Shown here one piece after another: positions 1-64,000 of a stretch of 64,000 bases of DNA (position 1 is its first letter; every line of letters starts with the position of its first letter). The notes under the pieces were generated by a model. It worked only from the letters and a program-made list of their open reading frames with translations. It ran no database searches and had not been told where the DNA came from. This stretch comes from Pukyongia salina. Lineage in GTDB: Bacteria; Bacteroidota; Bacteroidia; Flavobacteriales; Flavobacteriaceae. Location: positions 1,922,001 to 1,986,000 of the forward strand of contig NZ_CP027062.1 in NCBI RefSeq assembly GCF_002966125.1. The letters are read 5' to 3'. A program made the translations under genes and the position numbers.

Positions 1-282
1 ACATGCCTCGTAGTGTACTGTAAGTACATTCACACCCAGATCTGCGAAAGTCTTGATATAGCGGTCCGGATCCACGATCATGAGATGGGTGTCCAGGGTT
101 TTGGTTGCATGTTTTGCGATCGCCTTGATCACAGGCATTCCGAAGGAAATATTAGGAACAAAAACGCCATCCATGACGTCTAGATGAAACCAATCGGCCT
201 CGCTTTTATTCACTATTTCACAATCTTTTTGAAGGTTGGCAAAATCTGCTGCCAGGATAGAGGGTGCAATTAGGGTGCTCAT
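1..282 (-). CDS. rpe: Ribulose-phosphate 3-epimerase, N-terminal part (cut by window edge)
   Basis: This enzyme interconverts ribulose 5-phosphate and xylulose 5-phosphate in the pentose phosphate pathway, in the cytoplasm. Only the first 94 codons lie in the window; the rest continues beyond position 1. The reverse-strand translation starts MSTLIAPSILAADFANLQ and carries the family motifs HLDVMDGVFVPNISFG (metal and substrate binding) and DTHLMI, which place it firmly in the Rpe TIM-barrel family. The ATG at 282-280 shares its A with the TAA stop of the upstream BLUF gene, so the two are likely translationally coupled. No separate promoter is visible. Confidence 0.95.
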   Translation of the reverse strand, partial: MSTLIAPSILAADFANLQKDCEIVNKSEADWFHLDVMDGVFVPNISFGMPVIKAIAKHATKTLDTHLMIVDPDRYIKTFADLGVNVLTVHYEAC

Positions 283-674
283 TATAATAGAAATGGTTCT
301 AGGATACCTTTTATGTATTTTACGTTTGGTGCATCTTCTATTTGATCCAGGTAAGATTCGATGGACGCTAATTCTTCCTTCGTTTTTACTATGCTGAATC
401 CCGATGCGTAATCAGCAAAAATGTTATACATGCTTTTCTTATTCAGAATTACAAAGATATTGCTGTGTCTTGAATCGACTTCAATTTTTGCGAATAATTT
501 TTTCAGTAGAGACTCTTCGCCTTCCAAAACCTGTAGAAATTTCCCGCTTTCATAAAGCAGTATACCTGTTATATTCATTAAGGTGTTATTTTCTACCGTG
601 AAATCGAAGAGATGCGTGAGTTCATCCTGGGTAATATTCGAGCGAGCACTACTCACATAACAAATGGTATGCAT
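282..674 (-). CDS. BLUF-domain blue-light sensor protein, single domain
   Basis: A 130-residue protein that is essentially one BLUF domain, a flavin-binding blue-light receptor fold. The flavin-contacting residues are present with the spacing known from AppA: Tyr6, Asn30 (+24) and Gln48 (+42), within NITGILLYESGKFLQVLEG. The pair usually written W-x-M-G on strand 5 is changed: Tyr89 stands at the Trp site and Ser91 at the Met site (ADYASGF). There is no output domain, so like PixD-type short BLUF proteins it would have to act through a partner. Its stop overlaps the rpe start by one base. It sits downstream of the rpoD terminator, so it probably has its own promoter, although I found no exact -7 box. 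Light sensing is inferred from the family. Confidence 0.88.
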   Translation of the reverse strand: MHTICYVSSARSNITQDELTHLFDFTVENNTLMNITGILLYESGKFLQVLEGEESLLKKLFAKIEVDSRHSNIFVILNKKSMYNIFADYASGFSIVKTKEELASIESYLDQIEDAPNVKYIKGILEPFLL

Positions 675-748
675 ATAATGTTAGGTTGTTTCTGGCAAGA
701 TAGAAAAACTAATTCAGTTAGATTGAAATATCTGAAGATCATATAATT

Positions 749-775
749 AAAAACCCCCGGTAATCAGCCGGGGGT
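749..775 (-). terminator. Rho-independent terminator of rpoD
   Basis: Stem CCCCCGG (754-760) pairs with CCGGGGG (768-774) around a 7-base loop. Read on the minus strand it is followed by a run of five T (753-749). It lies just downstream of rpoD. Confidence 0.85.
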
Positions 776-831
776 CATTCATCAATCAAAAAACGAACAG
801 TTATTTTATAAACTGTTGTTGCTGTTACTGG

Positions 832-1695
832 TTATCCCAGATATGTCTTAAGGATCTTACTTCTTGAAGTATGCTTCAGTCTGCGGATCGCTTTTTCTTT
901 AATTTGTCTAACTCGCTCACGGGTTAAGTCGAAAGTTTCGCCAATTTCTTCCAAAGTCATTGGATGTTGATCTCCAAGACCGAAATACAGTCGAATTACA
1001 TCGGCTTCCCGAGGCGTTAAAGTTTCCAGAGCTCGTTCGATCTCCGTGCGGAGTGATTCGTGCAATAAGGTTCTGTCCGGATTTGGAGATTCTCCACTAC
1101 GTAATACATCGTAGAGGTTAGAGTCTTCACCTTCCACTAAAGGAGCGTCCATAGATACGTGACGGCCACTATTTTTCATAGATTCCTTCACGTCGTTTAT
1201 GGTCATATCCAGTTCCTTGGCAATTTCTTCGGCAGATGGCGGACGTTCGTGCGCTTGCTCTAGAAATGCAAAGGTTTTATTGATCTTATTGATACTTCCA
1301 ATCTTATTCAGGGGAAGGCGAACAATTCTCGATTGTTCCGCCAGGGCCTGAAGAATGGATTGACGAATCCACCAAACAGCATAGGAAATAAATTTGAATC
1401 CCCTGGTTTCGTCAAAACGTTGTGCTGCTTTAATAAGCCCAAGGTTACCCTCGTTGATCAAATCGGGGAGAGTAAGTCCTTGATTTTGGTATTGTTTTGC
1501 TACCGAAACCACGAAACGCAAATTGGCTTTTGTTAACTTTTCCAGCGCACGTTGATCACCCGCTTTTATGCGTTGTGCCAACTCTACTTCTTCGTCTGCG
1601 GTGATTAAGTCAACTTTACCAATTTCCTGTAGATACTTGTCTAAAGAAGCAGTTTCTCTGTTAGTAACCTGCTTCGTAATTTTAAGTTGTCTCAT
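832..1695 (-). CDS. rpoD: Primary RNA polymerase sigma factor, RpoD/SigA
   Basis: This is the housekeeping sigma factor that directs RNA polymerase to promoters. It has 287 residues, the usual short Bacteroidota form without region 1.1. Region 1.2 lies near residues 18-50 ([16 protein letters not shown]), region 2 near 55-125 ([18 protein letters not shown], then [15 protein letters not shown]), region 3 near 126-200, and region 4 at 215-285 with the helix-turn-helix [19 protein letters not shown]. Bacteroidota sigma factors of this type recognise TAnnTTTG rather than the TATAAT-like box, and that element recurs throughout this window. The gene is monocistronic, with a strong terminator. The 277 bases upstream hold no exact TAnnTTTG for it. 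Confidence 0.97.
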
Positions 1696-1944
1696 TAAGG
1701 TTTGTCCTTTCTTAAGTTAAATTCGCTTTCGTATTGAGTTATACGTAAAAAGGATGCAAATTGTTACAAAAGGTTGTTTATTTTTCGGTAAAACGAGTGT
1801 TTTTCTGGGCTAACAGAGCTATAAATTTACAAAAGCTATTAGAAAAAATCAAATCTGAAAATTGAATACCTAAGATAATAGCATATTTAATTGAGGTATT
1901 TAGGGTTACCAATTCAAACTTTAATTGCAATTTACTTATAAAAC

Positions 1945-1971
1945 CTAAAAAACCTCCCGGCGGAGGTTTTT
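1945..1971 (-). terminator. Terminator of hybrid histidine kinase gene
   Basis: Stem AACCTCC (1951-1957) pairs with GGAGGTT (1962-1968) with a 4-base loop. The A run at 1947-1952 becomes the T tract on the minus strand. Confidence 0.8.
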
Positions 1972-1972
1972 C

Positions 1973-4690
1973 TTACTTATGACGTAACTCGATGAGCAGC
2001 AAATTCACTTCCAGAAGTGCTTTTGTATACATCTGGTTGAAGACAGTAAAATGTTTCTTAGCCTCTTCAATTCCTTCTTTCTTGATGATATTGCTTTCAA
2101 TTTGCTGCAAATGGTGCCCGTGAACGGTCATGCCCAGATTCATAAAACTGGATTTCATTTTATGGGCCAGCGAACTCGCCCTCGAATAGTATTCCCTCTC
2201 AATACAGGTTCGTAAACTCTTATGATCTTCGGGGGTGGTTTGGATAAATACTTCAAGTAAGGAAGAGATGAACTCTTCGTCATTATCGAAGGTTTCCTTT
2301 AGTAAATTCATATCCACACTTCGGCTCTCCTTTTCTTTTATTTCTGAAGCGGATGTTACCATTTCCGACTGTAATTGAGGTTCGAATTTCTCGTCGGAGA
2401 TAAGCCAGAACAGCACTTCCTTCACTGCTTCTTCGCTTAATGGTTTAGTGAGGTAGAAATCTATTCCCGCTTTAATGGCACTTTTGCGTGCCTCCGGGAA
2501 TACATCTGCCGAACAGGCGACGATCGGTACTTTTTTAATGGCGTCCTTATTAGAATTTCGTATAGACGAAATAGCTTCTATCCCGTTCATTACTGGCATG
2601 TGCATATCCATCAGGATGAGGTCGTAATTAGATTTGTCCTGTTCGAATATTTCCACGGCCTCCTGGCCATTTTCGGCTATATCCACACTAACATTAAGGT
2701 TGTTGAGGAGTTGCCTGATATAGAACTGATTCATTTTATTATCCTCTGCAACCAAAACTTTCAGCCCTTCGAGTTTCTTATCTTGCCTTACGTAAGTCTT
2801 GATCGAGTCGTTCAAACTCTTAAGGTTACTTCGCTTGAACGGAAGAACAAATTTAAATTCGGAACCTTTATTTACCACACTGGTTGCATTGAAATCTCCA
2901 TTCTGCATATTGATGAGTTCTTTGGTGATGGCGAGCCCTAGACCAGTTCCGGCGATCTCCGAATCCTCCCTATTCTCAACCTGGAAGAAACTATCGAAGA
3001 TCCTTTTGAGGTTTTCTTTAGATATCCCTATCCCTGTATCTTTTACCTTGAATTGCAGTTTTATTTCATTTTCGTACTCGGCCAGTAAACTTACCGAGAT
3101 GCTTACTTGTCCTTTTTTAGTGAATTTTATGGCGTTACCAATAAGATTGGTGAGGATCTGGTTGAGACGGTATTGATCACCAATCACTATGTCTGGGATA
3201 TTCTCATCCATTTCTGAAATTAGTTCAAGCCCTTTTTCACGTGCTTTTATTTCGAATCCGTCTGAAAGATTCTCAACCACCTTACGTAAATTAAAGTCGA
3301 TGGATTGGAGAGTAAGCTTTCCGGCTTCAATTTTTGAGAAATCCAGGATGTCATTTACAATGGAGAGCAGATTTTTAGCGGAGAAGTCGATACCTTCTAT
3401 ATTCTTGCGCAGAGTTGAATTATCATCTGAAGCTCCTTTTTTAATGATCTCGGAGAGTCCAAGGATCACGTTAAGAGGGGTTCTAATTTCATGACTCATA
3501 TTAGAAAGGAAAGTAGACTTCGCCTTTGCGGTACGTTCTGCATTCACCTTTGCTTCGCGAATGGCCTCCATCATGTGTTTTTTATGACTAATATTCTTAA
3601 GGAAAACACTGTAAGTGGACTTATCGCTAGTATAATTATTAGTGATCGAGATCTCGTAATCGTCGTTTACACCATCGATGTTCGATATAATGGTCTCGAT
3701 TCGTTTTCCCAGGATCACGCTGGGGATGGAAGAATCCACCCGATTGATGTCCTGAGATAATCCGCGGTTAATTTCCTGGGGTAAAAATTCCCTTAGGTTA
3801 TGTGATTGAAGTTCAGATGGGCTCAACCCAAGAATTCGCAAAGCGGTATTATTACCCTGTATGATACGTAGGCGATCATCTATTAAAAGAAATCCATCCA
3901 GCATATTCTCAAGTACAGCCTTGTACTGAGATACATTTAATTGGTTAGGATTAACCTGTTCAATTTTATCGGTTACGGCGATCAGTTTTCTAACCGGTGT
4001 TCCTTCGGGTTTATTTTCCTCGCTTGGAACAAGGTCTTTAACGATCATCAAGGATTTTAGTGGTTGGTATATTTTACTGAATGTTGTGAAACTATCGTAA
4101 TAGTAGTTTTCTATATCTCTGGTGCCAACTACTTCTGCAAGTTTCGAATAGATCTCCAGAGAAGCTTCTTTAAGTCTGCGTAAAAGATTTATGCGTTCAA
4201 CGATATTGAATTCGAAGGTATCCGGAAATTGAATGTTAATGCGTTCAAACCAATCCTTAACCAATTCGTTTTTACAATTGTCCCGCAAAATTCGTTTCAG
4301 AACAAATTTCAGAAAGAGACGAGAAAGGTGCACACCCTGGTTCTGTTCGCTTTCCAATAGAAGTTTGAAGGTAACGGTGTTTAGGAGTTCGGGAAATTTA
4401 CCCTGGATATCCAATCGTAATTGATCCCTTGTAGATATATATCTGGGATCTTTATCTATAAGGTATTCTTCGAATTTAAAATAGTACTGTGCTAATTGCA
4501 GATCGGCGAAGAATGGATCTTCATCAAATTCTAATTCAGACAGTTGTGTTTGTAATCCGGAAAGGTGGATCGAATTGGAGGCAAGATCATAGAGATGTAC
4601 CAGGATGTGTCTCCTGGGATCGGTACATACCTGCTTATCAACTTCCTTTGCCTCGTTCTTTACGAACAGACGATTTATAAGAGTGTTCAT
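1973..4690 (-). CDS. Soluble hybrid sensor histidine kinase (PAS-HisKA-HATPase-REC-HPt)
   Basis: About 905 residues from the ATG at 4690; the reading frame is open upstream to a TTG at 4726, but the ATG is the more likely start. The order is an N-terminal helical region of about 245 residues that I do not recognise, a PAS domain (about 250-370), HisKA with phospho-acceptor His400 in SHEIRTPLNVILG, HATPase_c with N box NLIGNAIKFT, G1 DTGIGI and G2 GTGLGLAI, a receiver domain with Asp695 in LMDMHMPVMNG, and a C-terminal HPt domain with His843 in LAHKMKSSF. No membrane segment or signal peptide is visible, so it should sense a cytoplasmic cue. The phosphorelay His-Asp-His is complete, but the final response regulator is not next door. 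Confidence 0.93.
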   Translation of the reverse strand: MNTLINRLFVKNEAKEVDKQVCTDPRRHILVHLYDLASNSIHLSGLQTQLSELEFDEDPFFADLQLAQYYFKFEEYLIDKDPRYISTRDQLRLDIQGKFPELLNTVTFKLLLESEQNQGVHLSRLFLKFVLKRILRDNCKNELVKDWFERINIQFPDTFEFNIVERINLLRRLKEASLEIYSKLAEVVGTRDIENYYYDSFTTFSKIYQPLKSLMIVKDLVPSEENKPEGTPVRKLIAVTDKIEQVNPNQLNVSQYKAVLENMLDGFLLIDDRLRIIQGNNTALRILGLSPSELQSHNLREFLPQEINRGLSQDINRVDSSIPSVILGKRIETIISNIDGVNDDYEISITNNYTSDKSTYSVFLKNISHKKHMMEAIREAKVNAERTAKAKSTFLSNMSHEIRTPLNVILGLSEIIKKGASDDNSTLRKNIEGIDFSAKNLLSIVNDILDFSKIEAGKLTLQSIDFNLRKVVENLSDGFEIKAREKGLELISEMDENIPDIVIGDQYRLNQILTNLIGNAIKFTKKGQVSISVSLLAEYENEIKLQFKVKDTGIGISKENLKRIFDSFFQVENREDSEIAGTGLGLAITKELINMQNGDFNATSVVNKGSEFKFVLPFKRSNLKSLNDSIKTYVRQDKKLEGLKVLVAEDNKMNQFYIRQLLNNLNVSVDIAENGQEAVEIFEQDKSNYDLILMDMHMPVMNGIEAISSIRNSNKDAIKKVPIVACSADVFPEARKSAIKAGIDFYLTKPLSEEAVKEVLFWLISDEKFEPQLQSEMVTSASEIKEKESRSVDMNLLKETFDNDEEFISSLLEVFIQTTPEDHKSLRTCIEREYYSRASSLAHKMKSSFMNLGMTVHGHHLQQIESNIIKKEGIEEAKKHFTVFNQMYTKALLEVNLLLIELRHK

Positions 4691-4874
4691 TTGGGGGCTT
4701 CTTATAAGGAAGGAAAATTCCTTCAAAAGCCAATGTAGTATATTCCTACAAAAAACCTAATACGATTCGATGTAATGCAAATAAATCCCTATGAAAGGGC
4801 ATTTTATTACATTAATTCAGGTAAGAAAATTACTTGTCTACACCTAATTGACTGTACACTAGCGGTTAATTAAA

Positions 4875-4908
4875 CAAAAAAGCCAGCTGTTTCTAGCTGG
4901 CTTTTTTA
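4875..4908 (-). terminator. Terminator of pnp
   Basis: Stem AGCCAGCT (4881-4888) pairs with AGCTGGCT (4895-4902) with a 6-base loop, flanked by A6 and T6 runs. It works for the minus-strand pnp. Confidence 0.88.
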
Positions 4909-4925
4909 TGAAATTAGATCTTTAA

Positions 4926-7133
4926 TTAATCTCTTTTCTTATTATCTCTGCTGCGGTTATCCCGTCCTCGGTTGTTGTTATCACGACGTGGCGGTCTTTC
5001 CTTATAGCCTTCCGGCTTAGGCAGTAACGCTTTACGTGATACTTTTTCCTTGCGGGTTCTCGAATCGATACCGAAGTATTTAACATCGAATACATCACCC
5101 ATGTTCACTACATCGGTTACATTTTCGGTGCGTTCCCAAGCTAGTTCTGAAACGTGAAGTAATACTTCGTTACCAGGAGCGTCAATGTATTCTACAACGG
5201 CTCCGAAATCGAGTATCTTAATAACTTTTACTTCGTAAACACTTCCAACCTCGGGTTTGAAGGTAATAGAGTCGATCTTGGCCAATACGGCATCAATTCC
5301 AGCCTGGTCGGTTCCAAGGATCTCTACAATTCCTTCTTCCGTCACAGGATCTTCGTTGATAACGATAGTGGTTTTGGTCTCTTTCTGAAGTTCCTGGATC
5401 ACTTTTCCTCCGGGGCCAATTAGTGCTCCGATAAATTCATTAGGAATAGTGGTCGTAACCATTTTAGGTGCATGAGGTTTTACATCAGCGTTTGGCTGAG
5501 CGATTGTCTCTGTAAGCTTGTTCAGGATGTGTAAACGACCATCACGTGCTTGCTTCAATGCATTGATCAGGATCTCATAGCGTAAACCTTTTATCTTGAT
5601 GTCCATCTGGCAGGCGGTGATCCCGTCGGCAGTACCGGTAACTTTAAAGTCCATATCACCTAAGTGATCTTCATCTCCAAGGATATCGGAAAGAACAGCG
5701 TATTTTCCGGAATCGCCATCAGAAATAAGTCCCATCGCAATTCCCGAAACAGGCTTTTTAAGTTGTACTCCGGCATCCATAAGTGCCATGGTCCCACTAC
5801 AAACGGTTGCCATGGAAGAAGAACCGTTAGATTCTAAAACTTCACTTACTACACGAACTGTATACGGGCAATCTTCGGGAATCATTCCCTTTAGTGCGCG
5901 TTGTGCCAGGTTTCCGTGACCGATCTCTCTACGGGATGTCCCGCGAATTGGTCTTGCTTCCCCAGTAGAGAAAGGAGGGAAGTTATAATGTAGGTAGAAT
6001 GTTTCTTCTCCTTCAAAAGACGGCATATCGATCTGGTTGGCTTCTCTGGAGGTTCCCAGGGTTACCGTAGCCAATGCCTGAGTCTCTCCACGGGTGAATA
6101 TCGCAGATCCGTGTGTGGAGGGTAAATAATCCACTTCACACCAAATAGGCCGAACTTCGTCCGTTTTTCTTCCGTCCAGTCGCAGTCCTTCGTTTAGGGT
6201 AAGGTCGCGAATAGCTTCTTTTTCCGCTTTGCGGTAATATTTCTTAACCAGTTCTCCCACCTCTTCCAGTTCTTCTTCGGTAAAGGTTGCGAGTATTTCG
6301 TCTTTAATGGCTGAGAAAGCTTCGCTTCGCTCATGCTTGGCAGAACCTGCCTTCGCGATAGCGTATACTTTATCGTAGGCCATGCTGTGTACTTTCTTTT
6401 CAAGTTCTTCATCTTCAGGTTCCCCTTCGTATTCACGAACTTCTTTTCTTCCTACCGCATCGGCCAATTTCATTTGAGCGTCGATCTGCACCTTGATGGC
6501 TTCATGAGCGAATTCTATGGCTTCCACCATTTCTTCTTCCGAGATCTCTTTCATCTCTCCTTCAACCATCATTACAGAGTCTGCAGAGGCTCCGATAACC
6601 ATGTCCAGGTCCGATACTTCAAGCTGCTCACGAGTAGGATTAATAACAAGTTTACCGTCCACTCGCCCTACGCGTACTTCCGAGATAGCACATTCGAAGG
6701 GAAAATCGGATAACTGAATTGCAGCCGATGCGGCCAATCCAGCCATTGCGTCCGGCATTACATTTTCGTCGTGAGACATAAGTTGGATCATAACCTGGGT
6801 CTCCGCATGGTAATCTTTTGGGAAAAGTGGTCTAAGCACACGGTCCACCAAACGCATGGTAAGGATCTCTCCGTCGCTGGGACGCGCCTCTCTTTTAAAG
6901 AAACCGCCAGGGTATCTACCGGAGGCAGCAAATTTCTCACGATAATCTACTGTTAAGGGTAGAAAATCTACATCACTTTGTTTGTAATTAGATACTACGG
7001 TACATAGTAGCATACAATTTCCGGATCGAACCACTACAGAGCCATGGGCCTGTTTAGCCAGTTTTCCGGTTTCGATGGATATTTCTCTTCCATCACCAAG
7101 GTCTATGACCTCTTTAAATACATTAGGTATCAT
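4926..7133 (-). CDS. pnp: Polyribonucleotide nucleotidyltransferase (PNPase)
   Basis: A 735-residue phosphorolytic 3'-5' exoribonuclease that degrades mRNA to nucleoside diphosphates, usually as a trimer. The order is RNase PH domain 1, an alpha-helical linker, RNase PH domain 2 ([20 protein letters not shown]; active-site acidic motif in [14 protein letters not shown]), a KH domain ([19 protein letters not shown]) and an S1 domain ([19 protein letters not shown]). The C-terminal 25 residues are rich in Arg, Asn and Asp, a disordered RNA-binding-like tail common in Bacteroidota homologues. It follows rpsO, the conserved rpsO-pnp arrangement. The leader between the two carries nested hairpins that could serve autoregulation. 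Confidence 0.98.
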
Positions 7134-7150
7134 TTAATTGTTTTTCTAGA

Positions 7151-7178
7151 GTGCTAAACATCCAATGAGGGATAGCAC
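7151..7178 (-). promoter_or_regulatory. Hairpin in the pnp leader, proximal
   Basis: GTGCTA (7151-7156) and TAGCAC (7173-7178) form a 6-bp stem with a 16-base loop, ending 17 bases before the pnp ATG. In the transcript it sits directly upstream of the ribosome-binding region. A regulatory role is inferred. Confidence 0.5.
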
Positions 7179-7185
7179 GATTAAT

Positions 7186-7238
7186 TTGGTCAGCGACCGG
7201 TCTTCGGTCGTAAGTTGTGTTGTTGTGTGGTTGACCAA
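7186..7238 (-). promoter_or_regulatory. Nested stem-loops in the pnp leader, distal
   Basis: The outer stem TTGGTCA (7186-7192) pairs with TGACCAA (7232-7238). Inside it, CGACCG (7194-7199) pairs with CGGTCG (7205-7210) over a 5-base loop. The arrangement resembles a processing or autoregulatory structure between rpsO and pnp. The function is inferred, since enterobacterial pnp is autoregulated through its leader. Confidence 0.55.
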
Positions 7239-7293
7239 TGAAAAACCTAAGGGTAGCTTTTCTTATATGTTCAGAATCTCTTCCGAAGAAAAT

Positions 7294-7320
7294 AAAAAGG
7301 GACACCATAGTATCCCTTTT
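7294..7320 (-). terminator. Terminator or attenuator after rpsO
   Basis: Stem AAAAGGGA (7295-7302) pairs with TCCCTTTT (7313-7320) with a 10-base loop, followed on the minus strand by a T-rich tract. It lies immediately after rpsO, so it may end most rpsO transcripts or allow partial read-through into pnp. Confidence 0.7.
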
Positions 7321-7323
7321 ATA

Positions 7324-7593
7324 TTATTTACGTAATCCTAGTTCTTTTACGATCGCACGGTAGCGCAAAATATCCTTCTTCATTAAGTAATCAAGCAGTG
7401 CTCTACGTTTACCTACCAGTTTTACTAAAGACCGCTCACTGTTGTAATCTTTGTGATTAGCTTTCAGGTGCTTGGTTAGGTGATCGATACGGTGAGTGAA
7501 CAATGCGATCTGCCCTTCTGCAGAACCGGTATCGCTCTCAGACTTACCGTGTTTTTTAAAAATGTTTTTCTTTACTTCTGGTGTTAAATACAT
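7324..7593 (-). CDS. rpsO: 30S ribosomal protein S15
   Basis: An 89-residue protein, the normal length for S15, which binds the central domain of 16S rRNA during 30S assembly. The family motifs are clear: GSAEGQIALFTHRIDHLTKHL, with the conserved HKKD-like segment as NHKDYNSERSLVKLVGKRR, and the C-terminal LDYLMKKDILRYRAIVKELGLR (each only partly quoted here). An exact -7 box lies 58 bases upstream, giving a leader of about 50 bases in which S15 autoregulation could act. The next gene downstream is pnp, as in many bacteria. Confidence 0.98.
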   Translation of the reverse strand: MYLTPEVKKNIFKKHGKSESDTGSAEGQIALFTHRIDHLTKHLKANHKDYNSERSLVKLVGKRRALLDYLMKKDILRYRAIVKELGLRK

Positions 7594-7651
7594 GCCAATA
7601 TTATTTAAATGATTTTTATGTATATGATGACCTCTTTGATCTATCAGCCTG

Positions 7652-7659
7652 CAAAATTA
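7652..7659 (-). promoter_or_regulatory. rpsO promoter -7 box
   Basis: Minus-strand TAATTTTG matches TAnnTTTG exactly and lies 58 bases before the rpsO ATG. No clear -33 TTG was found. Confidence 0.55.
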
Positions 7660-7774
7660 CAAAAACTGTGGATAATATTATTCATTTTTTTGTGAATTTC
7701 TCTATTTCGTATACTTAATTAAACCTTTAAACGTTAAAGAAGTCATAACAACAATAACTTAAAACACTATTCGA

Positions 7775-8605
7775 ATGAAAACTTATGTAAAGAAAACGGC
7801 CCTAATTTCTTTTGTTGCCGCGGGATTATTGCTATTTAGTTGTAGTAAGAACGACGATAGCGGCGACGATGGTTCGGTTAATTTTTCTGCTGAAAATACA
7901 GCCCGTGCCGCCCAGGCGGATAACGTGGTGGAAGGATCTTTTAATATAATGGAAAGCGGCTATGTGGAAGTGGAAGAAGGAAGAAGTAACAGTATTTCTC
8001 TATTTCCAAACTGCACCGTGATCACGATCACTCCCGATGGGAATGGCGGAGGAACGATCCTTCTTGATTTTGGCGATGGATGCCAGTTAAACAATGGTGC
8101 CCAGGTTACGGGAAGTATCCTACTGGAATACGGCCCCATAGATGGAGGAACCAGAACCATTAATTATACCTATCAAAGCTTTACCTACAATAACAATGCT
8201 GTTACCGGAGGCGGTGTGATCGTGCGAACTATTGCCAACTCAAACGGTAATCCACAATCCACAGCCACCGAAAATATCACCGTAAGTTTCCCAGGAACTG
8301 AAATTACTGCCACCCGTGAAGGAACACGTACTATCGAATGGGTAGAAGGTGTTGGAAGCGGTACCTGGGCAGATAATGTTTTCCATATCACCGGAAACTG
8401 GGATACAGTGTTTACTAATGGTTTTAGCCGTAGTGGTGAAGTAACAGAAACCCTGGTGAGAAAATTATCATGTATCTACCTGGTAAGCGGGGTACTTGAA
8501 ATTCAACAAGAAGGTTTCACCGGAGCGATCGATTGGGGAAATGGTAGTTGCGACAACCAGGCAACCCTGATCATTAACGGACAAGAATACCCTATTTTAT
8601 TATAA
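7775..8605 (+). CDS. Hypothetical lipoprotein, tandem paralogue 1
   Basis: A 276-residue predicted outer-membrane or periplasmic lipoprotein. The N-terminus MKTYVKKTALISFVAAG runs into a lipobox ending LFSC, with Cys23, then an acidic linker (KNDDSGDDGS), as usual for exported lipoproteins of this phylum. The mature part is beta-rich and has four further Cys in FPNC, FGDGC, LSC and GNGSC contexts that are conserved in the next gene. I do not recognise a named domain. It is about 45% identical by eye to the following protein over the C-terminal 170 residues, and the two genes have the same orientation and terminator stem, so they are a tandem duplication. Function unknown. Confidence 0.85.
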   Translation: MKTYVKKTALISFVAAGLLLFSCSKNDDSGDDGSVNFSAENTARAAQADNVVEGSFNIMESGYVEVEEGRSNSISLFPNCTVITITPDGNGGGTILLDFGDGCQLNNGAQVTGSILLEYGPIDGGTRTINYTYQSFTYNNNAVTGGGVIVRTIANSNGNPQSTATENITVSFPGTEITATREGTRTIEWVEGVGSGTWADNVFHITGNWDTVFTNGFSRSGEVTETLVRKLSCIYLVSGVLEIQQEGFTGAIDWGNGSCDNQATLIINGQEYPILL

Positions 8606-8618
8606 AATATCATCAATT

Positions 8619-8650
8619 AAAAAAGCCGCTCATTCGAGCGGCTTTTTTTA
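8619..8650 (+). terminator. Terminator of lipoprotein paralogue 1
   Basis: Stem AGCCGCTC (8624-8631) pairs with GAGCGGCT (8636-8643) with loop ATTC and a T7 tail. The 8-bp stem is identical to that after the second paralogue. Confidence 0.9.
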
Positions 8651-8758
8651 TGTAAATAATTGATAAACAGCTAAATAAAGTTAAAAATAATCAAACTTTG
8701 TTTAAACTTTCTTCTAAAAAATGAGTCAAAATGATACTAACTTTTAAATACTTGTATC

Positions 8759-9592
8759 ATGAAAAAAAGTCTATTTATTTCAGTTTTAAGTTTGTTTGTC
8801 TTTAGTATCGTTTTTACCTCCTGTAGCAAGGACGAAGCAGGAGATATCGAAACGAACAACAGTACGGATCTCGTCTTTGTAGAAGAGTCCAAACAGGTCT
8901 CTCAGGCCGAAGCTACTTCCGATGGGGTTGTGAATATGTTGGAAACGGCATATGCAGAGATCGAAGAGAATGCCGGACGTTCCAACAGCCTGTTCCCGGA
9001 TTGTGTTACGATCACTATTAGCTCGGAAAATGGAGTAACCTTCGTTACTTTAGATTTTGGATTTGGATGTACCCTTCAAAACGGTGCAGTTGTCTCGGGA
9101 ATAGTAAATATAACTTACGGCCCGATTCAAAATGGAACCAGAACCATTACATATACCCTTGAGAACTTCACGTGGAATGACATCGATGTTGGCGGTGGGG
9201 CGACTATTTTCAGAGAGCTGAACAATGCCAATGGAAACCCTCAGTCTACGGTTCATGTTGATCTTCAATTGAGTTTCCCTGGCGGACTGGTACTTCAGAA
9301 GGATGGAACCAGAGTTCGCGAATGGATAGAAGGATTCCACAGCGGGTCTTGGCTAGATAATGTATGGCTTGTAACCGGCAACAGGGAAGTGGTTTCCAAT
9401 ACCGGATACACTCACTACGGTATCGTTACAGAAGCCTTGAGAAGAGAGGCAACCTGTCCATATTTTGTAAGTGGAATTATCGAGATCACAAGAAACGGAA
9501 ATCAGGGTACCCTCGATTTTGGAAACGGTGATTGCGACAATATTGCAATCCTTACGGTCAATGGCGTAGAATATACCATTTACCTGGACTAA
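8759..9592 (+). CDS. Hypothetical lipoprotein, tandem paralogue 2
   Basis: A 277-residue predicted lipoprotein with signal MKKSLFISVLSLFVFSIVF and lipobox ending FTSC (Cys22), followed by an acidic linker. It shares with its upstream neighbour the Cys positions, NGxxVxGxxxxxYGPI, GTRTIxYT, NGNPQST, SFPG and the C-terminal FGNGDCDN with a final short beta strand. Both have an N-terminal stretch of mixed Ala/Glu helix around a two-residue Gly-Arg-Ser-Asn start of the core. No enzyme motif is visible, and the domain is unassigned. It is separated from paralogue 1 by a terminator, so it is probably transcribed alone. Confidence 0.85.
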   Translation: MKKSLFISVLSLFVFSIVFTSCSKDEAGDIETNNSTDLVFVEESKQVSQAEATSDGVVNMLETAYAEIEENAGRSNSLFPDCVTITISSENGVTFVTLDFGFGCTLQNGAVVSGIVNITYGPIQNGTRTITYTLENFTWNDIDVGGGATIFRELNNANGNPQSTVHVDLQLSFPGGLVLQKDGTRVREWIEGFHSGSWLDNVWLVTGNREVVSNTGYTHYGIVTEALRREATCPYFVSGIIEITRNGNQGTLDFGNGDCDNIAILTVNGVEYTIYLD

Positions 9593-9601
9593 GATTCTGC
9601 A

Positions 9602-9636
9602 TAAAAAAAGCCGCTCATGGGAGCGGCTTTTTTTTA
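9602..9636. terminator. Bidirectional terminator between lipoprotein 2 and accD
   Basis: Stem AGCCGCTC (9609-9616) pairs with GAGCGGCT (9621-9628) with loop ATGG, flanked by A7 on one side and T8 on the other. It serves the convergent genes on both strands and overlaps the accD stop codon region. Confidence 0.9.
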
Positions 9637-10500
9637 TGCTGTTTTTTCACGCAAAGGTCTGTTTAAGATCAGATCCAGATATAAATTGATCGATCTTTTA
9701 AGGTCTTTTCGGTGTGTAATGAAGTCCAGGAATCCGTGCTCTTGTAAAAATTCGGCGGTCTGGAATCCTTCCGGAAGTTCTTTCCCGGTTGTATCTCTTA
9801 CTACTCTTGGCCCCGCAAACCCTATCAGGGCACCAGGCTCACTGATATTAATATCACCCAACATGGCAAAAGAAGCGGTCGTACCACCAGTGGTTGGATC
9901 TGTACATAATGATATATATGGGATCTTCGCATTGGCAAGTTGGGCAAGCTTTGCACTGGTTTTAGCAAGTTGCATAAGGGATAATGCAGCCTCCATCATT
10001 CGTGCTCCCCCACTTTTCGAAATAATTACCAAAGGAACATTATGTTTTAAAGAATAGTCTGCAGCCCTGGCGATCTTCTCACCAACTACACTTCCCATGG
10101 ATCCTCCAATAAAACTAAAATCCATACAGGCTACAACCAGGTCTTCACCCATGGATTTACCAACCGCAGTTCGCACGGCATCCTTAAGGCCGGTTTTATC
10201 CATGGCATCTTTGAGCCTGTCCACATATTTTTTCTTATCGACAAAATTTAATGGATCCTTTGAAGACAGACCTTTATCCAGCTCCTTAAATTCATTATTA
10301 TCGAAGAGAATTTCGAAATATTCCTTACTCCCGATCCTTACGTGATAACCGTCTTCCGGACTCACATAATAGTTCTTTTCAAGTTCTTCCGAATCTACGA
10401 TCTTTCCGGTAGGAGACTTGTACCAGAGCCCTTTTGGGACGTCCTTTTTCTCTTCAGTAGGGGTTTGAATCCCTTTCTTTGTTCTTTTAAACCAAGCCAT
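9634..10500 (-). CDS. accD: Acetyl-CoA carboxylase carboxyltransferase subunit beta, zinc-ribbon-less
   Basis: A 288-residue beta subunit that, with AccA, transfers CO2 from carboxybiotin to acetyl-CoA to make malonyl-CoA for fatty acid synthesis. The start [19 protein letters not shown] and the crotonase-like core ([49 protein letters not shown]) are diagnostic. In most bacteria four Cys near residues 27-50 form a zinc ribbon. Here these sites read Ser29, Gly32, Ser47 and Asp50, in KSPTG and VSPEDG, so no zinc can bind. I believe this loss is shared by flavobacterial homologues. The gene follows fbaA by 21 bases on the same strand, so co-transcription is likely. Confidence 0.96.
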
Positions 10501-10521
10501 ATAGGAGGAGTTTATGGTGTG

Positions 10522-11589
10522 TTATAAAGTATTTACGTTGTTCAGGTCTTCAAATGCCTTGATCAATCGCTTCTTTAGGGTTAATTCCCCTTCTCTTAGC
10601 CATTTACGAGGGTCGTAGTATTTTTTATTTGGGATGTCATCACCTTCGGGATTTCCTATTTGGGTTTTCAGGTACCCAATGTTATTTACCATATAATCAC
10701 GTATTCCTTCATTGAACGCAAATTGCAGGTCGGTATCAATATTCATCTTTACCACCCCGTACCCGATAGCTTCTCTAATCTCATCTACTGTGGATCCACT
10801 TCCGCCATGAAAAACAAAATCGATGGGGTTATATCCGGTTCCATATTTTTTCTGAACGTATTCCTGAGAGTTTTTTAGGATCACAGGCGTTAGCTGCACA
10901 TTTCCTGGCTTGTATACCCCATGCACATTTCCGAAGGCTGCTGCTACCGTAAAACGATCACTTACTTTCATCAATTCTTCGTAGGCATATGCTACTTCTT
11001 CCGGCTGGGTATAAAGGCGGGACGAATCTACATCGGTATTATCCACCCCATCTTCTTCACCTCCGGTAATCCCAAGTTCTATCTCCAACGTCATATCCAA
11101 TTTGCTCATTCTTTCAAGATATCGCTTACATATCTCGATATTCTCTTCTATGGGTTCTTCCGAAAGGTCCAGCATATGGGAGCTATAAAGCGATTTCCCG
11201 TTTTCCTGATAGAATTTTTCTCCGGCGTCCAGCATTCCGTCCACCCATGGCAGCAATTTCTTAGCACAGTGGTCTGTGTGCATAATAACCGTTGCTCCGT
11301 AGGCTTTGGCCATTTCATGTACATGTTTCGCTCCTGCAACAGCTCCTGCTATAGCGGCTTTCTGCCCGTCGTTAGACAAACCTTTACCCGCATTGAAGTG
11401 GGCTCCTCCATTGGAGAATTGAATGATAACCGGGCTATTTAGTTCGGCGGCAGTTTCCATGACGGTGTTCATGCTATTGCTTCCAATAACATTTACAGCA
11501 GGCATTGCGAAGCCTTTTTCCTTGGCATACTGATGTATTTTCTGAACTTCCGAACCGGTGGCAACTCCGGGCTTAATATTGTGACTCAT
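10522..11589 (-). CDS. fbaA: Class II fructose-bisphosphate aldolase
   Basis: A 355-residue zinc-dependent aldolase of glycolysis and gluconeogenesis, splitting fructose 1,6-bisphosphate into two triose phosphates. The metal-site motif HTDHCAKKLLPW, the acidic segment LEIELGITGGEEDGV, the second zinc ligand region AAFGNVHGVYKPGNV and the phosphate-binding VFHGGSGS are all present. The length fits the E. coli FbaA subclass. An exact -7 box lies 20 bases upstream. accD follows closely, coupling a glycolytic and a lipid gene in one probable transcript. Confidence 0.97.
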   Translation of the reverse strand: MSHNIKPGVATGSEVQKIHQYAKEKGFAMPAVNVIGSNSMNTVMETAAELNSPVIIQFSNGGAHFNAGKGLSNDGQKAAIAGAVAGAKHVHEMAKAYGATVIMHTDHCAKKLLPWVDGMLDAGEKFYQENGKSLYSSHMLDLSEEPIEENIEICKRYLERMSKLDMTLEIELGITGGEEDGVDNTDVDSSRLYTQPEEVAYAYEELMKVSDRFTVAAAFGNVHGVYKPGNVQLTPVILKNSQEYVQKKYGTGYNPIDFVFHGGSGSTVDEIREAIGYGVVKMNIDTDLQFAFNEGIRDYMVNNIGYLKTQIGNPEGDDIPNKKYYDPRKWLREGELTLKKRLIKAFEDLNNVNTL

Positions 11590-11609
11590 ATAATGGCTGA
11601 TTAGATTAG

Positions 11610-11617
11610 CAAAAATA
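11610..11617 (-). promoter_or_regulatory. fbaA-accD promoter -7 box
   Basis: Minus-strand TATTTTTG, an exact TAnnTTTG, ends 20 bases before the fbaA ATG. Confidence 0.6.
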
Positions 11618-11632
11618 ACAAATTTTAACGGT

Positions 11633-14218
11633 TTAGAACGGATAGTTAATACCTATGTTATAGACAATATTAGCGAAATTGTATTCCTTAAACCATCGTT
11701 CTCCCTCTGGTAAAGCAGGATTGTAGGTCTTAAATCCTCCGTCAAACCGAAGCACAAAAAAACCAAAATCGTAGCGCAGGCCCATCCCAGTAGCTATGGC
11801 CAGCTCTTTCAGATCGCCAATACCGGTAAATCGAGAGGCTTCATCCTCTACATTATCTAAGGCATTCCAGATATTTCCTGCATCTATAAAAAAGGCACCT
11901 TTAAAATCACCCAGGATCGTATAGCGATACTCGGCGTTTAGAGCGATCTTAAAGTTTGCTTCATTGAACTCATCGGCACTGCCACTACTTCCCGGGCCAA
12001 GATCATAGGCACGCCAGCCTCTGTTGTCATTTGCTCCACCGGCGAAATAACTTCGGGTGAACGGGATACTGTTACTATTGCCATAAGGGATAGCGATACC
12101 ACCAAAAGCCCGTACGGCTAGAATATTTCCATCTTTCAGCTCCCAGTGTTTGATATAATCGGCTTCAAATTTTACGTATTGAGAAAAGGCTACACCAAAG
12201 GCCCGATAGCTGCCATTAGCATTTTTCTCAAGTCCGGCCAGGCGCGATATACCGGATAGAAAGTTTCCTGCCGTCTCAATTTTCCATCGGAAACGCGTAA
12301 AACTATTATCGAAGATATTCTCTCTTGTATCGCGAAGCCATTGAAAATTGGTAGCGAAGATCAGGTTGTTTTCGGTTAATCTGTCCTTACGTTCGTTAAT
12401 ATTGTTGGCGGTTTCTGTGTTTTCTGCAGTGGTTCCCAGATCGTTATTCTCTATATCGGTTAGGAAATTATCTGCTCCTTCGGGGATAATAAGATTAATA
12501 TCACCACCCTCATCGATCGTATAATAGGTAGGATCTATACTTCCCGGGTTCGTGGTTTCTATGTCTGCGGCGATCTCATTTAATATTTCGTACGAATTTT
12601 TGTAGATGTTGAAGTAATTATCGGTGTTCAGGTTTCGCACGTATTGCACATTGGCAAGTTCGAACGTATAGGTTTTTATATTAGACGGCTTCCAGCGGTA
12701 ATTAAAGATCCCGTTAAAATTTTGCCTGTCAAGCCCTATATTGTTTTGTGCATTGATCCCCAGGCTGATACCGGTAGTTGGCGACATATATTTTTTTATC
12801 ACCCCTTCTGTATTAATAGGAAATAATATTCTCGGGATTGTAAGTTTTGCATCGGCCCCAATATCTGAGATATTAAAGAACTTACTGTCGTTATCGGCGG
12901 CATCCTTAGACGAACCAACGCTTCCTCTTGCCGATAATCCAAGAGTCTCTGCGCCTCGAAACACATTTCGTGTGAGGAAGGTGGTGCTAAATCCAATTCC
13001 AAAGTCCTGTATTGGAGAGGGGATAGGAATCACATCGAAATCCAGTTGCAGCGTGTATTTTTTTCTGGGTGTGAGTAAGATGGTGGCGATAAGTCCGGCA
13101 CCTGTAGTATCTGCCGGATCTTCCATGTAACTAATATTCGGGTATTTGAAAATACTTAGATCGGCAATCTGGTTATAGGTTAAAGTTCGATCTATGTCTT
13201 TAAAGATCGTATTAGGTGTAATGGAGATGGCATCGGTGATCGCCTTTGGCCGAAATTTCAAAGGTTCATAACTGTAGAGTTTATAGCCTTTGTGTTCGAC
13301 CGAATCCTGCAGGGTCTTATTCTGGTTGGCAAACGAATAGTCTGTAACCACTCTAACTTCGTTTACCGTGTGTACTTTAAAGGGTTCGGTATAAGTACTG
13401 TCTTCTATCCTGTAACGGCGGTCGGGAATAATATAAGTAATGTTAGCCTTATGGCCGGTATTCACGGTATCGGCTTCAAAAGTAATATAGTCCTGATCAA
13501 AATAATAGAGCCCCGAATTTCTAAACTGAATTGTGAGTCGGTCGCGCTCATTATTAAAATCGTTATTCGCAAACTGTTTCCCGGATTCTATAAACGAATT
13601 AGCTTCAGATAAGGTGAAAAGTGAATCTACCACCGGAGAACTGATCTGCCGGTTAATTGAGTCGATAATATATGGTTTGTGCAGTTTGAGCGAGTATTCC
13701 ACCCTCGCTCGTTTCTTTTTGTTTTCGCTGGGGATCACTTTATATTCACCTTCGGTGTTGAACCAGCCAAAACTGGAATAGTAGTTTTTTAGGCGGGTTA
13801 GCGATTTGTTGGTTTTAGCTTCATCCACAACTACAGGTTGAGAACCGGTTCTTTCAAACCATTTATTGATACCGATATAGCTGTTCCTAAGTTCTACCAC
13901 CTGCTTCTTCGACAGGAAGTTAATAAGCCTCTCTTCTCTTTTAGGTTTTTTATGCAACCATTTTTGAAAGGTAGAATCTGGTTTTGGATCGGCTATATTA
14001 TAGACGAAGATGCCAAAAGGTACTCCCAATAGCCTGGAGTTAGGTCGTTGCACGATCTGGCTCAATACTTTTTCATCTTTCACCTGAACGCTATCTACCA
14101 ACACCTTGTTCTCCGTGAGTAAATATTCGTCGTCTCCAACCCGTTTAACCGCATTACAGGAGTAGAATAGTACTATAAATCCTGAAATTAATGATATTTT
14201 TGTGAGGGTTTTAATCAA
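11633..14218 (-). CDS. Omp85-family outer membrane assembly protein, TamA/BamA-like lipoprotein
   Basis: An 861-residue outer membrane protein of the Omp85 superfamily, involved in inserting or translocating envelope proteins. The N-terminus has Lys residues, a hydrophobic stretch and lipobox FYSC (Cys21), so it is predicted to be lipidated, unlike proteobacterial TamA. POTRA-like repeats fill about residues 30-400, and a beta-barrel fills the rest, with the barrel motif FAGGANDNRGWRAYDLGPG and the closing strand NIVYNIGINYPF. The start codon must be TTG at 14218, because no ATG precedes the signal sequence. A -7 box lies 22 bases upstream. It diverges from the SpoU methyltransferase gene. 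Confidence 0.9.
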   Translation of the reverse strand: MIKTLTKISLISGFIVLFYSCNAVKRVGDDEYLLTENKVLVDSVQVKDEKVLSQIVQRPNSRLLGVPFGIFVYNIADPKPDSTFQKWLHKKPKREERLINFLSKKQVVELRNSYIGINKWFERTGSQPVVVDEAKTNKSLTRLKNYYSSFGWFNTEGEYKVIPSENKKKRARVEYSLKLHKPYIIDSINRQISSPVVDSLFTLSEANSFIESGKQFANNDFNNERDRLTIQFRNSGLYYFDQDYITFEADTVNTGHKANITYIIPDRRYRIEDSTYTEPFKVHTVNEVRVVTDYSFANQNKTLQDSVEHKGYKLYSYEPLKFRPKAITDAISITPNTIFKDIDRTLTYNQIADLSIFKYPNISYMEDPADTTGAGLIATILLTPRKKYTLQLDFDVIPIPSPIQDFGIGFSTTFLTRNVFRGAETLGLSARGSVGSSKDAADNDSKFFNISDIGADAKLTIPRILFPINTEGVIKKYMSPTTGISLGINAQNNIGLDRQNFNGIFNYRWKPSNIKTYTFELANVQYVRNLNTDNYFNIYKNSYEILNEIAADIETTNPGSIDPTYYTIDEGGDINLIIPEGADNFLTDIENNDLGTTAENTETANNINERKDRLTENNLIFATNFQWLRDTRENIFDNSFTRFRWKIETAGNFLSGISRLAGLEKNANGSYRAFGVAFSQYVKFEADYIKHWELKDGNILAVRAFGGIAIPYGNSNSIPFTRSYFAGGANDNRGWRAYDLGPGSSGSADEFNEANFKIALNAEYRYTILGDFKGAFFIDAGNIWNALDNVEDEASRFTGIGDLKELAIATGMGLRYDFGFFVLRFDGGFKTYNPALPEGERWFKEYNFANIVYNIGINYPF

Positions 14219-14240
14219 GCGTTCGGGTTTACCAGCAATT

Positions 14241-14248
14241 CAAAAATA
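14241..14248 (-). promoter_or_regulatory. Promoter -7 box of the Omp85 gene
   Basis: Minus-strand TATTTTTG, an exact TAnnTTTG, ends 22 bases before the TTG start and supports that start. It lies just upstream of the divergent methyltransferase gene. Confidence 0.55.
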
Positions 14249-14255
14249 CTATATT

Positions 14256-14984
14256 TTGATCAGTAAAAGTCAAATAAAGTTAATAACGGGTTTACAGCAA
14301 AAAAAGTACCGTGATAAATACGGATTATTTGTTGCTGAAGGGCCGAAGGTAATTTCAGAATTGATTCAAAGCGGGATGATTCCCGAAATGTTTTTTGCTT
14401 CGGAAACGTTATCAGTGGCCGGATCTTCTGCCATTTTAATTACGCCTGGAGAGTTACAAAAGATATCCATGCTAAAAACCGCCAATAACTCACTGGCGGT
14501 TTTTAAAACTCCGAAAGTTTCGCCTATACAAACACGCGGTTTGATCGTGGCACTGGATGCGATAAGAGACCCCGGGAACCTGGGAACCATTATCAGGCTT
14601 TGTGATTGGTTTGGGGTTTCGCAGTTAGTATGTTCTACAGATACGGTAGATTGCTATAATCCAAAGGTGATTCAGGCCACTATGGGCTCCATTGCAAGGG
14701 TTCAGGTAAATTATACTAACCTCAGTGAATTTATTCAACAAAGCGATCTAGAAGTATTTGGCGCTGTAATGAGCGGGGAAACAGTGTACGAATGTAAATT
14801 ACCTTCCGAAGGAATCTTAGTAATGGGCAACGAGGCCAATGGCATCTCTGTTGCTTTAGAGCAACAACTGAATCATCGTATCACGATACCGCGATTTGGA
14901 GAGCTGCAGGCTACAGAAAGTTTAAATGTAGCGACCGCCACCGGGATTTTATTAAGTGAATTCCGAAGACTTACTGGAAAGTGA
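14256..14984 (+). CDS. SpoU/TrmH-family RNA 2'-O-methyltransferase
   Basis: A roughly 242-residue SPOUT-fold methyltransferase that methylates ribose in tRNA or rRNA with SAM. An N-terminal substrate-binding domain (SKSQIKLI, KYGLFVAEGPKVI) is followed by the SpoU core with motif 1 ALDAIRDPGNLGTIIRLCDW, motif 2 VMGNEANGIS and motif 3 IPRFGELQATESLNVATATG. The frame opens at a GTG at 14202 inside the Omp85 5' end. TTG at 14256, which gives the family-typical start (M)ISKSQIKLI, is preferred, though not proved. The exact target nucleotide cannot be told from sequence. The 3' end overlaps the convergent porT by 14 bases. Confidence 0.88.
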   Translation: MISKSQIKLITGLQQKKYRDKYGLFVAEGPKVISELIQSGMIPEMFFASETLSVAGSSAILITPGELQKISMLKTANNSLAVFKTPKVSPIQTRGLIVALDAIRDPGNLGTIIRLCDWFGVSQLVCSTDTVDCYNPKVIQATMGSIARVQVNYTNLSEFIQQSDLEVFGAVMSGETVYECKLPSEGILVMGNEANGISVALEQQLNHRITIPRFGELQATESLNVATATGILLSEFRRLTGK

Positions 14985-15678
14985 AATTTACAAATATCCC
15001 GCGCGTAGCCATTTTAGTAACATTTCCTGTCCAAGGGCTGTTAGGATCATCATCCCGCACCAACTCATCATTGATGGCAAATACCCCACGAATGGAAGGG
15101 GTGAACTTAAAGAAATAGAGGTAAAGATCGATCCCAAAACCTAACTCATAATAACTCGTGGCTTTGGTGGTACGAAACTGCCCCTGAAAGTTATCTTCGG
15201 GGTTATCTTCATTACTCGACAGGTTGAATGAAGTAGATATCCCGCCTACGATAAATGGTTTGATATTGTTTAAACGTTTTGTAGATAACTTAAGGAGAAG
15301 CGGTACATGAATATAAGTAGACTTAACCTCTCTTAAGAAATCCTTTTCCTCTTCAAAATTGGGAAACATCAGGTTTCGTTGAGTGTAATATAAACCCGGT
15401 TCGAGACGTAGGTTCATATACTGATTGATACGCATATCCCCAATAAGCCCTACATTGAACCCGGACTGTGCTTCCACAAGAATATCGGTATTATCGTCCA
15501 TGAACTGGTTTTCGTACTCAAACTTGAAATCGTAACTGTTGAAACCTAGAAAGTATCCCCAGGTAAGGAAACGTTGATCGAAGTTTTCCAGATTTGCCAG
15601 TCTTTCTTTGCTAAATAATTGCGCATTAGCACTTTGTGCAAATAAAAGAACGGCTAAGACTATTAATAATTTCTTCAT
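14971..15678 (-). CDS. porT: PorT-family outer membrane protein of type IX secretion
   Basis: A 235-residue protein with a cleavable signal (MKKLLIVLAVLLFAQSANAQ) and an eight-stranded-type outer membrane barrel pattern of alternating aromatic strands ending in FVNFTFQ. In Bacteroidota, PorT (SprT) is required for type IX secretion and gliding, and its gene is often next to ubiE, as here (2 bases apart). Assignment rests on length, the barrel pattern and this neighbourhood rather than on a catalytic motif, so a general outer-membrane-beta-barrel protein is the alternative. Its 3' end overlaps the convergent SpoU gene with no terminator in between. Confidence 0.78.
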   Translation of the reverse strand: MKKLLIVLAVLLFAQSANAQLFSKERLANLENFDQRFLTWGYFLGFNSYDFKFEYENQFMDDNTDILVEAQSGFNVGLIGDMRINQYMNLRLEPGLYYTQRNLMFPNFEEEKDFLREVKSTYIHVPLLLKLSTKRLNNIKPFIVGGISTSFNLSSNEDNPEDNFQGQFRTTKATSYYELGFGIDLYLYFFKFTPSIRGVFAINDELVRDDDPNSPWTGNVTKMATRGIFVNFTFQ

Positions 15679-15680
15679 AG

Positions 15681-16433
15681 TTATTTCGTAGCGCTATAAA
15701 TGGTAGCCACACCAAAGGTTTGCGGCTTATTTTCCACCTCTATAAACCCAATTTTCTTTAAAATATTGTTGAGTGCATTTCCATGCGGAAACACAGACGC
15801 ACTTTCTGAAAGATAATTATATGCCACCTTGTCTTTAGAGAAGATCTTTCCTATTACCGGCATGATCCCCCTGGTGTACACAAAGTATCCTTGCTTCCAT
15901 GGAAATTTGGCGGGAACCGAAGTTTCCAGGATTACGAATAATCCGCCGGGTTTAAGAACTCGATATATTTCGGATAGCCCGGTTTCCAGATTTTCAAAAT
16001 TTCGGATCCCAAAGGATACGGTAATCGCATCGAAAGAGCTTTCACTAAAAGGTAGAGCTTCACTATCTGCTTTGATAAATTTTACTCTATCCTTCAGTAC
16101 CGTGTTGGCCGTCTTTTTACGAGCCACCGATAGCATCCCTTCCGAAATATCCAGCCCAACTACTTCAGCAGTCTTACTGTTTTCGGCAAATTGTATTGCC
16201 AGATCTCCCGTGCCTGTAGCAATATCAAGAATGCTCTTAGGTTCTCTATCGACCACCATTTTGATCACCTTCCGTCGCCATTTTTGATCGGCGCCCAAAG
16301 AGATCACCCGGTTCAAACTGTCGTAGTTGCCCGAAATAGTATCGAACATCTGCTCCACCTGCTCCTTCTTGTTCAGTTCCGAATCCTTATAAGGGGTAAC
16401 ATTCTCCTTCATGACGTAAGCATCTGCTTCCAT
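15681..16433 (-). CDS. ubiE: Demethylmenaquinone methyltransferase
   Basis: A 250-residue class I SAM methyltransferase that makes menaquinone from demethylmenaquinone, the last step of the respiratory quinone pathway. UbiE signatures are clear: YDSLNRVISLGADQKWRR near the N-terminus, SAM motif I LDIATGTGDLAIQF, the acidic strand VVGLDIS, and AITVSFGIRNFENLETGL. The product is a likely electron acceptor for the Na+-NQR encoded 12 kb away. An exact -7 box sits 12 bases upstream. porT follows in the same direction. Confidence 0.96.
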   Translation of the reverse strand: MEADAYVMKENVTPYKDSELNKKEQVEQMFDTISGNYDSLNRVISLGADQKWRRKVIKMVVDREPKSILDIATGTGDLAIQFAENSKTAEVVGLDISEGMLSVARKKTANTVLKDRVKFIKADSEALPFSESSFDAITVSFGIRNFENLETGLSEIYRVLKPGGLFVILETSVPAKFPWKQGYFVYTRGIMPVIGKIFSKDKVAYNYLSESASVFPHGNALNNILKKIGFIEVENKPQTFGVATIYSATK

Positions 16434-16445
16434 AAATTAAGGCTG

Positions 16446-16453
16446 CAAAGCTA
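16446..16453 (-). promoter_or_regulatory. ubiE-porT promoter -7 box
   Basis: Minus-strand TAGCTTTG, an exact TAnnTTTG, ends 12 bases before the ubiE ATG, implying a very short leader. Confidence 0.55.
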
Positions 16454-16587
16454 CGTACTTTTTTAAAATACCTCACATGTTTAGACGTCTCAGTTAATCA
16501 CGAATTAAATTATTCTTTCCTGTGTATGGTAACTTTATTCGCCTTTAACTTATCAGGCATATAGCACAGTTGTTCTCGATTTTTATA

Positions 16588-16595
16588 TACATTTG
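16588..16595 (+). promoter_or_regulatory. trkA-trkH promoter -7 box
   Basis: TACATTTG, an exact TAnnTTTG followed by CAC, 22 bases before the trkA ATG. A TTG at 16570-16572 is a possible -33 element, although the 15-base spacing is short. Confidence 0.6.
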
Positions 16596-16617
16596 CACAT
16601 CGTATTGCTTATAGACT

Positions 16618-17967
16618 ATGAAGATCATAATAGCAGGTGCGGGTGAAGTTGGATTTCATTTAGCAAAACTTCTTTCCTTCGAATCTCAGGATATTACCTT
16701 AATAGATACAAACAGAGAATCGCTGGCCTATGCCGACGCACATCTCGATATAAGAGTAATTAAAGGGGATGCTACTTCTATTTCTATACTGAAGGACGCA
16801 AAAGTAGCCAATACAGATCTGGTAATAGCCGTTACCTCTAGTGAAACCACTAACATCACTGTTTGCGTTCTTGCCAAGCAACTGGGTGCCAAGCGCACTA
16901 TTGCCAGAATATCCAATAGTGAATTTATTGAGAATAAGGAGATGGTAGGTTTTACCAAGTTTGGAATAGACGAACTCATTTCCCCAAAACAACTGGCCGC
17001 TAACGAAATTGCGCTTCTGCTAAACCAGAGTGCCTTTAACGATACATACGAGTTTGACGAAGGTGCCCTTACTATGATAGGGCTGTCACTTTCACGTACC
17101 GCTACTTTTGTAGGAAAGACCGTGAAGGAGATCGGGCAGGAATACCCAGAACTCGACTATGTGCCCATTGCAATACAACGATACGGAACACAATACACGT
17201 TGATCCCCAGGGGGGACACCCAGTTCAAAGAGGGAGACCAGGTTTATTTTGTAACCACCCAAACCGGAGTAGAGTATATTTATAAATTATCGGGAAAGGT
17301 TAGAGAAGAAATAAAAAATGTTATGATCTTGGGTGGAAGCGCCATTGGATGTTTAACCGCTCGCGACCTCAGCTCAAGTAATTTCAATGTAAAACTAATA
17401 GAAACCGATAAGGAGAAAGCCTTCGAGATCGCCGATGAGATTCCCGGCATCCTTGTGATAAACGGGGACGGAAGGAATGTGGAACTCCTGGAAGAGGAAG
17501 CCATCCAGGATATGGATGCGTTTATTTCGGTTACCGGAAATAGTGAAACAAACATTATGTCCTGCCTTGTTGCAAAATCGCGAGGGGTGCGAAAAACCAT
17601 TGCCCTGGTCGAGAATATGGACTACTTTCAACTTTCACATTCCATTGGGATCGATACCCTAATAAATAAAAAGCTTTTGGCTGCCAATAATATCTTCCGT
17701 TATGTTAGAAAAGGAGAGATCGTGGCTATGACAAAGCTCAACAACATGAATGCCGAGCTGGTAGAATTCCTTGTTACGGCCTCTTCGAAAGTATGTAATA
17801 AGATCATTAGAGAGATCGATTTTCCAAGATCGGCTGTAATTGGTGGTGTGATTCGTGACGGAGAAGGCCTTATCGCACTGGGAGGTTTCGAAATTAAGAG
17901 TGGCGACAGAATTGTAGTTTGCTGTTTACCTCAATCGATTAAAAAGGTTGAAAAACTGTTCGTGTGA
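16618..17967 (+). CDS. trkA: Trk system potassium transporter, nucleotide-binding subunit TrkA
   Basis: A 449-residue cytoplasmic regulatory protein of the Trk K+ uptake system. It has two tandem RCK modules. Each has a Rossmann TrkA-N part, with GAGEVGFHLAKLL at the start and GGSAIGCLTARDL near residue 237, and each is followed by a TrkA-C part. The acidic residues after beta-2 (IDTNRE; IETDKE) suit NAD(H)/ATP binding. It gates TrkH. The TGA stop shares its last A with the trkH ATG, so translation is coupled. Confidence 0.97.
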   Translation: MKIIIAGAGEVGFHLAKLLSFESQDITLIDTNRESLAYADAHLDIRVIKGDATSISILKDAKVANTDLVIAVTSSETTNITVCVLAKQLGAKRTIARISNSEFIENKEMVGFTKFGIDELISPKQLAANEIALLLNQSAFNDTYEFDEGALTMIGLSLSRTATFVGKTVKEIGQEYPELDYVPIAIQRYGTQYTLIPRGDTQFKEGDQVYFVTTQTGVEYIYKLSGKVREEIKNVMILGGSAIGCLTARDLSSSNFNVKLIETDKEKAFEIADEIPGILVINGDGRNVELLEEEAIQDMDAFISVTGNSETNIMSCLVAKSRGVRKTIALVENMDYFQLSHSIGIDTLINKKLLAANNIFRYVRKGEIVAMTKLNNMNAELVEFLVTASSKVCNKIIREIDFPRSAVIGGVIRDGEGLIALGGFEIKSGDRIVVCCLPQSIKKVEKLFV

Positions 17968-19472
17968 TGGGCTCTATCTCAAAGCTTAATTACAAGATTA
18001 TATTTCACCTCATGGGACTGCTGTTACTGGTTAACAGCGGTTTTATCCTTTTATCTTCCATAGTGAGTTTTGCCTACAAGGACGGTGTGGGCTTGGATAT
18101 GGTCTATTCGGGGATAACAGTCATGGTAGCCGGAGGTGCTTTGATGCTTCTCACCAGGAATCATCGAAAGGAAATACAGAAACGAGAGGGCTATCTTATC
18201 GTTACTTTTGGTTGGATCATAATGTCGCTTGCCGGTACCTTACCGTATCTCTATACCGGTGCTATCCCAAATTTTACCAATGCTTTTTTCGAAACCATTA
18301 GCGGATATACAACTACGGGCGCATCCATATTAAACGACATAGAGATAATTCCTAAAGGCGTATTATTTTGGCGAAGTATAACGCATTGGATAGGAGGGAT
18401 GGGTATTATCGTACTTGCAATTGCCATCTTACCTCTTCTGGGAATTGGCGGGATGGAATTATTTGCAGCTGAAGCTCCGGGGCCGGGAGGGGATAAATTA
18501 CACCCTCGTATTACAGACACAGCCAAACGACTTTGGATCATCTATGTGGGATATACCATAGCGGAGACCATTTTACTGCAGGTGGCCGGGATGAGTTTCT
18601 TCGATGCGATCAATCATTCCCTGAGTACATTAAGTACGGGCGGATTCTCCACTAAGAATGCCAGTGTGGCGTTTTGGAACGACAAGCCGATCATTCAATA
18701 TATAATCATGGTTTTTATGTTCCTGGCAGGAACAAATTTCATCCTTAGTTATTTTGCCTTCAAAACCAAGTTCAGTAAGATATTTAGGGATGAAGAATTT
18801 AAACTGTATGGCTATTTTATAATTGGGCTCACTATTATTGCGGCGACTGTTATTTACTTCCAGGTGAACCCATCGGCTTCATCGGTACACCATCCGCTGG
18901 TATGGGGTGAATTGGAAAGTGCCATCAGGCATGCTTTGTTCCAGGTTCTTGCGATAGTAACAACGACCGGATTCGCTACTGCAGATTATACCATGTGGAC
19001 TCCATTTCTGGTGATATTTTTCTTCGGACTCATGTTCCTGGGGGGATCATCCGGTTCCACTGCGGGAGGGGTTAAGATCGTGCGTCACCTCATTATGATC
19101 AAGAATGGGATCATCGAATTTAGAAGGACTCTTCACCCCAACGCCATATTACCGGTTCGATATAATAGAAAATCGGTGCAACAGCCTATTGTTTTCAATA
19201 TCCTGGCGTTTTTTATTCTTTATATGCTCTCCTTTATAGTAGGGGTTTTGGTATTTTCCTGGTTGGGGTTAGATTTTCAGACGGCACTTGGAGGAGCAGC
19301 TTCTACCTTGGGTAATGTGGGGCCGGCACTAGGAGAACTGGGACCTACGAGCAACTATGCTAATTTACCCACTGCGGCCAAATGGTGGTCTACATTTTTA
19401 ATGTTGATAGGCCGTCTTGAGCTCTTTACCGTGCTCATTCTACTAACGCCTTTTTTCTGGAGGAATCGTTAA
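17967..19472 (+). CDS. trkH: Trk potassium uptake channel subunit TrkH
   Basis: A 501-residue integral membrane protein that forms the K+ pathway and is gated by TrkA. Multiple membrane segments and the four selectivity-filter-like repeats are visible, for example ISGYTTTGASIL, LSTLSTGGFSTKN, TTTGFATADY and the last TLGNVGPALGELGPTS, together with the loop GGSSGSTAGGVKIVR. The frame also allows GTG at 17964. The ATG at 17967 is preferred because it forms the TGATG coupling with trkA. It converges with aspC 17 bases away, with no terminator hairpin between them. Confidence 0.96.
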   Translation: MGSISKLNYKIIFHLMGLLLLVNSGFILLSSIVSFAYKDGVGLDMVYSGITVMVAGGALMLLTRNHRKEIQKREGYLIVTFGWIIMSLAGTLPYLYTGAIPNFTNAFFETISGYTTTGASILNDIEIIPKGVLFWRSITHWIGGMGIIVLAIAILPLLGIGGMELFAAEAPGPGGDKLHPRITDTAKRLWIIYVGYTIAETILLQVAGMSFFDAINHSLSTLSTGGFSTKNASVAFWNDKPIIQYIIMVFMFLAGTNFILSYFAFKTKFSKIFRDEEFKLYGYFIIGLTIIAATVIYFQVNPSASSVHHPLVWGELESAIRHALFQVLAIVTTTGFATADYTMWTPFLVIFFFGLMFLGGSSGSTAGGVKIVRHLIMIKNGIIEFRRTLHPNAILPVRYNRKSVQQPIVFNILAFFILYMLSFIVGVLVFSWLGLDFQTALGGAASTLGNVGPALGELGPTSNYANLPTAAKWWSTFLMLIGRLELFTVLILLTPFFWRNR

Positions 19473-19489
19473 TTAAATTAGATAATCGG

Positions 19490-20677
19490 CTATGAAAGGG
19501 CGGTTTTAATTCGTTGCATGGCTTCTTTTATATCTGCTTCTGAAGCGGCATAGGAGATCCTAATGCAATCGGGATTACCGAATGCTTCTCCAGTAACCGT
19601 AGCAACGTTTGCTTTGTCCAGGAGGAACAATGCAAAATCTGAGGCATTGTCGATCTTTACTCCCTGGATTGTTTTTCCGAAGTAAAAAGAAATATCCGGA
19701 AACACGTAAAACGCACCTTCGGGCTCATTGGTCTTAATACCGGGAATCTCCGATAATAGGTCCAGTACCAGTTTTCTTCGGTTCTTAAAGGCGTCCACCA
19801 TATACTTTATCTTACTTGGTGGATTCTCCAGGGCTGCGATCGTCGCTCTTTGGGCGATACAATTGGCTCCACTGGTTACCTGCCCCTGCATTTTATTACA
19901 CGCCCTGGCAATATATTCGGGCCCTCCAATATAACCGATCCTCCAGCCTGTCATGGCGTACGCTTTAGACACTCCGTTCACCGTAACTGTACGATCGTAC
20001 ATATCATCGAACTGAGCCATAGAAGCATGGGCGCCTGTAAAATTAATGTGTTCGTAGATCTCATCACTCACAATAATGATGTTTGGGTATTTAGCCAGTA
20101 CGTCGGCAAGTGCTCTTAATTCCTCCTTACTGTACACAGAACCACTCGGGTTACACGGAGAACTATAGATTAGCATTTTCGACTTAGGGGTAATGGCCGC
20201 TTCAAGGGCTGCAGGTGTAACTTTGAAATCACTTTCTATACCTGTGGAAATAGGAACCGGAACTCCGCCTGCTACTTTGGCAATATCACTATAGCTTACC
20301 CAGTAAGGAGCCGGGAGCAAGACTTCATCGCCTTCGTTTAGAAGTACTTGTGCAAGGTTGGCCAAAGATTGCTTGGCACCGGTGGATACCACGATCTGGG
20401 AAGGTGTATATATCAGGTTGTTGTCCCTCTTAAATTTTGTAATGATGGCATTTTTAAGTTCCACGTAGCCATCTACCGGGGTATAGGCATGATAGTCGTC
20501 TTTGATCGCCTGAATGGCCGCTTCCTTTACAAAATCGGGTACGGTAAAATCCGGTTCACCTAAACTTAGGCCAATTATATCTTTTCCTTCGGCGCGTAAT
20601 TCACGAGCTTTTGCCGCCATGGCCAGGGTTGCAGAAGTGGCCATGTTATTTACTCGTTCAGATAATTTAGGGTTCAT
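19490..20677 (-). CDS. aspC: PLP-dependent aspartate aminotransferase family protein
   Basis: A 395-residue fold-type I aminotransferase, probably exchanging aspartate with 2-oxoglutarate. The N-terminal SLGEPDFTVPDFVKEAAI, the ring-binding STGAKQSL, NPSGSVYS, the Asp-Tyr pair in IIVSDEIYEHI, the PLP lysine in NGVSKAYAMTGWRIGY and the carboxylate-binding Arg in CIRISYAAS place it in the subgroup I gamma aspartate aminotransferases. The substrate is inferred, since related prephenate or broad-range enzymes look alike. It lies 2 bases downstream of the desaturase gene, suggesting one transcript. Confidence 0.9.
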   Translation of the reverse strand: MNPKLSERVNNMATSATLAMAAKARELRAEGKDIIGLSLGEPDFTVPDFVKEAAIQAIKDDYHAYTPVDGYVELKNAIITKFKRDNNLIYTPSQIVVSTGAKQSLANLAQVLLNEGDEVLLPAPYWVSYSDIAKVAGGVPVPISTGIESDFKVTPAALEAAITPKSKMLIYSSPCNPSGSVYSKEELRALADVLAKYPNIIIVSDEIYEHINFTGAHASMAQFDDMYDRTVTVNGVSKAYAMTGWRIGYIGGPEYIARACNKMQGQVTSGANCIAQRATIAALENPPSKIKYMVDAFKNRRKLVLDLLSEIPGIKTNEPEGAFYVFPDISFYFGKTIQGVKIDNASDFALFLLDKANVATVTGEAFGNPDCIRISYAASEADIKEAMQRIKTALS

Positions 20678-20679
20678 AT

Positions 20680-21867
20680 TTATGCGGTAATAGCCGGGTT
20701 CATGCCCATTTGCTTAAGATGTTTAAAGTGAGCGATCAGGGCTTTTCGGGTTGTTTTATATTCGTTATAGGGTAGATTGAATTCACGTGCCGTATTCCTC
20801 ACAATGTTTGAGATCTTGGTGTAGTGAATATGACTGATATTCGGGAAAATATGATGTTCTACCTGGTGGTTGAGACCGCCTGTAAACCAATTCATGATCC
20901 TATTCTTAGTTGAGAAATTCACCGTGGTGAATAACTGGTGAATGGCCCACGTATTTTTCATAGTGCCGGATGGATCCGGAAGGACCATGTCTGCTTCTTC
21001 CACCACATGAGCCAGCTGAAAGACAATACTTAGTATCAATCCGGCCACATAGTGCATAATAAAGAACCCAATAAGGATCTTCCACCAAGCGATATTAAAG
21101 AACAGGATGGGTAATACGATCCATACGGAGGCGTAGATCATCTTGGTTATAATTAAAACACTCCATTGTTTCACCGGGCTGGGAAGTTTACCATAAGACA
21201 GTTTCTGAGCCAGGTATCGTTTGGTTTGTAAAAAATCTGATGTGAGTACCCAATTAAGCGTTAATAAGCCGTAGAAAAAGATACTGTAATAATGCTGGAA
21301 TTTATGCAATTTGTACCATTTTGAATGCTGCGAAAAGCGCAGTATCCTTCCTGCTTCCAGATCTTCGTCGTGTCCGTGAATATTGGTATAGGTGTGATGT
21401 AGCACATTGTGCTGAACCTGCCAGTTGTATACGTTTCCTGCAAGGATGTACATACTGCTTCCCATGATCTTATTGATCCATTTTTTTGAAGAATACGCAC
21501 CGTGATTAGCATCGTGCATTACATTCATTCCTACGCCTGCCATTCCCACGCCCATGATCACAGCCATTAGAAGCTGTGCCCACCATGGAAAATCAAGGGA
21601 CAATAAGAGGAAATAGGGTGCAAGGTATAATGAGAACATCACGACCGATTTTAAATGCAGTTTCCAGTTTCCATTACGGGAAATTTCGTTCTCTTTGAAA
21701 TAACTATTTACCCGCTTGTTCAAGGTTCGGAAAAATTTGGCAGAATCTACACGGGAAAAATTAATATGAGGGGTATTCACAATTTTGTTTTTACTCAAAA
21801 TGGGGGATTTTGAAATGAAGCGACTAAAATACGCATTGTAATTTGAAATTTTCCATACCATAATCAT
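20680..21867 (-). CDS. Membrane fatty acid desaturase
   Basis: A di-iron membrane desaturase that introduces a double bond in acyl chains of lipids or acyl-CoA, controlling membrane fluidity. Three His boxes are visible: HDANH with NHGAYS, HNVLHHTYTNIHGHDED, and NHQVEHHIFPNISHIHY. Four hydrophobic segments frame them. The frame starts at ATG 21867, but homology-style context (INFSRVDSAKFFRTLNKRV) begins near residue 30, where a GTG lies at 21780, so the first 29 residues may not be translated. The gene precedes aspC closely and diverges from rsmG across 42 bases. Regiospecificity cannot be read from the sequence. Confidence 0.92.
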   Translation of the reverse strand: MIMVWKISNYNAYFSRFISKSPILSKNKIVNTPHINFSRVDSAKFFRTLNKRVNSYFKENEISRNGNWKLHLKSVVMFSLYLAPYFLLLSLDFPWWAQLLMAVIMGVGMAGVGMNVMHDANHGAYSSKKWINKIMGSSMYILAGNVYNWQVQHNVLHHTYTNIHGHDEDLEAGRILRFSQHSKWYKLHKFQHYYSIFFYGLLTLNWVLTSDFLQTKRYLAQKLSYGKLPSPVKQWSVLIITKMIYASVWIVLPILFFNIAWWKILIGFFIMHYVAGLILSIVFQLAHVVEEADMVLPDPSGTMKNTWAIHQLFTTVNFSTKNRIMNWFTGGLNHQVEHHIFPNISHIHYTKISNIVRNTAREFNLPYNEYKTTRKALIAHFKHLKQMGMNPAITA

Positions 21868-21885
21868 AAATTATCAAAGAAATCC

Positions 21886-21893
21886 TAAGTTTG
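21886..21893 (+). promoter_or_regulatory. rsmG promoter -7 box
   Basis: TAAGTTTG followed by CAG, an exact TAnnTTTG, 16 bases before the rsmG ATG, in the short gap to the divergent desaturase. Confidence 0.6.
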
Positions 21894-21909
21894 CAGTTAA
21901 TAACTGCCT

Positions 21910-22539
21910 ATGGAGCTGATCAGAAAATATTTTCCTACCCTAACAGACACCCAATTATCTCAATTTGAGCAGTTAAGCGTCCTTTACCAGGATTGGAATT
22001 TAAAAATTAATGTAGTCTCCAGAAAAGATATCGAAGAACTATACCTGCGTCATGTGCTTCATTCGCTGGGGATCGCAAAAGTACAAGCCTTTAAGTCGGA
22101 TTCCCGAATCCTGGATGTGGGAACCGGTGGTGGTTTTCCCGGAATTCCGCTCGCAATTCTCTTTCCGGAGGTTCATTTTCACCTGGTGGATAGTATAGGC
22201 AAGAAAATAAAAGTTGTTCGCGAGGTTTCCGATGCCTTGCAACTGGATAATGTACAGATCACCAACGATAGGGTAGAGACAATTAACGACCGCTACGATT
22301 TTATTGTGAGCAGGGCAGTGGCCCAAATGGAGACCTTTGTAAGATGGGTAAAGGATAATGTGGCTAAAAAGAGCAACCACGATTTAAAAAACGGAATATT
22401 ATACCTAAAAGGTGGTGACCTTACCGAAGAACTCGCACCTTTCCCAAAGGCGACCATTTATCCACTCACAGATTTCTTTGAAGAAGATTTCTTCCAAACC
22501 AAAAGTGTGGTTCACCTCCCACTTAAATTCAAGCCATAA
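21910..22539 (+). CDS. rsmG: 16S rRNA (guanine527-N7)-methyltransferase
   Basis: A 209-residue SAM-dependent methyltransferase that modifies G527 of 16S rRNA. Typical RsmG features are LYQDWNLKINVVSRKDIEEL with LRHVLHSL, SAM motif I LDVGTGGGFPGIPLAILFP, VDSIGKKIKVV, and SRAVAQMETFVRW. The length matches the family. It stands alone, with its own promoter box and a bidirectional terminator shared with pruA. Confidence 0.97.
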   Translation: MELIRKYFPTLTDTQLSQFEQLSVLYQDWNLKINVVSRKDIEELYLRHVLHSLGIAKVQAFKSDSRILDVGTGGGFPGIPLAILFPEVHFHLVDSIGKKIKVVREVSDALQLDNVQITNDRVETINDRYDFIVSRAVAQMETFVRWVKDNVAKKSNHDLKNGILYLKGGDLTEELAPFPKATIYPLTDFFEEDFFQTKSVVHLPLKFKP

Positions 22540-22570
22540 AAAAAGCAGCGATCTACGCTGCTTTTTTTTA
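22534..22570. terminator. Bidirectional terminator between rsmG and pruA
   Basis: Stem AGCAGCG (22544-22550) pairs with CGCTGCT (22556-22562) with loop ATCTA, flanked by an A run and T8. It serves both convergent genes. Confidence 0.9.
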
Positions 22571-22574
22571 AATA

Positions 22575-24200
22575 TTACCCAAGGAAAGGATATCGATAAT
22601 CTGAAGGTGAAACGAACGTCTCTTTTACCATTCGTGGTGACACCCAGCGATACAGGTTCAGTTTGCTTCCGGCCTTGTCGTTTGTTCCACTGGCTCGAGC
22701 ACCACCAAAAGGTTGTTGCCCAACAACGGCTCCTGTAGGTTTGTCGTTAATATAGAAATTACCCGCCGCATTTTCCAGGATACGTACGGCTTGCTCCAAT
22801 GCATAACGGTCTTCACTGAAAACTGCCCCTGTAAGTGCATACTCTCCGGTTTCATCTACTAGATGCAGGGTCTTTTCCCAGTTCTTATCATCAAAAACGT
22901 AAATGGTAACCACCGGCCCGAATAACTCGGTACACATGGTTTCGTAATTGGGGTCTGTAGTTAAGATGACCGTAGGCTCAATAAAATAACCCTTGGATTT
23001 ATCGTATCCACCTCCGGCGATGATCTTAGCTTTCTTGCTCTTTTTGGCCTTGTCTATGAACTTCTTCAACTTGTTGAAGGAGCCTTCGTGGATCACGGCA
23101 GTTATAAAGTTGCTCATGTCCTCCGGTGATCCCATTTTAAAGGATTTTATATCGGCAAGAAGCTGTTTCTCTACTCTCGCCCAAATGGATTTCGAAATGT
23201 AACAGCGGCTAGCTGCGCTACATTTCTGACCCTGAAATTCGAACGCACCCCTGGCGATAGCGGTAGCTACCTGCTTAGGGTTGGCCGTTTTATGAGCTAC
23301 AATAAAGTCTTTTCCACCGGTTTCACCTACTATGCGAGGATAAGTTTTATATTTATGAATGTTGTTCCCGATCTTCTGCCAGATATCTTTAAATACGTTG
23401 GTAGAACCTGTAAAGTGGAAGCCGCTGAAATCCGGACTCGCTAATACAGTGTCGGTAATCATTACCGGATCACCCATTACCATATTGATCACTCCTGCGG
23501 GTACACCCGCTTCTTTGAAGACATCCAGGATCACTTTGGCTGAATACACCTGGCTGTCACTGGGCTTCCATACCACCACATTACCCATAAGGGCTGCACT
23601 AGCTGGCAGGTTGGCCGCAATGGCTGTGAAATTAAATGGTGTAATAGCGTAAATAAACCCTTCAAGCGGACGGTATTCTAGTCGGTTCCAGGCTCCTGAA
23701 GTAGATTCCGGCTGTTCGCTGTAGATCTCTGTCATGAACTGCACGTTGAATCTCAGGAAGTCTATAAGTTCACAGGCGGCATCGATCTCGGCCTGGTAAA
23801 TATTTTTCGATTGGCCGATCATGGTCGCGGCGTTGATCTTTGCCCGGTAAGGCCCGGCAATGAGTTCGGCGGCTCTAAGAAATATTGCTGCACGTTGTTC
23901 CCAGGGGGTTACTGCCCATTTTTCACGCGCCTTTAACGCAGAGTCTATAGCGTCTTTTACATGAGATTTTTTTGCTTTGTGATAGGTCCCTACAACGTGT
24001 TGATGGTCGTGCGGTGGCACCATTTGTGAGGTATCTCCGGTCTTAATGTTTCTTCCGTTGATATATAGTGGTACATCCACAGTACTATTGAACATCTTTT
24101 TGTAAGTAGCGAGTACTTCTTCGCGCTCGGGAGAACCCGGAGCGTAATCCTTTACAGGCTCATTTATCGCAATAGGTACTTCAAAAAATCCTTTTCCCAT
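22575..24200 (-). CDS. pruA: 1-pyrroline-5-carboxylate dehydrogenase
   Basis: A 541-residue NAD-dependent aldehyde dehydrogenase that oxidises glutamate gamma-semialdehyde (from proline breakdown) to glutamate. The active-site Cys is in FEFQGQKCSAASRCYIS, the general-base Glu is in RIVGETGGKDF, the cofactor fold carries FTGSTNVFKDIW, and the C-terminal GQQPFGGARASGTNDKAGS matches the group 1 P5C dehydrogenases, whose length also fits. It is not fused to proline dehydrogenase, and no putA-like gene is in the window. An exact -7 box lies 32 bases upstream. Confidence 0.96.
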   Translation of the reverse strand: MGKGFFEVPIAINEPVKDYAPGSPEREEVLATYKKMFNSTVDVPLYINGRNIKTGDTSQMVPPHDHQHVVGTYHKAKKSHVKDAIDSALKAREKWAVTPWEQRAAIFLRAAELIAGPYRAKINAATMIGQSKNIYQAEIDAACELIDFLRFNVQFMTEIYSEQPESTSGAWNRLEYRPLEGFIYAITPFNFTAIAANLPASAALMGNVVVWKPSDSQVYSAKVILDVFKEAGVPAGVINMVMGDPVMITDTVLASPDFSGFHFTGSTNVFKDIWQKIGNNIHKYKTYPRIVGETGGKDFIVAHKTANPKQVATAIARGAFEFQGQKCSAASRCYISKSIWARVEKQLLADIKSFKMGSPEDMSNFITAVIHEGSFNKLKKFIDKAKKSKKAKIIAGGGYDKSKGYFIEPTVILTTDPNYETMCTELFGPVVTIYVFDDKNWEKTLHLVDETGEYALTGAVFSEDRYALEQAVRILENAAGNFYINDKPTGAVVGQQPFGGARASGTNDKAGSKLNLYRWVSPRMVKETFVSPSDYRYPFLG

Positions 24201-24232
24201 GTGTATATTTTTAAGGGTTATTTTGTAGACCG

Positions 24233-24240
24233 CAAAGGTA
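24233..24240 (-). promoter_or_regulatory. pruA promoter -7 box
   Basis: Minus-strand TACCTTTG, an exact TAnnTTTG, ends 32 bases before the pruA ATG. Confidence 0.6.
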
Positions 24241-24363
24241 CAAAATTTAGCCTGAAATTTCCGTTATCATCTCCGGGTTAAAATCTTCGAATATGAAGGA
24301 TTTTTATTCTGAAGAAAATTCATTTTCGTATTTTCACTTCACAAATTTTCTTAGTAATAATCT

Positions 24364-25065
24364 ATGTGTACGCTCACCTTTATGCCTCAATCTGATGGAG
24401 GATTTGTTATCACCTCGAACAGGGACGAGGCACCCGGACGTGAAACCCTTATGCCGGCGATCTACGAGCAGGACGGTAGCCGTTTGCTATTTCCGAAGGA
24501 TGTATTGGCCGGAGGTACATGGATAGGAATAAGTGACCAAAAGCGATTTGTAAGTTTGATGAACGGAGGTTTTACCGCTCACAAGCGGGAACCCTCATAC
24601 AGGATGAGCAGGGGGGTGATCGTCACTACTTTATTGGCGGCAGATTCGCTGTTGGGTGCCATCGAAGCCTTCAGTTTTAGTGGTATTGAACCCTTTACGC
24701 TAGTTGCGGTTGATTATTCGGAAACCCTTCAGGTCTTCGAGCTGGTGTGGGATGGTGAAAATTCGCATCTTTCAGAAAAACCCCTCGCACCGGCTATATG
24801 GTCTTCGTCTTTATTGTATTCAGAAGAAATGAAAAAAAAGCGGGAAAAATGGTTTGCCAATTTCCTGTTCGAGCATATTCATCCTACTGCCGAACAACTA
24901 TTGCAATTTCATAAAACGGCTGGGGAAAGCGACCCTAGAACAGACCTTATTATGGATCGTGGGTTTGTGAAAACTAAAAGTATTACACAGATCGTTGCCT
25001 CCGGCTCGATAGAAATGTATTATGAAGATCTTCAGAAAGAAAAAAAAGAAAGGTACAGGCTATGA
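24364..25065 (+). CDS. NRDE-family protein (TANGO2-like)
   Basis: A 233-residue protein of the NRDE family, named after its Asn-Arg-Asp-Glu motif, seen here as SNRDEAPGR at about residue 20. Cys2 directly follows the initiator Met, a conserved feature that suggests an N-terminal-nucleophile-like fold after Met removal. Other family blocks are LAGGTWIGISDQKRFVSLMN and RMSRGVIV. Eukaryotic TANGO2 is linked to lipid or heme handling, but the bacterial role is unknown. No signal peptide. It converges with apaG across 7 bases. Confidence 0.85.
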   Translation: MCTLTFMPQSDGGFVITSNRDEAPGRETLMPAIYEQDGSRLLFPKDVLAGGTWIGISDQKRFVSLMNGGFTAHKREPSYRMSRGVIVTTLLAADSLLGAIEAFSFSGIEPFTLVAVDYSETLQVFELVWDGENSHLSEKPLAPAIWSSSLLYSEEMKKKREKWFANFLFEHIHPTAEQLLQFHKTAGESDPRTDLIMDRGFVKTKSITQIVASGSIEMYYEDLQKEKKERYRL

Positions 25066-25072
25066 TCTAAGA

Positions 25073-25459
25073 TCAATTCATGGCAAAGTCTGTAAACAAT
25101 CTAAATGAAGGGATATCTACTTTGAAAGCCGATTTATTGCTGAAATTGATCATCGTAAATGCACCGCTCATGGCACCAATAGGTGAAAGTAGCATACAGC
25201 CGCTACTGTAGGTGTGTACTTCTCCGGGTTCGAGAACGGGTTTCATGCCTATTACTCCCTGTCCACTCACTTCCTGTGTATCATTTAAGGCATCCTTTAT
25301 ATTCCAGTAACGGGAGATTAATTGAACCGTATCCTTACTGTTATTTTCTATGGAGATGGTATACGAAAAGGCATAGCTTGTTTTATGCTCATTACCAAGA
25401 AACCCCTCATATTGAGTGGTTACCGAAATCTTTATACCTTTTGTTACCTGTTGCACCAT
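25073..25459 (-). CDS. apaG: ApaG family protein (DUF525 domain)
   Basis: A 128-residue immunoglobulin-like single-domain protein. The frame is open to 25486, but the ATG at 25459, 1 base after the stop of the upstream DUF3667 gene, gives the usual ApaG start MVQQVTKGIKISV. The family pattern YTISIENNSKDTVQLISRYW, then GQGVIGMKPVLEPGE and SGCMLLSPIGAMSG, is complete. ApaG is tied to Co2+/Mg2+ resistance in enterobacteria, and its biochemical role is unclear. Confidence 0.93.
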   Translation of the reverse strand: MVQQVTKGIKISVTTQYEGFLGNEHKTSYAFSYTISIENNSKDTVQLISRYWNIKDALNDTQEVSGQGVIGMKPVLEPGEVHTYSSGCMLLSPIGAMSGAFTMINFSNKSAFKVDIPSFRLFTDFAMN

Positions 25460-25460
25460 T

Positions 25461-26726
25461 TTAATACATTGCTGCGGTGACCGCAAAGAATAGGAGTGCG
25501 GCTATAGTAGCTCCTATCCAGAATATCCAGTTTAAAAATATAAATTTTATTATAGTTATGAGTCGGTTTTGCTGATAAAAATTACGCAGGGCTTTATAAA
25601 AGTAAAACGGACCTACCAGCGACAGGACTATGGAAAAGACCAAATTATCGTTTCCATTGAGGATGATGGAGTCCGGGATCAGGCAGATTATTGCCGCTAG
25701 AAATACAAAACTAAAAATATGGAATATAAAGATCATATGTTCCATATAGGTATACTTCTTCTTCGAATAGATAAGCCAAAAGAAAAAGGCATAGACCGGG
25801 GTGAAAAAGAACAGAAAGAAGGGGGTTTTCTCCAGCAAATACTGAACAAATTCACCGGGGTTCTTCTCAATTCTTTCAATGGATTCGTTCTTGCTGTATG
25901 CCCATCGATTATAGCTGTTATTTCTGTGATTCATACTATCCAGGGCAACCACAGGATTTATGATCTTTGTGGTTTTATAAAAATCCCTGTACAACATGAA
26001 CCTTTCAACATTACGTTCTAATCCATCCATGGTGTCGAGCACTTCTTCTGCGATCAGGGTGTAAGACGGTGCTTCGTTACCTCTCCCAATAAAAGGTAAT
26101 TTATTGATCTTCTTTAACAGCGAATCCACTTCGGCATCATCGATGTTGATCTCTTCCGCTTCGATAATAGAATCTAAATTATTTTCTTTTAGATCGACAT
26201 TGTTTTTCTTCAAAACCGAATCCAGCAATTTTATATTTTTTTTACGGGTAGCATCGAACCCTGTGGTATCAATACCAAAATCCCCAAACCTGAAATCATT
26301 TCCTCCACCATTGTTTTTTACCGAAGATCCATTATTTATAGTGGCTTCATTAAAAAAGGAATTGTTGTTTGAAAATGTACTTATAAGCCCTTGTAGGATG
26401 AAATAGATAATGGAAACACTTAGGAAGAATCTGAACGGATTGGCATATTTCAATCGCTGACCGTTCACATAATTGCGGGTGATCACCCCAGGCTTGAATA
26501 AAAGATCTTTTAAAGTATAACGAAATCGGGAATCGTAGGTTATGATACTACCCAAAAACTCCCCAAAGAAGTCCTTCAGCTGAAGACTTTTGGTGGTATT
26601 GAGCTGAGAGCAATAGGAGCAATAGCGGTCTGTTAGTTCTAAAGGATGCCCACAATTTCTGCATTCGGCAGCGCGATATTTCATCGCTTTCCTACCTTTT
26701 ACGGGTACGGGCTTTTTATCGTCCAT
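25461..26726 (-). CDS. DUF3667 membrane protein with N-terminal zinc ribbon
   Basis: A 421-residue protein from the ATG at 26726. The N-terminus has a Cys4 zinc-ribbon pattern, CRNC then CSYC 14 residues later, followed by the DUF3667 block (SRFRYTLKDLLFKPGVITR, YVNGQRLKYANPFRFFLS) leading into a first membrane segment. A long soluble, acidic region of about 190 residues follows, then about four hydrophobic segments near the C-terminus. The function is unknown; the fold suggests an inner-membrane protein with its zinc ribbon in the cytoplasm. The frame also opens at a TTG (26732), but that codon lies within the -7 box, so the ATG is the start. It is directly coupled to apaG. Confidence 0.85.
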   Translation of the reverse strand: MDDKKPVPVKGRKAMKYRAAECRNCGHPLELTDRYCSYCSQLNTTKSLQLKDFFGEFLGSIITYDSRFRYTLKDLLFKPGVITRNYVNGQRLKYANPFRFFLSVSIIYFILQGLISTFSNNNSFFNEATINNGSSVKNNGGGNDFRFGDFGIDTTGFDATRKKNIKLLDSVLKKNNVDLKENNLDSIIEAEEINIDDAEVDSLLKKINKLPFIGRGNEAPSYTLIAEEVLDTMDGLERNVERFMLYRDFYKTTKIINPVVALDSMNHRNNSYNRWAYSKNESIERIEKNPGEFVQYLLEKTPFFLFFFTPVYAFFFWLIYSKKKYTYMEHMIFIFHIFSFVFLAAIICLIPDSIILNGNDNLVFSIVLSLVGPFYFYKALRNFYQQNRLITIIKFIFLNWIFWIGATIAALLFFAVTAAMY

Positions 26727-26729
26727 AGC

Positions 26730-26737
26730 CAAAGTTA
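26730..26737 (-). promoter_or_regulatory. Promoter -7 box of DUF3667-apaG, 3 bases from the ATG
   Basis: Minus-strand TAACTTTG, an exact TAnnTTTG, separated from the ATG only by GCT. Transcription would start at or within a few bases of the start codon. Confidence 0.5.
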
Positions 26738-26771
26738 AATAAACTTAGCTTTAATTTTAAAAGAAAATAGA

Positions 26772-28025
26772 TCAGTTGTTAGTGATATTGGTAGAGTTTG
26801 CCATCCCAAGTCCAATTAAACGATCGTATCTACCTCCAAGTTCCCTGTAATACACTAGCACGGTATAGTCGTTCTCGGTCTGCCAGAAATTACCGCTCAC
26901 GGCGCCTTCGTCTATGGAGCCGTCACGGTCTACCAGCACGTATTTATAATTGTAAAATCCTTGTTTGAAAAGTCGGGACGTTTTATAAGTATCACTGTAC
27001 TCGTCATATTTTAAATAGGTGCTGCCGTCTATGGTCCAGTTATTAAAATTTCCATAGATATGTAGTTCTTTATCCCCTATGTCCTCAAAGTACTGCAGGC
27101 TGAAATGCATTACAACATACTCGGCTTCAATGGTGGGGTCAGGGGCATTGATATTGCGTACCACAAAATTACCGTTGATATCGGGATTGTAGGTGTAGGG
27201 CCTATCGGCTCTCGAAATATCTGTAAAGAGATAATTCTCATACAGGTCTTTGAGGTCTACACTCCTAACCCCGTTATTGGCTGCGCGTACATCTTTGTTA
27301 TCAAAATTGAGAAACTCGTTACCACCCCAAAAAGACGATTCCTGATCGTAGCGATAGATCAATTCTGTTCCTATGGTATATTGAGGTTTGAGGTCTGTGA
27401 TGGCAGTTTTAAGATTGTTGTTCTGCATGACCAGTACATGTACATTTTGCTTCGGATTGATAAGCTGAAGGGTGGGAGAGTTGATACTAAATTGCACCGA
27501 CTGTTTTTCCTGTATATAGTTCAGGTCCCTGGATCGTTTCACAGCCACACTAACTCCAACGATGTTTTCGAGTACCATGAATTTTCGTGAAAACACAAGT
27601 TCCGAATCGTCATTATAAATGCTTATGAGGTAGTTTCCACTTTTGGTTATCGCTCTCGTTTCCCTGTTGGGGATATTAAGATAGTAATGAGAGAAGATCT
27701 GAAGGGTATTAAGTGAATTTTCATAGGTTTCTATACGCACGTCGTCGAAACCGTTAAGGAACTCACCTTTGGAAAGATCACTTTCGGTCCAGTCGAAATT
27801 ATGATGGGTAATTACATAGTAATAATCTTCTTCGTCACCATTTAGCGCGTCGAAAGATAATTGCAGTCTCTCACCAAGGCGGATGACGGGTAGCTGACTC
27901 TGAGATGTACTTCCTTTAAACTGGACGGTTCTAATATAGTGAGGAGGAGGGATCTCAATCGCTTGTCCAAACAAGGGAGCGCCAAGTGTTAAAAATAAGA
28001 TGATGGTTAATGATATTTTACCCAT
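26772..28025 (-). CDS. Type IX secretion system plug protein (DUF5103)
   Basis: A 417-residue secreted protein starting at ATG 28025, which is followed by a clean signal peptide (GKISLTIILFLTLGAPLFG); the open frame reaches 28118, but those residues would spoil it. The DUF5103 hallmarks are visible: PPHYIRTVQFKG, YYVITHHNFDWTESDL, FLNGFDD, and the C-terminal carbohydrate-binding-like part GDKELHIYGNFNNWT. In Flavobacterium johnsoniae a protein of this family plugs the periplasmic side of the SprA translocon channel. It diverges from nqrA. Confidence 0.88.
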   Translation of the reverse strand: MGKISLTIILFLTLGAPLFGQAIEIPPPHYIRTVQFKGSTSQSQLPVIRLGERLQLSFDALNGDEEDYYYVITHHNFDWTESDLSKGEFLNGFDDVRIETYENSLNTLQIFSHYYLNIPNRETRAITKSGNYLISIYNDDSELVFSRKFMVLENIVGVSVAVKRSRDLNYIQEKQSVQFSINSPTLQLINPKQNVHVLVMQNNNLKTAITDLKPQYTIGTELIYRYDQESSFWGGNEFLNFDNKDVRAANNGVRSVDLKDLYENYLFTDISRADRPYTYNPDINGNFVVRNINAPDPTIEAEYVVMHFSLQYFEDIGDKELHIYGNFNNWTIDGSTYLKYDEYSDTYKTSRLFKQGFYNYKYVLVDRDGSIDEGAVSGNFWQTENDYTVLVYYRELGGRYDRLIGLGMANSTNITNN

Positions 28026-28121
28026 GAAATGCGGTTTAGAGGCTAAAGATAAACAAATTTTATGCCTTAAATTAAGTCGAAAACGTTTGCGGTTTACATA
28101 ACAAAAAATTATTTCCATTTA

Positions 28122-28153
28122 TTGCGCGATGCGACTTTTAATTCATAAATTTG
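28122..28153 (+). promoter_or_regulatory. nqr operon promoter (TTG / TAAATTTG)
   Basis: The -7 box TAAATTTG (28146-28153), followed by CAC, matches TAnnTTTG exactly. TTG at 28122-28124 lies 21 bases before it, within the 17-23 spacing reported for Bacteroidota -33 elements. The nqrA ATG is 52 bases downstream. Confidence 0.7.
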
Positions 28154-28205
28154 CACACCCGAAAAAAGCGTTCGGGCCTTAAAAGAAATTTAACACGACT
28201 GTCCT

Positions 28206-29555
28206 ATGTCAAAAGACATTAAGATTAAAAAAGGTCTTAACATTCGATTAAAAGGCGAAGCCGAAAAAACCCTTTCTAACGCTCCACGTTCTCGTACTTT
28301 CGCCATCAGACCCTCCGACTTTCATCTTATTACTCCAAAAATGGTTGTTAAAGAAGGCGCAAAATTGCAGGCCGGAGACACCATTTTTTACTCAAAAGAT
28401 AACGAGCCCATAAAATTTGTTTCTCCTGTAAGCGGTACACTTACGGCGATTGAAAGAGGGCCAAAACGAGTTATTACCCGTTTGTTGATAGAAGGAGATC
28501 AGCAGGATACATTCAAGGATTTTGGGAAACTGGATCCGGGAGCTTCCTCTGCCGAGGTGATCAGGGAATTGTTATTGAGCGCAGGCTGCTGGCCCTTTAT
28601 AAAACAACGTCCTTACGACGTTGTGGCCAGGCCAGACTCACAGCCAAAGGCGATATTTGTTTCGGGCTATTCTACGGCTCCTCTTGCGGCCGATCTGGAT
28701 TTTACCCTGAAGGGTAAAGAGAACGAACTTCAGGCGGCACTTACCGCCCTTTCGAAACTTACCGAAGGGGTAGTACATGTTTGTGTTGGGAGTAATGATT
28801 CGCCTCTTGCCGGAATGAAGGATGTTACCTTGCACCATATTAAAGGACCACATCCGGCTGGGAACGTGGGAACACAGATCGCAAAGATCGATCCTGTTAA
28901 CAAAGGTGAAATTGTATGGACAGTAGCTGCACAGGACCTGGTGATCATTGGAGAATTACTCTTAACCGGAAAGTTTAATGCAGAACGGGTAATTGCCCTG
29001 GCAGGTTCATCGGTAAAATCCCCAAAATATTACCGAACACGAATTGGCTCTGAGGTTTCTACCTTTGTGTACGATTCGGGATTGGAGGAAGAGAATGTGA
29101 GAGTGATTAGCGGGGATGTACTAACAGGTACCGCCATCTCACCAAAAGGACACCTTGGGTTTTACAACAACACAGTAACGATCATCCCCGAAGGAGATGA
29201 CTACGAATTCTTCGGTTGGAACAAACCCGTATTTAACAAGATATCACCATCCAGAGCATTGACCTTCTCCTGGATGTTTCCGAAGAAAAAATTTGAATTG
29301 AACACCAATACCAACGGCGAGCATCGTGCTTTTGTAGTAACCGGAAATTACGAGGAAGTATTTCCATTGGATATATATCCTTTACAGATTTTGAAGGCAT
29401 GTATGGTTCAGGACCTGGATCAGATGGAAGCATTAGGGATGTACGAAGTTGCACCCGAAGACTTCTCATTAACAGAGTTTATTTGTGTTTCAAAACAACC
29501 ACATCAGGAGATCATTAGAAAAGGTCTGGATTTAATGTATAAAGAAATTGGATAA
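28206..29555 (+). CDS. nqrA: Na+-translocating NADH:quinone reductase subunit A
   Basis: A 449-residue peripheral subunit of the sodium-pumping NADH dehydrogenase, involved in quinone binding near subunit B. The start SKDIKIKKGLNIRLKGEAEK, the FAIRPSDFHLITPKMVVKEG block and the C-terminal ICVSKQPHQEIIRKGLDLM with QILKACMVQDLDQMEALGMYE match NqrA. It is the first gene of nqrABCDEF, with nqrB 4 bases away. Confidence 0.97.
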   Translation: MSKDIKIKKGLNIRLKGEAEKTLSNAPRSRTFAIRPSDFHLITPKMVVKEGAKLQAGDTIFYSKDNEPIKFVSPVSGTLTAIERGPKRVITRLLIEGDQQDTFKDFGKLDPGASSAEVIRELLLSAGCWPFIKQRPYDVVARPDSQPKAIFVSGYSTAPLAADLDFTLKGKENELQAALTALSKLTEGVVHVCVGSNDSPLAGMKDVTLHHIKGPHPAGNVGTQIAKIDPVNKGEIVWTVAAQDLVIIGELLLTGKFNAERVIALAGSSVKSPKYYRTRIGSEVSTFVYDSGLEEENVRVISGDVLTGTAISPKGHLGFYNNTVTIIPEGDDYEFFGWNKPVFNKISPSRALTFSWMFPKKKFELNTNTNGEHRAFVVTGNYEEVFPLDIYPLQILKACMVQDLDQMEALGMYEVAPEDFSLTEFICVSKQPHQEIIRKGLDLMYKEIG

Positions 29556-29559
29556 CGCT

Positions 29560-30768
29560 ATGGGATTGAAGCAAAAATTACATAGGCTTAAAGAAAAATA
29601 CAAGGGTACCAAAATGGCACCTGCTTTTAATGCACTACATACCTTTTTGTATCTGCCTAACGAAACTACACATGGCGGTACGCATGTAAAAGCAGCAGAC
29701 GACCTGAAACGAACCATGAACATCGTGATCATGGCACTTGTTCCTTGTCTTATCTTCGGAATGTTCAATGCGGGTTATCAGCATTATCTGGCTTTAGGAG
29801 AGATCAATGCTGTCTCGGGAGGATTCTTTAGTTCAGAATTCTGGACCATGAGCAACTTCTCTGTAGGGGCATGGAAAATATTACCATTAGTTGCTATCTC
29901 CTATGGAGTGGGACTGGGGATAGAGTTCTTGTTTGCCGTAATAAAAGGCCATGAAGTAGAAGAGGGCTATCTGGTAACCGGGATGCTGGTGCCTTTAATC
30001 GTGCCTGTTGATATTCCATTGTGGATGCTTGTAGTGGCTGTGGCTTTTGGTGTAGTGATCGGGAAAGAGGTGTTTGGCGGAACCGGAATGAATATTTTAA
30101 ATCCTGCCCTAACCATTAGAGCTTTCTTGTTCTTTGCCTATCCAACATGGATGAGTGGTGATAAAGTTTGGGTGCATGGTGCTGTGGAGAGAGCAGGGAC
30201 ACCAGACGCTATTTCGGGTGAGACAATTCTTGGTAGCCTTGCGCAGAATAAAGCATTCGAATACGATACTATGGATATGCTCTTTGGATTTATACCTGGC
30301 TCGGTAGGAGAAACATCCACATTGCTCATCATTCTTGGAGCTCTTATTCTTATTTTCACAAAAATTGGTAGCTGGCGTATAATGCTTTCTTCCATTATCG
30401 GGGCTCTTGTGATGGGTTATCTTTTCAATGTAGTAGCTGAGTTGGGATGGATTTCTGAAAGTAGTAAATTCTATAGCCTGATGAGTATCGAATTCTGGAA
30501 ACACCTTCTTATTGGTGGTCTGGCATTTGGAATCGTTTATATGGCAACAGACCCTGTAACTGCATCTCAAACCAATAAAGGGAAGTGGTTCTATGGATTC
30601 CTTATTGGTTTTATTTCGGTGATGATACGAGTGTTCAACCCGGCATATCCCGAAGGTGTAATGCTTGCCATTCTATTGATGAATGTGTTTGCCCCAACGA
30701 TAGATCACTATGTGCTTCAGGGGAATATAAAGAGAAGAGCGAAACGTTTAAAAGTTAAAACTGCTTAA
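29560..30768 (+). CDS. nqrB: Na+-translocating NADH:quinone reductase subunit B
   Basis: A 402-residue membrane subunit that binds riboflavin and a covalent FMN. The ATG at 29560 is chosen over the in-frame TTG at 29548. About ten hydrophobic segments follow an N-terminal amphipathic part. The FMN-carrier motif, normally D-x-x-S/T-G-A-T, reads DAISGET here with acceptor Thr222, so Ala is replaced by Glu. FGGTGMNILNPALTIRAF and YMATDPVTASQTNKGKW are typical NqrB blocks. FMN attachment would be done by ApbE, encoded at 40.5 kb. Confidence 0.96.
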   Translation: MGLKQKLHRLKEKYKGTKMAPAFNALHTFLYLPNETTHGGTHVKAADDLKRTMNIVIMALVPCLIFGMFNAGYQHYLALGEINAVSGGFFSSEFWTMSNFSVGAWKILPLVAISYGVGLGIEFLFAVIKGHEVEEGYLVTGMLVPLIVPVDIPLWMLVVAVAFGVVIGKEVFGGTGMNILNPALTIRAFLFFAYPTWMSGDKVWVHGAVERAGTPDAISGETILGSLAQNKAFEYDTMDMLFGFIPGSVGETSTLLIILGALILIFTKIGSWRIMLSSIIGALVMGYLFNVVAELGWISESSKFYSLMSIEFWKHLLIGGLAFGIVYMATDPVTASQTNKGKWFYGFLIGFISVMIRVFNPAYPEGVMLAILLMNVFAPTIDHYVLQGNIKRRAKRLKVKTA

Positions 30769-30770
30769 TT

Positions 30771-31517
30771 ATGGCAATTAACACAGAAAAGAATAGTTAT
30801 ACCGTCGTTTTTGCTATCATTATGGTATTGGTAGTAGGATCGCTGCTGGCGGGTCTTGCTAATGGTTTCAAACCTTTGATCAAGGCTAACGAACGTTACG
30901 AGAAACAACAAAACATCCTTTATGCCATGGGAGTTCATGAAAATGAAGGTCCTAATGATGTAGTTTTTATCCCTACCGACAGGGTGGAGGCCGAGTTCGC
31001 TAAATACATCAAAAAACAATATGTGATCCAGGGCGATAAAGTGATCGAGGATGACCAGGCCTATCTTATAGATATAAAAAAAGAAGCTAATAAAGCGAAA
31101 GATGGAAATTACCAGAGAAGGCTGCCACTTTTTGTGGGAGAGAAAGATGGTGAAGAGATCTATGTGATGCCTGTTCGCGGAAAAGGACTTTGGGATGCGA
31201 TCTGGGGCTTTGTGGCCGTAGACAAGACCATGACCATTAAGGGAGTTTATTTCGATCACAAAGGTGAAACACCGGGTCTGGGTGCAGAGATCAAGCAACG
31301 ATACTTTATGGATGATTTTACAGGCGAGAAGTTTCTGGATGGTAGTGCCTTCGAAGGTATAACCGTAGCTAAAGGAAACAACGACCCTAAGAATGAAGAC
31401 AAAACAGATGGAGAGGTAGATGCTTTGGCCGGGGCCACCATAACCGGAGACGGTTTAACTGCTATGCTGAAGAAAGACGTGAGATTATACGTGGACTATT
31501 TCAAAAAATTAAATTAA
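30771..31517 (+). CDS. nqrC: Na+-translocating NADH:quinone reductase subunit C
   Basis: A 248-residue subunit with one N-terminal membrane anchor (VVFAIIMVLVVGSLLAGLA) and a periplasmic FMN-binding domain. The motif DALAGAT carries the covalent FMN acceptor Thr223, in line with the D-x-x-S/A-G-A-T rule, and GETPGLGAEI is the family flavin-site loop. GKGLWDAIWGFVAVD is also typical. It starts 2 bases after nqrB. Confidence 0.97.
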   Translation: MAINTEKNSYTVVFAIIMVLVVGSLLAGLANGFKPLIKANERYEKQQNILYAMGVHENEGPNDVVFIPTDRVEAEFAKYIKKQYVIQGDKVIEDDQAYLIDIKKEANKAKDGNYQRRLPLFVGEKDGEEIYVMPVRGKGLWDAIWGFVAVDKTMTIKGVYFDHKGETPGLGAEIKQRYFMDDFTGEKFLDGSAFEGITVAKGNNDPKNEDKTDGEVDALAGATITGDGLTAMLKKDVRLYVDYFKKLN

Positions 31518-31521
31518 TTGT

Positions 31522-32169
31522 ATGGGACTTCTATCTAAAAAAGACAGCAAATTAATACTAGACCCATTAGCAGATAACAACCCAATTACAATACAGGTAT
31601 TGGGAATTTGTTCTGCTTTGGCGATCACTGCCCAACTGAAACCGTCCATCGTGATGGCGATATCGGTGATCTTTGTGCTAGGGGTAGGAAATGTTATCAT
31701 CTCCCTGATGAGAAACATCATTCCTTCCAAGATCAGGATTATTGTACAATTGATCGTGGTAGCTACGCTGGTGATCATTGTAGACCAGGTTTTAAAAGCC
31801 TTCGCCTACGAATTAAGCAAGGAACTCTCGGTTTTCATCGGACTTATAATCACCAACTGTATCATTATGGGACGTTTTGAGGCTTTTGCACTTGGCAATG
31901 GTCCTTGGAAATCGTTTCTGGATGGTGTTGGAAATGCGTTGGGATACGGTATCATCCTTATCATTGTAGGTTTCTTTCGTGAACTTTTAGGTTCCGGAAC
32001 TCTTTTTGGTTTTAAAGTACTGGGAGATCCAGTAGAGAAGACATTCTTATATTCCATAGGATACGAGAACAACGGTTTTATGGTGCTACCTCCAATGGCC
32101 CTTATCGTAGTAGGTATCATTATATGGGTACAAAGAAGCAGGAACAAGGAATTAATCGAAGAAAACTAG
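31522..32169 (+). CDS. nqrD: Na+-translocating NADH:quinone reductase subunit D
   Basis: A 215-residue integral subunit with six predicted helices. With NqrE it forms a symmetric pair that holds an intramembrane iron-sulfur centre. Cys30 (VLGICSALA) and the Cys in ITNCIIMGRFEAFA are the two expected ligands. GLLSKKDSKLILDPLADNNP is a normal NqrD start. The gap to nqrE is 25 bases. Confidence 0.97.
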   Translation: MGLLSKKDSKLILDPLADNNPITIQVLGICSALAITAQLKPSIVMAISVIFVLGVGNVIISLMRNIIPSKIRIIVQLIVVATLVIIVDQVLKAFAYELSKELSVFIGLIITNCIIMGRFEAFALGNGPWKSFLDGVGNALGYGIILIIVGFFRELLGSGTLFGFKVLGDPVEKTFLYSIGYENNGFMVLPPMALIVVGIIIWVQRSRNKELIEEN

Positions 32170-32194
32170 TAGCAGCTACTGAAAACATTACACT

Positions 32195-32932
32195 ATGGAA
32201 CACGTAGAATTATTTTTTAAGTCGGTCTTTGTAGACAACATGGTATTTGCATATTTCCTCGGAATGTGTTCCTACCTGGCTGTTTCGAAAAAGGTGAGCA
32301 CTGCGGTGGGTTTAGGAGCCGCTGTGATCTTTGTTTTAACGGTTACAGTGCCATTAAACTGGTTACTGGATCAATATATACTTCAGGAAGGTGCATTAAG
32401 TTGGTTGGGAGCAGAATTTGCCGAATACGATCTTAGTTTCCTTTCTTTTATTCTCTTTATTGCTACCATTGCTACCATGGTGCAGTTAGTTGAGATCGTA
32501 GTTGAACGATTTTCTCCATCTCTATATAATTCACTAGGGATTTTCCTACCACTTATTGCGGTAAACTGTGCAATTCTTGGAGGCTCGTTATTTATGCAGT
32601 CGCGGGAGATCGAAAGTTTCACACTCGCGCTAAATTACGGATTCAGTAGTGGGATAGGATGGTTCCTGGCAATTTTAGCGATCGCGGCTATCCGTGAGAA
32701 GATCCGTTATTCTAATGTACCGGCTCCCTTAAGAGGCCTCGGAATTACCTTTATCATAACAGGACTTATGGCCATTGGCTTTATGAGTTTTGGAGGAATG
32801 CTTACCGGAGGCGATGAAGAAATTGAAGTTTCCGAAGTTAGATCGGCAGAAGTTGAAAAGACTTCAGAATTAAATACAGAAAATATAGCGCAGAACGAAA
32901 CCTTAGAAGTTTCAGAAATAACACCACAGTAG
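32195..32932 (+). CDS. nqrE: Na+-translocating NADH:quinone reductase subunit E with acidic tail
   Basis: The inverted-topology partner of NqrD, with iron-ligand cysteines Cys25 ([10 protein letters not shown]) and Cys125 ([10 protein letters not shown]). The core ends near residue 205, about the whole length of the Vibrio protein. A further 40-residue hydrophilic tail rich in Glu (11 Glu, 1 Asp, 2 basic residues) makes it 245 residues long. The tail is low-complexity and has no recognisable domain. nqrF follows after 1 base. Confidence 0.96.
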
Positions 32933-32933
32933 T

Positions 32934-34238
32934 ATGTTCTTAGCAAGCACATTAGGAGTCATAATAGCAACGGTAGTTGCCTTCCTTGTACTCACATTAG
33001 CATTAGTTGCCCTCTTGTTATTCACCAAACAAAAATTGGCTCCATCCGGGCCGGTGAAGATCACGATCAATGAGGAAAAGGTGATCGAAGTACCTTCAGG
33101 TGGGACGCTGTTATCAACACTTGGAAATCAGAAGGTATTCTTACCATCTGCCTGTGGAGGTGGAGGTACTTGTATTCAGTGCGAATGTCATGTACTTGAA
33201 GGAGGTGGAGAAGCTTTACCAACTGAAACTCCTCATTTTACGAGAAAAGAACTTAAGGCTGGAGCCAGATTAGCTTGTCAGGTTAAAGTAAAACAGGATA
33301 TGAATATTCATATTCCTGAAGAGGTCTTCGGAATAAAAAAATGGGAAGCGACTGTTGTTCGTAATTACAACGTAGCTTCATTTATCAAGGAATTTGTTGT
33401 TGAGATCCCGGAGGATATGAACTATAAGGCCGGGGGTTATATACAGATAGAAATCCCACCATGCGAGGTGAAATATTCGGATATTGACATAACAGCTCAC
33501 CCGGAAGAACACGACTCCCCGGATAAATTCCAGGCCGAGTGGGATAAATTTGGATTATGGCCATTGGTAATGAAAAATACCGAAACGGTAGAACGAGCCT
33601 ATTCCATGGCTTCTTACCCTGCCGAGGGACGCGAGATAATGCTTAATGTTCGTATTGCCACCCCACCTTGGGACAGGGCAAAAAATCAATGGATGCAGGT
33701 AAATCCAGGTATTGCTTCCTCTTATATCTTCAATTGTAAGGAAGGGGATAAAGTTACAATTTCAGGCCCTTACGGTGAATTCTTTATAAATCCTTCAGAT
33801 GCTGAAATGCTGTATGTGGGTGGAGGAGCCGGAATGGCACCAATGAGATCGCATTTATATCATTTGTTCCGTACACTGAAAACTGGACGTAAAGTTACTT
33901 ATTGGTATGGGGGGCGCTCAAAACGCGAATTGTTCTACATAGATCACTTCAGAAACCTTGAGAAAGATTTCCCTAACTTCAAATTTTACATGGCTTTATC
34001 CGAACCACTTCCGGAGGATAACTGGAAGGTAAAGAAAAGCATAGATGATGAAGGTGACGGATTTGTAGGTTTTATCCACCAGGTGGTTATCGACAATTAC
34101 CTTAACCATCACGAGACACCGGAAGACATCGAATTGTACTTCTGTGGCCCGCCATTAATGAACCAGGCGGTACAGAAAATGGGTGAGGACTTCGGAATTC
34201 CAGACGAAAATATTCGCTTCGACGATTTCGGCGGATAA
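32934..34238 (+). CDS. nqrF: Na+-translocating NADH:quinone reductase subunit F
   Basis: A 434-residue electron-entry subunit that oxidises NADH. An N-terminal membrane helix (residues 5-30) is followed by a 2Fe-2S ferredoxin domain with Cys74, Cys80, Cys83 and Cys115 ([21 protein letters not shown]), an FAD domain with RAYSMASYP and an NADH domain with [18 protein letters not shown] and [13 protein letters not shown]. All expected ligands are in place. It ends the operon before a strong terminator. Confidence 0.98.
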
Positions 34239-34260
34239 TAAATAATATATACTGAAAATC

Positions 34261-34291
34261 AACGCTTTACGTTTTGTAAAGCGTTTTTTTT
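34261..34291 (+). terminator. Terminator of the nqr operon
   Basis: A 10-bp perfect stem, AACGCTTTAC (34261-34270) with GTAAAGCGTT (34276-34285), loop GTTTT, then T8. Confidence 0.93.
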
Positions 34292-34333
34292 GTATCTTAT
34301 ACCTTAGAAATCAGGCATTTCATCGATAAAAAG

Positions 34334-34363
34334 TTGCTTTTTTACGATAAAATACTATTTTTG
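34334..34363 (+). promoter_or_regulatory. Promoter of the S8 protease gene (TTG-N19-TATTTTTG)
   Basis: TTG at 34334-34336 and TATTTTTG at 34356-34363 are 19 bases apart, the best match in the window to the Bacteroidota -33/-7 consensus. The start codon lies 48 bases downstream. Confidence 0.72.
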
Positions 34364-34411
34364 GAGGTAATTTAGTCCGAAATCTTAAAATGCCCCTAAA
34401 TACCCAATTCT

Positions 34412-37400
34412 ATGAGAAGATTATTATTAGTAGCGATGCTTCTGTCGTTGTTCGTAGGTTCAGCTCAAACCTTGCAACGCAGTGAAGATGCCAATCCAAG
34501 AAAAACAGATTCTACAAAATATTCGAAGCAGATCAAAGCGATTGTAGATAGCTATGATCAGACTGCCCTTGCAGACTTACTCCTGGCTAATGATGCCAAA
34601 GAAAGAGCCGAGAAACAGGATGCTCTTGCCTACGCTCTAGTAAAGAACATTCCTGTAAAAAAATATAACCCGGATGGGACATTCGATGAACTGCAAAAGA
34701 TAGCCGCAGACGGTACTCCTATCTATTATACTCTTCACAATGTAAATGCCGCAATTTCCACGCGAGCCAATTTTTTGAACACCGGAGGAGGTTTAGGTTT
34801 AACTGTAGACGGAAATGGAATGACCGCTCATGTCTGGGATGGGGGGCCAACTCGCCCTACGCATGAGGCATTCGATGGTCCGGGAGGAACAAATCGAGTT
34901 ACTATTAATGATGGAAATACCACTCTTGATGGTAATAGTTTTCATGCGCAACACGTAACTGGAACAATCTTAGCTTCCGGTCAGCCGGATGCATCCTCTA
35001 AAGGGATGGCCTGGCAGGCAACTGCATTAACGCACGACTGGAATAGCGACCTAACCGAAGCAACAGCCGAGGCGATGGCGGGAATGCTGCTCTCCAATCA
35101 CTCGTATGGATATAATGCAACCGCCATACCCGATGCCTGGTTTGGCCAATATGGTTCTGATGCCAGGGATTGGGACCAGTTGTTGTATAATTCTCCCTAC
35201 TACCTCCAGATAAAATCGGCCGGAAATGATGGTAGCAACGATTCTGCGAACGCTTTACCGCTGGACGGGCAGTCGGCATACGACAAGCTTAATGGTGATG
35301 CTTGCGCCAAGAACAACCTCGTAATAGCAAACGGACAGGATGCATCGGTGAACGCCACCACAGGAGCACTGATATCTGTAACACGGAACTCCGGAAGTAG
35401 TGAAGGACCTACAGATGATTACAGGATCAAACCGGATATCATGGCCAATGGTACCAGTTTAAGATCTACTCTGGAAACTAGCGATTCTGCCTACGGGAAT
35501 TTAACAGGGACGTCCATGTCGGCGCCAAATACAACTGGTACTCTTCTGCTATTGCAAGAACACTATAACGATGTGAACGGATCCTTTATGAAGGCCGCCA
35601 CCCTTAAAGGGTTAGCGCTACACACAGCAGATGATGTTGCCCCTTCAGGCCCAGATGCTCAGACGGGTTGGGGACAGTTAAATGCTAAGTTTGCTGCTGA
35701 AACTATCTCTGCTTCACCAACAACTGCATTGATCTCAGAATTAAATTTAACAAATGGTGGAACGTATCAAATCACCATTCAGTCTGATGGTGTTAACCCA
35801 TTAATGGCATCGATCTCCTGGACCGATCCCGCGGGTGTTGCAAATAGTGGAACCAATAGTAATACCCCTGCCTTGGTAAACGACCTTGATCTAAGACTGA
35901 ATAATGGAACAACATACACTCCCTGGAGACTAACAGGAGTTACAACAAACGGAACTGGAGACAATATTGTGGACCCATATGAGCGAATCGATATTTCGGG
36001 TGCGTCTGGTCAATATACACTCACTGTAACACATAAGGGGTCCCTTACCAATGGATCGCAGGACTTTTCACTTATCGTTACTGGAGGTACTATAGCAGCC
36101 TCCTCTCCGGAAATTTCTTACGGAACAACCACAACCACATCTACCGAAGGTACAGATTGTAGCTTTACCGATGTAGTGGTACCACTCAATATCGCCATGG
36201 CTCCTTCCCAAAACGCCGATGTCACGTTTTCGGTAAACGGCGGAACGGCAACAAATGGCGTTGATTACGAGATATTAACACCATCGGTTACTTTCCTGCA
36301 AGGACAAACTGCCTCTCAAAACCTAACCGTTCGTTTTTATAACGATGGGGTAGTTGAGAGTCCGGAAACTGCGATAATCGACTTTACCGTGAATGCAAAT
36401 GGTGGAGATGCTACAGCGAATCCTGCGGCAGATTCCCTCACCATAACTATGAACGACGACGATGCGGTACCTGCCGTATCTACCGATGTCACCTTATTTA
36501 CCGAAGACTTTGAGGATTGGACCGGCTGGTTGAACGCCGATAGAGATGGCGACGGCAATGTATGGGTGTCCATTTCTTTCTCCTCAGGAGGATATACAGG
36601 ATTTTCGGGTAATTTTGCAGGTTCGGAAACAGATCTAACCATCCTGGGAGGTACTGGTTCTGCTAATGCAGATAATTACCTAATTAGCCCTCAGGTAAGC
36701 ATCCCATCAAACACCACTAATACGGCCTTTAATTTTTCTGTTGGCGGATTCAATTCGGTAGAACATTACAGACTACAGTGGACTACAGACATTTCCACCT
36801 ATGGCACTATAGATGCCGGTGTTATACTGGAAGAACGAAATTCAATATCTGGTGATGGTGAAATACGGACCGTAAACAGGACCGACCTGGCCGGACAGAC
36901 GGGCTATTTTGTGATCAGGCACTATAATTCATCTGCCAACAATGGTCTTCTACTCTTTGACGGACTTTCCATTGTTGCTACCACAGAAACTCCGGTTCAA
37001 ACCGCGGTTAACTCGGGAACAAGCGATCAAACAGATGTGCCGGGATCCGGGACTATGTATGCAGACGATAGTTCATCCGGGAGCATTATGCTGGCCATTA
37101 ACAATACCGGAGGCGACGATTACGGTTGTGTAACATCCCATGTGTCGAGAGCGGGTACAAGTGCCCAGGCCTATATGGGAAGTACAAGCCCAAACCTGGT
37201 GATGGACAAAACCTTTAATATTAGTACAGCTAATAGCGTCGCTACCGGGAACACTTCTATAACATTCTATTTTACCGAGGCGGAGGTGGCCGGATGGGAA
37301 GCTGCTGCGCCAGGGGCGAGAGCTAATCTGGTTGCTGCTCGTGATGACGGTAGCTCGGTTGAGACTTCTACACTTGTTATTGGTGCATTTGGAAGTCATG

Positions 37401-39178
37401 TCACCTTAACAGGTACCTTTACCGGATTGGAGGGGACATACTATTTCGGCCCGCTGGGTGCCTTTGTCCCTTGTACCGGGGTAACCAAGACCTGGGATGG
37501 TTCTAACTGGAGCCCTGCCGGAGCACCTGGTGGAACAGATATAGTGGTCATCAATGGGAATTATAACACAGCGACACATGGGGATCTTGATGCTTGTACT
37601 TTAACCATTAATTCAGGATTTACCCTTACTGTAAACGCAAATGGTTACCTGAATGTGGATGGAGATATAACTGTATCCGGTACCTTAGACGTAGAACATA
37701 CGGGGAGTGTGGTACAGGTAGACCCTGATGGAGTGGTTACAAATTCCGGTTCGATTAATGTTGATATTACCACCCCTCCTCTTAAAGAACGCGACTTCCT
37801 AATACTGGGTAGCCCTATGAATGCTGAAACCAGGGGAGGTGTCTTCGGAAGCGCTTATAATGTACAGGAATATACCCCGGCTAATTTCATCCCCCATGGT
37901 AGCGTGCCTGCTGGTGGAACAAATTTTGCCGACGACAACTTTAACGATTGGAACGAGATGACCTCCGGTACTCTCAACCCGGGTGAAGGATATCTTGTAT
38001 ATCCTCAGGCGGCGTATATCGATCCGGCTTATGCGGGTCCACCGCCGGTTACCACTATCGCGTTCCCGTTATCCTATACACAGGGAACACTGAACAATGG
38101 AACAATAAATCAATCTATTGTGTACAATGGTGGGTCTAATCCGGACGGAACTCCTAATATCCTGGCTAATCCATACCCTTCGCCTATAAGTGCGAACCTG
38201 TTGGTGTCCAATAACGCCTTGATCAATGAGGTGTATTTCTGGGAACATCTTACCCCGCCAAGTTCATCCACTCCGGGAGCAAATAACATCAATGTCTCCA
38301 TGGATGATATTTCAATGCACAATGGAACGATGGGTGTGCCGGCAGCTAACGATACAGGAACCAGTACCACACCAAATGGTGTGATCTCAACGGCCCAGGG
38401 ATTTGGAATTAAAGCTGGTGCTTCCGGAACGGTTACCTTCACCAACAGTATGCGTCTCACCACTGGGAACACAACTCTTAGAAATAATATCGAAGAAATC
38501 GATAAGATCACCTTGAAAGTAGAGAACGATCAATTCGAGCTAAGAAGTTACACCGGGATTGGTTTCCGAAGTGAAGGAACACCGCAACTCGACCAGAATA
38601 TGGATTCTAACAGACTGGCTACAATGATCGCCCTTTATTCACATCTGGAGGATGGTAGCGAACAGTTAGGAATACAAACACGTGAAAGCTTTGAAACCGG
38701 GATAAAGATCCCTATGGGCTTTGCTTCACAGGTAGATACAGATGCGCTCTATGTGGTCTCCATCAGTAGTATTGAAGGTAGTGAGATAGCCAATGCTCAT
38801 GTCTATCTCGTTGATCACTTAACTAATACAATTACCGATCTTACCCAAGGATCTTACCAGTTCAGTAGTAATAAAGGTACTTTTAATAGCAGGTTTACCT
38901 TACAGTTTGAAAGTGAAAATCTGGGTACCGATGATCTGGCCCTTGAGAAGATCTCAGTTTATCCGAACCCTACAGACAACCTTCTTACTATATTGTCACC
39001 AGGTGCAGGAATAGATGGAGTTGTGATCTATGATCTTCGAGGTAGAAAAGTGGAAGAAGTTAGTCTAAATGGCGAGAGAAGCTACGCCGTAGATATGTCG
39101 GCACTTGGATCGGCTATGTATTTCATCACGATTTCCACCGAGAACGGATCGATCACTAAAAGAGTTATAAAACAATAG
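34412..39178 (+). CDS. Secreted S8 (subtilisin-like) serine protease with T9SS type A sorting domain
   Basis: A 1588-residue exported protein. A signal peptide (MRRLLLVAMLLSLFVGSAQT) and a pro-region precede the peptidase domain with Asp143 (HVWDGG), His178 (NSFHAQHVTGT), oxyanion Asn272 (KSAGNDG) and nucleophile Ser368 (GTSMSAPNTTG), all four catalytic-site elements. A P-domain-like segment follows (about 440-550), then a Calx-beta repeat (TNGVDYEI to TITMNDDD, about 570-680), a carbohydrate-binding-like module (about 690-850), and beta-rich repeats. The last 75 residues are a Por-secretion tail (ISVYPNPTDN, VIYDLRGRKV, MYFITISTENGS). It should leave the cell through T9SS. It has its own promoter and terminator. 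The substrate is unknown. Confidence 0.93.
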   Translation: MRRLLLVAMLLSLFVGSAQTLQRSEDANPRKTDSTKYSKQIKAIVDSYDQTALADLLLANDAKERAEKQDALAYALVKNIPVKKYNPDGTFDELQKIAADGTPIYYTLHNVNAAISTRANFLNTGGGLGLTVDGNGMTAHVWDGGPTRPTHEAFDGPGGTNRVTINDGNTTLDGNSFHAQHVTGTILASGQPDASSKGMAWQATALTHDWNSDLTEATAEAMAGMLLSNHSYGYNATAIPDAWFGQYGSDARDWDQLLYNSPYYLQIKSAGNDGSNDSANALPLDGQSAYDKLNGDACAKNNLVIANGQDASVNATTGALISVTRNSGSSEGPTDDYRIKPDIMANGTSLRSTLETSDSAYGNLTGTSMSAPNTTGTLLLLQEHYNDVNGSFMKAATLKGLALHTADDVAPSGPDAQTGWGQLNAKFAAETISASPTTALISELNLTNGGTYQITIQSDGVNPLMASISWTDPAGVANSGTNSNTPALVNDLDLRLNNGTTYTPWRLTGVTTNGTGDNIVDPYERIDISGASGQYTLTVTHKGSLTNGSQDFSLIVTGGTIAASSPEISYGTTTTTSTEGTDCSFTDVVVPLNIAMAPSQNADVTFSVNGGTATNGVDYEILTPSVTFLQGQTASQNLTVRFYNDGVVESPETAIIDFTVNANGGDATANPAADSLTITMNDDDAVPAVSTDVTLFTEDFEDWTGWLNADRDGDGNVWVSISFSSGGYTGFSGNFAGSETDLTILGGTGSANADNYLISPQVSIPSNTTNTAFNFSVGGFNSVEHYRLQWTTDISTYGTIDAGVILEERNSISGDGEIRTVNRTDLAGQTGYFVIRHYNSSANNGLLLFDGLSIVATTETPVQTAVNSGTSDQTDVPGSGTMYADDSSSGSIMLAINNTGGDDYGCVTSHVSRAGTSAQAYMGSTSPNLVMDKTFNISTANSVATGNTSITFYFTEAEVAGWEAAAPGARANLVAARDDGSSVETSTLVIGAFGSHVTLTGTFTGLEGTYYFGPLGAFVPCTGVTKTWDGSNWSPAGAPGGTDIVVINGNYNTATHGDLDACTLTINSGFTLTVNANGYLNVDGDITVSGTLDVEHTGSVVQVDPDGVVTNSGSINVDITTPPLKERDFLILGSPMNAETRGGVFGSAYNVQEYTPANFIPHGSVPAGGTNFADDNFNDWNEMTSGTLNPGEGYLVYPQAAYIDPAYAGPPPVTTIAFPLSYTQGTLNNGTINQSIVYNGGSNPDGTPNILANPYPSPISANLLVSNNALINEVYFWEHLTPPSSSTPGANNINVSMDDISMHNGTMGVPAANDTGTSTTPNGVISTAQGFGIKAGASGTVTFTNSMRLTTGNTTLRNNIEEIDKITLKVENDQFELRSYTGIGFRSEGTPQLDQNMDSNRLATMIALYSHLEDGSEQLGIQTRESFETGIKIPMGFASQVDTDALYVVSISSIEGSEIANAHVYLVDHLTNTITDLTQGSYQFSSNKGTFNSRFTLQFESENLGTDDLALEKISVYPNPTDNLLTILSPGAGIDGVVIYDLRGRKVEEVSLNGERSYAVDMSALGSAMYFITISTENGSITKRVIKQ

Positions 39179-39195
39179 AGAATCTAAAACTATTT

Positions 39196-39228
39196 GAAAA
39201 ACCGCCTTTTAACAAGGCGGTTTTTTTA
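39196..39228 (+). terminator. Terminator of the S8 protease gene
   Basis: Stem AACCGCCTT (39200-39208) pairs with AAGGCGGTT (39214-39222) with a 5-base loop and a T7 tail. Confidence 0.92.
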
Positions 39229-39268
39229 TGTTTAAAAAATATTGTTCTTCAAATTCTGTTCTACAAGT

Positions 39269-40135
39269 ATGAAGAAATACATTATTGGTTTTATTTTATT
39301 AGGCTTCGCCTTGTTTTTCTTCGGAACCGATAAAGGCAGAATGGCCAAACAAGTGGCCAAAAGCTATCTCGTTAAACCGGTTTATATCAATGAGGAAGGA
39401 ACTACAATTTCACAACGATGCCTGCTTCCTGAAGGATTTGTACGTACATCTTATCCTGAAGGATCTTTTCAAAATTATCTACAGCAATACCGCTTGAAAC
39501 CATTTGGTGCCAAAGTGATTAATTATAACGGAGAGGATTACTTGTACCAAGGGGGGCATGTTGGTGTCTTGGAACTCCCCGTGCCCGATAATGGACTTCA
39601 GCAATGTGCAGATGCGTTAATACGGATCAGGTCGGAGTATTTATGGCAGCAGAACAGAAAGCAAGAGATCGGCTTTAACTTTACTTCAGGCCATTATTGT
39701 TCCTGGCAGCAATATGCCGATGGGTTTCGGCCTATAATAGATGGAAACAAGGTGACTTTCAGAAAAACGGCCGCAAAGGATCATTCAGAAGCTAATTTCT
39801 ATAGATATCTTAATTTAATCTTCATGTATTCAGGAACGCTATCTCTGTACGACGAATTACCACAGGTAAAAGCCGTGGATGAGGTGGAGGTAGGAGATAT
39901 GCTCATTTATCCCGGTAGTCCGGGTCATGTGATCATGGTTGTGGACAAGGCAATGCACACTAACGGCAGGAAATTGTTTATTTTTGCACAGGGAAATACA
40001 CCCGCCCAGAGTGTGCATGTATTGAAGAATCCAAACGATGGCAATTTGAGTCCGTGGTATGAGATAGAGATTGGTGAATATTTGGAAATTCCCACCTATT
40101 ATTTTAATGAAGTAAAATTTGTGCGATTTAAATAA
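39269..40135 (+). CDS. DUF4846 exported protein
   Basis: A 288-residue protein. ATG 39269 is preferred over the upstream frame opening at 39242 because it starts a signal or anchor segment (MKKYIIGFILLGFALFFFG). The DUF4846 body includes LPEGFVRTSYPEGSFQNYL, YNGEDYLYQGGHVGVL, QQCADALIRIRSEYLW and the C-terminal VEVGDMLIYPGSPGHVIMVVD, which resembles an NlpC/P60-like core with a Cys in HYCSWQQYADG and a late His (GHV). Peptidoglycan or amide hydrolysis is thus possible but unproven. The stop overlaps the next start by one base (TAATG). Confidence 0.82.
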   Translation: MKKYIIGFILLGFALFFFGTDKGRMAKQVAKSYLVKPVYINEEGTTISQRCLLPEGFVRTSYPEGSFQNYLQQYRLKPFGAKVINYNGEDYLYQGGHVGVLELPVPDNGLQQCADALIRIRSEYLWQQNRKQEIGFNFTSGHYCSWQQYADGFRPIIDGNKVTFRKTAAKDHSEANFYRYLNLIFMYSGTLSLYDELPQVKAVDEVEVGDMLIYPGSPGHVIMVVDKAMHTNGRKLFIFAQGNTPAQSVHVLKNPNDGNLSPWYEIEIGEYLEIPTYYFNEVKFVRFK

Positions 40136-40494
40136 TGTCTGAACCATTAACAAAACAAGAGTTACATTACCTCGCCATGAACATTGTTGGCAAGGATCTG
40201 GAAGAACAGGGTTTCGAATTTTTAGGCGTGAATAGCGAACTTAAAAAGGACCCCCAGTTTGTCGCATTGAAAAACAAGGATCTCCACTTTGTGATCGTTA
40301 GAGCCACTTCATACCCTCAGGACGCACATGTCTACGACCCCGTACTCATGGAAACCATAAAAGCGCATGCGGCAAAGTTTGAGGCTAAAACTTATTATGC
40401 AGGGGTAGGCCTGGGGCATGGTTCAGATTATGCAAAGCCGGTTATTAAAGACGAAGATTACACGCTGGTGTATAAAGGTATTCAGGAAGTATGA
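40135..40494 (+). CDS. Small conserved hypothetical protein
   Basis: A 119-residue soluble alpha/beta protein without signal peptide or membrane segment. Its visible features are an N-terminal helix (LTKQELHYLAMNIVGKDLEE), an acidic middle strand pattern with HFVIVRATSYP, and GVGLGHGSDYAKPV near the end. I do not recognise a catalytic motif. Homologues are sometimes annotated as an NqrF subunit, but it has no ferredoxin Cys or flavin motif. It is tightly packed between the DUF4846 gene (1-base overlap) and apbE (ATGA overlap), so it is part of a three-gene operon. Confidence 0.8.
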   Translation: MSEPLTKQELHYLAMNIVGKDLEEQGFEFLGVNSELKKDPQFVALKNKDLHFVIVRATSYPQDAHVYDPVLMETIKAHAAKFEAKTYYAGVGLGHGSDYAKPVIKDEDYTLVYKGIQEV

Positions 40495-41504
40495 GACAGT
40501 TTACCGCTTTCGCGATCTGCCTGTTGGCAGTCTTTTCCTGCGAAAAGGAACCACAGCCTCCCGGAGTGTTAAGTGGTGAAGCATTTGGAACTACCTATAA
40601 TATATATTATTATGCAAATAATGAGTTCGATGCCGTTAAAGGAGTGGATTCTGTAATATATGCGGTGAATCGTTCGGTGAGTACTTATATGCCTCAAAGC
40701 GATATTAGCCGTATAAATAAGGGAGATTCTACCTTAGTGGTAGATAATATTTTCAAAGAGGTTTTTATGCTTTCTGAAGAGGTTTTTATTGCTTCGGAAG
40801 GGTATTTCGATCCAACCATAGGGGTGCTGCGAAACGCGTATGGCTTTGGAGATGTAGCACCTCTATCCGAAATTAATGAGGTTACCCTGGATTCGCTGCG
40901 AGCATTCGTTGGATTTGATAAAGTTAGCCTTACTTCCGAAGGGACCATTAAGAAACAACGGCCCGAGATCTATTTCGATTTTAATGCTGTGGCAAAAGGG
41001 TATGGTATTGATCAACTTGGTGCGTATTTCAGCTCCAAAGGCGTTACGGATTTCCTGATAGAACTTGGAGGCGAGATCCTCGCAGCGGGTAGTAATACCC
41101 ATAAGGGACAACCCTGGGTTGTGGGAGTAGAATCGGTAAGCTCTGATCTTGAGAACCGGGGATACGATGCGTTGGTTTACCTCACAGATGAGGCTATGGC
41201 GTCATCCGGTAATTACAGGAAATACCGTATTGATCCGGCAACCGGTAAAAAATATGTTCATACCATCGATCCTTTAACCGGGATGGCAAAAGAAAGTAAC
41301 CTTACCAGTGCTACTTTAATTGCCTCCAATTGTGCTACCGCCGATGCGTACGCCACAGCTTTTATGGCTATGGGGCTGGAACGCAGTAAGCGCTTGCTGG
41401 AAAATTCGGAAGAATTGGAAGCGTATCTCACCTACATGGACACAACGGGTTCTCCCGAGGTATATATGACCGAGGGTTTCAGAAAAAAAATAAAAAAAGA
41501 TTAA
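40491..41504 (+). CDS. apbE: FAD:protein FMN transferase
   Basis: A 337-residue flavin transferase that cleaves FAD and joins FMN to a Thr of target proteins such as NqrB and NqrC. A lipobox (LLAVFSC, Cys17) predicts a lipoprotein on the periplasmic side, where the NqrB/C targets lie. Family motifs are GTTYNIYYYA, FDFNAVAKGYGIDQL, LIELGGEILAAG, and the C-terminal HTIDPLTGMAKESNL with ASNCATADAYATAFMAMG, including the metal and Asp/Thr sites. The start is fixed by the ATGA overlap with the preceding gene. It converges with the T9SS type B gene with a 4-base overlap. Confidence 0.96.
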   Translation: MRQFTAFAICLLAVFSCEKEPQPPGVLSGEAFGTTYNIYYYANNEFDAVKGVDSVIYAVNRSVSTYMPQSDISRINKGDSTLVVDNIFKEVFMLSEEVFIASEGYFDPTIGVLRNAYGFGDVAPLSEINEVTLDSLRAFVGFDKVSLTSEGTIKKQRPEIYFDFNAVAKGYGIDQLGAYFSSKGVTDFLIELGGEILAAGSNTHKGQPWVVGVESVSSDLENRGYDALVYLTDEAMASSGNYRKYRIDPATGKKYVHTIDPLTGMAKESNLTSATLIASNCATADAYATAFMAMGLERSKRLLENSEELEAYLTYMDTTGSPEVYMTEGFRKKIKKD

Positions 41505-43036
41505 CGCTTCAGTGTGAAATGGCCACGAACTTCCCGGCCGTCGTTCATAATTATAGAGAACCAATAGTCGTTTGAAGGAACGGCAACCCCATTGTCATCG
41601 GTACCATCCCAACCAACCATATCTAATCTAATGCCGTTGAGCACTCTGCCATAGCGGTCGAAAATAAGGATCTTACTACCCGGAAATTCCCAAATACCTT
41701 CAATTTGCCACGTATCGTTGATACCATCACCATTCGGGGTAAAAAATCGTGGATAGTCGAGCACGAGGATCTCCACTTCGATCGCACCACAACCCTTTTT
41801 ATCGCGTACAGTTATGGTATGATACCCTCTTCTCAATCCATCGAAGAAATTTTCGTCCTGAAAAGGAAGCAGGTCGTCCAACTGAAACTGATAATCGCCA
41901 TTTCCCTCTACACTAATGGTGGCTCTATTATCCATTCCCCTGAAATCTTCTACTACCACATCGGTTATGGTTGCGATCTCGGAGGAATTCACAAAAGTGG
42001 ACGCACGAACCTTACATCCCTGTGTATCGGTAACATTTACCCAGTAATCACCTCCGTCGGTAATCTCTATAGCGTACAGGTTTGGGCCTTCCTCTCCTGT
42101 GCTCCATTGGTAGTAGGCAAAACCAGCCTGGGTGGCTAGTGTTACAGGATCGGAGCTATTATTGCATACAAAAAGGTCGTCTGGTAAGGTTACAGTAAAG
42201 GGTTCTTCTACTCGTATCTCGAAATCGTTTATATCTACACAGCCCGAATTATTATTCTCTACACGGTAATAGATTTTCATGGGATTGGCAATATTCGTGT
42301 ACGGACTAACAATGGGGTTGATCCCTATATTGGCGTCGTTCAGGGATTGGTGGAAGGTCACTGTCATATTTGTCTGGCCTTGCAGGATGTCTGGAATAAG
42401 GGGATCGAAATTAAACTCGGTTGCCCCATCTACTATCTCATCCATCTCACATGTTGCCAGATCTGTAACCGGGTAAGCGAAGGGTTGTTCGGGTAGCACA
42501 GCCGAACCTGTCATTTCCATAGAAAATCCTCCCGATCCATGTGGACGGTCTATAAGTACCAGGTATTCTTCTCCTGCAAGCACATCGAGGTATTGCAGGT
42601 ATCCGTTTCCGTCTTCTCCCGGACCTTCAAAATGATCGGTTTCGGTTAAGTTTAATCCGGTATTGGCAGACACACCTGCATTTTGAGGATTCGTGCTGGA
42701 ACACCTAATTGCACTGCCAAGCATATCACAGCTTACATTTGGACCATAGATGGCGAAGTCATAGTCTGCCGAACTACTATCCGGTATAAGATCGAAGGTG
42801 AGTTGTCCCGATTCTTCGATCACGAATCGCAGCCAAATGGTATTATTATTAAAATCGTAACAAGGCGGACGAATATTGCCGGGAAGGGAGAACTCGTCGA
42901 AACCTACCCCGTCCGGTTCCAATCCAAAGGAGGTGTTCCCACATACAAGGATCGCATTGGTACAGTCGCTGGGACTTTGCCCTAGTGCGATGGTACCAAC
43001 AAGAATTGCGATTAATATGTAGCTAAAACGGTACAT
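41501..43036 (-). CDS. Secreted protein with gliding-motility-type C-terminal domain (T9SS type B sorting)
   Basis: A 511-residue exported protein with signal peptide (MYRFSYILIAILVGTIALG). The N-terminal part has SPSDCTNAILVCGN and a beta-sandwich reminiscent of pre-peptidase or CUB-like modules (ESGQLTFDLIPD, DYDFAIYGP). Its middle resembles Ig-like repeats (TVFHQSLNDAN; YYWSTGEE-type motif as YYQWSTGEEGPNLYAI). The last 85 residues carry RFFTPNGDGINDTW, ILIFDRYGRVL, WDGTDDNGVAVPSNDYWF, the type B sorting domain. It is likely surface-exposed or released; no catalytic motif is seen. An exact -7 box lies 15 bases upstream. Confidence 0.9.
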   Translation of the reverse strand: MYRFSYILIAILVGTIALGQSPSDCTNAILVCGNTSFGLEPDGVGFDEFSLPGNIRPPCYDFNNNTIWLRFVIEESGQLTFDLIPDSSSADYDFAIYGPNVSCDMLGSAIRCSSTNPQNAGVSANTGLNLTETDHFEGPGEDGNGYLQYLDVLAGEEYLVLIDRPHGSGGFSMEMTGSAVLPEQPFAYPVTDLATCEMDEIVDGATEFNFDPLIPDILQGQTNMTVTFHQSLNDANIGINPIVSPYTNIANPMKIYYRVENNNSGCVDINDFEIRVEEPFTVTLPDDLFVCNNSSDPVTLATQAGFAYYQWSTGEEGPNLYAIEITDGGDYWVNVTDTQGCKVRASTFVNSSEIATITDVVVEDFRGMDNRATISVEGNGDYQFQLDDLLPFQDENFFDGLRRGYHTITVRDKKGCGAIEVEILVLDYPRFFTPNGDGINDTWQIEGIWEFPGSKILIFDRYGRVLNGIRLDMVGWDGTDDNGVAVPSNDYWFSIIMNDGREVRGHFTLKR

Positions 43037-43051
43037 GGGTTCTTACAACGA

Positions 43052-43059
43052 CAAAGGTA
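43052..43059 (-). promoter_or_regulatory. Promoter -7 box of the T9SS type B gene
   Basis: Minus-strand TACCTTTG, an exact TAnnTTTG, 15 bases before the ATG. Confidence 0.6.
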
Positions 43060-43156
43060 GTCAACATAAAAGTAGCTAAGCGGTAGAGAAAACACAAAGA
43101 AAGAGGGTCGCTGTTTATAAATTCAGACTATTGGCGGGTAGTAGCGAAGTACAGTA

Positions 43157-43924
43157 TTATAACTTTTTACAAACCGGTAAAAGTTCGCCCTTGGCCAGGC
43201 GATATCTGTCGATCTGTTCATCGGTAAACGAAGAAGTGTAATCCCGGGCTTCTACTATAAATCCGGTTGCCTCTAATTTCTCAAAATAATCCATTCCATA
43301 CACCCGTACATGATCATACTGCCCGAAAATACGTGCTCTTTCCTTTGGATCTGTGATGGAATCATCCTCGAAAGTAGTGTTCCGGTCACGATCGTATGGC
43401 ACTTGTAGAATAGCCGTTCCACCGGGAGCCAGGACCCGGTACAGTTCTTTCATAGCCTTCATATCTTCAGGGATATGTTCCAGGACGTGGTTGCAGATAA
43501 TGAAGTTAAAACTATTATCATCGAAGGGTAAATTGCAAATATCGGCTTTTACATCGGCGATGGGCGAATTGAGGTCTGTAGTGGTATAATCCAGGTGTTT
43601 TATTTTTCTGAATCGTTTCAGAAAAGCTTGCTCTGGTGCAAAATGAAGTAGTTTCTGTGGCTGTGTAAAAAGATCTGTTTCATTCTGAAGGTATAGCCAG
43701 CACAGACGATGGCGTTCCAGGGAAAGTGTTCCGGGCGCGAGCACATTCTCCCGCACTTTCTCGTAACCATAGGGAAGGAATTTTCGATAAGAATTCCCAT
43801 CGATGGGATCGGTGTACTTGTTTCCTCTTAGAAAAAAAGCCAGTATAGGGCGCGCTACATAGCTGAGGCGAATTAAAAACGGTCTAGGAAATAGATTCAG
43901 AAAAAATTTAAAGATTTTTTGCAT
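43157..43924 (-). CDS. Class I SAM-dependent methyltransferase, target unknown
   Basis: A 255-residue soluble protein with a Methyltransf_11-type core: KLLHFAPEQAFLKRF in place of the usual glycine-rich motif I, ADICNLPFDDNSFNFIICNH (motif II and III region), and VLEHIPEDMKAMKELYRVL followed by APGGTAILQVPY. The N-terminal 60 residues contain a basic helix and FLRGNKYTDPIDG, seen in proteins that methylate lipid or small molecules. The weak motif I makes SAM binding slightly uncertain. It follows map by 11 bases on the minus strand. Confidence 0.82.
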   Translation of the reverse strand: MQKIFKFFLNLFPRPFLIRLSYVARPILAFFLRGNKYTDPIDGNSYRKFLPYGYEKVRENVLAPGTLSLERHRLCWLYLQNETDLFTQPQKLLHFAPEQAFLKRFRKIKHLDYTTTDLNSPIADVKADICNLPFDDNSFNFIICNHVLEHIPEDMKAMKELYRVLAPGGTAILQVPYDRDRNTTFEDDSITDPKERARIFGQYDHVRVYGMDYFEKLEATGFIVEARDYTSSFTDEQIDRYRLAKGELLPVCKKL

Positions 43925-43935
43925 GGTCTGGCTTG

Positions 43936-44754
43936 TTAAAGCACTAATTCCTTCTGCCTGAATTCTTTCTCTTCATCACTTTGAATACCGAGGGCTTCAT
44001 ATACATAGGCAAAGGTGGAAAGCAATTCCGGTTTGCCATCTACAAGGGCGACATCGTGTTCGAAATGCGCACTGGGTTTACCATCCAGGGTTACAATGGT
44101 CCAACCGTCTTTCAACTGTTTTACTTTATGGGTTCCCATGTTGATCATAGGTTCGATGGCAATGGTCATTCCTTCGATAAATTTCTTACCTCTCCCGCGT
44201 TTGCCGTAATTTGGGATCTCCGGATCTTCATGAAGTTTGGTACCAAGGCCGTGACCTACCAATTCCCGAACCACTCCATAACCGAAGGACTCGCAATAAT
44301 TCTGGATAGCATAACCAATATCACCAACGCGATTCCCTTTTTTAAACTGCCTGATACCACGATAAAGAGATTCTTTGGTTACTTCAAGTAATTTTCTAGT
44401 CTCTGGAGCAACTTCTCCCACTTCGAAAGTATAGGCGTGGTCTCCATAAAATCCGTGTAATACAGCACCACAATCAATGGCTACAATATCGCCTTCTTCC
44501 AGAGGAATATCGGTAGGGAGTCCGTGAACCACGGCTTCGTTAACACTGGTGAGGAGAGTAGAAGGGCAATCGTATAAACCAAGAAACCCGGGAACTGCCC
44601 CTAAGTCGCGAATAAAAGCCTCGGCCTTCTCGTTTAGGCTATTTGTGGTCACACCTGGTTTAACTTCACTGGCCAGCATACCCAAGGTCTTTGAAACCAC
44701 TAGGGCGGCTTCTCGCATTAGTTCTATTTCTTCAGAGGTTTTAGGTATGATCAT
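43936..44754 (-). CDS. map: Methionine aminopeptidase type I
   Basis: A 272-residue metalloprotease that removes the initiator Met from nascent proteins. The dinuclear metal ligands are recognisable: Asp in AIDCGAVLHG, Asp in FYGDHAYTF, His in LVGHGLGTKLHEDPEIPNYG and Glu in MTIAIEPMI, with the last Glu in SAHFEHDVALV. The length is the normal type I range without an N-terminal SH3 extension. It lies within a minus-strand run behind a small HAD phosphatase gene, 9 bases downstream. Confidence 0.97.
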   Translation of the reverse strand: MIIPKTSEEIELMREAALVVSKTLGMLASEVKPGVTTNSLNEKAEAFIRDLGAVPGFLGLYDCPSTLLTSVNEAVVHGLPTDIPLEEGDIVAIDCGAVLHGFYGDHAYTFEVGEVAPETRKLLEVTKESLYRGIRQFKKGNRVGDIGYAIQNYCESFGYGVVRELVGHGLGTKLHEDPEIPNYGKRGRGKKFIEGMTIAIEPMINMGTHKVKQLKDGWTIVTLDGKPSAHFEHDVALVDGKPELLSTFAYVYEALGIQSDEEKEFRQKELVL

Positions 44755-44763
44755 ACATCTTAT

Positions 44764-45165
44764 TTAAAATGGGAACCAGCTTTTCTTTTGTTTTTTGGTC
44801 TTAACTTCAGGTGGTTTTTCACCTATGAGTAACTGATATATTTCACCCCAGCCTTTCAATCCCCCAATATTGCGATCGTCGATAAAATAATCGGCGTTGA
44901 TCTTTCTGCTGTATTTTGGGTCGAAGGTCTCTTCAGGGAAACTTTTATTCACTGCGTAGAAAGTTATTCCGTTTTCCTTACAAAAAGCTACCGCGTCATC
45001 CAGATGTTTACCATTCCGATAGGTCCAGAGAATTAATCTATGTCCTTCTTCCTGAAGTTTCTTCATGGTTTCGAAAGCAAAGATTACTGGTTTTCCTATT
45101 CCTGGATATTCATCTTCCACGATTGTTCCATCGAAATCTACCGCGATGGTATACGTCTCCTTCAT
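44764..45165 (-). CDS. Small HAD-type phosphatase, BT0820 family
   Basis: A 133-residue haloacid-dehalogenase-like hydrolase of the BT0820 type. Motif I DFDGTIVEDEYPG has the nucleophile Asp and the second acid-base Asp, motif II is LILWTYRNG, and motif IV is YFIDDRNIGG. The mini-HAD length means no cap domain. The C-terminal 25 residues are Lys-rich and unstructured (EVKTKKQKKSWF). The substrate is not known. An exact -7 box lies 20 bases upstream, suggesting it heads a transcript with map and the methyltransferase. Confidence 0.88.
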   Translation of the reverse strand: MKETYTIAVDFDGTIVEDEYPGIGKPVIFAFETMKKLQEEGHRLILWTYRNGKHLDDAVAFCKENGITFYAVNKSFPEETFDPKYSRKINADYFIDDRNIGGLKGWGEIYQLLIGEKPPEVKTKKQKKSWFPF

Positions 45166-45185
45166 GCTAACTGTAGGTTAAACGG

Positions 45186-45193
45186 CAAAAATA
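45186..45193 (-). promoter_or_regulatory. Promoter -7 box of the HAD-map operon
   Basis: Minus-strand TATTTTTG, an exact TAnnTTTG, 20 bases before the HAD gene ATG. Confidence 0.55.
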
Positions 45194-45219
45194 CAAAGAA
45201 ATCTAACGATACTGAAAGA

Positions 45220-46734
45220 TTAGACAAGCGATTCCCGCGACATTACATCCGGTTTTTCGATCCCCATCAATTTCAGGATTGTTGGCGCAATATCGCCCAG
45301 GATCCCATCTTTTACAGCCTTAATGTCGTTGTCTGCAACGATAATAGGTACCGGATTGGTGGTATGCGAAGTATGCGGAGAACCGTCGGGATTACGCATG
45401 GTCTCGCAATTGCCATGATCTGCAATAACAATGGTTGTATAGCCTTGCTGAAGCGCCGTTTCCACGATATCGTGACTGCATCGGTCTACGGTCTCACAGG
45501 CTTTAACGGCAGCATCGAAGTCGCCTGTGTGCCCCACCATATCGGGGTTTGCAAAGTTCAGGCAAATAAAGTCGGCCGATTGTTTTTCGATCTCCGGTAT
45601 GATCTTATCCCTAATATCGAAAGCGCTCATTTCCGGTTTGAGGTCGTAGGTGGCCACTTTAGGAGAGGGGCATAGAATTCGGCGTTCTCCATCAAAAGGT
45701 ATTTCCCGCCCTCCGTTGAAGAAGAAGGTCACGTGTGGATATTTTTCAGTTTCGGCGATACGGATCTGAGATTTCTTGTTCCGCGACAATACTTCGCCGA
45801 GCGTGTCGTGCAGATTATCCTTATTGTACACCACCTTAACGCCTTGAAACGAATCGTCGTAATTAGTGAGTGTAACATAGTAAAGCGGAAGTTTTTTCAT
45901 TACAAAATCTGGAAAGTCTTCCTGTGTAAGTACCTGTGTTAGTTGTCTTCCCCGGTCTGTTCGGAAATTAAAGAAGATCACTACGTCATTTTCTGTAATG
46001 GTGGCCACCGGATTTCCGTTTTCCGTCATCACGATGGGTCTGAGGAATTCGTCTGTAATTCCCATATCATAGCTTTCTAAAATGCTCGAATTGGCGTTTT
46101 CGGAAGGATTCCCTTTACCATAGATCAACAGATCGTACGCCTCTTTAACACGTTCCCATCGTTTATCCCTGTCCATGGCGTAATATCGACCAATTATGGA
46201 AGCCAGTTTCCCTCCTGTAACCTTTAAATACTCCTGTAAGGATTGTATGTATCCTGCTCCCGACCGCGGGTCAACATCTCTACCATCGGTAAAGGCATGA
46301 ACGTACATATTTTTCACACCCTGTTGCTGGGCGGTGGATAATAAACCTTTTAAATGGTCTATATGAGAATGTACACCACCGTCTGATAAAAGGCCGAGAA
46401 AATGAACTTTCTTATTATTATCTATTGCGTACTGGAAAGCATCGGAAAGCGTCTTTTCATCCTTCAGCGTATTATTCTCGATCGCAAGGCTGATCTTTGC
46501 CAGATCCTGGTACACAATACGACCCGCGCCCAAGTTCATGTGCCCCACTTCACTATTACCCATTTGTCCTTCGGGAAGGCCTACGTTCAATCCATCGGTT
46601 CGAAGTGATGCGTGTGGAAATCGATCGTAAAGTGAATCTATATAAGGGGTATTTGCCCTGGCGATAGCCGATACAGTTGGATCCTGTGTAATTCCCCATC
46701 CATCCAGAATGAGAAGCAGTACTTTCTTGTTCAT
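45220..46734 (-). CDS. gpmI: 2,3-bisphosphoglycerate-independent phosphoglycerate mutase
   Basis: A 504-residue Mn-dependent enzyme that interconverts 3- and 2-phosphoglycerate in glycolysis. The start MNKKVLLLILDGWGI holds a metal-binding Asp, Ser61 in QMGNSEVGHMNLGAG is the phosphorylated residue, and late metal ligands are in NFANPDMVGHTGDFDA and VIADHGNCE. The RTDRGRQLT segment is also typical. It has its own promoter, with a -7 box only 4 bases before the ATG. Confidence 0.98.
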   Translation of the reverse strand: MNKKVLLLILDGWGITQDPTVSAIARANTPYIDSLYDRFPHASLRTDGLNVGLPEGQMGNSEVGHMNLGAGRIVYQDLAKISLAIENNTLKDEKTLSDAFQYAIDNNKKVHFLGLLSDGGVHSHIDHLKGLLSTAQQQGVKNMYVHAFTDGRDVDPRSGAGYIQSLQEYLKVTGGKLASIIGRYYAMDRDKRWERVKEAYDLLIYGKGNPSENANSSILESYDMGITDEFLRPIVMTENGNPVATITENDVVIFFNFRTDRGRQLTQVLTQEDFPDFVMKKLPLYYVTLTNYDDSFQGVKVVYNKDNLHDTLGEVLSRNKKSQIRIAETEKYPHVTFFFNGGREIPFDGERRILCPSPKVATYDLKPEMSAFDIRDKIIPEIEKQSADFICLNFANPDMVGHTGDFDAAVKACETVDRCSHDIVETALQQGYTTIVIADHGNCETMRNPDGSPHTSHTTNPVPIIVADNDIKAVKDGILGDIAPTILKLMGIEKPDVMSRESLV

Positions 46735-46738
46735 AATA

Positions 46739-46746
46739 CAAAGGTA
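46739..46746 (-). promoter_or_regulatory. gpmI promoter -7 box, 4 bases from the ATG
   Basis: Minus-strand TACCTTTG, an exact TAnnTTTG, followed by TATT and then the ATG. The transcript should have almost no leader. Confidence 0.55.
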
Positions 46747-46772
46747 AAAACAAAATCCCGCCTAAGCGGGAT
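46747..46772 (-). terminator. Terminator of the M48 protease gene, upstream of gpmI
   Basis: Stem ATCCCGC (46755-46761) pairs with GCGGGAT (46766-46772) with loop CTAA. The minus-strand T-rich tract covers 46754-46747. It isolates gpmI from the upstream protease gene. Confidence 0.85.
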
Positions 46773-46791
46773 CGTTCGTTGGATTTTAAGG

Positions 46792-47556
46792 TTATCCACC
46801 ATATTTTTCAATGGCTTCTCTTATTCGTTCAATTCTGTTATCCGGATCGGGATGAGTTGATTGAAATTCGGGAGCCCTGTTGGGACCTGCAGCTTCTTTC
46901 AGAATTTCCATTACTCTTATCATTTCATACGGATCGTATCCGGCGTTCATCATGATAAGGACGCCGAGGTCATCACTCTCAAGTTCATCACCACGGCCGT
47001 TTGTAAGCAGTGTATTCTGGCCAATTCCTGCGATAAGATCTCCGGCATTGGCTCCTACATTTGCACCTTGAGACACAGTTTGCCAAAATTCGGTATTGGC
47101 AATTCTCTCAGAAGAATGCCTCCCCAGTACATGACCTATCTCGTGGCCCAGTACTCCGGCCAGCTGATCTTCGTTCAGCTTTTCGAATAAGGCATAAGTT
47201 ATAAAGATCTGGCCACCGGGTAGCGCAAATGCGTTGATGGTCTGATCGTCTGTCAATAAATGAAATTCGTATTGATATGGGCTTTCGGCTGCCACACTGT
47301 TTCTTACAAGCTTATCACCTACACGGTCCACATAAGCCTGTAAGCTTTCGTCGGGATAAAGTCCGCCATGTTGAGCGGCCATTTGAGGTGCACTTTGCAC
47401 ACCTAGCATAATTTCCTCTTGAGGATCCAGAGCGATCGCTTGCTCTCTGTTAGTGTAGGGATTAGTTTCAGTACTCGCACATTTTCGCATGAAGGCAAAG
47501 GCTACGATGGCCAGGCCTATGAAAATTCTAATTTTCCAAGTATTTCTCCTACTCAT
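46792..47556 (-). CDS. M48-family zinc metalloprotease
   Basis: About 254 residues from the ATG at 47556, the start that gives a short N-terminal hydrophobic segment (IRIFIGLAIVAFAF); the frame is open to 47643. Zinc motif HEIGH in LGHEIGHVLGRHSSERI, the third ligand Glu in DELESDDLGVLIM, and YDPYEMIRVMEIL are typical of periplasmic BepA/YggG-like M48B proteases that control outer membrane quality. A Cys in KCASTETN could be lipidated, but the lipobox is poor. The neighbours M15 and PepE form a peptidase run. Confidence 0.9.
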   Translation of the reverse strand: MSRRNTWKIRIFIGLAIVAFAFMRKCASTETNPYTNREQAIALDPQEEIMLGVQSAPQMAAQHGGLYPDESLQAYVDRVGDKLVRNSVAAESPYQYEFHLLTDDQTINAFALPGGQIFITYALFEKLNEDQLAGVLGHEIGHVLGRHSSERIANTEFWQTVSQGANVGANAGDLIAGIGQNTLLTNGRGDELESDDLGVLIMMNAGYDPYEMIRVMEILKEAAGPNRAPEFQSTHPDPDNRIERIREAIEKYGG

Positions 47557-47581
47557 CTTTGAAGTGTTGAATATTATAAAG

Positions 47582-48322
47582 TTACAAAAGATCGGGGTTG
47601 ATGTCCAATATATTTTCAGAAATATACCTCTCAATAAATTCATCGGTAAAATATTTCGAACCCTTGATTTCCATATCTCTAAGTAATTGCTTTACATCCA
47701 TTTCCCTGTATGCTTTCAGCATTGGTTTTGAAACCGGCGCATAACTGAAATGCCAGGGTTCGTATGCAAATCCCTTTCGATGCGGGTTATCGGTAAAGAC
47801 CTCATAAAACCCGAAGGACTCTGCAAATTCATCCATCCAATCCTTTAATTTGCAATACGGTCCATTACCGTGATAGTGATCTGGTACTAGCAGATTCCTT
47901 GGTCTGGGTGCGTTGGCGTCTATTATATCTATATCGGTGCCCCAGTGATGGCGGGAGGTTCCGGGAATGGTAGAATACTCAATGATCTTTTCTAAAGCTG
48001 CTTCAGGTGATAAGCCTTGTGCTGTGTACCGATCGTACTTTCCTTCATAGATCTGCTTTTGTCGCTCGAAACTTCTATAGGAAGAAACAGATTCAATTCT
48101 AATTCCAACTTTCTCGGCGGCAGCCTGCATGCGTTTAAACCAAAGAAGAGAATCCTTATGCATTCTTGTGGTGTAGGAGTCGCCCACGATGTCTGGATTT
48201 CCTTTTCCAATAAGTTGATCACGGGTATATAATGTTTGTTCCTGAATAAAAGAATATTGTGGAAGCATTGCTAACCCCAGGCCGGAATAAAAACATGTTT
48301 TTAGAAAATTGGAACGCTTCAT
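47582..48322 (-). CDS. M15-family D,D-/D-Ala carboxypeptidase-like protein (VanY type)
   Basis: A 246-residue exported zinc peptidase that trims peptidoglycan stems. An N-terminal signal-like segment (FLKTCFYSGLGLAMLPQ) is followed by the M15B core: SVSSYRSFERQKQIY, the metal ligands in SRHHWGTDIDI, and the third ligand in AYEPWHFSYAPVSK. The C-terminal 55 residues are a helical extension. It follows pepE by 3 bases, indicating one transcript. Confidence 0.93.
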   Translation of the reverse strand: MKRSNFLKTCFYSGLGLAMLPQYSFIQEQTLYTRDQLIGKGNPDIVGDSYTTRMHKDSLLWFKRMQAAAEKVGIRIESVSSYRSFERQKQIYEGKYDRYTAQGLSPEAALEKIIEYSTIPGTSRHHWGTDIDIIDANAPRPRNLLVPDHYHGNGPYCKLKDWMDEFAESFGFYEVFTDNPHRKGFAYEPWHFSYAPVSKPMLKAYREMDVKQLLRDMEIKGSKYFTDEFIERYISENILDINPDLL

Positions 48323-48325
48323 GGA

Positions 48326-49030
48326 TTACAGATTATCAATTTCGGTGCCGCTATTAATTTCATATGGGATATTATCTTTCACAAAGACCCTGCATGAGTG
48401 ATTTCCACGTAATACCACTTTATCACCGCGAACTTCAAGCCAACTACCTTCTCGCAGTCCAACCACGGGGATCGTATTTTGTGTATGAAACTCCTTGATC
48501 CTGGTTTCACGGGTCTCCCCCATGTGAGTACTCGACGGATCGGGATCCAGATAATGAGGATTAATATTAAACGGGATAACACCTAATGTTTTAAAAGAAG
48601 GTGGATAAACAATAGGCATATCGTTTGTTGTTTGCATATTAACACCGCAAATGTTACTACCGGCACTCGTGCCAAGATAAGGTGTTCCGTCGAATATAGC
48701 AGCACGCAGAGTGGACAACAGGCCCAGATCATGCAGCATTTTTACAAGCAAAAAGGTGTTGCCCCCTCCAGTGAAGATACCATTCGCCTTTTGTATAGCA
48801 TCTATAGGATCTTCATAACTGTGGATGCCTTTTAGGGTCTTGTTAATTTTTCTGAAGGCTTCATTTGCCTTGGAGGTATATTCATCATGACTTATACCTC
48901 CCGGTCTTGCATAGGGGATAAACAGGATTTCGGAAGTATTTTTATATAGTTCTGAAACAGCACCGAGCAAATATTCCAGATATGCTTCACCGTGAATAGT
49001 AGAAGTACTCGCAACGATCAAATTCTTCAT
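48326..49030 (-). CDS. pepE: Peptidase E (alpha-aspartyl dipeptidase)
   Basis: A 234-residue S51 serine dipeptidase that hydrolyses Asp-X dipeptides. ATG 49030 gives the usual start MKNLIVASTSTIHG; the open frame to 49063 adds 11 unlikely residues. Ser122 in YLGTSAGSNICG is the nucleophile, GIFTGGGNTFLLV is the conserved loop preceding it, and the His in FNINPHYLDPD completes the expected triad with Asp/Glu. Cytoplasmic. It heads the minus-strand pepE-M15-M48 group and diverges from the 49103 gene across 72 bases. Confidence 0.94.
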   Translation of the reverse strand: MKNLIVASTSTIHGEAYLEYLLGAVSELYKNTSEILFIPYARPGGISHDEYTSKANEAFRKINKTLKGIHSYEDPIDAIQKANGIFTGGGNTFLLVKMLHDLGLLSTLRAAIFDGTPYLGTSAGSNICGVNMQTTNDMPIVYPPSFKTLGVIPFNINPHYLDPDPSSTHMGETRETRIKEFHTQNTIPVVGLREGSWLEVRGDKVVLRGNHSCRVFVKDNIPYEINSGTEIDNL

Positions 49031-49102
49031 TAGGATCAAATATTTGATAAATTTAACAAACACTTGTGTGTTTTTTTAATTCGCACTAAATAATTTGCAG
49101 TT

Positions 49103-49873
49103 GTGAAAATTATAATCCTCTTCCTGTTTGTATCACTTCCTATTGTCGTATTCGCTCAGGACGGGGAAAAGATTCTGCTTCAGGGAAAGATAACGAACGA
49201 AAAAGATGTGGAGGGGATTCATATCCTGAATAGATCTTCGCGTTACAATTCGGTTACAGACCCCTATGGTAATTTTGCCATCACTGTAAAGCAGGGAGAC
49301 ACCTTATTATTTTCTTCGGTTCATTATAGCCCCTATGAAGCCGAAGTTACTGCAGAGATCTTCGAGAGAGGATTACTTATCGTAAGTTTAATCGAATTGG
49401 TAAACGAACTGGATGAGGTGATCCTAGGTCCGGATCTTTCGGGTAATCTACAGGCCGATCTTGAAAAGATAGAAGTTAAGGATCCGGTGAATTTTCAGGA
49501 CCTAGGACTTCCTGGTTTCACTGGCACACCACAGGAAAAGATCGTTCCTGTAGCCACAGCTTTTTTTCCAACTAATGTCAATATAGAAGCGGTTTATAAA
49601 CACCTTAGTGGATATTATCGTAAATTGAGGCTTCGCCGAAAATGGGATGCCGAGAATCTGGCCGTCGCCTCTATGATCGATTTTTATACGCCTGCCTTTC
49701 TGGATGAGGTATACGGTATTCCCGAGGACAGAGTTTACGATTTCGTATTATTTTGTGTCGAATCCACAACAATCGAGAGCGAATTCTATGCGGGCCGATA
49801 TGATAATGTACTTTCCGAATTTCAATCGAAAAGCTTGTTATACCTGGATCGAATGGCAGAAAAAAAGGAATGA
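49103..49873 (+). CDS. Exported protein with carboxypeptidase-regulatory-like domain
   Basis: A 256-residue secreted protein starting at GTG 49103. The signal peptide (KIIILFLFVSLPIVVFAQ) precedes an approximately 80-residue CarboxypepD-reg-like (transthyretin-fold) domain with LLQGKITNEKDVEGIHILN and TDPYGNFAITVKQGDTL, the usual pattern found at the N-terminus of many Bacteroidota envelope proteins. The rest is helical with GFTGTPQEKI and VYKHLSGYYRKLRLRRKW, not recognised. It is followed 55 bases later by a DUF6702 gene and the M1 peptidase. Function unknown. Confidence 0.83.
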   Translation: MKIIILFLFVSLPIVVFAQDGEKILLQGKITNEKDVEGIHILNRSSRYNSVTDPYGNFAITVKQGDTLLFSSVHYSPYEAEVTAEIFERGLLIVSLIELVNELDEVILGPDLSGNLQADLEKIEVKDPVNFQDLGLPGFTGTPQEKIVPVATAFFPTNVNIEAVYKHLSGYYRKLRLRRKWDAENLAVASMIDFYTPAFLDEVYGIPEDRVYDFVLFCVESTTIESEFYAGRYDNVLSEFQSKSLLYLDRMAEKKE

Positions 49874-49928
49874 AAATTGTAACGTTGTTAAATTAAAAAC
49901 GTCATACAGACTTAGAAGTTTCCCAAAA

Positions 49929-50432
49929 ATGAAATTGATTAAAATACCTGTTCTTCTCCTATTGCTCCTTTTGCTTACTTCTTCCACAGCTCATAAATTT
50001 TATGTGAGTATCACTATGATCGAATTTGTGGAAGAAAAAGAATCGTTGCAGATCATTTCAAAGATCTTTACAGACGATATAGAAGATGCGCTCCAGGAAC
50101 GATATGATAAGAGTTTACGATTGGATTCTAACAAGGAAACCAAAAAAGAGGAGATGTTCTTAAAGGAATATTTAAAAAAGAAGATACATTTCAACGTAAA
50201 TGGTAAACCGGTAAACTATACCTACATAGGTAGGGAATACGAGATAGATATAACCAAAGTTTACCTAGAGATCACTGGAGTATCTCAAGTAGAAAGTCTC
50301 GAAGTCTCTAATGAGGTCCTAATGGAATTGTTCGAAGAACAACAGAATATTGTTCATTTTAAAAATGGAGACAGTAGGCGCAGTCTTGTGCTGGAAAAGG
50401 AATATCCTAAAGGAATGTTAAACTTCAATTAA
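49929..50432 (+). CDS. DUF6702 exported protein
   Basis: A 167-residue exported protein. ATG 49929 starts a signal peptide (KLIKIPVLLLLLLLLTSSTA); an open frame to 49704 overlaps the previous gene and is not used. The DUF6702 core HKFYVSITMIEFVEEKESLQ, DDIEDALQERYD and YTYIGREYEIDI is clear. The role is unknown; genes of this family lie beside M1 aminopeptidases in flavobacteria, as here (64 bases upstream of it), so they may be co-expressed. Confidence 0.87.
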   Translation: MKLIKIPVLLLLLLLLTSSTAHKFYVSITMIEFVEEKESLQIISKIFTDDIEDALQERYDKSLRLDSNKETKKEEMFLKEYLKKKIHFNVNGKPVNYTYIGREYEIDITKVYLEITGVSQVESLEVSNEVLMELFEEQQNIVHFKNGDSRRSLVLEKEYPKGMLNFN

Positions 50433-50496
50433 ACTACCCTTCAGAAAACTATATAAAAACTATTTTTAACACCTGATAAATCAAAATCAAAACCTA

Positions 50497-52806
50497 ATGA
50501 AATTTTTGAAATACTTATCCCTGGCTCTCATCGTAATGGCCACGGCTACAACCTTTTCACAGGATGATAGTGAAGTAAAAGAAGAGCGCAAACCCGGACA
50601 TTACAATGAGAATCGTTTTAAGCAATTGTACGAAGAATTTTCAACGCCTAATGTGTTTAGAACTGCGAGTGGTGCCCCGGGACCTCAATATTACCAGCAA
50701 CAGGCAGATTATGTAATGAACATAACCCTGGACGATAAGAATGCACGTCTTTATGGGACAGAAACTATTACTTACACCAATAATTCTCCGGATGTTCTTG
50801 AATATCTATGGGTTCAGCTTGATCAAAATGTTAGAGCGGCCGATTCTAAATCTCCGCTTATAGAAGGCAGCGGTGCGGTACCCGCAGATCTGGCAAGTAA
50901 TTTTGTGGGTCAGTATATGGGTGCTCCCTTCGACGGAGGGTTTAAAATACAAGAGGTAAAAGACACCAATGGGAAAGACCTTCCCAGAATGATCAATCAA
51001 ACCATGATGCGGGTTGAGATGCCGAAAGATCTTAAACCGGGTGAGAAGTTTAGCTTTTCCATAAAATGGTGGTATAATATTCCGGATCATACCATAGACC
51101 GCGCCAGAAGTGGATACGAAGTATTTGAAGATGGCAATCGCGGTTATGTGATTGCACAATTCTACCCTAGAATGGCGGTATATAACGATGTGGAAGGATG
51201 GCAGAATAGTCAGTTTTGGGGACGGGATGAGTTTGCGCTACCCTTTGGGAATTTCGATGTGAGTATCACTGTACCGGCAGATCACGTTTTGGATGCCACA
51301 GGGAAATTGCTAAACCGTAAGGAAGTTTTTAGCAAGGAAATGATGAAACGCTACGAGCAGGCAAAGAGATCCTATGATACACCTGTACAGATAGTGACTG
51401 AAGCAGAGACAGAGGCTGCTTCAAAAGGATTTTCAACAGCAACTAAAACCTGGAAATTCAGAGCAGAGAATGTACGCGATTATGGAATCGCTACTTCGCG
51501 CCGCTATATGTGGGACATGATGGCCGTTAAGCTTGGAAATAAGGATGTGATGGCGGTATCTGTATATCCGCCTGAAGGAAATCCGTTATGGTCCGAATGG
51601 TCTACCAAAGTAGTGGCCAGTACCTTGAAGTCCTTCTCTCGAATGACCTTCGATTATCCGTATCACAAGGCGATCTCTGTTCATGCCAAGAACCAGGGAA
51701 TGGAATACCCTATGATATGCTGGAATTACGGGCGCCCCGATAAGGATGGCAATTATAGCGAAAGAACCAAATATGGAATGATGAGTGTGATCATCCACGA
51801 AGTAGGGCACAACTACTTCCCAATGATCGTTAACAGTGATGAAAGACAATGGACCTGGATGGATGAGGGGTTAACCACCTTTGTTCAGTATATAGCCGAG
51901 CAGGATTTTGGTGAAGCCTATCCAGAAGCAATTGCTCCCAATAAAGCCTATCCTTCCAGAAGAGGCCCTGCAAAGAATATTGTAAGTTATATGGCAGGAG
52001 ATCAGGATTATTTGGCACCTATTATGACAAAAGGACTCAATACCTATAATTTTGGTGCTAACGCGTATTCCAAGCCGGCAACAGGTTTGAATATTTTAAG
52101 AGAGACGATCATGGGTAGGGAACTTTTTGATTACGCCTTTAAAACTTATGCTCAACGCTGGATGTTCAAACATCCTACACCGGAAGATTTCTTCCGTACC
52201 ATGGAAGATGCCTCGGCTGTTGATCTGGATTGGTTCTGGAGATCCTGGTTTTACACTACGGATTATACAGACATAGGTGTAAAGGAAGTAAAGAAATACT
52301 ACGTAACCTCCAAGATGAATAAAGAGATCAAAGAGATGATGGAACGAAGAGGAATGACCGAGAGCGATTTGCCACCTCTGGTATATCTTGTTGAGGAAGG
52401 TAGTGAGGACTTCGACGAAAGTATGCGAACCGCTACCCTGGATGATGTAAGTACGTTGAAGGAATATATCATGGATAATATTCCGGAAGATGAAAGAGCC
52501 AACTTAAAAAAACCAAAATACTTCTATGAGGTAACTTTCGAGAAACCGGGAGGAATACCTATGCCGATCATCGCAGAGTATACATACAGCGACGGTAGCA
52601 CAGAGAGAATTACGTATCCACCTCAGATCTGGCGAAAAAATGATGATGCTGTTGGGAAAGTTATCGCTTCCGAGAAGGAGATCACAAAGATAGTGGTGGA
52701 TCCGGATGAGGAAACAGCCGATATCGATACTTCGAACAACAGCTGGCCAAGACGCAAAAAACTAGGTGAGTTCGACACATTTAAGAATAAGGTCAAAGGA
52801 CAATAG
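50497..52806 (+). CDS. M1-family zinc metallopeptidase, secreted
   Basis: A 769-residue exported aminopeptidase-like enzyme with signal peptide (KFLKYLSLALIVMATATTFS). The zinc site HExxH is His434-Glu435-His438 in IIHEVGHNYFPMI, the third ligand is Glu in WMDEGLTTF 18 residues later, and GMEYP is the exopeptidase substrate loop (QGMEYPMICWN). Compared with PepN it lacks the C-terminal ERAP domain and adds a beta-rich tail of about 170 residues ending KLGEFDTF. Likely periplasmic protein or peptide breakdown. A strong terminator follows. Confidence 0.94.
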   Translation: MKFLKYLSLALIVMATATTFSQDDSEVKEERKPGHYNENRFKQLYEEFSTPNVFRTASGAPGPQYYQQQADYVMNITLDDKNARLYGTETITYTNNSPDVLEYLWVQLDQNVRAADSKSPLIEGSGAVPADLASNFVGQYMGAPFDGGFKIQEVKDTNGKDLPRMINQTMMRVEMPKDLKPGEKFSFSIKWWYNIPDHTIDRARSGYEVFEDGNRGYVIAQFYPRMAVYNDVEGWQNSQFWGRDEFALPFGNFDVSITVPADHVLDATGKLLNRKEVFSKEMMKRYEQAKRSYDTPVQIVTEAETEAASKGFSTATKTWKFRAENVRDYGIATSRRYMWDMMAVKLGNKDVMAVSVYPPEGNPLWSEWSTKVVASTLKSFSRMTFDYPYHKAISVHAKNQGMEYPMICWNYGRPDKDGNYSERTKYGMMSVIIHEVGHNYFPMIVNSDERQWTWMDEGLTTFVQYIAEQDFGEAYPEAIAPNKAYPSRRGPAKNIVSYMAGDQDYLAPIMTKGLNTYNFGANAYSKPATGLNILRETIMGRELFDYAFKTYAQRWMFKHPTPEDFFRTMEDASAVDLDWFWRSWFYTTDYTDIGVKEVKKYYVTSKMNKEIKEMMERRGMTESDLPPLVYLVEEGSEDFDESMRTATLDDVSTLKEYIMDNIPEDERANLKKPKYFYEVTFEKPGGIPMPIIAEYTYSDGSTERITYPPQIWRKNDDAVGKVIASEKEITKIVVDPDEETADIDTSNNSWPRRKKLGEFDTFKNKVKGQ

Positions 52807-52814
52807 TCTTTTTA

Positions 52815-52847
52815 AGAACCCCGCCAACCGAAGCGGGGTTTTTTTAT
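52815..52847 (+). terminator. Terminator of the M1 peptidase gene
   Basis: Stem AACCCCGC (52817-52824) pairs with GCGGGGTT (52833-52840) with an 8-base loop and a T7 tail. Confidence 0.9.
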
Positions 52848-52876
52848 TTCATCATACCAATTACGATAATCTTAGG

Positions 52877-52884
52877 TATATTTG
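52877..52884 (+). promoter_or_regulatory. tatA promoter -7 box, 4 bases from the ATG
   Basis: TATATTTG, an exact TAnnTTTG, followed by TATC and the ATG at 52889. The next ATG, at 52892, is an alternative start. The message would be leaderless or nearly so. Confidence 0.5.
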
Positions 52885-52888
52885 TATC

Positions 52889-53179
52889 ATGATGGCAGCA
52901 ACTGTAATACCTCTCTTTATTAGCGGTGCGGAGATCGCTTTTATTCTCTTCATCGTACTCATGGTATTTGGTGCCGATAAGGTACCCGAAATAGCCCGTG
53001 GACTGGGAAAAGGGATGAGACAGATAAAAGATGCCACCAATGATATTAAGACCGAGATTACCAAAAGTGCCGAAAAGCAAGGTATCGATATGGACATTAC
53101 CAAAGATGTTCGTAAGGAGATCGATAAGGTAAAAGAAGAGGTGAAGGATGTCGCCGGCTCGGTAAAGCGCAAATTCTAA
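52889..53179 (+). CDS. tatA: Twin-arginine translocase subunit TatA/TatE
   Basis: A 96-residue single-span protein for export of folded proteins by the Tat pathway. The short N-terminus MMAATVIPLFI is followed by the membrane helix (GAEIAFILFIVLMVFG) and the amphipathic helix (ADKVPEIARGLGKGMRQIK), the hallmark of TatA. A long charged coil follows. The TatC gene is not in this window. The frame is open further upstream (52766), but the first ATG pair at 52889 and 52892 fits the family. A PAP2 phosphatase gene follows with no gap. Confidence 0.93.
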   Translation: MMAATVIPLFISGAEIAFILFIVLMVFGADKVPEIARGLGKGMRQIKDATNDIKTEITKSAEKQGIDMDITKDVRKEIDKVKEEVKDVAGSVKRKF

Positions 53180-53734
53180 ATGATCGAACAAATCAAGAGC
53201 TGGGATCGCGAGCTGTTTATATGGCTCAACAGTCTGGGCATAGAATCCTATGATGCCTTTTGGATCTTTGTTACTCAGATCGAAAGCTGGATCCCCCTGT
53301 TCCTTCTGTTCTTTGTACTAATCATCTACTTTCACAAATGGAAGAAAGGCCTTGTGGTCGTTGCCTTCGTACTGGTAACATTTGGTATTACATTACTTTT
53401 TACGGATCTAACCAAAGAGTTCATAGGGCGATTGCGACCCAACAATAACGAACAGTTTGCCGGGTTGATCAGGATCCTTCAGAAGCCAACAACTTATAGC
53501 TTCTTTTCAGGACATGCTTCCTCCAGTTTTGCTATAACAACCTTTGTATATTTATCATTAAGGAAGCACACCAGGTGGATCATACTTGCATTTATCTGGC
53601 CTTTAATATTTGTTCTTAGCAGGATCTACGTTGGTGTTCATTACCCAAGCGATATTATAATCGGTACTCTGGTAGGAATCATTATGGCTTTAATATTCTA
53701 TCGCATTTCTAAATACGTGCTTAGTAAGGTTTAA
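53180..53734 (+). CDS. PAP2-family membrane phosphatase
   Basis: A 184-residue membrane phosphatase. The catalytic signature is present in three pieces: KEFIGRLRP (K-x6-RP), FFSGHASSS (the SGH acid-base), and SRIYVGVHYPSD (SR-x5-H-x3-D). Six hydrophobic segments fit the family. The likely substrate is an isoprenyl or lipid diphosphate such as undecaprenyl diphosphate, or phosphatidate; sequence does not decide. The ATG begins directly after the tatA stop. Confidence 0.92.
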   Translation: MIEQIKSWDRELFIWLNSLGIESYDAFWIFVTQIESWIPLFLLFFVLIIYFHKWKKGLVVVAFVLVTFGITLLFTDLTKEFIGRLRPNNNEQFAGLIRILQKPTTYSFFSGHASSSFAITTFVYLSLRKHTRWIILAFIWPLIFVLSRIYVGVHYPSDIIIGTLVGIIMALIFYRISKYVLSKV

Positions 53735-53938
53735 TTTTTTTTCTGAAAAACCCCTGCATCAGATACAGGAAAAACCCCCTTGATTACAGGTCTTTTCCAC
53801 CTTTTTTCCACCTATCGTTTTTGTGTAATCCCTTTGATGTCAAGGCGATAGGCTAATCTTACATTCGCTCCGAAGACTTGGCAACTGTATTTCAGTAATT
53901 TATATCTAATTTTACGTAAACCCTTAAACAATAAGAAC
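53735..53938. other. Intergenic region with inverted repeats
   Basis: No gene is seen in this 204-base gap. It contains two near copies of GAAAAACCCC about 25 bases apart, a potential stem CCTATCG (53811-53817) with CGATAGG (53846-53852), an inner CCTT/AAGG pair directly against it, and a near -7 box TAATTTTA (53907-53914; last base A instead of G). It precedes the four-gene signalling operon and may hold its promoter and control site. Confidence 0.45.
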
Positions 53939-54424
53939 ATGAAAAAACCACTACGATTAATAGTATCGACCCTTTCGGTTATTGTACTACTGCTTAGTGT
54001 GGTTTCCTGTGAAATTAAAAAGGAAGCTCCTCAACAAGCCATCAGCCTAGATGAAGCTGATAATCTCGAAGAAGAATTTAAACAAACCAGGTCCAGGATC
54101 CTGGACAGTGCGCTGGGATTTCAGGATACCAGAGACTTTTGGTTCTCCCTTGACACCCTGAAAAAATATATCGAATATGTGGAATACGAAGGAAAGAAGA
54201 TGGGAAAAGAGAATTTGGGAATCCGAATTTATTTTGCAGCTTACCCTCAACAAAGTAATTACCCCGATCCGGGATATTCGACTGTTTTCTTAGTACCAAC
54301 CGCCGAGGCTGCACCTAACCCCTTAAAACAAGGTTTCTTTCCGATGCCAGTGGAAAATGAGGCCCTGGACAGCTTGAAAGCGCTAAACTTTTCTCAGGGA
54401 GGAAGGCCGCCTAACGACCTATAG
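53939..54424 (+). CDS. Hypothetical lipoprotein of the signalling operon
   Basis: A 161-residue predicted lipoprotein with signal segment and lipobox SVVSC (Cys24), then EIKKEAPQQAISLDEA. The mature part includes ARGYF-like helices around FWFSLDTLKKYIEYVEYEGKK and a Pro-rich end (YFAAYPQQSNYPDPGYS). I do not recognise the family. It is followed after 5 bases by the 7-TM gene and, without a terminator, by a kinase and regulator, so it may be the external sensor part of that system. That role is inference. Confidence 0.78.
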   Translation: MKKPLRLIVSTLSVIVLLLSVVSCEIKKEAPQQAISLDEADNLEEEFKQTRSRILDSALGFQDTRDFWFSLDTLKKYIEYVEYEGKKMGKENLGIRIYFAAYPQQSNYPDPGYSTVFLVPTAEAAPNPLKQGFFPMPVENEALDSLKALNFSQGGRPPNDL

Positions 54425-54429
54425 AAAAA

Positions 54430-55071
54430 ATGAAAATAGCGTATTTATTTTTCATTCCACTCTTTCTGGAGTTATTGGCGGCGATCGTCGCAACCATTAC
54501 CTATAGAAAGTATTCCGGCTCGAATGAAAAATATTTTCTCTATTTTCTTTGGTATACCTTCCTGATAGAGATCACCGGTACCCTTATTGGCTATGCTTTC
54601 GAAGCGGATAATTACTGGGTGTATAATGGTTTTATCATTTCTAGCTTCCTGTTCTACTTTTACTGGTATTACAGTATCCTAAAAAGAAAACGTTTCAGAC
54701 AGACTATTGTGATTTTTACTGCGGCTTTCTTGTTAGTTGCAACCTACAGCCTTATTTACGAGGATTGGTCTGCATATCATAGCTATACATTTTTAACAGG
54801 TGCTTCATTTGTGCTTGTACTTACAGTGTTTCATTTCTATAAATTATTGAACAGTGATGAAGTTCTCATTGTAAAACATAAACTTAGTTTTTGGATCTCA
54901 ACTGCCCTGTTGCTGTTTTATATGGGGATGATCCCACTAATGTTCTTAACTGTATACGCAGATCTTAACGATATTAGCTATCTCATTATAATTTTGAGCA
55001 TGAATCTCATTTTGTATGGTTGTTATATAATTGGTTTTCTATGGACGAAAAAGGAGTACAATCGTTTCTAA
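54430..55071 (+). CDS. Seven-helix integral membrane protein
   Basis: A 213-residue protein with about seven strongly hydrophobic segments (around residues 4-24, 38-58, 63-85, 92-110, 117-138, 150-173, 178-202), short loops and no signal peptide. No known catalytic or cofactor motif was found. Its 3' end overlaps the downstream histidine kinase gene by 31 bases in another frame, indicating translational coupling. The neighbourhood suggests a separate membrane sensor for the kinase, which lacks its own sensing domain. Confidence 0.8.
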   Translation: MKIAYLFFIPLFLELLAAIVATITYRKYSGSNEKYFLYFLWYTFLIEITGTLIGYAFEADNYWVYNGFIISSFLFYFYWYYSILKRKRFRQTIVIFTAAFLLVATYSLIYEDWSAYHSYTFLTGASFVLVLTVFHFYKLLNSDEVLIVKHKLSFWISTALLLFYMGMIPLMFLTVYADLNDISYLIIILSMNLILYGCYIIGFLWTKKEYNRF

Positions 55072-55811
55072 TAATCTTTTCGGTGATTGCCTTTTTGTTA
55101 GCGCTCACCGTGATCTTATTGTTTGCTATCTTTCAGAAACGGAAGAATAAATTATTACGTGAACAGCAAGATGCCGAAAATCGTTACCGTGAAGAGATCA
55201 TTGAAACCCAAATTGAGATCAAGGAAGAAACTTTACGAAACATCAGTTGGGAATTACACGATAATATAGGGCAGCTACTCACGCTATCCAAGATCCAGTT
55301 GCAAAATGCAGATGACAAGCCGGAGCGTATTCAGGAGGCTTCAGAAACCATTGGACAGTGTTTGGAAGAACTTCGCAGTTTGTCTAAACTTATAAATCCG
55401 GATACTTTCAGCAATCTCTCATTAGTGGAAGCTCTCCAGCTGGAAATGGAACGATTTAACAGGATGAAATACCTCAAGGCGAGTCTCAGTTTCAGCGAAG
55501 CAGATTTCTCCCTCGATAACAAAGTAGAATTGATTATCTTCCGTATGCTTCAGGAATTTTTCACCAATACAATAAAACACTCCAAAGCAGACGTTCTAAA
55601 AGTAAACGTCGAATTTAAAGATGGTGTACTGAAGATCGAAGCAAGTGATAACGGAATTGGTTTCGATTCCGAAATGAAGAATGCAGACGCCGGCATTGGC
55701 CTGATGAATATTAAGAATCGCGCAACCCTAATAGGCGCAGATGTAGAAATACTTTCTAAAGAAGGGGAGGGAACACATTTCAAACTAACCTATAAAAAGA
55801 ACGAATTATGA
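55041..55811 (+). CDS. NarX/LiaS-type sensor histidine kinase without its own sensor domain
   Basis: A 256-residue kinase. The ATG at 55041 overlaps the 7-TM gene; the frame also opens at 55020. One N-terminal membrane helix (residues 8-30) leads into a coiled coil and the HisKA_3-like dimerisation domain with phospho-acceptor His73 (ISWELHDNIGQLL). A HATPase_c domain follows, with FRMLQEFFTNTIKHSKA (N box), IEASDNGIGFDSE (G1) and AGIGLMNIKNRATLIG (G2). The arrangement fits the pairing with LuxR-type regulators, and the regulator gene follows with an ATGA overlap. Confidence 0.93.
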   Translation: MDEKGVQSFLIIFSVIAFLLALTVILLFAIFQKRKNKLLREQQDAENRYREEIIETQIEIKEETLRNISWELHDNIGQLLTLSKIQLQNADDKPERIQEASETIGQCLEELRSLSKLINPDTFSNLSLVEALQLEMERFNRMKYLKASLSFSEADFSLDNKVELIIFRMLQEFFTNTIKHSKADVLKVNVEFKDGVLKIEASDNGIGFDSEMKNADAGIGLMNIKNRATLIGADVEILSKEGEGTHFKLTYKKNEL

Positions 55812-56446
55812 GTTATTCGGTAGTTGTTGTTGATGACCATAACCTTTTATCGCAAGCTATAGGGGGTTTAGTGGACGGATTTGATAAGTTCTCGGTGCTG
55901 TATACCTGCAAGAATGGCCAGGAATTGATCGATAAACTAAAGAATCCCAGGAATATTCCGGATATAGTCCTTATGGATGTAAATATGCCTATTATGAATG
56001 GCATAGAGGCGACTTCTCATCTATATCGCAACTTTCCGCAAGTGAAAATACTAGCCTTGTCCATAGAAGAAGATGAGGATACCATCCTGAAGATGTTAAG
56101 AGCAGGGGCGAGGGGATATCTCATGAAGGACGTAAAAAAATCTGAATTACAGGTGGCGTTGTTAGAACTTATCGAGAAGGGATATTACCATACCAATACA
56201 GTGGCAAAAGTTCTGGTGGATTCGTTGTCTGGCAAGGAACGAAGTATAGATACTCTAAAAGAGCGCGAGATCGAATTTATTCGTCATGCCTGTACCGAAA
56301 AAACCTATAAGGAGATTGCCGATGAAATGTTCCTGAGCCCGAAAACCATCGAAGGCTACCGAAACTCTATCTTCGAAAAACTGAATTTGAGAAACAGAAC
56401 AGGACTCGTGATATATGCAATCAAGCACAAGATCTTCGTGCCTTGA
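55808..56446 (+). CDS. LuxR/NarL-type response regulator
   Basis: A 212-residue two-component regulator. The receiver domain has the acidic pair DDH at 9-11, the phospho-acceptor Asp57 in IVLMDVNMPIMNG, and Lys in YLMKDVKKSEL. The DNA-binding C-terminus is a LuxR-type helix-turn-helix (EIADEMFLSPKTIEGYRNS, NLRNRTGLVIYAI). It is coupled to the kinase by an ATGA overlap and converges with the O-methyltransferase gene across 3 bases. Confidence 0.95.
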   Translation: MSYSVVVVDDHNLLSQAIGGLVDGFDKFSVLYTCKNGQELIDKLKNPRNIPDIVLMDVNMPIMNGIEATSHLYRNFPQVKILALSIEEDEDTILKMLRAGARGYLMKDVKKSELQVALLELIEKGYYHTNTVAKVLVDSLSGKERSIDTLKEREIEFIRHACTEKTYKEIADEMFLSPKTIEGYRNSIFEKLNLRNRTGLVIYAIKHKIFVP

Positions 56447-56449
56447 GAA

Positions 56450-57091
56450 TTATCGCACCCTGCTAATAGTGAGTCCGTCGCGTATAGGCAAAATTACTGT
56501 CTCCAGTTTAGGGTGTTCGTTCAAAATTTTATTATACTGCAGCAAGGCTGCGGTATCTTCATCATCGGGTTGTAGTGGTTCGATTACCTTGCCGCTCCAA
56601 AGCACGTTGTCACTTAAGATCACGGCTCCTTTTTCCAGCCTGGGAAGAAGCAATTCCAGATAGTTTGGATAGTTTCTTTTATCGGCATCGATAAAGACCA
56701 GGTCGAATCTTTTTTTTAGCTTCGGAATGATTTCAAGAGCGTTCCCCGTATGCTGCATAATTCGATCTCCTACGCCGGATCTATCGAAGTATTTTCGTTG
56801 GAAATCGTGTAACTCTTCGTTAATATCAATGGTGTGCAATTCACCATTGTCACTCATACCTTCGGCAAGACATAGGGCAGAATATCCGGTATAGGTACCT
56901 ATTTCGAGAATATGTACAGGTTGGATCAATTTGGAAAGCATACTTAAAACCCTGCCCTGAAGATGTCCGCTTAACATACGCGGAGCGAGTACTTTTTGCC
57001 AGGTTTCCCTGCTCAATTCTGTTAATAGTTCAGGTTCGGGTTGCGAATGTGCTACTACGTAGTCGTCTATCTTTTCGGGTAGAAAATCCAT
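56450..57091 (-). CDS. O-methyltransferase (catechol-O-methyltransferase-like), end of the kynurenine operon
   Basis: A 213-residue class I SAM methyltransferase of the Methyltransf_3 group. Motif I is HILEIGTYTGYSALCLAEGM, then LHTIDINEEL, LVFIDADKRNYPNYL (metal-binding Asp) and VILSDNVLWSG with NEHPKLETVILPIRDG. The group methylates catechol-type or other ortho-hydroxy substrates. Its start shares one base with the stop of the decarboxylase gene (TAATG), so it is part of the kynurenine operon, whose intermediates 3-hydroxykynurenine and 3-hydroxyanthranilate are ortho-aminophenols. Acting on them is an inference. Confidence 0.88.
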   Translation of the reverse strand: MDFLPEKIDDYVVAHSQPEPELLTELSRETWQKVLAPRMLSGHLQGRVLSMLSKLIQPVHILEIGTYTGYSALCLAEGMSDNGELHTIDINEELHDFQRKYFDRSGVGDRIMQHTGNALEIIPKLKKRFDLVFIDADKRNYPNYLELLLPRLEKGAVILSDNVLWSGKVIEPLQPDDEDTAALLQYNKILNEHPKLETVILPIRDGLTISRVR

Positions 57092-58176
57092 TATTCACCC
57101 AGTATTCGTTTTACCATTTTAGCTTTGGATTCTTCATCTTCACCGTACAGCCATTGAAGAACATTGTCTTCCCAGATCTGATCGCATTCTTCAGCGGTAA
57201 GTATCTTTCTCTCCTTTGCAAGATCGAGTATCTTGCCTGGATAAGAGGATTGCGATTCACTTTCCATCTCACCCAGAGGGTAAGGGTCGTCCAGTCCCAT
57301 TACCACTTGTTTGGAACTTTGGTTCTCAACAACCAGTTTTAACGATCCCGTGTCGTGTACCAGGGTATCGAAGAAAATATTTTTATGCCCCACAGACTTA
57401 CGTGGATGAACCTTGCCTTCGAACAGGTCCGGACGTCCGTCGAAGCCTTGTATTCGTCGTCCCAGATTGATCTGTGCCAATTGCCCACCATGAGCGAAAC
57501 AGGTCCTCATGTTGGGAAATTTATCGGCGTAGCCGTTTAATGTAAGGAAATGATAGGCATCTGCACATTGTGCCAGCATCCAGATAAGGTGAAAGCGCCA
57601 GGCTGTGTTTTCCAGTTTTATAAATTTCTCTCCATCGTAGGGATGAACTTCAACAGCCAGGTTATACTTTGATGCCATTTCGAATATAGGTTCATTTTCC
57701 TCATCGAAGATACATCGCCAGGTCCCTATGGTATCCATATAGTGAGTAGGCAGGCATAGTAATTGCATCCCCAGCTCTTCCACACAGCGCTCGATCTCCC
57801 AAAGTGCTCCGCGAACAAACCCCGGGTGAACTACAAATCCACAGGTGAATTTAGACGGATTATCATGCTGAACCTGGGCGTTGAAGTCGTTCTGAAAACG
57901 CAAGGCCTTTTTCATTTCTTCAACTCGAAGACCATTTCCGTAAAGTTGGGATAGGTTGAGTACAACAGCATGGTCGATCTTGTTACGCTCCATCCATTCC
58001 AGTTTCTCATTCAGAAAAAAACTAGAATCGGTAACAGGCCTGCTCCAATCCTTTTGAAGCATGAATTTTCTGTCCTTATCTACCCAGAAAATCCCTTTGT
58101 CCTTCATAAACTGAGGAATCTGCTCCGGATAGGGAAGAAGATGTGAATGGCCGTTAATTCTAAGTTTTCGTCTCAT
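57091..58176 (-). CDS. Amidohydrolase-family decarboxylase, ACMSD-like
   Basis: A 361-residue TIM-barrel metal enzyme of the ACMSD/amidohydrolase_2 family. The zinc-binding pair is the HSH in NGHSHLLPYPEQIPQF, with later His in FVVHPGF, VEVHPYD, FAHGGQL and a late Asp in MGLDDPYPLG. The context in a kynurenine operon makes 2-amino-3-carboxymuconate-6-semialdehyde decarboxylation (giving 2-aminomuconate semialdehyde) the best proposal. It follows the SDR gene by 9 bases. Confidence 0.9.
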   Translation of the reverse strand: MRRKLRINGHSHLLPYPEQIPQFMKDKGIFWVDKDRKFMLQKDWSRPVTDSSFFLNEKLEWMERNKIDHAVVLNLSQLYGNGLRVEEMKKALRFQNDFNAQVQHDNPSKFTCGFVVHPGFVRGALWEIERCVEELGMQLLCLPTHYMDTIGTWRCIFDEENEPIFEMASKYNLAVEVHPYDGEKFIKLENTAWRFHLIWMLAQCADAYHFLTLNGYADKFPNMRTCFAHGGQLAQINLGRRIQGFDGRPDLFEGKVHPRKSVGHKNIFFDTLVHDTGSLKLVVENQSSKQVVMGLDDPYPLGEMESESQSSYPGKILDLAKERKILTAEECDQIWEDNVLQWLYGEDEESKAKMVKRILGE

Positions 58177-58185
58177 TAGATAAAG

Positions 58186-58971
58186 TTACAAACTTTTAGT
58201 CCTTCCACCATCCACGGGGAGGTTTATTCCATTAATATAACTGGCAGCCTCACTAGCCAGAAAAGCCACCGCATTAGCGATCTCACCGGGTTGTGCAAAT
58301 CTGCGCGCTGGTACCAGATTCTTCATCCAGTCTGAAGCTTCAGCCTCGGATTTGCTGAGTCTTTTGGCAGCTTTTGCAATAATATCATCCAGTCTGTCTG
58401 TAGCCGTAAATCCGGGAAGAACATTATTTACTGTGATCCCGTGAGGGCCGAGCTCGTTTGCCATTGTCTTTGCCCAGCTTGCTACGGCCCCGCGTATGGT
58501 ATTACTCACTCCCAGGCCATCAATTGGCTGTTTTACAGAGGTGGAAATAATATTGATGATCCTTCCGTAATCTGCTTTCTTCATTCCGGGAACCACTGCC
58601 TGTACAAGAATATGATTGTTTACCAGATGTTGCTCGAAGGCTTTACTGAATTCTTCCGTTCCGGCGTCGAAGATGGGACCGCCTTTAGGACCACCTGTAT
58701 TGTTCACAAGAATGTGAAAGATCTTATCCTGAGTAGCAATGTCGATCTTTTTCTTTACTTCCTCAGTCTTACTGAAATCGGCAACAAAGTAGTTGTGCTT
58801 TTGGCCTTGATCGAAGGGTAATTCGATGAGTGTTTCCTTTAATTTCTCCTCATTGCGTGCTACCAATGTAACGGTTGCTCCCATGGATGCCAATTCGATA
58901 GCGGTGGCTTTTCCTATTCCGGCAGTACTACCGCATACAAGTGCATTCTTATTGGTTAAGTCTAAATTCAT
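58186..58971 (-). CDS. Short-chain dehydrogenase/reductase-like protein with degenerate active site
   Basis: A 261-residue SDR fold protein. The cofactor motif CGSTAGIGKATA and NNTGGPKGG are intact. The catalytic tetrad is not: with Ser143 (IISTS) as the active Ser, the positions of Tyr (+13) and Lys (+17) are Ser156 and Arg160 in GVSNTIRGAV. Asn117-120 (VNNH) lies in the fourth tetrad position region. It lies between the aldehyde dehydrogenase (4-base overlap) and the ACMSD-like gene. Ordinary NAD(P)H-dependent reduction is thus unlikely without another proton donor; a non-redox or partner role is possible. The exact activity is unknown. Confidence 0.88.
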   Translation of the reverse strand: MNLDLTNKNALVCGSTAGIGKATAIELASMGATVTLVARNEEKLKETLIELPFDQGQKHNYFVADFSKTEEVKKKIDIATQDKIFHILVNNTGGPKGGPIFDAGTEEFSKAFEQHLVNNHILVQAVVPGMKKADYGRIINIISTSVKQPIDGLGVSNTIRGAVASWAKTMANELGPHGITVNNVLPGFTATDRLDDIIAKAAKRLSKSEAEASDWMKNLVPARRFAQPGEIANAVAFLASEAASYINGINLPVDGGRTKSL

Positions 58972-60425
58972 AATGTCTGGGCGTCATATTTTATACATAC
59001 ATTTTTTGGTTCTGTGAAGAAGCGTAATGCCTCGAAACCTCCCTCGCGACCTACCCCGCTGGCTTTTACACCTCCAAAAGGTGTACGGAGGTCCCGGTTG
59101 AGCCAGGTATTTACCCATACGATGCCTGCTTCCAGTTTCCGGGAAACCCGCATGGTACGGTCTATGTTGCTGGTCCAAAGTGTGGAAGATAAACCGTAGG
59201 GAACGCTATTAGCCATAGATAAAGCTTCCTCTTCCGTATCGAACGGCATTAAAGTCACTACCGGGCCAAATATCTCCTCTTGATTCACCCGGCACTGGTC
59301 GTCGTAAACCTCTATTACAGTAGGTTGGAGGTAATATCCTTTTTCCGAACCTTCTACGGTCACTTCGTTTCCTCCATATAAAATTTTACCACCTTCTTCT
59401 GTTGCGATCTTTATATACGACTGAACCTTTTCCATATGTGGTTTGGATACCAAGGCACCAATCCTGGTCTCTGCATCGAAGGGGTTACCCACTTTCAGAT
59501 CTTTTACACGGGCGACAAAATGGGTTTTAAATTTTTCGTAAATGGGACGTTCCACAAAGATCCTGCTTCCGCAAAGGCAGATCTGTCCCTGATTAGCGAA
59601 AGAAGACCTAACGGTAACTTCCAGCATAGTTTCATAATCACAATCGGCAAAAATGAGATTAGGGTTCTTTCCTCCCAACTCAAGAGATAGTTTTTTAAAC
59701 ATTGGAGCCGCTGTCCTGGCAATATGCTCCCCTGTTTTAGTCCCTCCTGTAAACGAAATAGCCTTAATATTTGGGTGCGCCACTATTGCCTGACCCGCCG
59801 AGGGGCCGGTACCGTGAACAATATTAAGTACACCTTTTGGTAAACCGGCTTCTGTAAGGATCTCACCCAATAAAAAGGCGGTTTTTGGAGTTACTTCACT
59901 GGGTTTCGCCACAACGGTATTCCCAGCAGCAATTGCCGGGGCTACCTTCCAGGTGAATAAATACAATGGCAGATTCCAGGGTGATATACATCCCACCACT
60001 CCAATAGGTTGCCTCAAGGTAAAATTCATGGTGTTTAAACCAACACTTTCGTGGGCTTCACTAGAGAACTGGGTGATCGCATTTCCGAAGAACCTAAAAT
60101 TAGAAGACGCCCTGGGAATATCCACAGCTTTAGCCAGGCTAAGCGGTTTCCCATTGTCTTCGGCTTCGGCATGGGCCAGTTTATCCAGATTTTCTTCAAT
60201 AAGGGATGCGATCCTTAATAAAATACGACTGCGCTCTTCAATAGTAGTATTACTCCATTGAGGAAAAGCAGCTTTGGCCGCCTTATATGCTTTCTTAACA
60301 TCGGCCTCGTTCGAATTCGCTATTTTTCCATATACTTCACCCACCGACGGATTATAATTATCGATCCACATTCCGCTTAGAGGTTCGCAATATTCACCGT
60401 TGATATAGTTCGTTATTTTTTCCAT
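58968..60425 (-). CDS. Aldehyde dehydrogenase, probable 2-aminomuconate 6-semialdehyde dehydrogenase
   Basis: A 485-residue NAD-dependent aldehyde dehydrogenase. The catalytic Cys is in ANQGQICLCGSRIFVE, the general-base Glu in KKLSLELGGKNPNLIF, the cofactor loop in SFTGGTKTGEHIA and the C-terminal TPFGGVKASGVGREGGFEAL is typical of the betaine-aldehyde/HMSDH group. Its place beside the ACMSD-like, RidA and Kmo genes suggests oxidation of 2-aminomuconate 6-semialdehyde. It is 41 bases downstream of the RidA gene. Confidence 0.92.
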   Translation of the reverse strand: MEKITNYINGEYCEPLSGMWIDNYNPSVGEVYGKIANSNEADVKKAYKAAKAAFPQWSNTTIEERSRILLRIASLIEENLDKLAHAEAEDNGKPLSLAKAVDIPRASSNFRFFGNAITQFSSEAHESVGLNTMNFTLRQPIGVVGCISPWNLPLYLFTWKVAPAIAAGNTVVAKPSEVTPKTAFLLGEILTEAGLPKGVLNIVHGTGPSAGQAIVAHPNIKAISFTGGTKTGEHIARTAAPMFKKLSLELGGKNPNLIFADCDYETMLEVTVRSSFANQGQICLCGSRIFVERPIYEKFKTHFVARVKDLKVGNPFDAETRIGALVSKPHMEKVQSYIKIATEEGGKILYGGNEVTVEGSEKGYYLQPTVIEVYDDQCRVNQEEIFGPVVTLMPFDTEEEALSMANSVPYGLSSTLWTSNIDRTMRVSRKLEAGIVWVNTWLNRDLRTPFGGVKASGVGREGGFEALRFFTEPKNVCIKYDAQTL

Positions 60426-60466
60426 GCTTTTGGGCTGGGATTTTTCACTTCTTTGTCATGCAATAG

Positions 60467-60895
60467 CTAAGTGTTCTTTGGTTTGTATGCCATGGCCTTT
60501 ATCTCTACCACGAGATGTGGATGAGGTAATTGGTGCACGGCTACAGTGGTTCGTGTGGGTCCGTTTTCTTTACTGAAAAATTCTGCGTACACCTCGTTAT
60601 AGCCGGCAAAATCGTTCATATTAACCAGGAAAGAAGTGACATCGCAAACATCTTCCATGGTTGCACCCTCAGTGGCCAGGTAATCTCTGATATTTTCCAG
60701 GACAGCCCTTGTTTGTTCCCTCACATCCAATCGCATGGTCCCCATCTCATCCACCTGATGTACACCCGCAAAGGAGTTATCGGGCAGGCGGGAACTTGTA
60801 CCACTCACAAAAATAAAATCACCCACACGTTTCACATGGGGATAGGCTCCTCTTGGTGTAGCTTTTCCTTCTACTAATCTGCTTTTCATGATCAT
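60467..60895 (-). CDS. RidA-family protein, probable 2-aminomuconate deaminase
   Basis: A 142-residue Rid/YjgF-family protein. The substrate-binding Arg is in [14 protein letters not shown], and the [13 protein letters not shown] and [14 protein letters not shown] blocks are typical. Rid proteins deaminate enamine/imine intermediates, and in 2-aminophenol and kynurenine degradation a homologue (AmnD type) acts on 2-aminomuconate. The position between kmo and the aldehyde dehydrogenase agrees with that role. The ATGA overlap with kmo suggests coupling; a second ATG, two codons on, is possible. Confidence 0.9.
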
Positions 60896-62289
60896 AAATT
60901 TTTTACTACTGCGTCATCATGCAGTATTTCAGAAGTCTCTTTTTTAACCTTTTCCAGCTTTTCGTGTAGCGACAAGCTATCCGGTAATTTACCGTCCTGC
61001 AATAGATTAAGGATCGCCTTATCCTGGGCACGGCCTCTTTTCATGGCTTCAGAATATGGAATGTTCTCGTTAAAGGTAACCAAAGAATATTTGCTATTAT
61101 ATTCTGAAGGAAATTCTGTTTCGAACTGTAATTCCAGTCTTCGTTTCTCCTGGAAAAGATCACTCGCCGTGTGTTCTTTCATTTCGTGAAAGTTGTCCAC
61201 TGCCAGATCTGCAATGGCATCTGTATCTTTCTTTCTTACATTTTCGTATTCCGAAAAGATCTTAGGCCAATTTCCCTCATATTGCTCTAAAACCTCATCA
61301 AAAACTACAACATCTTCAAAAGAGGCGTTCATTCCTTGTCCGTAAAAGGGAACAATAGCGTGAGCCGCGTCTCCCATTAATAGGGTCTTTCCGTAGCAAC
61401 TCCAGGGAGAACACTTAATAGTGCCCAGAGGCCCGGTTGGGTTCTCAAAAAATTCCTCTACCAGGTTCGGCATAAGTTGCACGGCGTCCGGATATTCCTT
61501 CTTAAAATATTTCATTACCATTGCTGGCGTTGTAAGATTATCGAAACAATAGTCGCTGTCGCTAAAGGGAAGAAAAAGTGTTACTGTAAAACTTCCATCG
61601 AGATTGGGAAGTGCGATCAACATATCTTCCCCCCGAGGCCATATATGCAGAGCGTCCTTATCGGTACGGAAACCACCTCCTTCTGCGGCAGGGATAGTTA
61701 TTTCCTTATATCCATGCGTAAGCCAATTCTGGGAAAAACTAAACAGGAAATCCCTACTTAGGAACATACTTTTCCGCACTGCCGATCCCGCACCATCCGT
61801 CCCAAAGAGCAGATCGCCACTAAGTTGCACTTTATCACCTGTAGTATGATCTGTAAAGCTGGCACTGGCAGCCTTGAGATCAACCTCTTCACATCCCATA
61901 TTGAAGAGTAGCTTTACGTTTGGCATCTTTTCACAAGCATCCAGTAGTAACATATTAAGTCCCGGCCTTGATACAGAGTTGATATGCTCGTGAGACCGTC
62001 CGCTATATCGGGTAAGAAAGGTCTTCCCGTTTTCATGGTGAATCATTCTTCCCTGCATGGGGATACAAAGTTTCTTAGCAGCCTCTTCAACGCCTGCTAG
62101 TCGCAATCCGCGTAAACCACGGTCACTCAAGGCAAGATTGATAGATCGCCCGGCATCTTGTTCTATCTTTCTCAGATCCGGTCTTTTCTCAACCAGGGTA
62201 ATATTGTACCCTCGTTGTGCCAGTCTAAGCGCCAACAAACTACCGCAAAGACCTGCACCTATTATCAGTATATTTTCCTTTTTGCTCAT
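60892..62289 (-). CDS. kmo: Kynurenine 3-monooxygenase
   Basis: A 465-residue FAD-dependent monooxygenase that hydroxylates kynurenine to 3-hydroxykynurenine using NADPH and O2. The FAD motif is [19 protein letters not shown], the second FAD segment is [19 protein letters not shown], and the substrate-binding Arg and Tyr lie around [16 protein letters not shown]. The C-terminus has a hydrophilic end instead of the eukaryotic membrane anchor. It starts directly after the kynU stop with zero bases between them. Confidence 0.96.
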
Positions 62290-63552
62290 TTAGTTTAAAA
62301 TCTTCTTCAGCTTTTCGGCAAAACGAAACACATCCTCAAAACTATTATACAAAGGTGCCGGCGCCACTCTAATGACATCCGGTTCGCGCCAATCACTAAT
62401 TACTCCAGCGGCCGTTAAACGGTCGTGCAACTCTTTGTTGGCACTTTTAACCTGGATAGATAGCTGGCATCCTCGTTCCTGGTTGTTTCTGGGGGTGATT
62501 ATAGAGATTCGTTCATCCTTCAGCTCGTCTATCAAATATTCGAGAAAACCTGTTAGTTTCACCGATTTCTTTCGTAGGTTCTCAAATCCTGCTTCAGCAA
62601 AGATATCCAGAGAGGCCCTTATTGCCGCCATCGATAAAATTGGCGGATTGCTCAGCTGCCAGCCCTCAGCCCCCGGTAGTGGGTCGAAATCATGCCGCAT
62701 ATTAAAGCGTGTTTGCTTATTATGTCCCCACCAGCCGGCAAAGCGTTTCAACTTAGGATTTTCGGCATGTCTTTGGTGTACAAAACAAGCACCAAGGCTT
62801 CCGGGTCCACTGTTCAGATATTTATACGTACACCATACTGCGAAATCTGCACCAGTATTGTGCAGATCGGGATAAATGTTGCCGGCTCCATGTGCAAGGT
62901 CGAAACCCACAATACAGTTGTATTTGTGCCCCAGTTCTGTGATTCTCTTTAATGGAAATGATTGTCCGCTGTAATAATTGGTGCTACCTATCATTAATAG
63001 GGCAATAGAATCACCTTGCTCGACCATGATCTGTTCCAGATCTTCAAATCTGCACAATTCCTCTCCTTCACGTGGTTTCCAGAGTATTAGTCCATCTTCG
63101 GGATCGAAATCATGGAATTTCAGCTGACTCTCCACAGCGTATTTATCGGAAGGGAAAGCATCACTTTCCACGACGATCTTATATTTTTTATCGGTAGGTT
63201 GGTAGAAGGACACCATCATAAGGTGTAAGTTTGTGGTAAGTGTGTTCATTACAACTACCTCTTGGGGTTTAGCACCTACGAGCATCGCCATTTTCTCGGT
63301 GAGGAACTCATGATATGGGAGCCAGGGATGTTCGGCTTCGGTATGACCCTCAACCCCTAGATTTGCCCAATCATTCAACTCTTTTTTTATGTATTCTGAA
63401 GTGATCTTCGGTTGTAGACCGAGTGAATTTCCGCAGAGATAGATCAATGCTTCACCGGCATCATTTGTTGGAAGGTGGAATTTATTTCTGAAATGTGAGA
63501 GGGAATCTTCCTTATCGCACTGACTTGCAAATTCAAGTGAATTCTGGTACAT
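62290..63552 (-). CDS. kynU: Kynureninase
   Basis: A 420-residue PLP enzyme that splits 3-hydroxykynurenine (or kynurenine) into 3-hydroxyanthranilate (or anthranilate) and alanine. Family motifs are YLCGNSLGLQPK, VGFDLAHGAGNIYPDL, the PLP Lys in WCTYKYLNSGPGSLG and the late NNQERGCQLSIQV. The frame opens at GTG 63579, but that base is part of the promoter -7 box, so ATG 63552 is the start. It heads the operon kynU-kmo-ridA-ALDH-SDR-ACMSD-OMT on the minus strand. Confidence 0.96.
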   Translation of the reverse strand: MYQNSLEFASQCDKEDSLSHFRNKFHLPTNDAGEALIYLCGNSLGLQPKITSEYIKKELNDWANLGVEGHTEAEHPWLPYHEFLTEKMAMLVGAKPQEVVVMNTLTTNLHLMMVSFYQPTDKKYKIVVESDAFPSDKYAVESQLKFHDFDPEDGLILWKPREGEELCRFEDLEQIMVEQGDSIALLMIGSTNYYSGQSFPLKRITELGHKYNCIVGFDLAHGAGNIYPDLHNTGADFAVWCTYKYLNSGPGSLGACFVHQRHAENPKLKRFAGWWGHNKQTRFNMRHDFDPLPGAEGWQLSNPPILSMAAIRASLDIFAEAGFENLRKKSVKLTGFLEYLIDELKDERISIITPRNNQERGCQLSIQVKSANKELHDRLTAAGVISDWREPDVIRVAPAPLYNSFEDVFRFAEKLKKILN

Positions 63553-63578
63553 ATTGACTGCTAAATTTCGGCTATTCA

Positions 63579-63586
63579 CAAAAATA
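63579..63586 (-). promoter_or_regulatory. Kynurenine operon promoter -7 box
   Basis: Minus-strand TATTTTTG, an exact TAnnTTTG, 26 bases before the ATG at 63552. It decides the kynU start, because the upstream GTG lies inside it. Confidence 0.62.
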
Positions 63587-63630
63587 GGAATTTAAATTCG
63601 TTTGAATTTCGAATAAAGGTTGATGTTCAA

Positions 63631-63638
63631 TATATTTG
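63631..63638 (+). promoter_or_regulatory. Promoter -7 box of the DUF6851 gene
   Basis: TATATTTG followed by TG, an exact TAnnTTTG, 15 bases before the ATG. It lies about 45 bases from the divergent kynU promoter. Confidence 0.58.
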
Positions 63639-63653
63639 TGTAAGAAACAACCT

Positions 63654-64000
63654 ATGCGAAAACTATTATTCATAATCCTATTGGTCTTTGGGAGCGGTGT
63701 CTTAAGCGCCCAGTCGATTGCCCGACAGTGGAACGAAGAAATACTGCACGCCATCCGAAACGATTTTGCCAGACCCACGGTACACGCCCGAAATCTGTTT
63801 CATTCATCAATAGCAATGTACGATATCTGGGCCACCTTCGATCCGAATGCTAAACCATTTTTACTAGGAAATACGGTGGGCGATTTTACCAGTAATTTTG
63901 AGGGTTTTGAAGCCTCTGGGGATATTTCGGAAGCACGAAAGGAAGCCATTAGTTACGCGGTCTACAGACTCATGAAACATCGTTTTGCGAATTCTCCTGG
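63654..64000 (+). CDS. Secreted DUF6851/vanadium-haloperoxidase-like protein, N-terminal part (cut by window edge)
   Basis: The first 115 codons of an exported protein. The signal peptide (MRKLLFIILLVFGSGVLSAQ) is followed by ARQWNEEILHAIRNDFARPT, VHARNLFHSSIAMYDIWA and ISYAVYRLMKHRF, the beginning seen in DUF6851 proteins, which have PAP2/haloperoxidase-like C-terminal parts and often T9SS tails. Those diagnostic parts lie outside the window, so the assignment is by the N-terminal pattern only. Confidence 0.75.
   Translation, partial: MRKLLFIILLVFGSGVLSAQSIARQWNEEILHAIRNDFARPTVHARNLFHSSIAMYDIWATFDPNAKPFLLGNTVGDFTSNFEGFEASGDISEARKEAISYAVYRLMKHRFANSP

Follow-up and report, generated by a model that had tools for sequence, protein, structure and literature searches.

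For want of a known input, many bacterial kinases are described as sensor-less. An operon of Pukyongia salina, located in the 64,000-nucleotide stretch of DNA analysed here (hereafter, the window), raises this question in a particular form. The kinase gene is preceded by genes for a lipoprotein and for a protein with seven membrane helices, and it can be asked whether a receptor has been divided among separate chains that feed a single kinase.

A conserved four-gene operon

The four genes, denoted S, T, K and R, occupy positions 53939-56446 of the window:

53939..54424, + strand: S, a small lipoprotein of 161 amino acids, with the lipobox VVSC (Cys24), an alpha-alpha-beta-beta domain and the conserved C-terminal tail NxGxGGxPP
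54430..55071, + strand: T, a seven-helix membrane protein of 213 amino acids, N-out/C-in (AlphaFold2 model, charge bias)
55041..55811, + strand: K, a histidine kinase of 256 amino acids with one N-terminal helix, HisKA_3 and HATPase_c (Pfam)
55808..56446, + strand: R, a NarL/LuxR-type response regulator of 212 amino acids, receiver and GerE (Pfam, NCBIfam)

The sequence-only reading had described this locus as a signalling unit of a lipoprotein, a seven-helix protein, a kinase and a LuxR-type regulator, and this description is borne out: all four ORFs are in place, the lipoprotein gene comes first, AlphaFold2 gives seven long helices for the product of the second gene, and the kinase has one membrane helix and no sensor domain, with only HisKA_3 and HATPase_c above the Pfam cut-off. 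The 31-bp overlap of T and K that had been pointed out is also present, counted from the ATG of K at 55041, inside T; the ORF list has a longer version with a TTG start at 55020. The K and R genes overlap by 4 bp.

S, T, K and R are present, complete and in this order, in 75 of the 80 named loci. Three of the five exceptions stop at a contig edge after T, one (L138) stops after K, and one (L128) contains copies of S and T, with no K in the available DNA of the locus. Of 77 T-K gene pairs in the window and the named loci, 71 overlap, and in 41 the overlap is exactly 31 bp; duplicates were kept where the two fetched locus sets share sequences (e.g. L035 and L082). The genes evolve under purifying selection: compared with the relative L075, dN/dS is 0.028 for S and 0.036 for T, K and R being saturated at synonymous sites, and compared with L073, it ranges from 0.007 to 0.033 across the four genes (0.031-0.033 for K and R). 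The low dN/dS values, the retention of the T-K overlap and the gene order in the named loci jointly indicate that the four-gene arrangement is beyond chance. The overlap and the adjacency of T and K would fit translational coupling and a T-K complex.

K and R carry the features of the HisKA_3/NarL class of two-component systems, namely HisKA_3 and HATPase_c with H, N and G boxes, and a receiver with GerE. In K, only about 7 residues precede the single helix, and H73, N176, D203, G205 and G207 are invariant in 28 aligned sequences. The best NCBIfam match of K is UhpB, a match (3.4e-26) that falls well short of the cut-off of the model and covers only the last half of its 499 positions.

Elsewhere in the window, inspection by eye revealed a tandem pair of similar lipoprotein-like genes (7775-8605 and 8759-9592) and a large hybrid kinase with a receiver and an Hpt-like C-terminus (1973-4726).

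Distribution of S and T

With the single T protein of the window as the query, relatives were detected in 92 of the 149 Flavobacteriaceae genomes, that of P. salina included; by profile, 98 of the same genomes have T and 96 have S. Every one of the 131 counted S genes (138 S profile matches minus seven second pieces of one gene) adjoins a T gene: 129 have a same-strand T within 1.5 kb among the T matches listed, and the other two (in genomes G010 and G122), checked separately, are T-adjacent as well. The listed T matches form 123 clusters, of which 104 are single, 14 double, 2 triple and 3 quadruple, and only four of these clusters come without S. Two of the four are at contig starts (G015 and G124), one (G038, locus L180), with T, T and K, is at a contig end, and in one (G049, locus L181) T is genuinely alone.

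Across 295 genomes of the class, T was detected in 51 and S in 12. At 19 class-level loci (L183-L201), four of them from the family of P. salina, a HisKA_3 kinase invariably adjoins T and a NarL-type regulator is present in 15; S is recognized by the profile in 12, and most of the others have unrecognized small genes ahead of T. In a phylum-wide sample, T occurs in 42 of 247 genomes, three of them outside the class. The flanking genes, in the loci listed among 13 and in a set of 20, suggest no shared function.

The P. salina genome contains two further copies of the system (L072 4853-7318, and L071 5505-7680 with the small gene at L003 1045-1455), in both of which S lacks a signal peptide. The more distant of these two copies has a CPPxxC tail.

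The two orphan families

The AlphaFold2 model of T, built with 90 sequences, has a mean pLDDT of 89.4 and a pTM of 0.86, and consists of long helices at residues 3-23, 34-56, 62-83, 87-110, 118-140, 152-176 and 181-205, with a short one at 143-150. In every alignment row (90 of 90 and 60 of 60), lysine and arginine favour the C-terminus and loops 1, 3 and 5, which implies the N-out/C-in topology. Pro169, Gly202 and Phe203 do not vary in alignment A5, and conserved polar residues are few.

Neither T nor S could be assigned to a Pfam or NCBIfam family, alone or by scanning aligned members, which yielded nothing or scattered weak matches in one to five members. For T, there is no convincing sequence match in the PDB, no plasmid match was found, and the one weak PHROG match has no assigned function (E 0.0098); PADLOC gave no match that would link the operon to defence. 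When the T model was compared with known structures using VIA-align 2, nearly all of the 50 matches listed were GPCRs (LYCHOS/GPR155 included) or microbial rhodopsins, with Z of 10.6-12.7, below the level of about 13 under which the tool advises caution for helical bundles, over about 190-207 of the 213 residues. Foldseek gave no match at E≤0.001 (best E 0.47). Because the Z-scores stay under the caution level and Foldseek returned nothing significant, these matches support a receptor-like arrangement of the modelled helices, not kinship. The retinal-binding lysine of microbial rhodopsins sits in helix 7, and any lysine in the helix 7 core is found in only 6 of the 90 T rows, so that a retinal pigment of the microbial rhodopsin type was rejected.

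The predicted structure of S (pLDDT 89.2) is a small alpha-alpha-beta-beta domain, followed by a variable linker and then by the conserved Pro-Pro tail. No PDB chain matched S convincingly by sequence, and a known fold was not found by Foldseek (best E 0.61) or VIA-align 2 (best Z 3.0), which does not amount to a demonstration of a new fold. Among 123 distinct S proteins, 60 have a strict lipobox, 46 have a hydrophobic N-terminus without a lipobox and 17 have neither, according to a hydropathy rule used in place of a signal-peptide predictor. About two of the 17 look like start or threshold errors, leaving about 15 of the 123 without a signal, and, mapped on the T tree, the signal state switches 11 times or more. 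The signal-less S proteins do not sit easily with a constant location on one side of the membrane: some systems have the domain in the periplasm, others apparently in the cytosol. Some operons (L065-L068) have two S-T pairs ahead of one kinase, with a signal on one S and none on the other.

T and its kinases

The linkage of the kinase to T was traced with a K profile in 35 genomes, hand-picked from T carriers. Of the 39 kinases detected at E<1e-90, 38 start within about 215 bp after T or overlap it, adjacency being judged by eye; in the sole exception (G034), S-T and K are on different contigs. The next match has an E-value of 1e-44, and eight weaker kinases with E-values of 1e-45 to 1e-40, three of which are also short, are outside this count. 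A kinase standing alone, which the sequence-only reading had named as evidence against a split receptor, was thus not the pattern encountered among the close relatives of K.

The partner of T can change. The 40 regions fetched first include 22 with S-T-K-R, 10 with S-T-K and no R, five with a LytS-type kinase (four with LytTR), two that are kinase-less, and one in P. salina itself (L071) with T, K, R and an S-like gene. For the swapped partners tested, Pfam confirmed PF06580 and LytTR. In a quick tree of 127 T proteins, in which many deep forks are open, the six T proteins with LytS partners form one clade (SH-aLRT 99) nested among those with HisKA_3 partners. Furthermore, two to four tandem T genes can precede one K. 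Given the LytS/LytTR swap within one T clade and the presence of up to four T genes before one K, S-T looks like an input that acts in trans.

Wide occurrence of T without the kinase was the other observation that had been named as contrary, and it is seen in part. In the same tree, 21 of the 26 kinase-less T proteins form one clade (99), again nested among those with HisKA_3 partners. The 15 kinase-less S-T(-T) loci (L060, L069, L216-L224, L226, L228, L229 and L233) belong to one clade, all adjoin the same gene, which we take to be rho-like, and 14 are also near a gene that is presumably rpsT-like. In three genomes of this group (G001, G032 and G080), the K profile found no close K relative at E≤1e-40. 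Judged from the tree, kinase-less S-T is a derived minority, and T can persist without K. The proposal of a receptor split into chains that feed one kinase therefore holds in part: co-occurrence, gene overlap, kinase swap and multiple T genes per kinase are as expected of S-T acting as a detachable input, and the kinase-less S-T clade is at odds with it.

An element upstream of S

The region upstream of S contains an element of the form AGGGG-N5-6-CCCCT, with an A-rich centre that includes a conserved AAA, often doubled. The window has two such candidate sites:

53759..53784, + strand: candidate regulator-binding site 1, core CAGGAAAAACCCCCT (PWM 22.9 bits)
53783..53808, - strand: candidate site 2, its centre 24 bp from that of site 1 (PWM 17.0 bits)

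The element model was derived from the whole first set of S upstreams, among which 83 of 123 score above 8 bits, compared with 21 of 369 simulated sequences. In-sample, the two sites are the only matches of at least 14 bits within the 64 kb window; of the matches of 18 bits or more in the 1.22 Mb of the 80 named loci, 62 begin the approach to S at a distance of at most 300 bp upstream and 12 lie elsewhere, several of the latter also being upstream of S, 308-457 bp away. Of 28 pairs of adjacent sites, counted with duplicate loci, 17 have their centres 23-24 bp apart. A model trained on other genera finds sites in 13 of 26 upstreams of the window clade compared with 10 in 350 kb elsewhere, a weaker result than in-sample.

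The occurrence of the element is associated with that of the regulator. Among the training loci, with identical best sites counted once and four contig-end loci (two with and two without the element) excluded, the element is present in 76 of the 95 upstreams of operons with a HisKA_3 kinase and a NarL regulator, the other 19 lacking it within 350 bp, compared with 2 of 22 loci without R (0 of 13 with a HisKA_3 kinase only, 0 of 5 with a LytS kinase and 2 of 4 with neither; Fisher 6e-10, in-sample and with phylogeny not removed). Out of sample, the element is found in 12 of 14 loci with R and in 0 of 18 without (4e-7), distant families included. This table covers loci with a profile-recognized S and excludes L183|67, which has 66 bp upstream; L187|2902, the first of two S genes, with 246 bp upstream and no site; and the training loci L060 and L069, the former of which scores 16.0 despite having neither K nor R. 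The tracking of R by the element suggests autoregulation, and the simplest reading of these sequence patterns is that R would be the protein that binds it.

The same tandem precedes a DUF1801 gene in P. salina (L154 981-1030, at about 377,400) and in L255, L256 and L259, with a single site in L257, among 20 genomes with this gene; L251 is another locus with the element ahead of it, and in L252-L254, from the same genus, no site of at least 11 bits was found. The DUF1801 gene is a candidate regulon member. One strong site lies ahead of a small lipoprotein gene in P. salina (L175, about 994; about 2,764,233) and in L273, of six. The pattern GGAAAAACMC has 30 matches in the P. salina genome compared with 13 for the reversed pattern, most of the others being inside genes or low-scoring. 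The window also has a TACGTA palindrome shortly before S, which was rejected as a regulator site: 10 of 133 upstreams contain it and 10.2 would be expected to.

How the system might work

We propose, with a probability of roughly two in three, that S and T together act in trans as the sensory module of kinases that have no sensor domain, and that R autoregulates the operon. S, which in the window is a lipoprotein and hence periplasm-facing, would combine with T into a sensory module of separate chains; the lone N-terminal helix of K would receive a change in S-T through the membrane, which would shift the balance of kinase and phosphatase activities and so set the phosphorylation of R; and phosphorylated R would bind the tandem element upstream of S, adjusting the operon that encodes it and possibly a small number of further genes. 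Computation supplies the gene order, its conservation, the purifying selection, the modelled helices and topology of T, the missing sensor domain of K, the change of kinase family on one module and the association of the element with R; we infer the S-T-K complex, the direction of signalling and the role of R as the element binder.

The same layout could be read in the opposite direction, with S and T as feedback brakes that push K into the phosphatase state, similarly to SaeP and SaeQ acting on SaeS, and with the sensing performed by K or the membrane. This is possible but doubtful: the layout does resemble saePQ-RS, down to two regulator sites upstream of the first gene in the relevant passages of PMC5083920, and the element is located upstream of S, but the few residues ahead of the K helix leave little to sense with, the 10 first-fetched regions with S-T-K and no adjacent R also lack the element, and tandem T arrays would be odd for a plain brake. 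It is distinctly improbable that T is a membrane protein resembling a transporter or an enzyme and that K reads its state of activity, in the way UhpB does with UhpC; the sub-threshold UhpB match of K is in line with such a role, but no transporter family scores above the cut-off for T and its conserved polar residues are few. Least credible of all is an ordinary two-component operon with two passenger genes. Taken alone, K and R are indeed unremarkable by Pfam and NCBIfam, but S and T co-occur, and they stay paired when K changes family or is absent.

A separate uncertainty concerns the element, which could be a terminator or an RNA leader, its link with R reflecting lineage only. Its perfect versions (A-run, GGGG, CCCC, T-run) look like bidirectional terminators, few lineages lack R, and the tests made no correction for phylogeny. 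We nevertheless consider this unlikely because the centre has a conserved AAA, the tandem spacing is kept at 23-24 bp, and the element is absent in several R-less lineages and present in distant families with R. An RNA leader ahead of S was rejected in its own right: RNA folding in the window is not significant (z -0.78), and there is no Rfam family at the element. The Rfam search of the window gave one sub-threshold match elsewhere (VR-RNA, E 0.18), and among nine loci, the only match was DUF805b RNA (RF02914), away from the element at L105 5157-5196, near the S-T-K-R locus of a Polaribacter MAG.

If S-T is a sensory module in trans, two unnamed protein families would make up a portable input module that recurs across Bacteroidia and has moved between two kinase families, and the candidate binding site would make the output of the system measurable. 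Should T signal as a receptor in trans, it would provide a tractable bacterial seven-helix receptor that is separate from its effector, and a function for two widespread orphan families. A bolder version, which is speculative and rather improbable, is that T represents a deeply conserved receptor class of rhodopsin/GPCR topology that acts in trans on sensor-less kinases of the HisKA_3 or the LytS type, one able to replace the other, with each receptor gated by its own dedicated small S protein whose conserved Pro-Pro tail serves as a tethered or released protein ligand, and with tandem T proteins converging several inputs on one kinase.

Comparison with known systems

In the topology of T, seven helices with N-out/C-in orientation, the likeness is to GPCRs and microbial rhodopsins. 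The 7TMR-DISM proteins (PF07695) are bacterial seven-TM receptors that feed signalling domains; they are single chains and have no profile similarity to T. Membership of T in this family was rejected, PF07695 being absent in hmmscan of 90 T members at E≤0.1 and hhalign giving probabilities of 1.15% and 2.55%. Two PF07695 matches exist elsewhere in the P. salina genome. These receptors are among those named in the relevant part of PMC1592074.

For the T protein of the window, no Pfam family was found at E≤1. LiaF is not known to be a seven-TM protein, LiaS has two TM helices, and the LiaFSR kinase is without a large sensor domain. In Bacillus subtilis, LiaFSR combines an accessory membrane protein with a kinase and a regulator, LiaF being an inhibitor according to passages of PMC3543457.

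The layout had been put forward as one not known as a described system. Searches of open-access PMC papers turned up no description of an S-T-K-R system, and the claim stands to that extent, but SaePQRS and UhpABC are described analogues in the parts of PMC5083920 and PMC4790336 that concern them. Both SaePQRS and the operon examined here have a lipoprotein gene first and a multi-TM protein gene second, with kinase and regulator genes alongside, known here from gene order, and two sites upstream of the first gene, candidate sites in the present case. SaeS has two TM helices, SaeR is an OmpR-type regulator and the gene order is P-Q-R-S, with R before S; here, K is a HisKA_3 kinase encoded ahead of R, and R is of the NarL type with a receiver and GerE. 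In Staphylococcus aureus, SaePQRS consists of a lipoprotein, a four-TM protein, a kinase and a regulator, and SaeP, SaeQ and SaeS form a ternary complex (PMC5083920, in the portion describing the system). The four predicted TM helices of SaeQ contrast with the seven of T.

With UhpABC, the likeness is in the separate membrane protein beside a HisKA_3 kinase, here a matter of layout alone, and in UhpB being the best NCBIfam match of K. UhpC is a 12-TM transporter homologue of the MFS type, unlike the seven-helix T, among whose 90 members MFS_1 is matched weakly in one (E 0.07), and UhpABC has no lipoprotein. In Escherichia coli, the separate membrane sensor activates a kinase that acts with a regulator, as outlined in the pertinent section of PMC4790336. 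By the features tested, SaePQRS and UhpABC are not relatives of the S-T-K-R system, but they are systems that work similarly.
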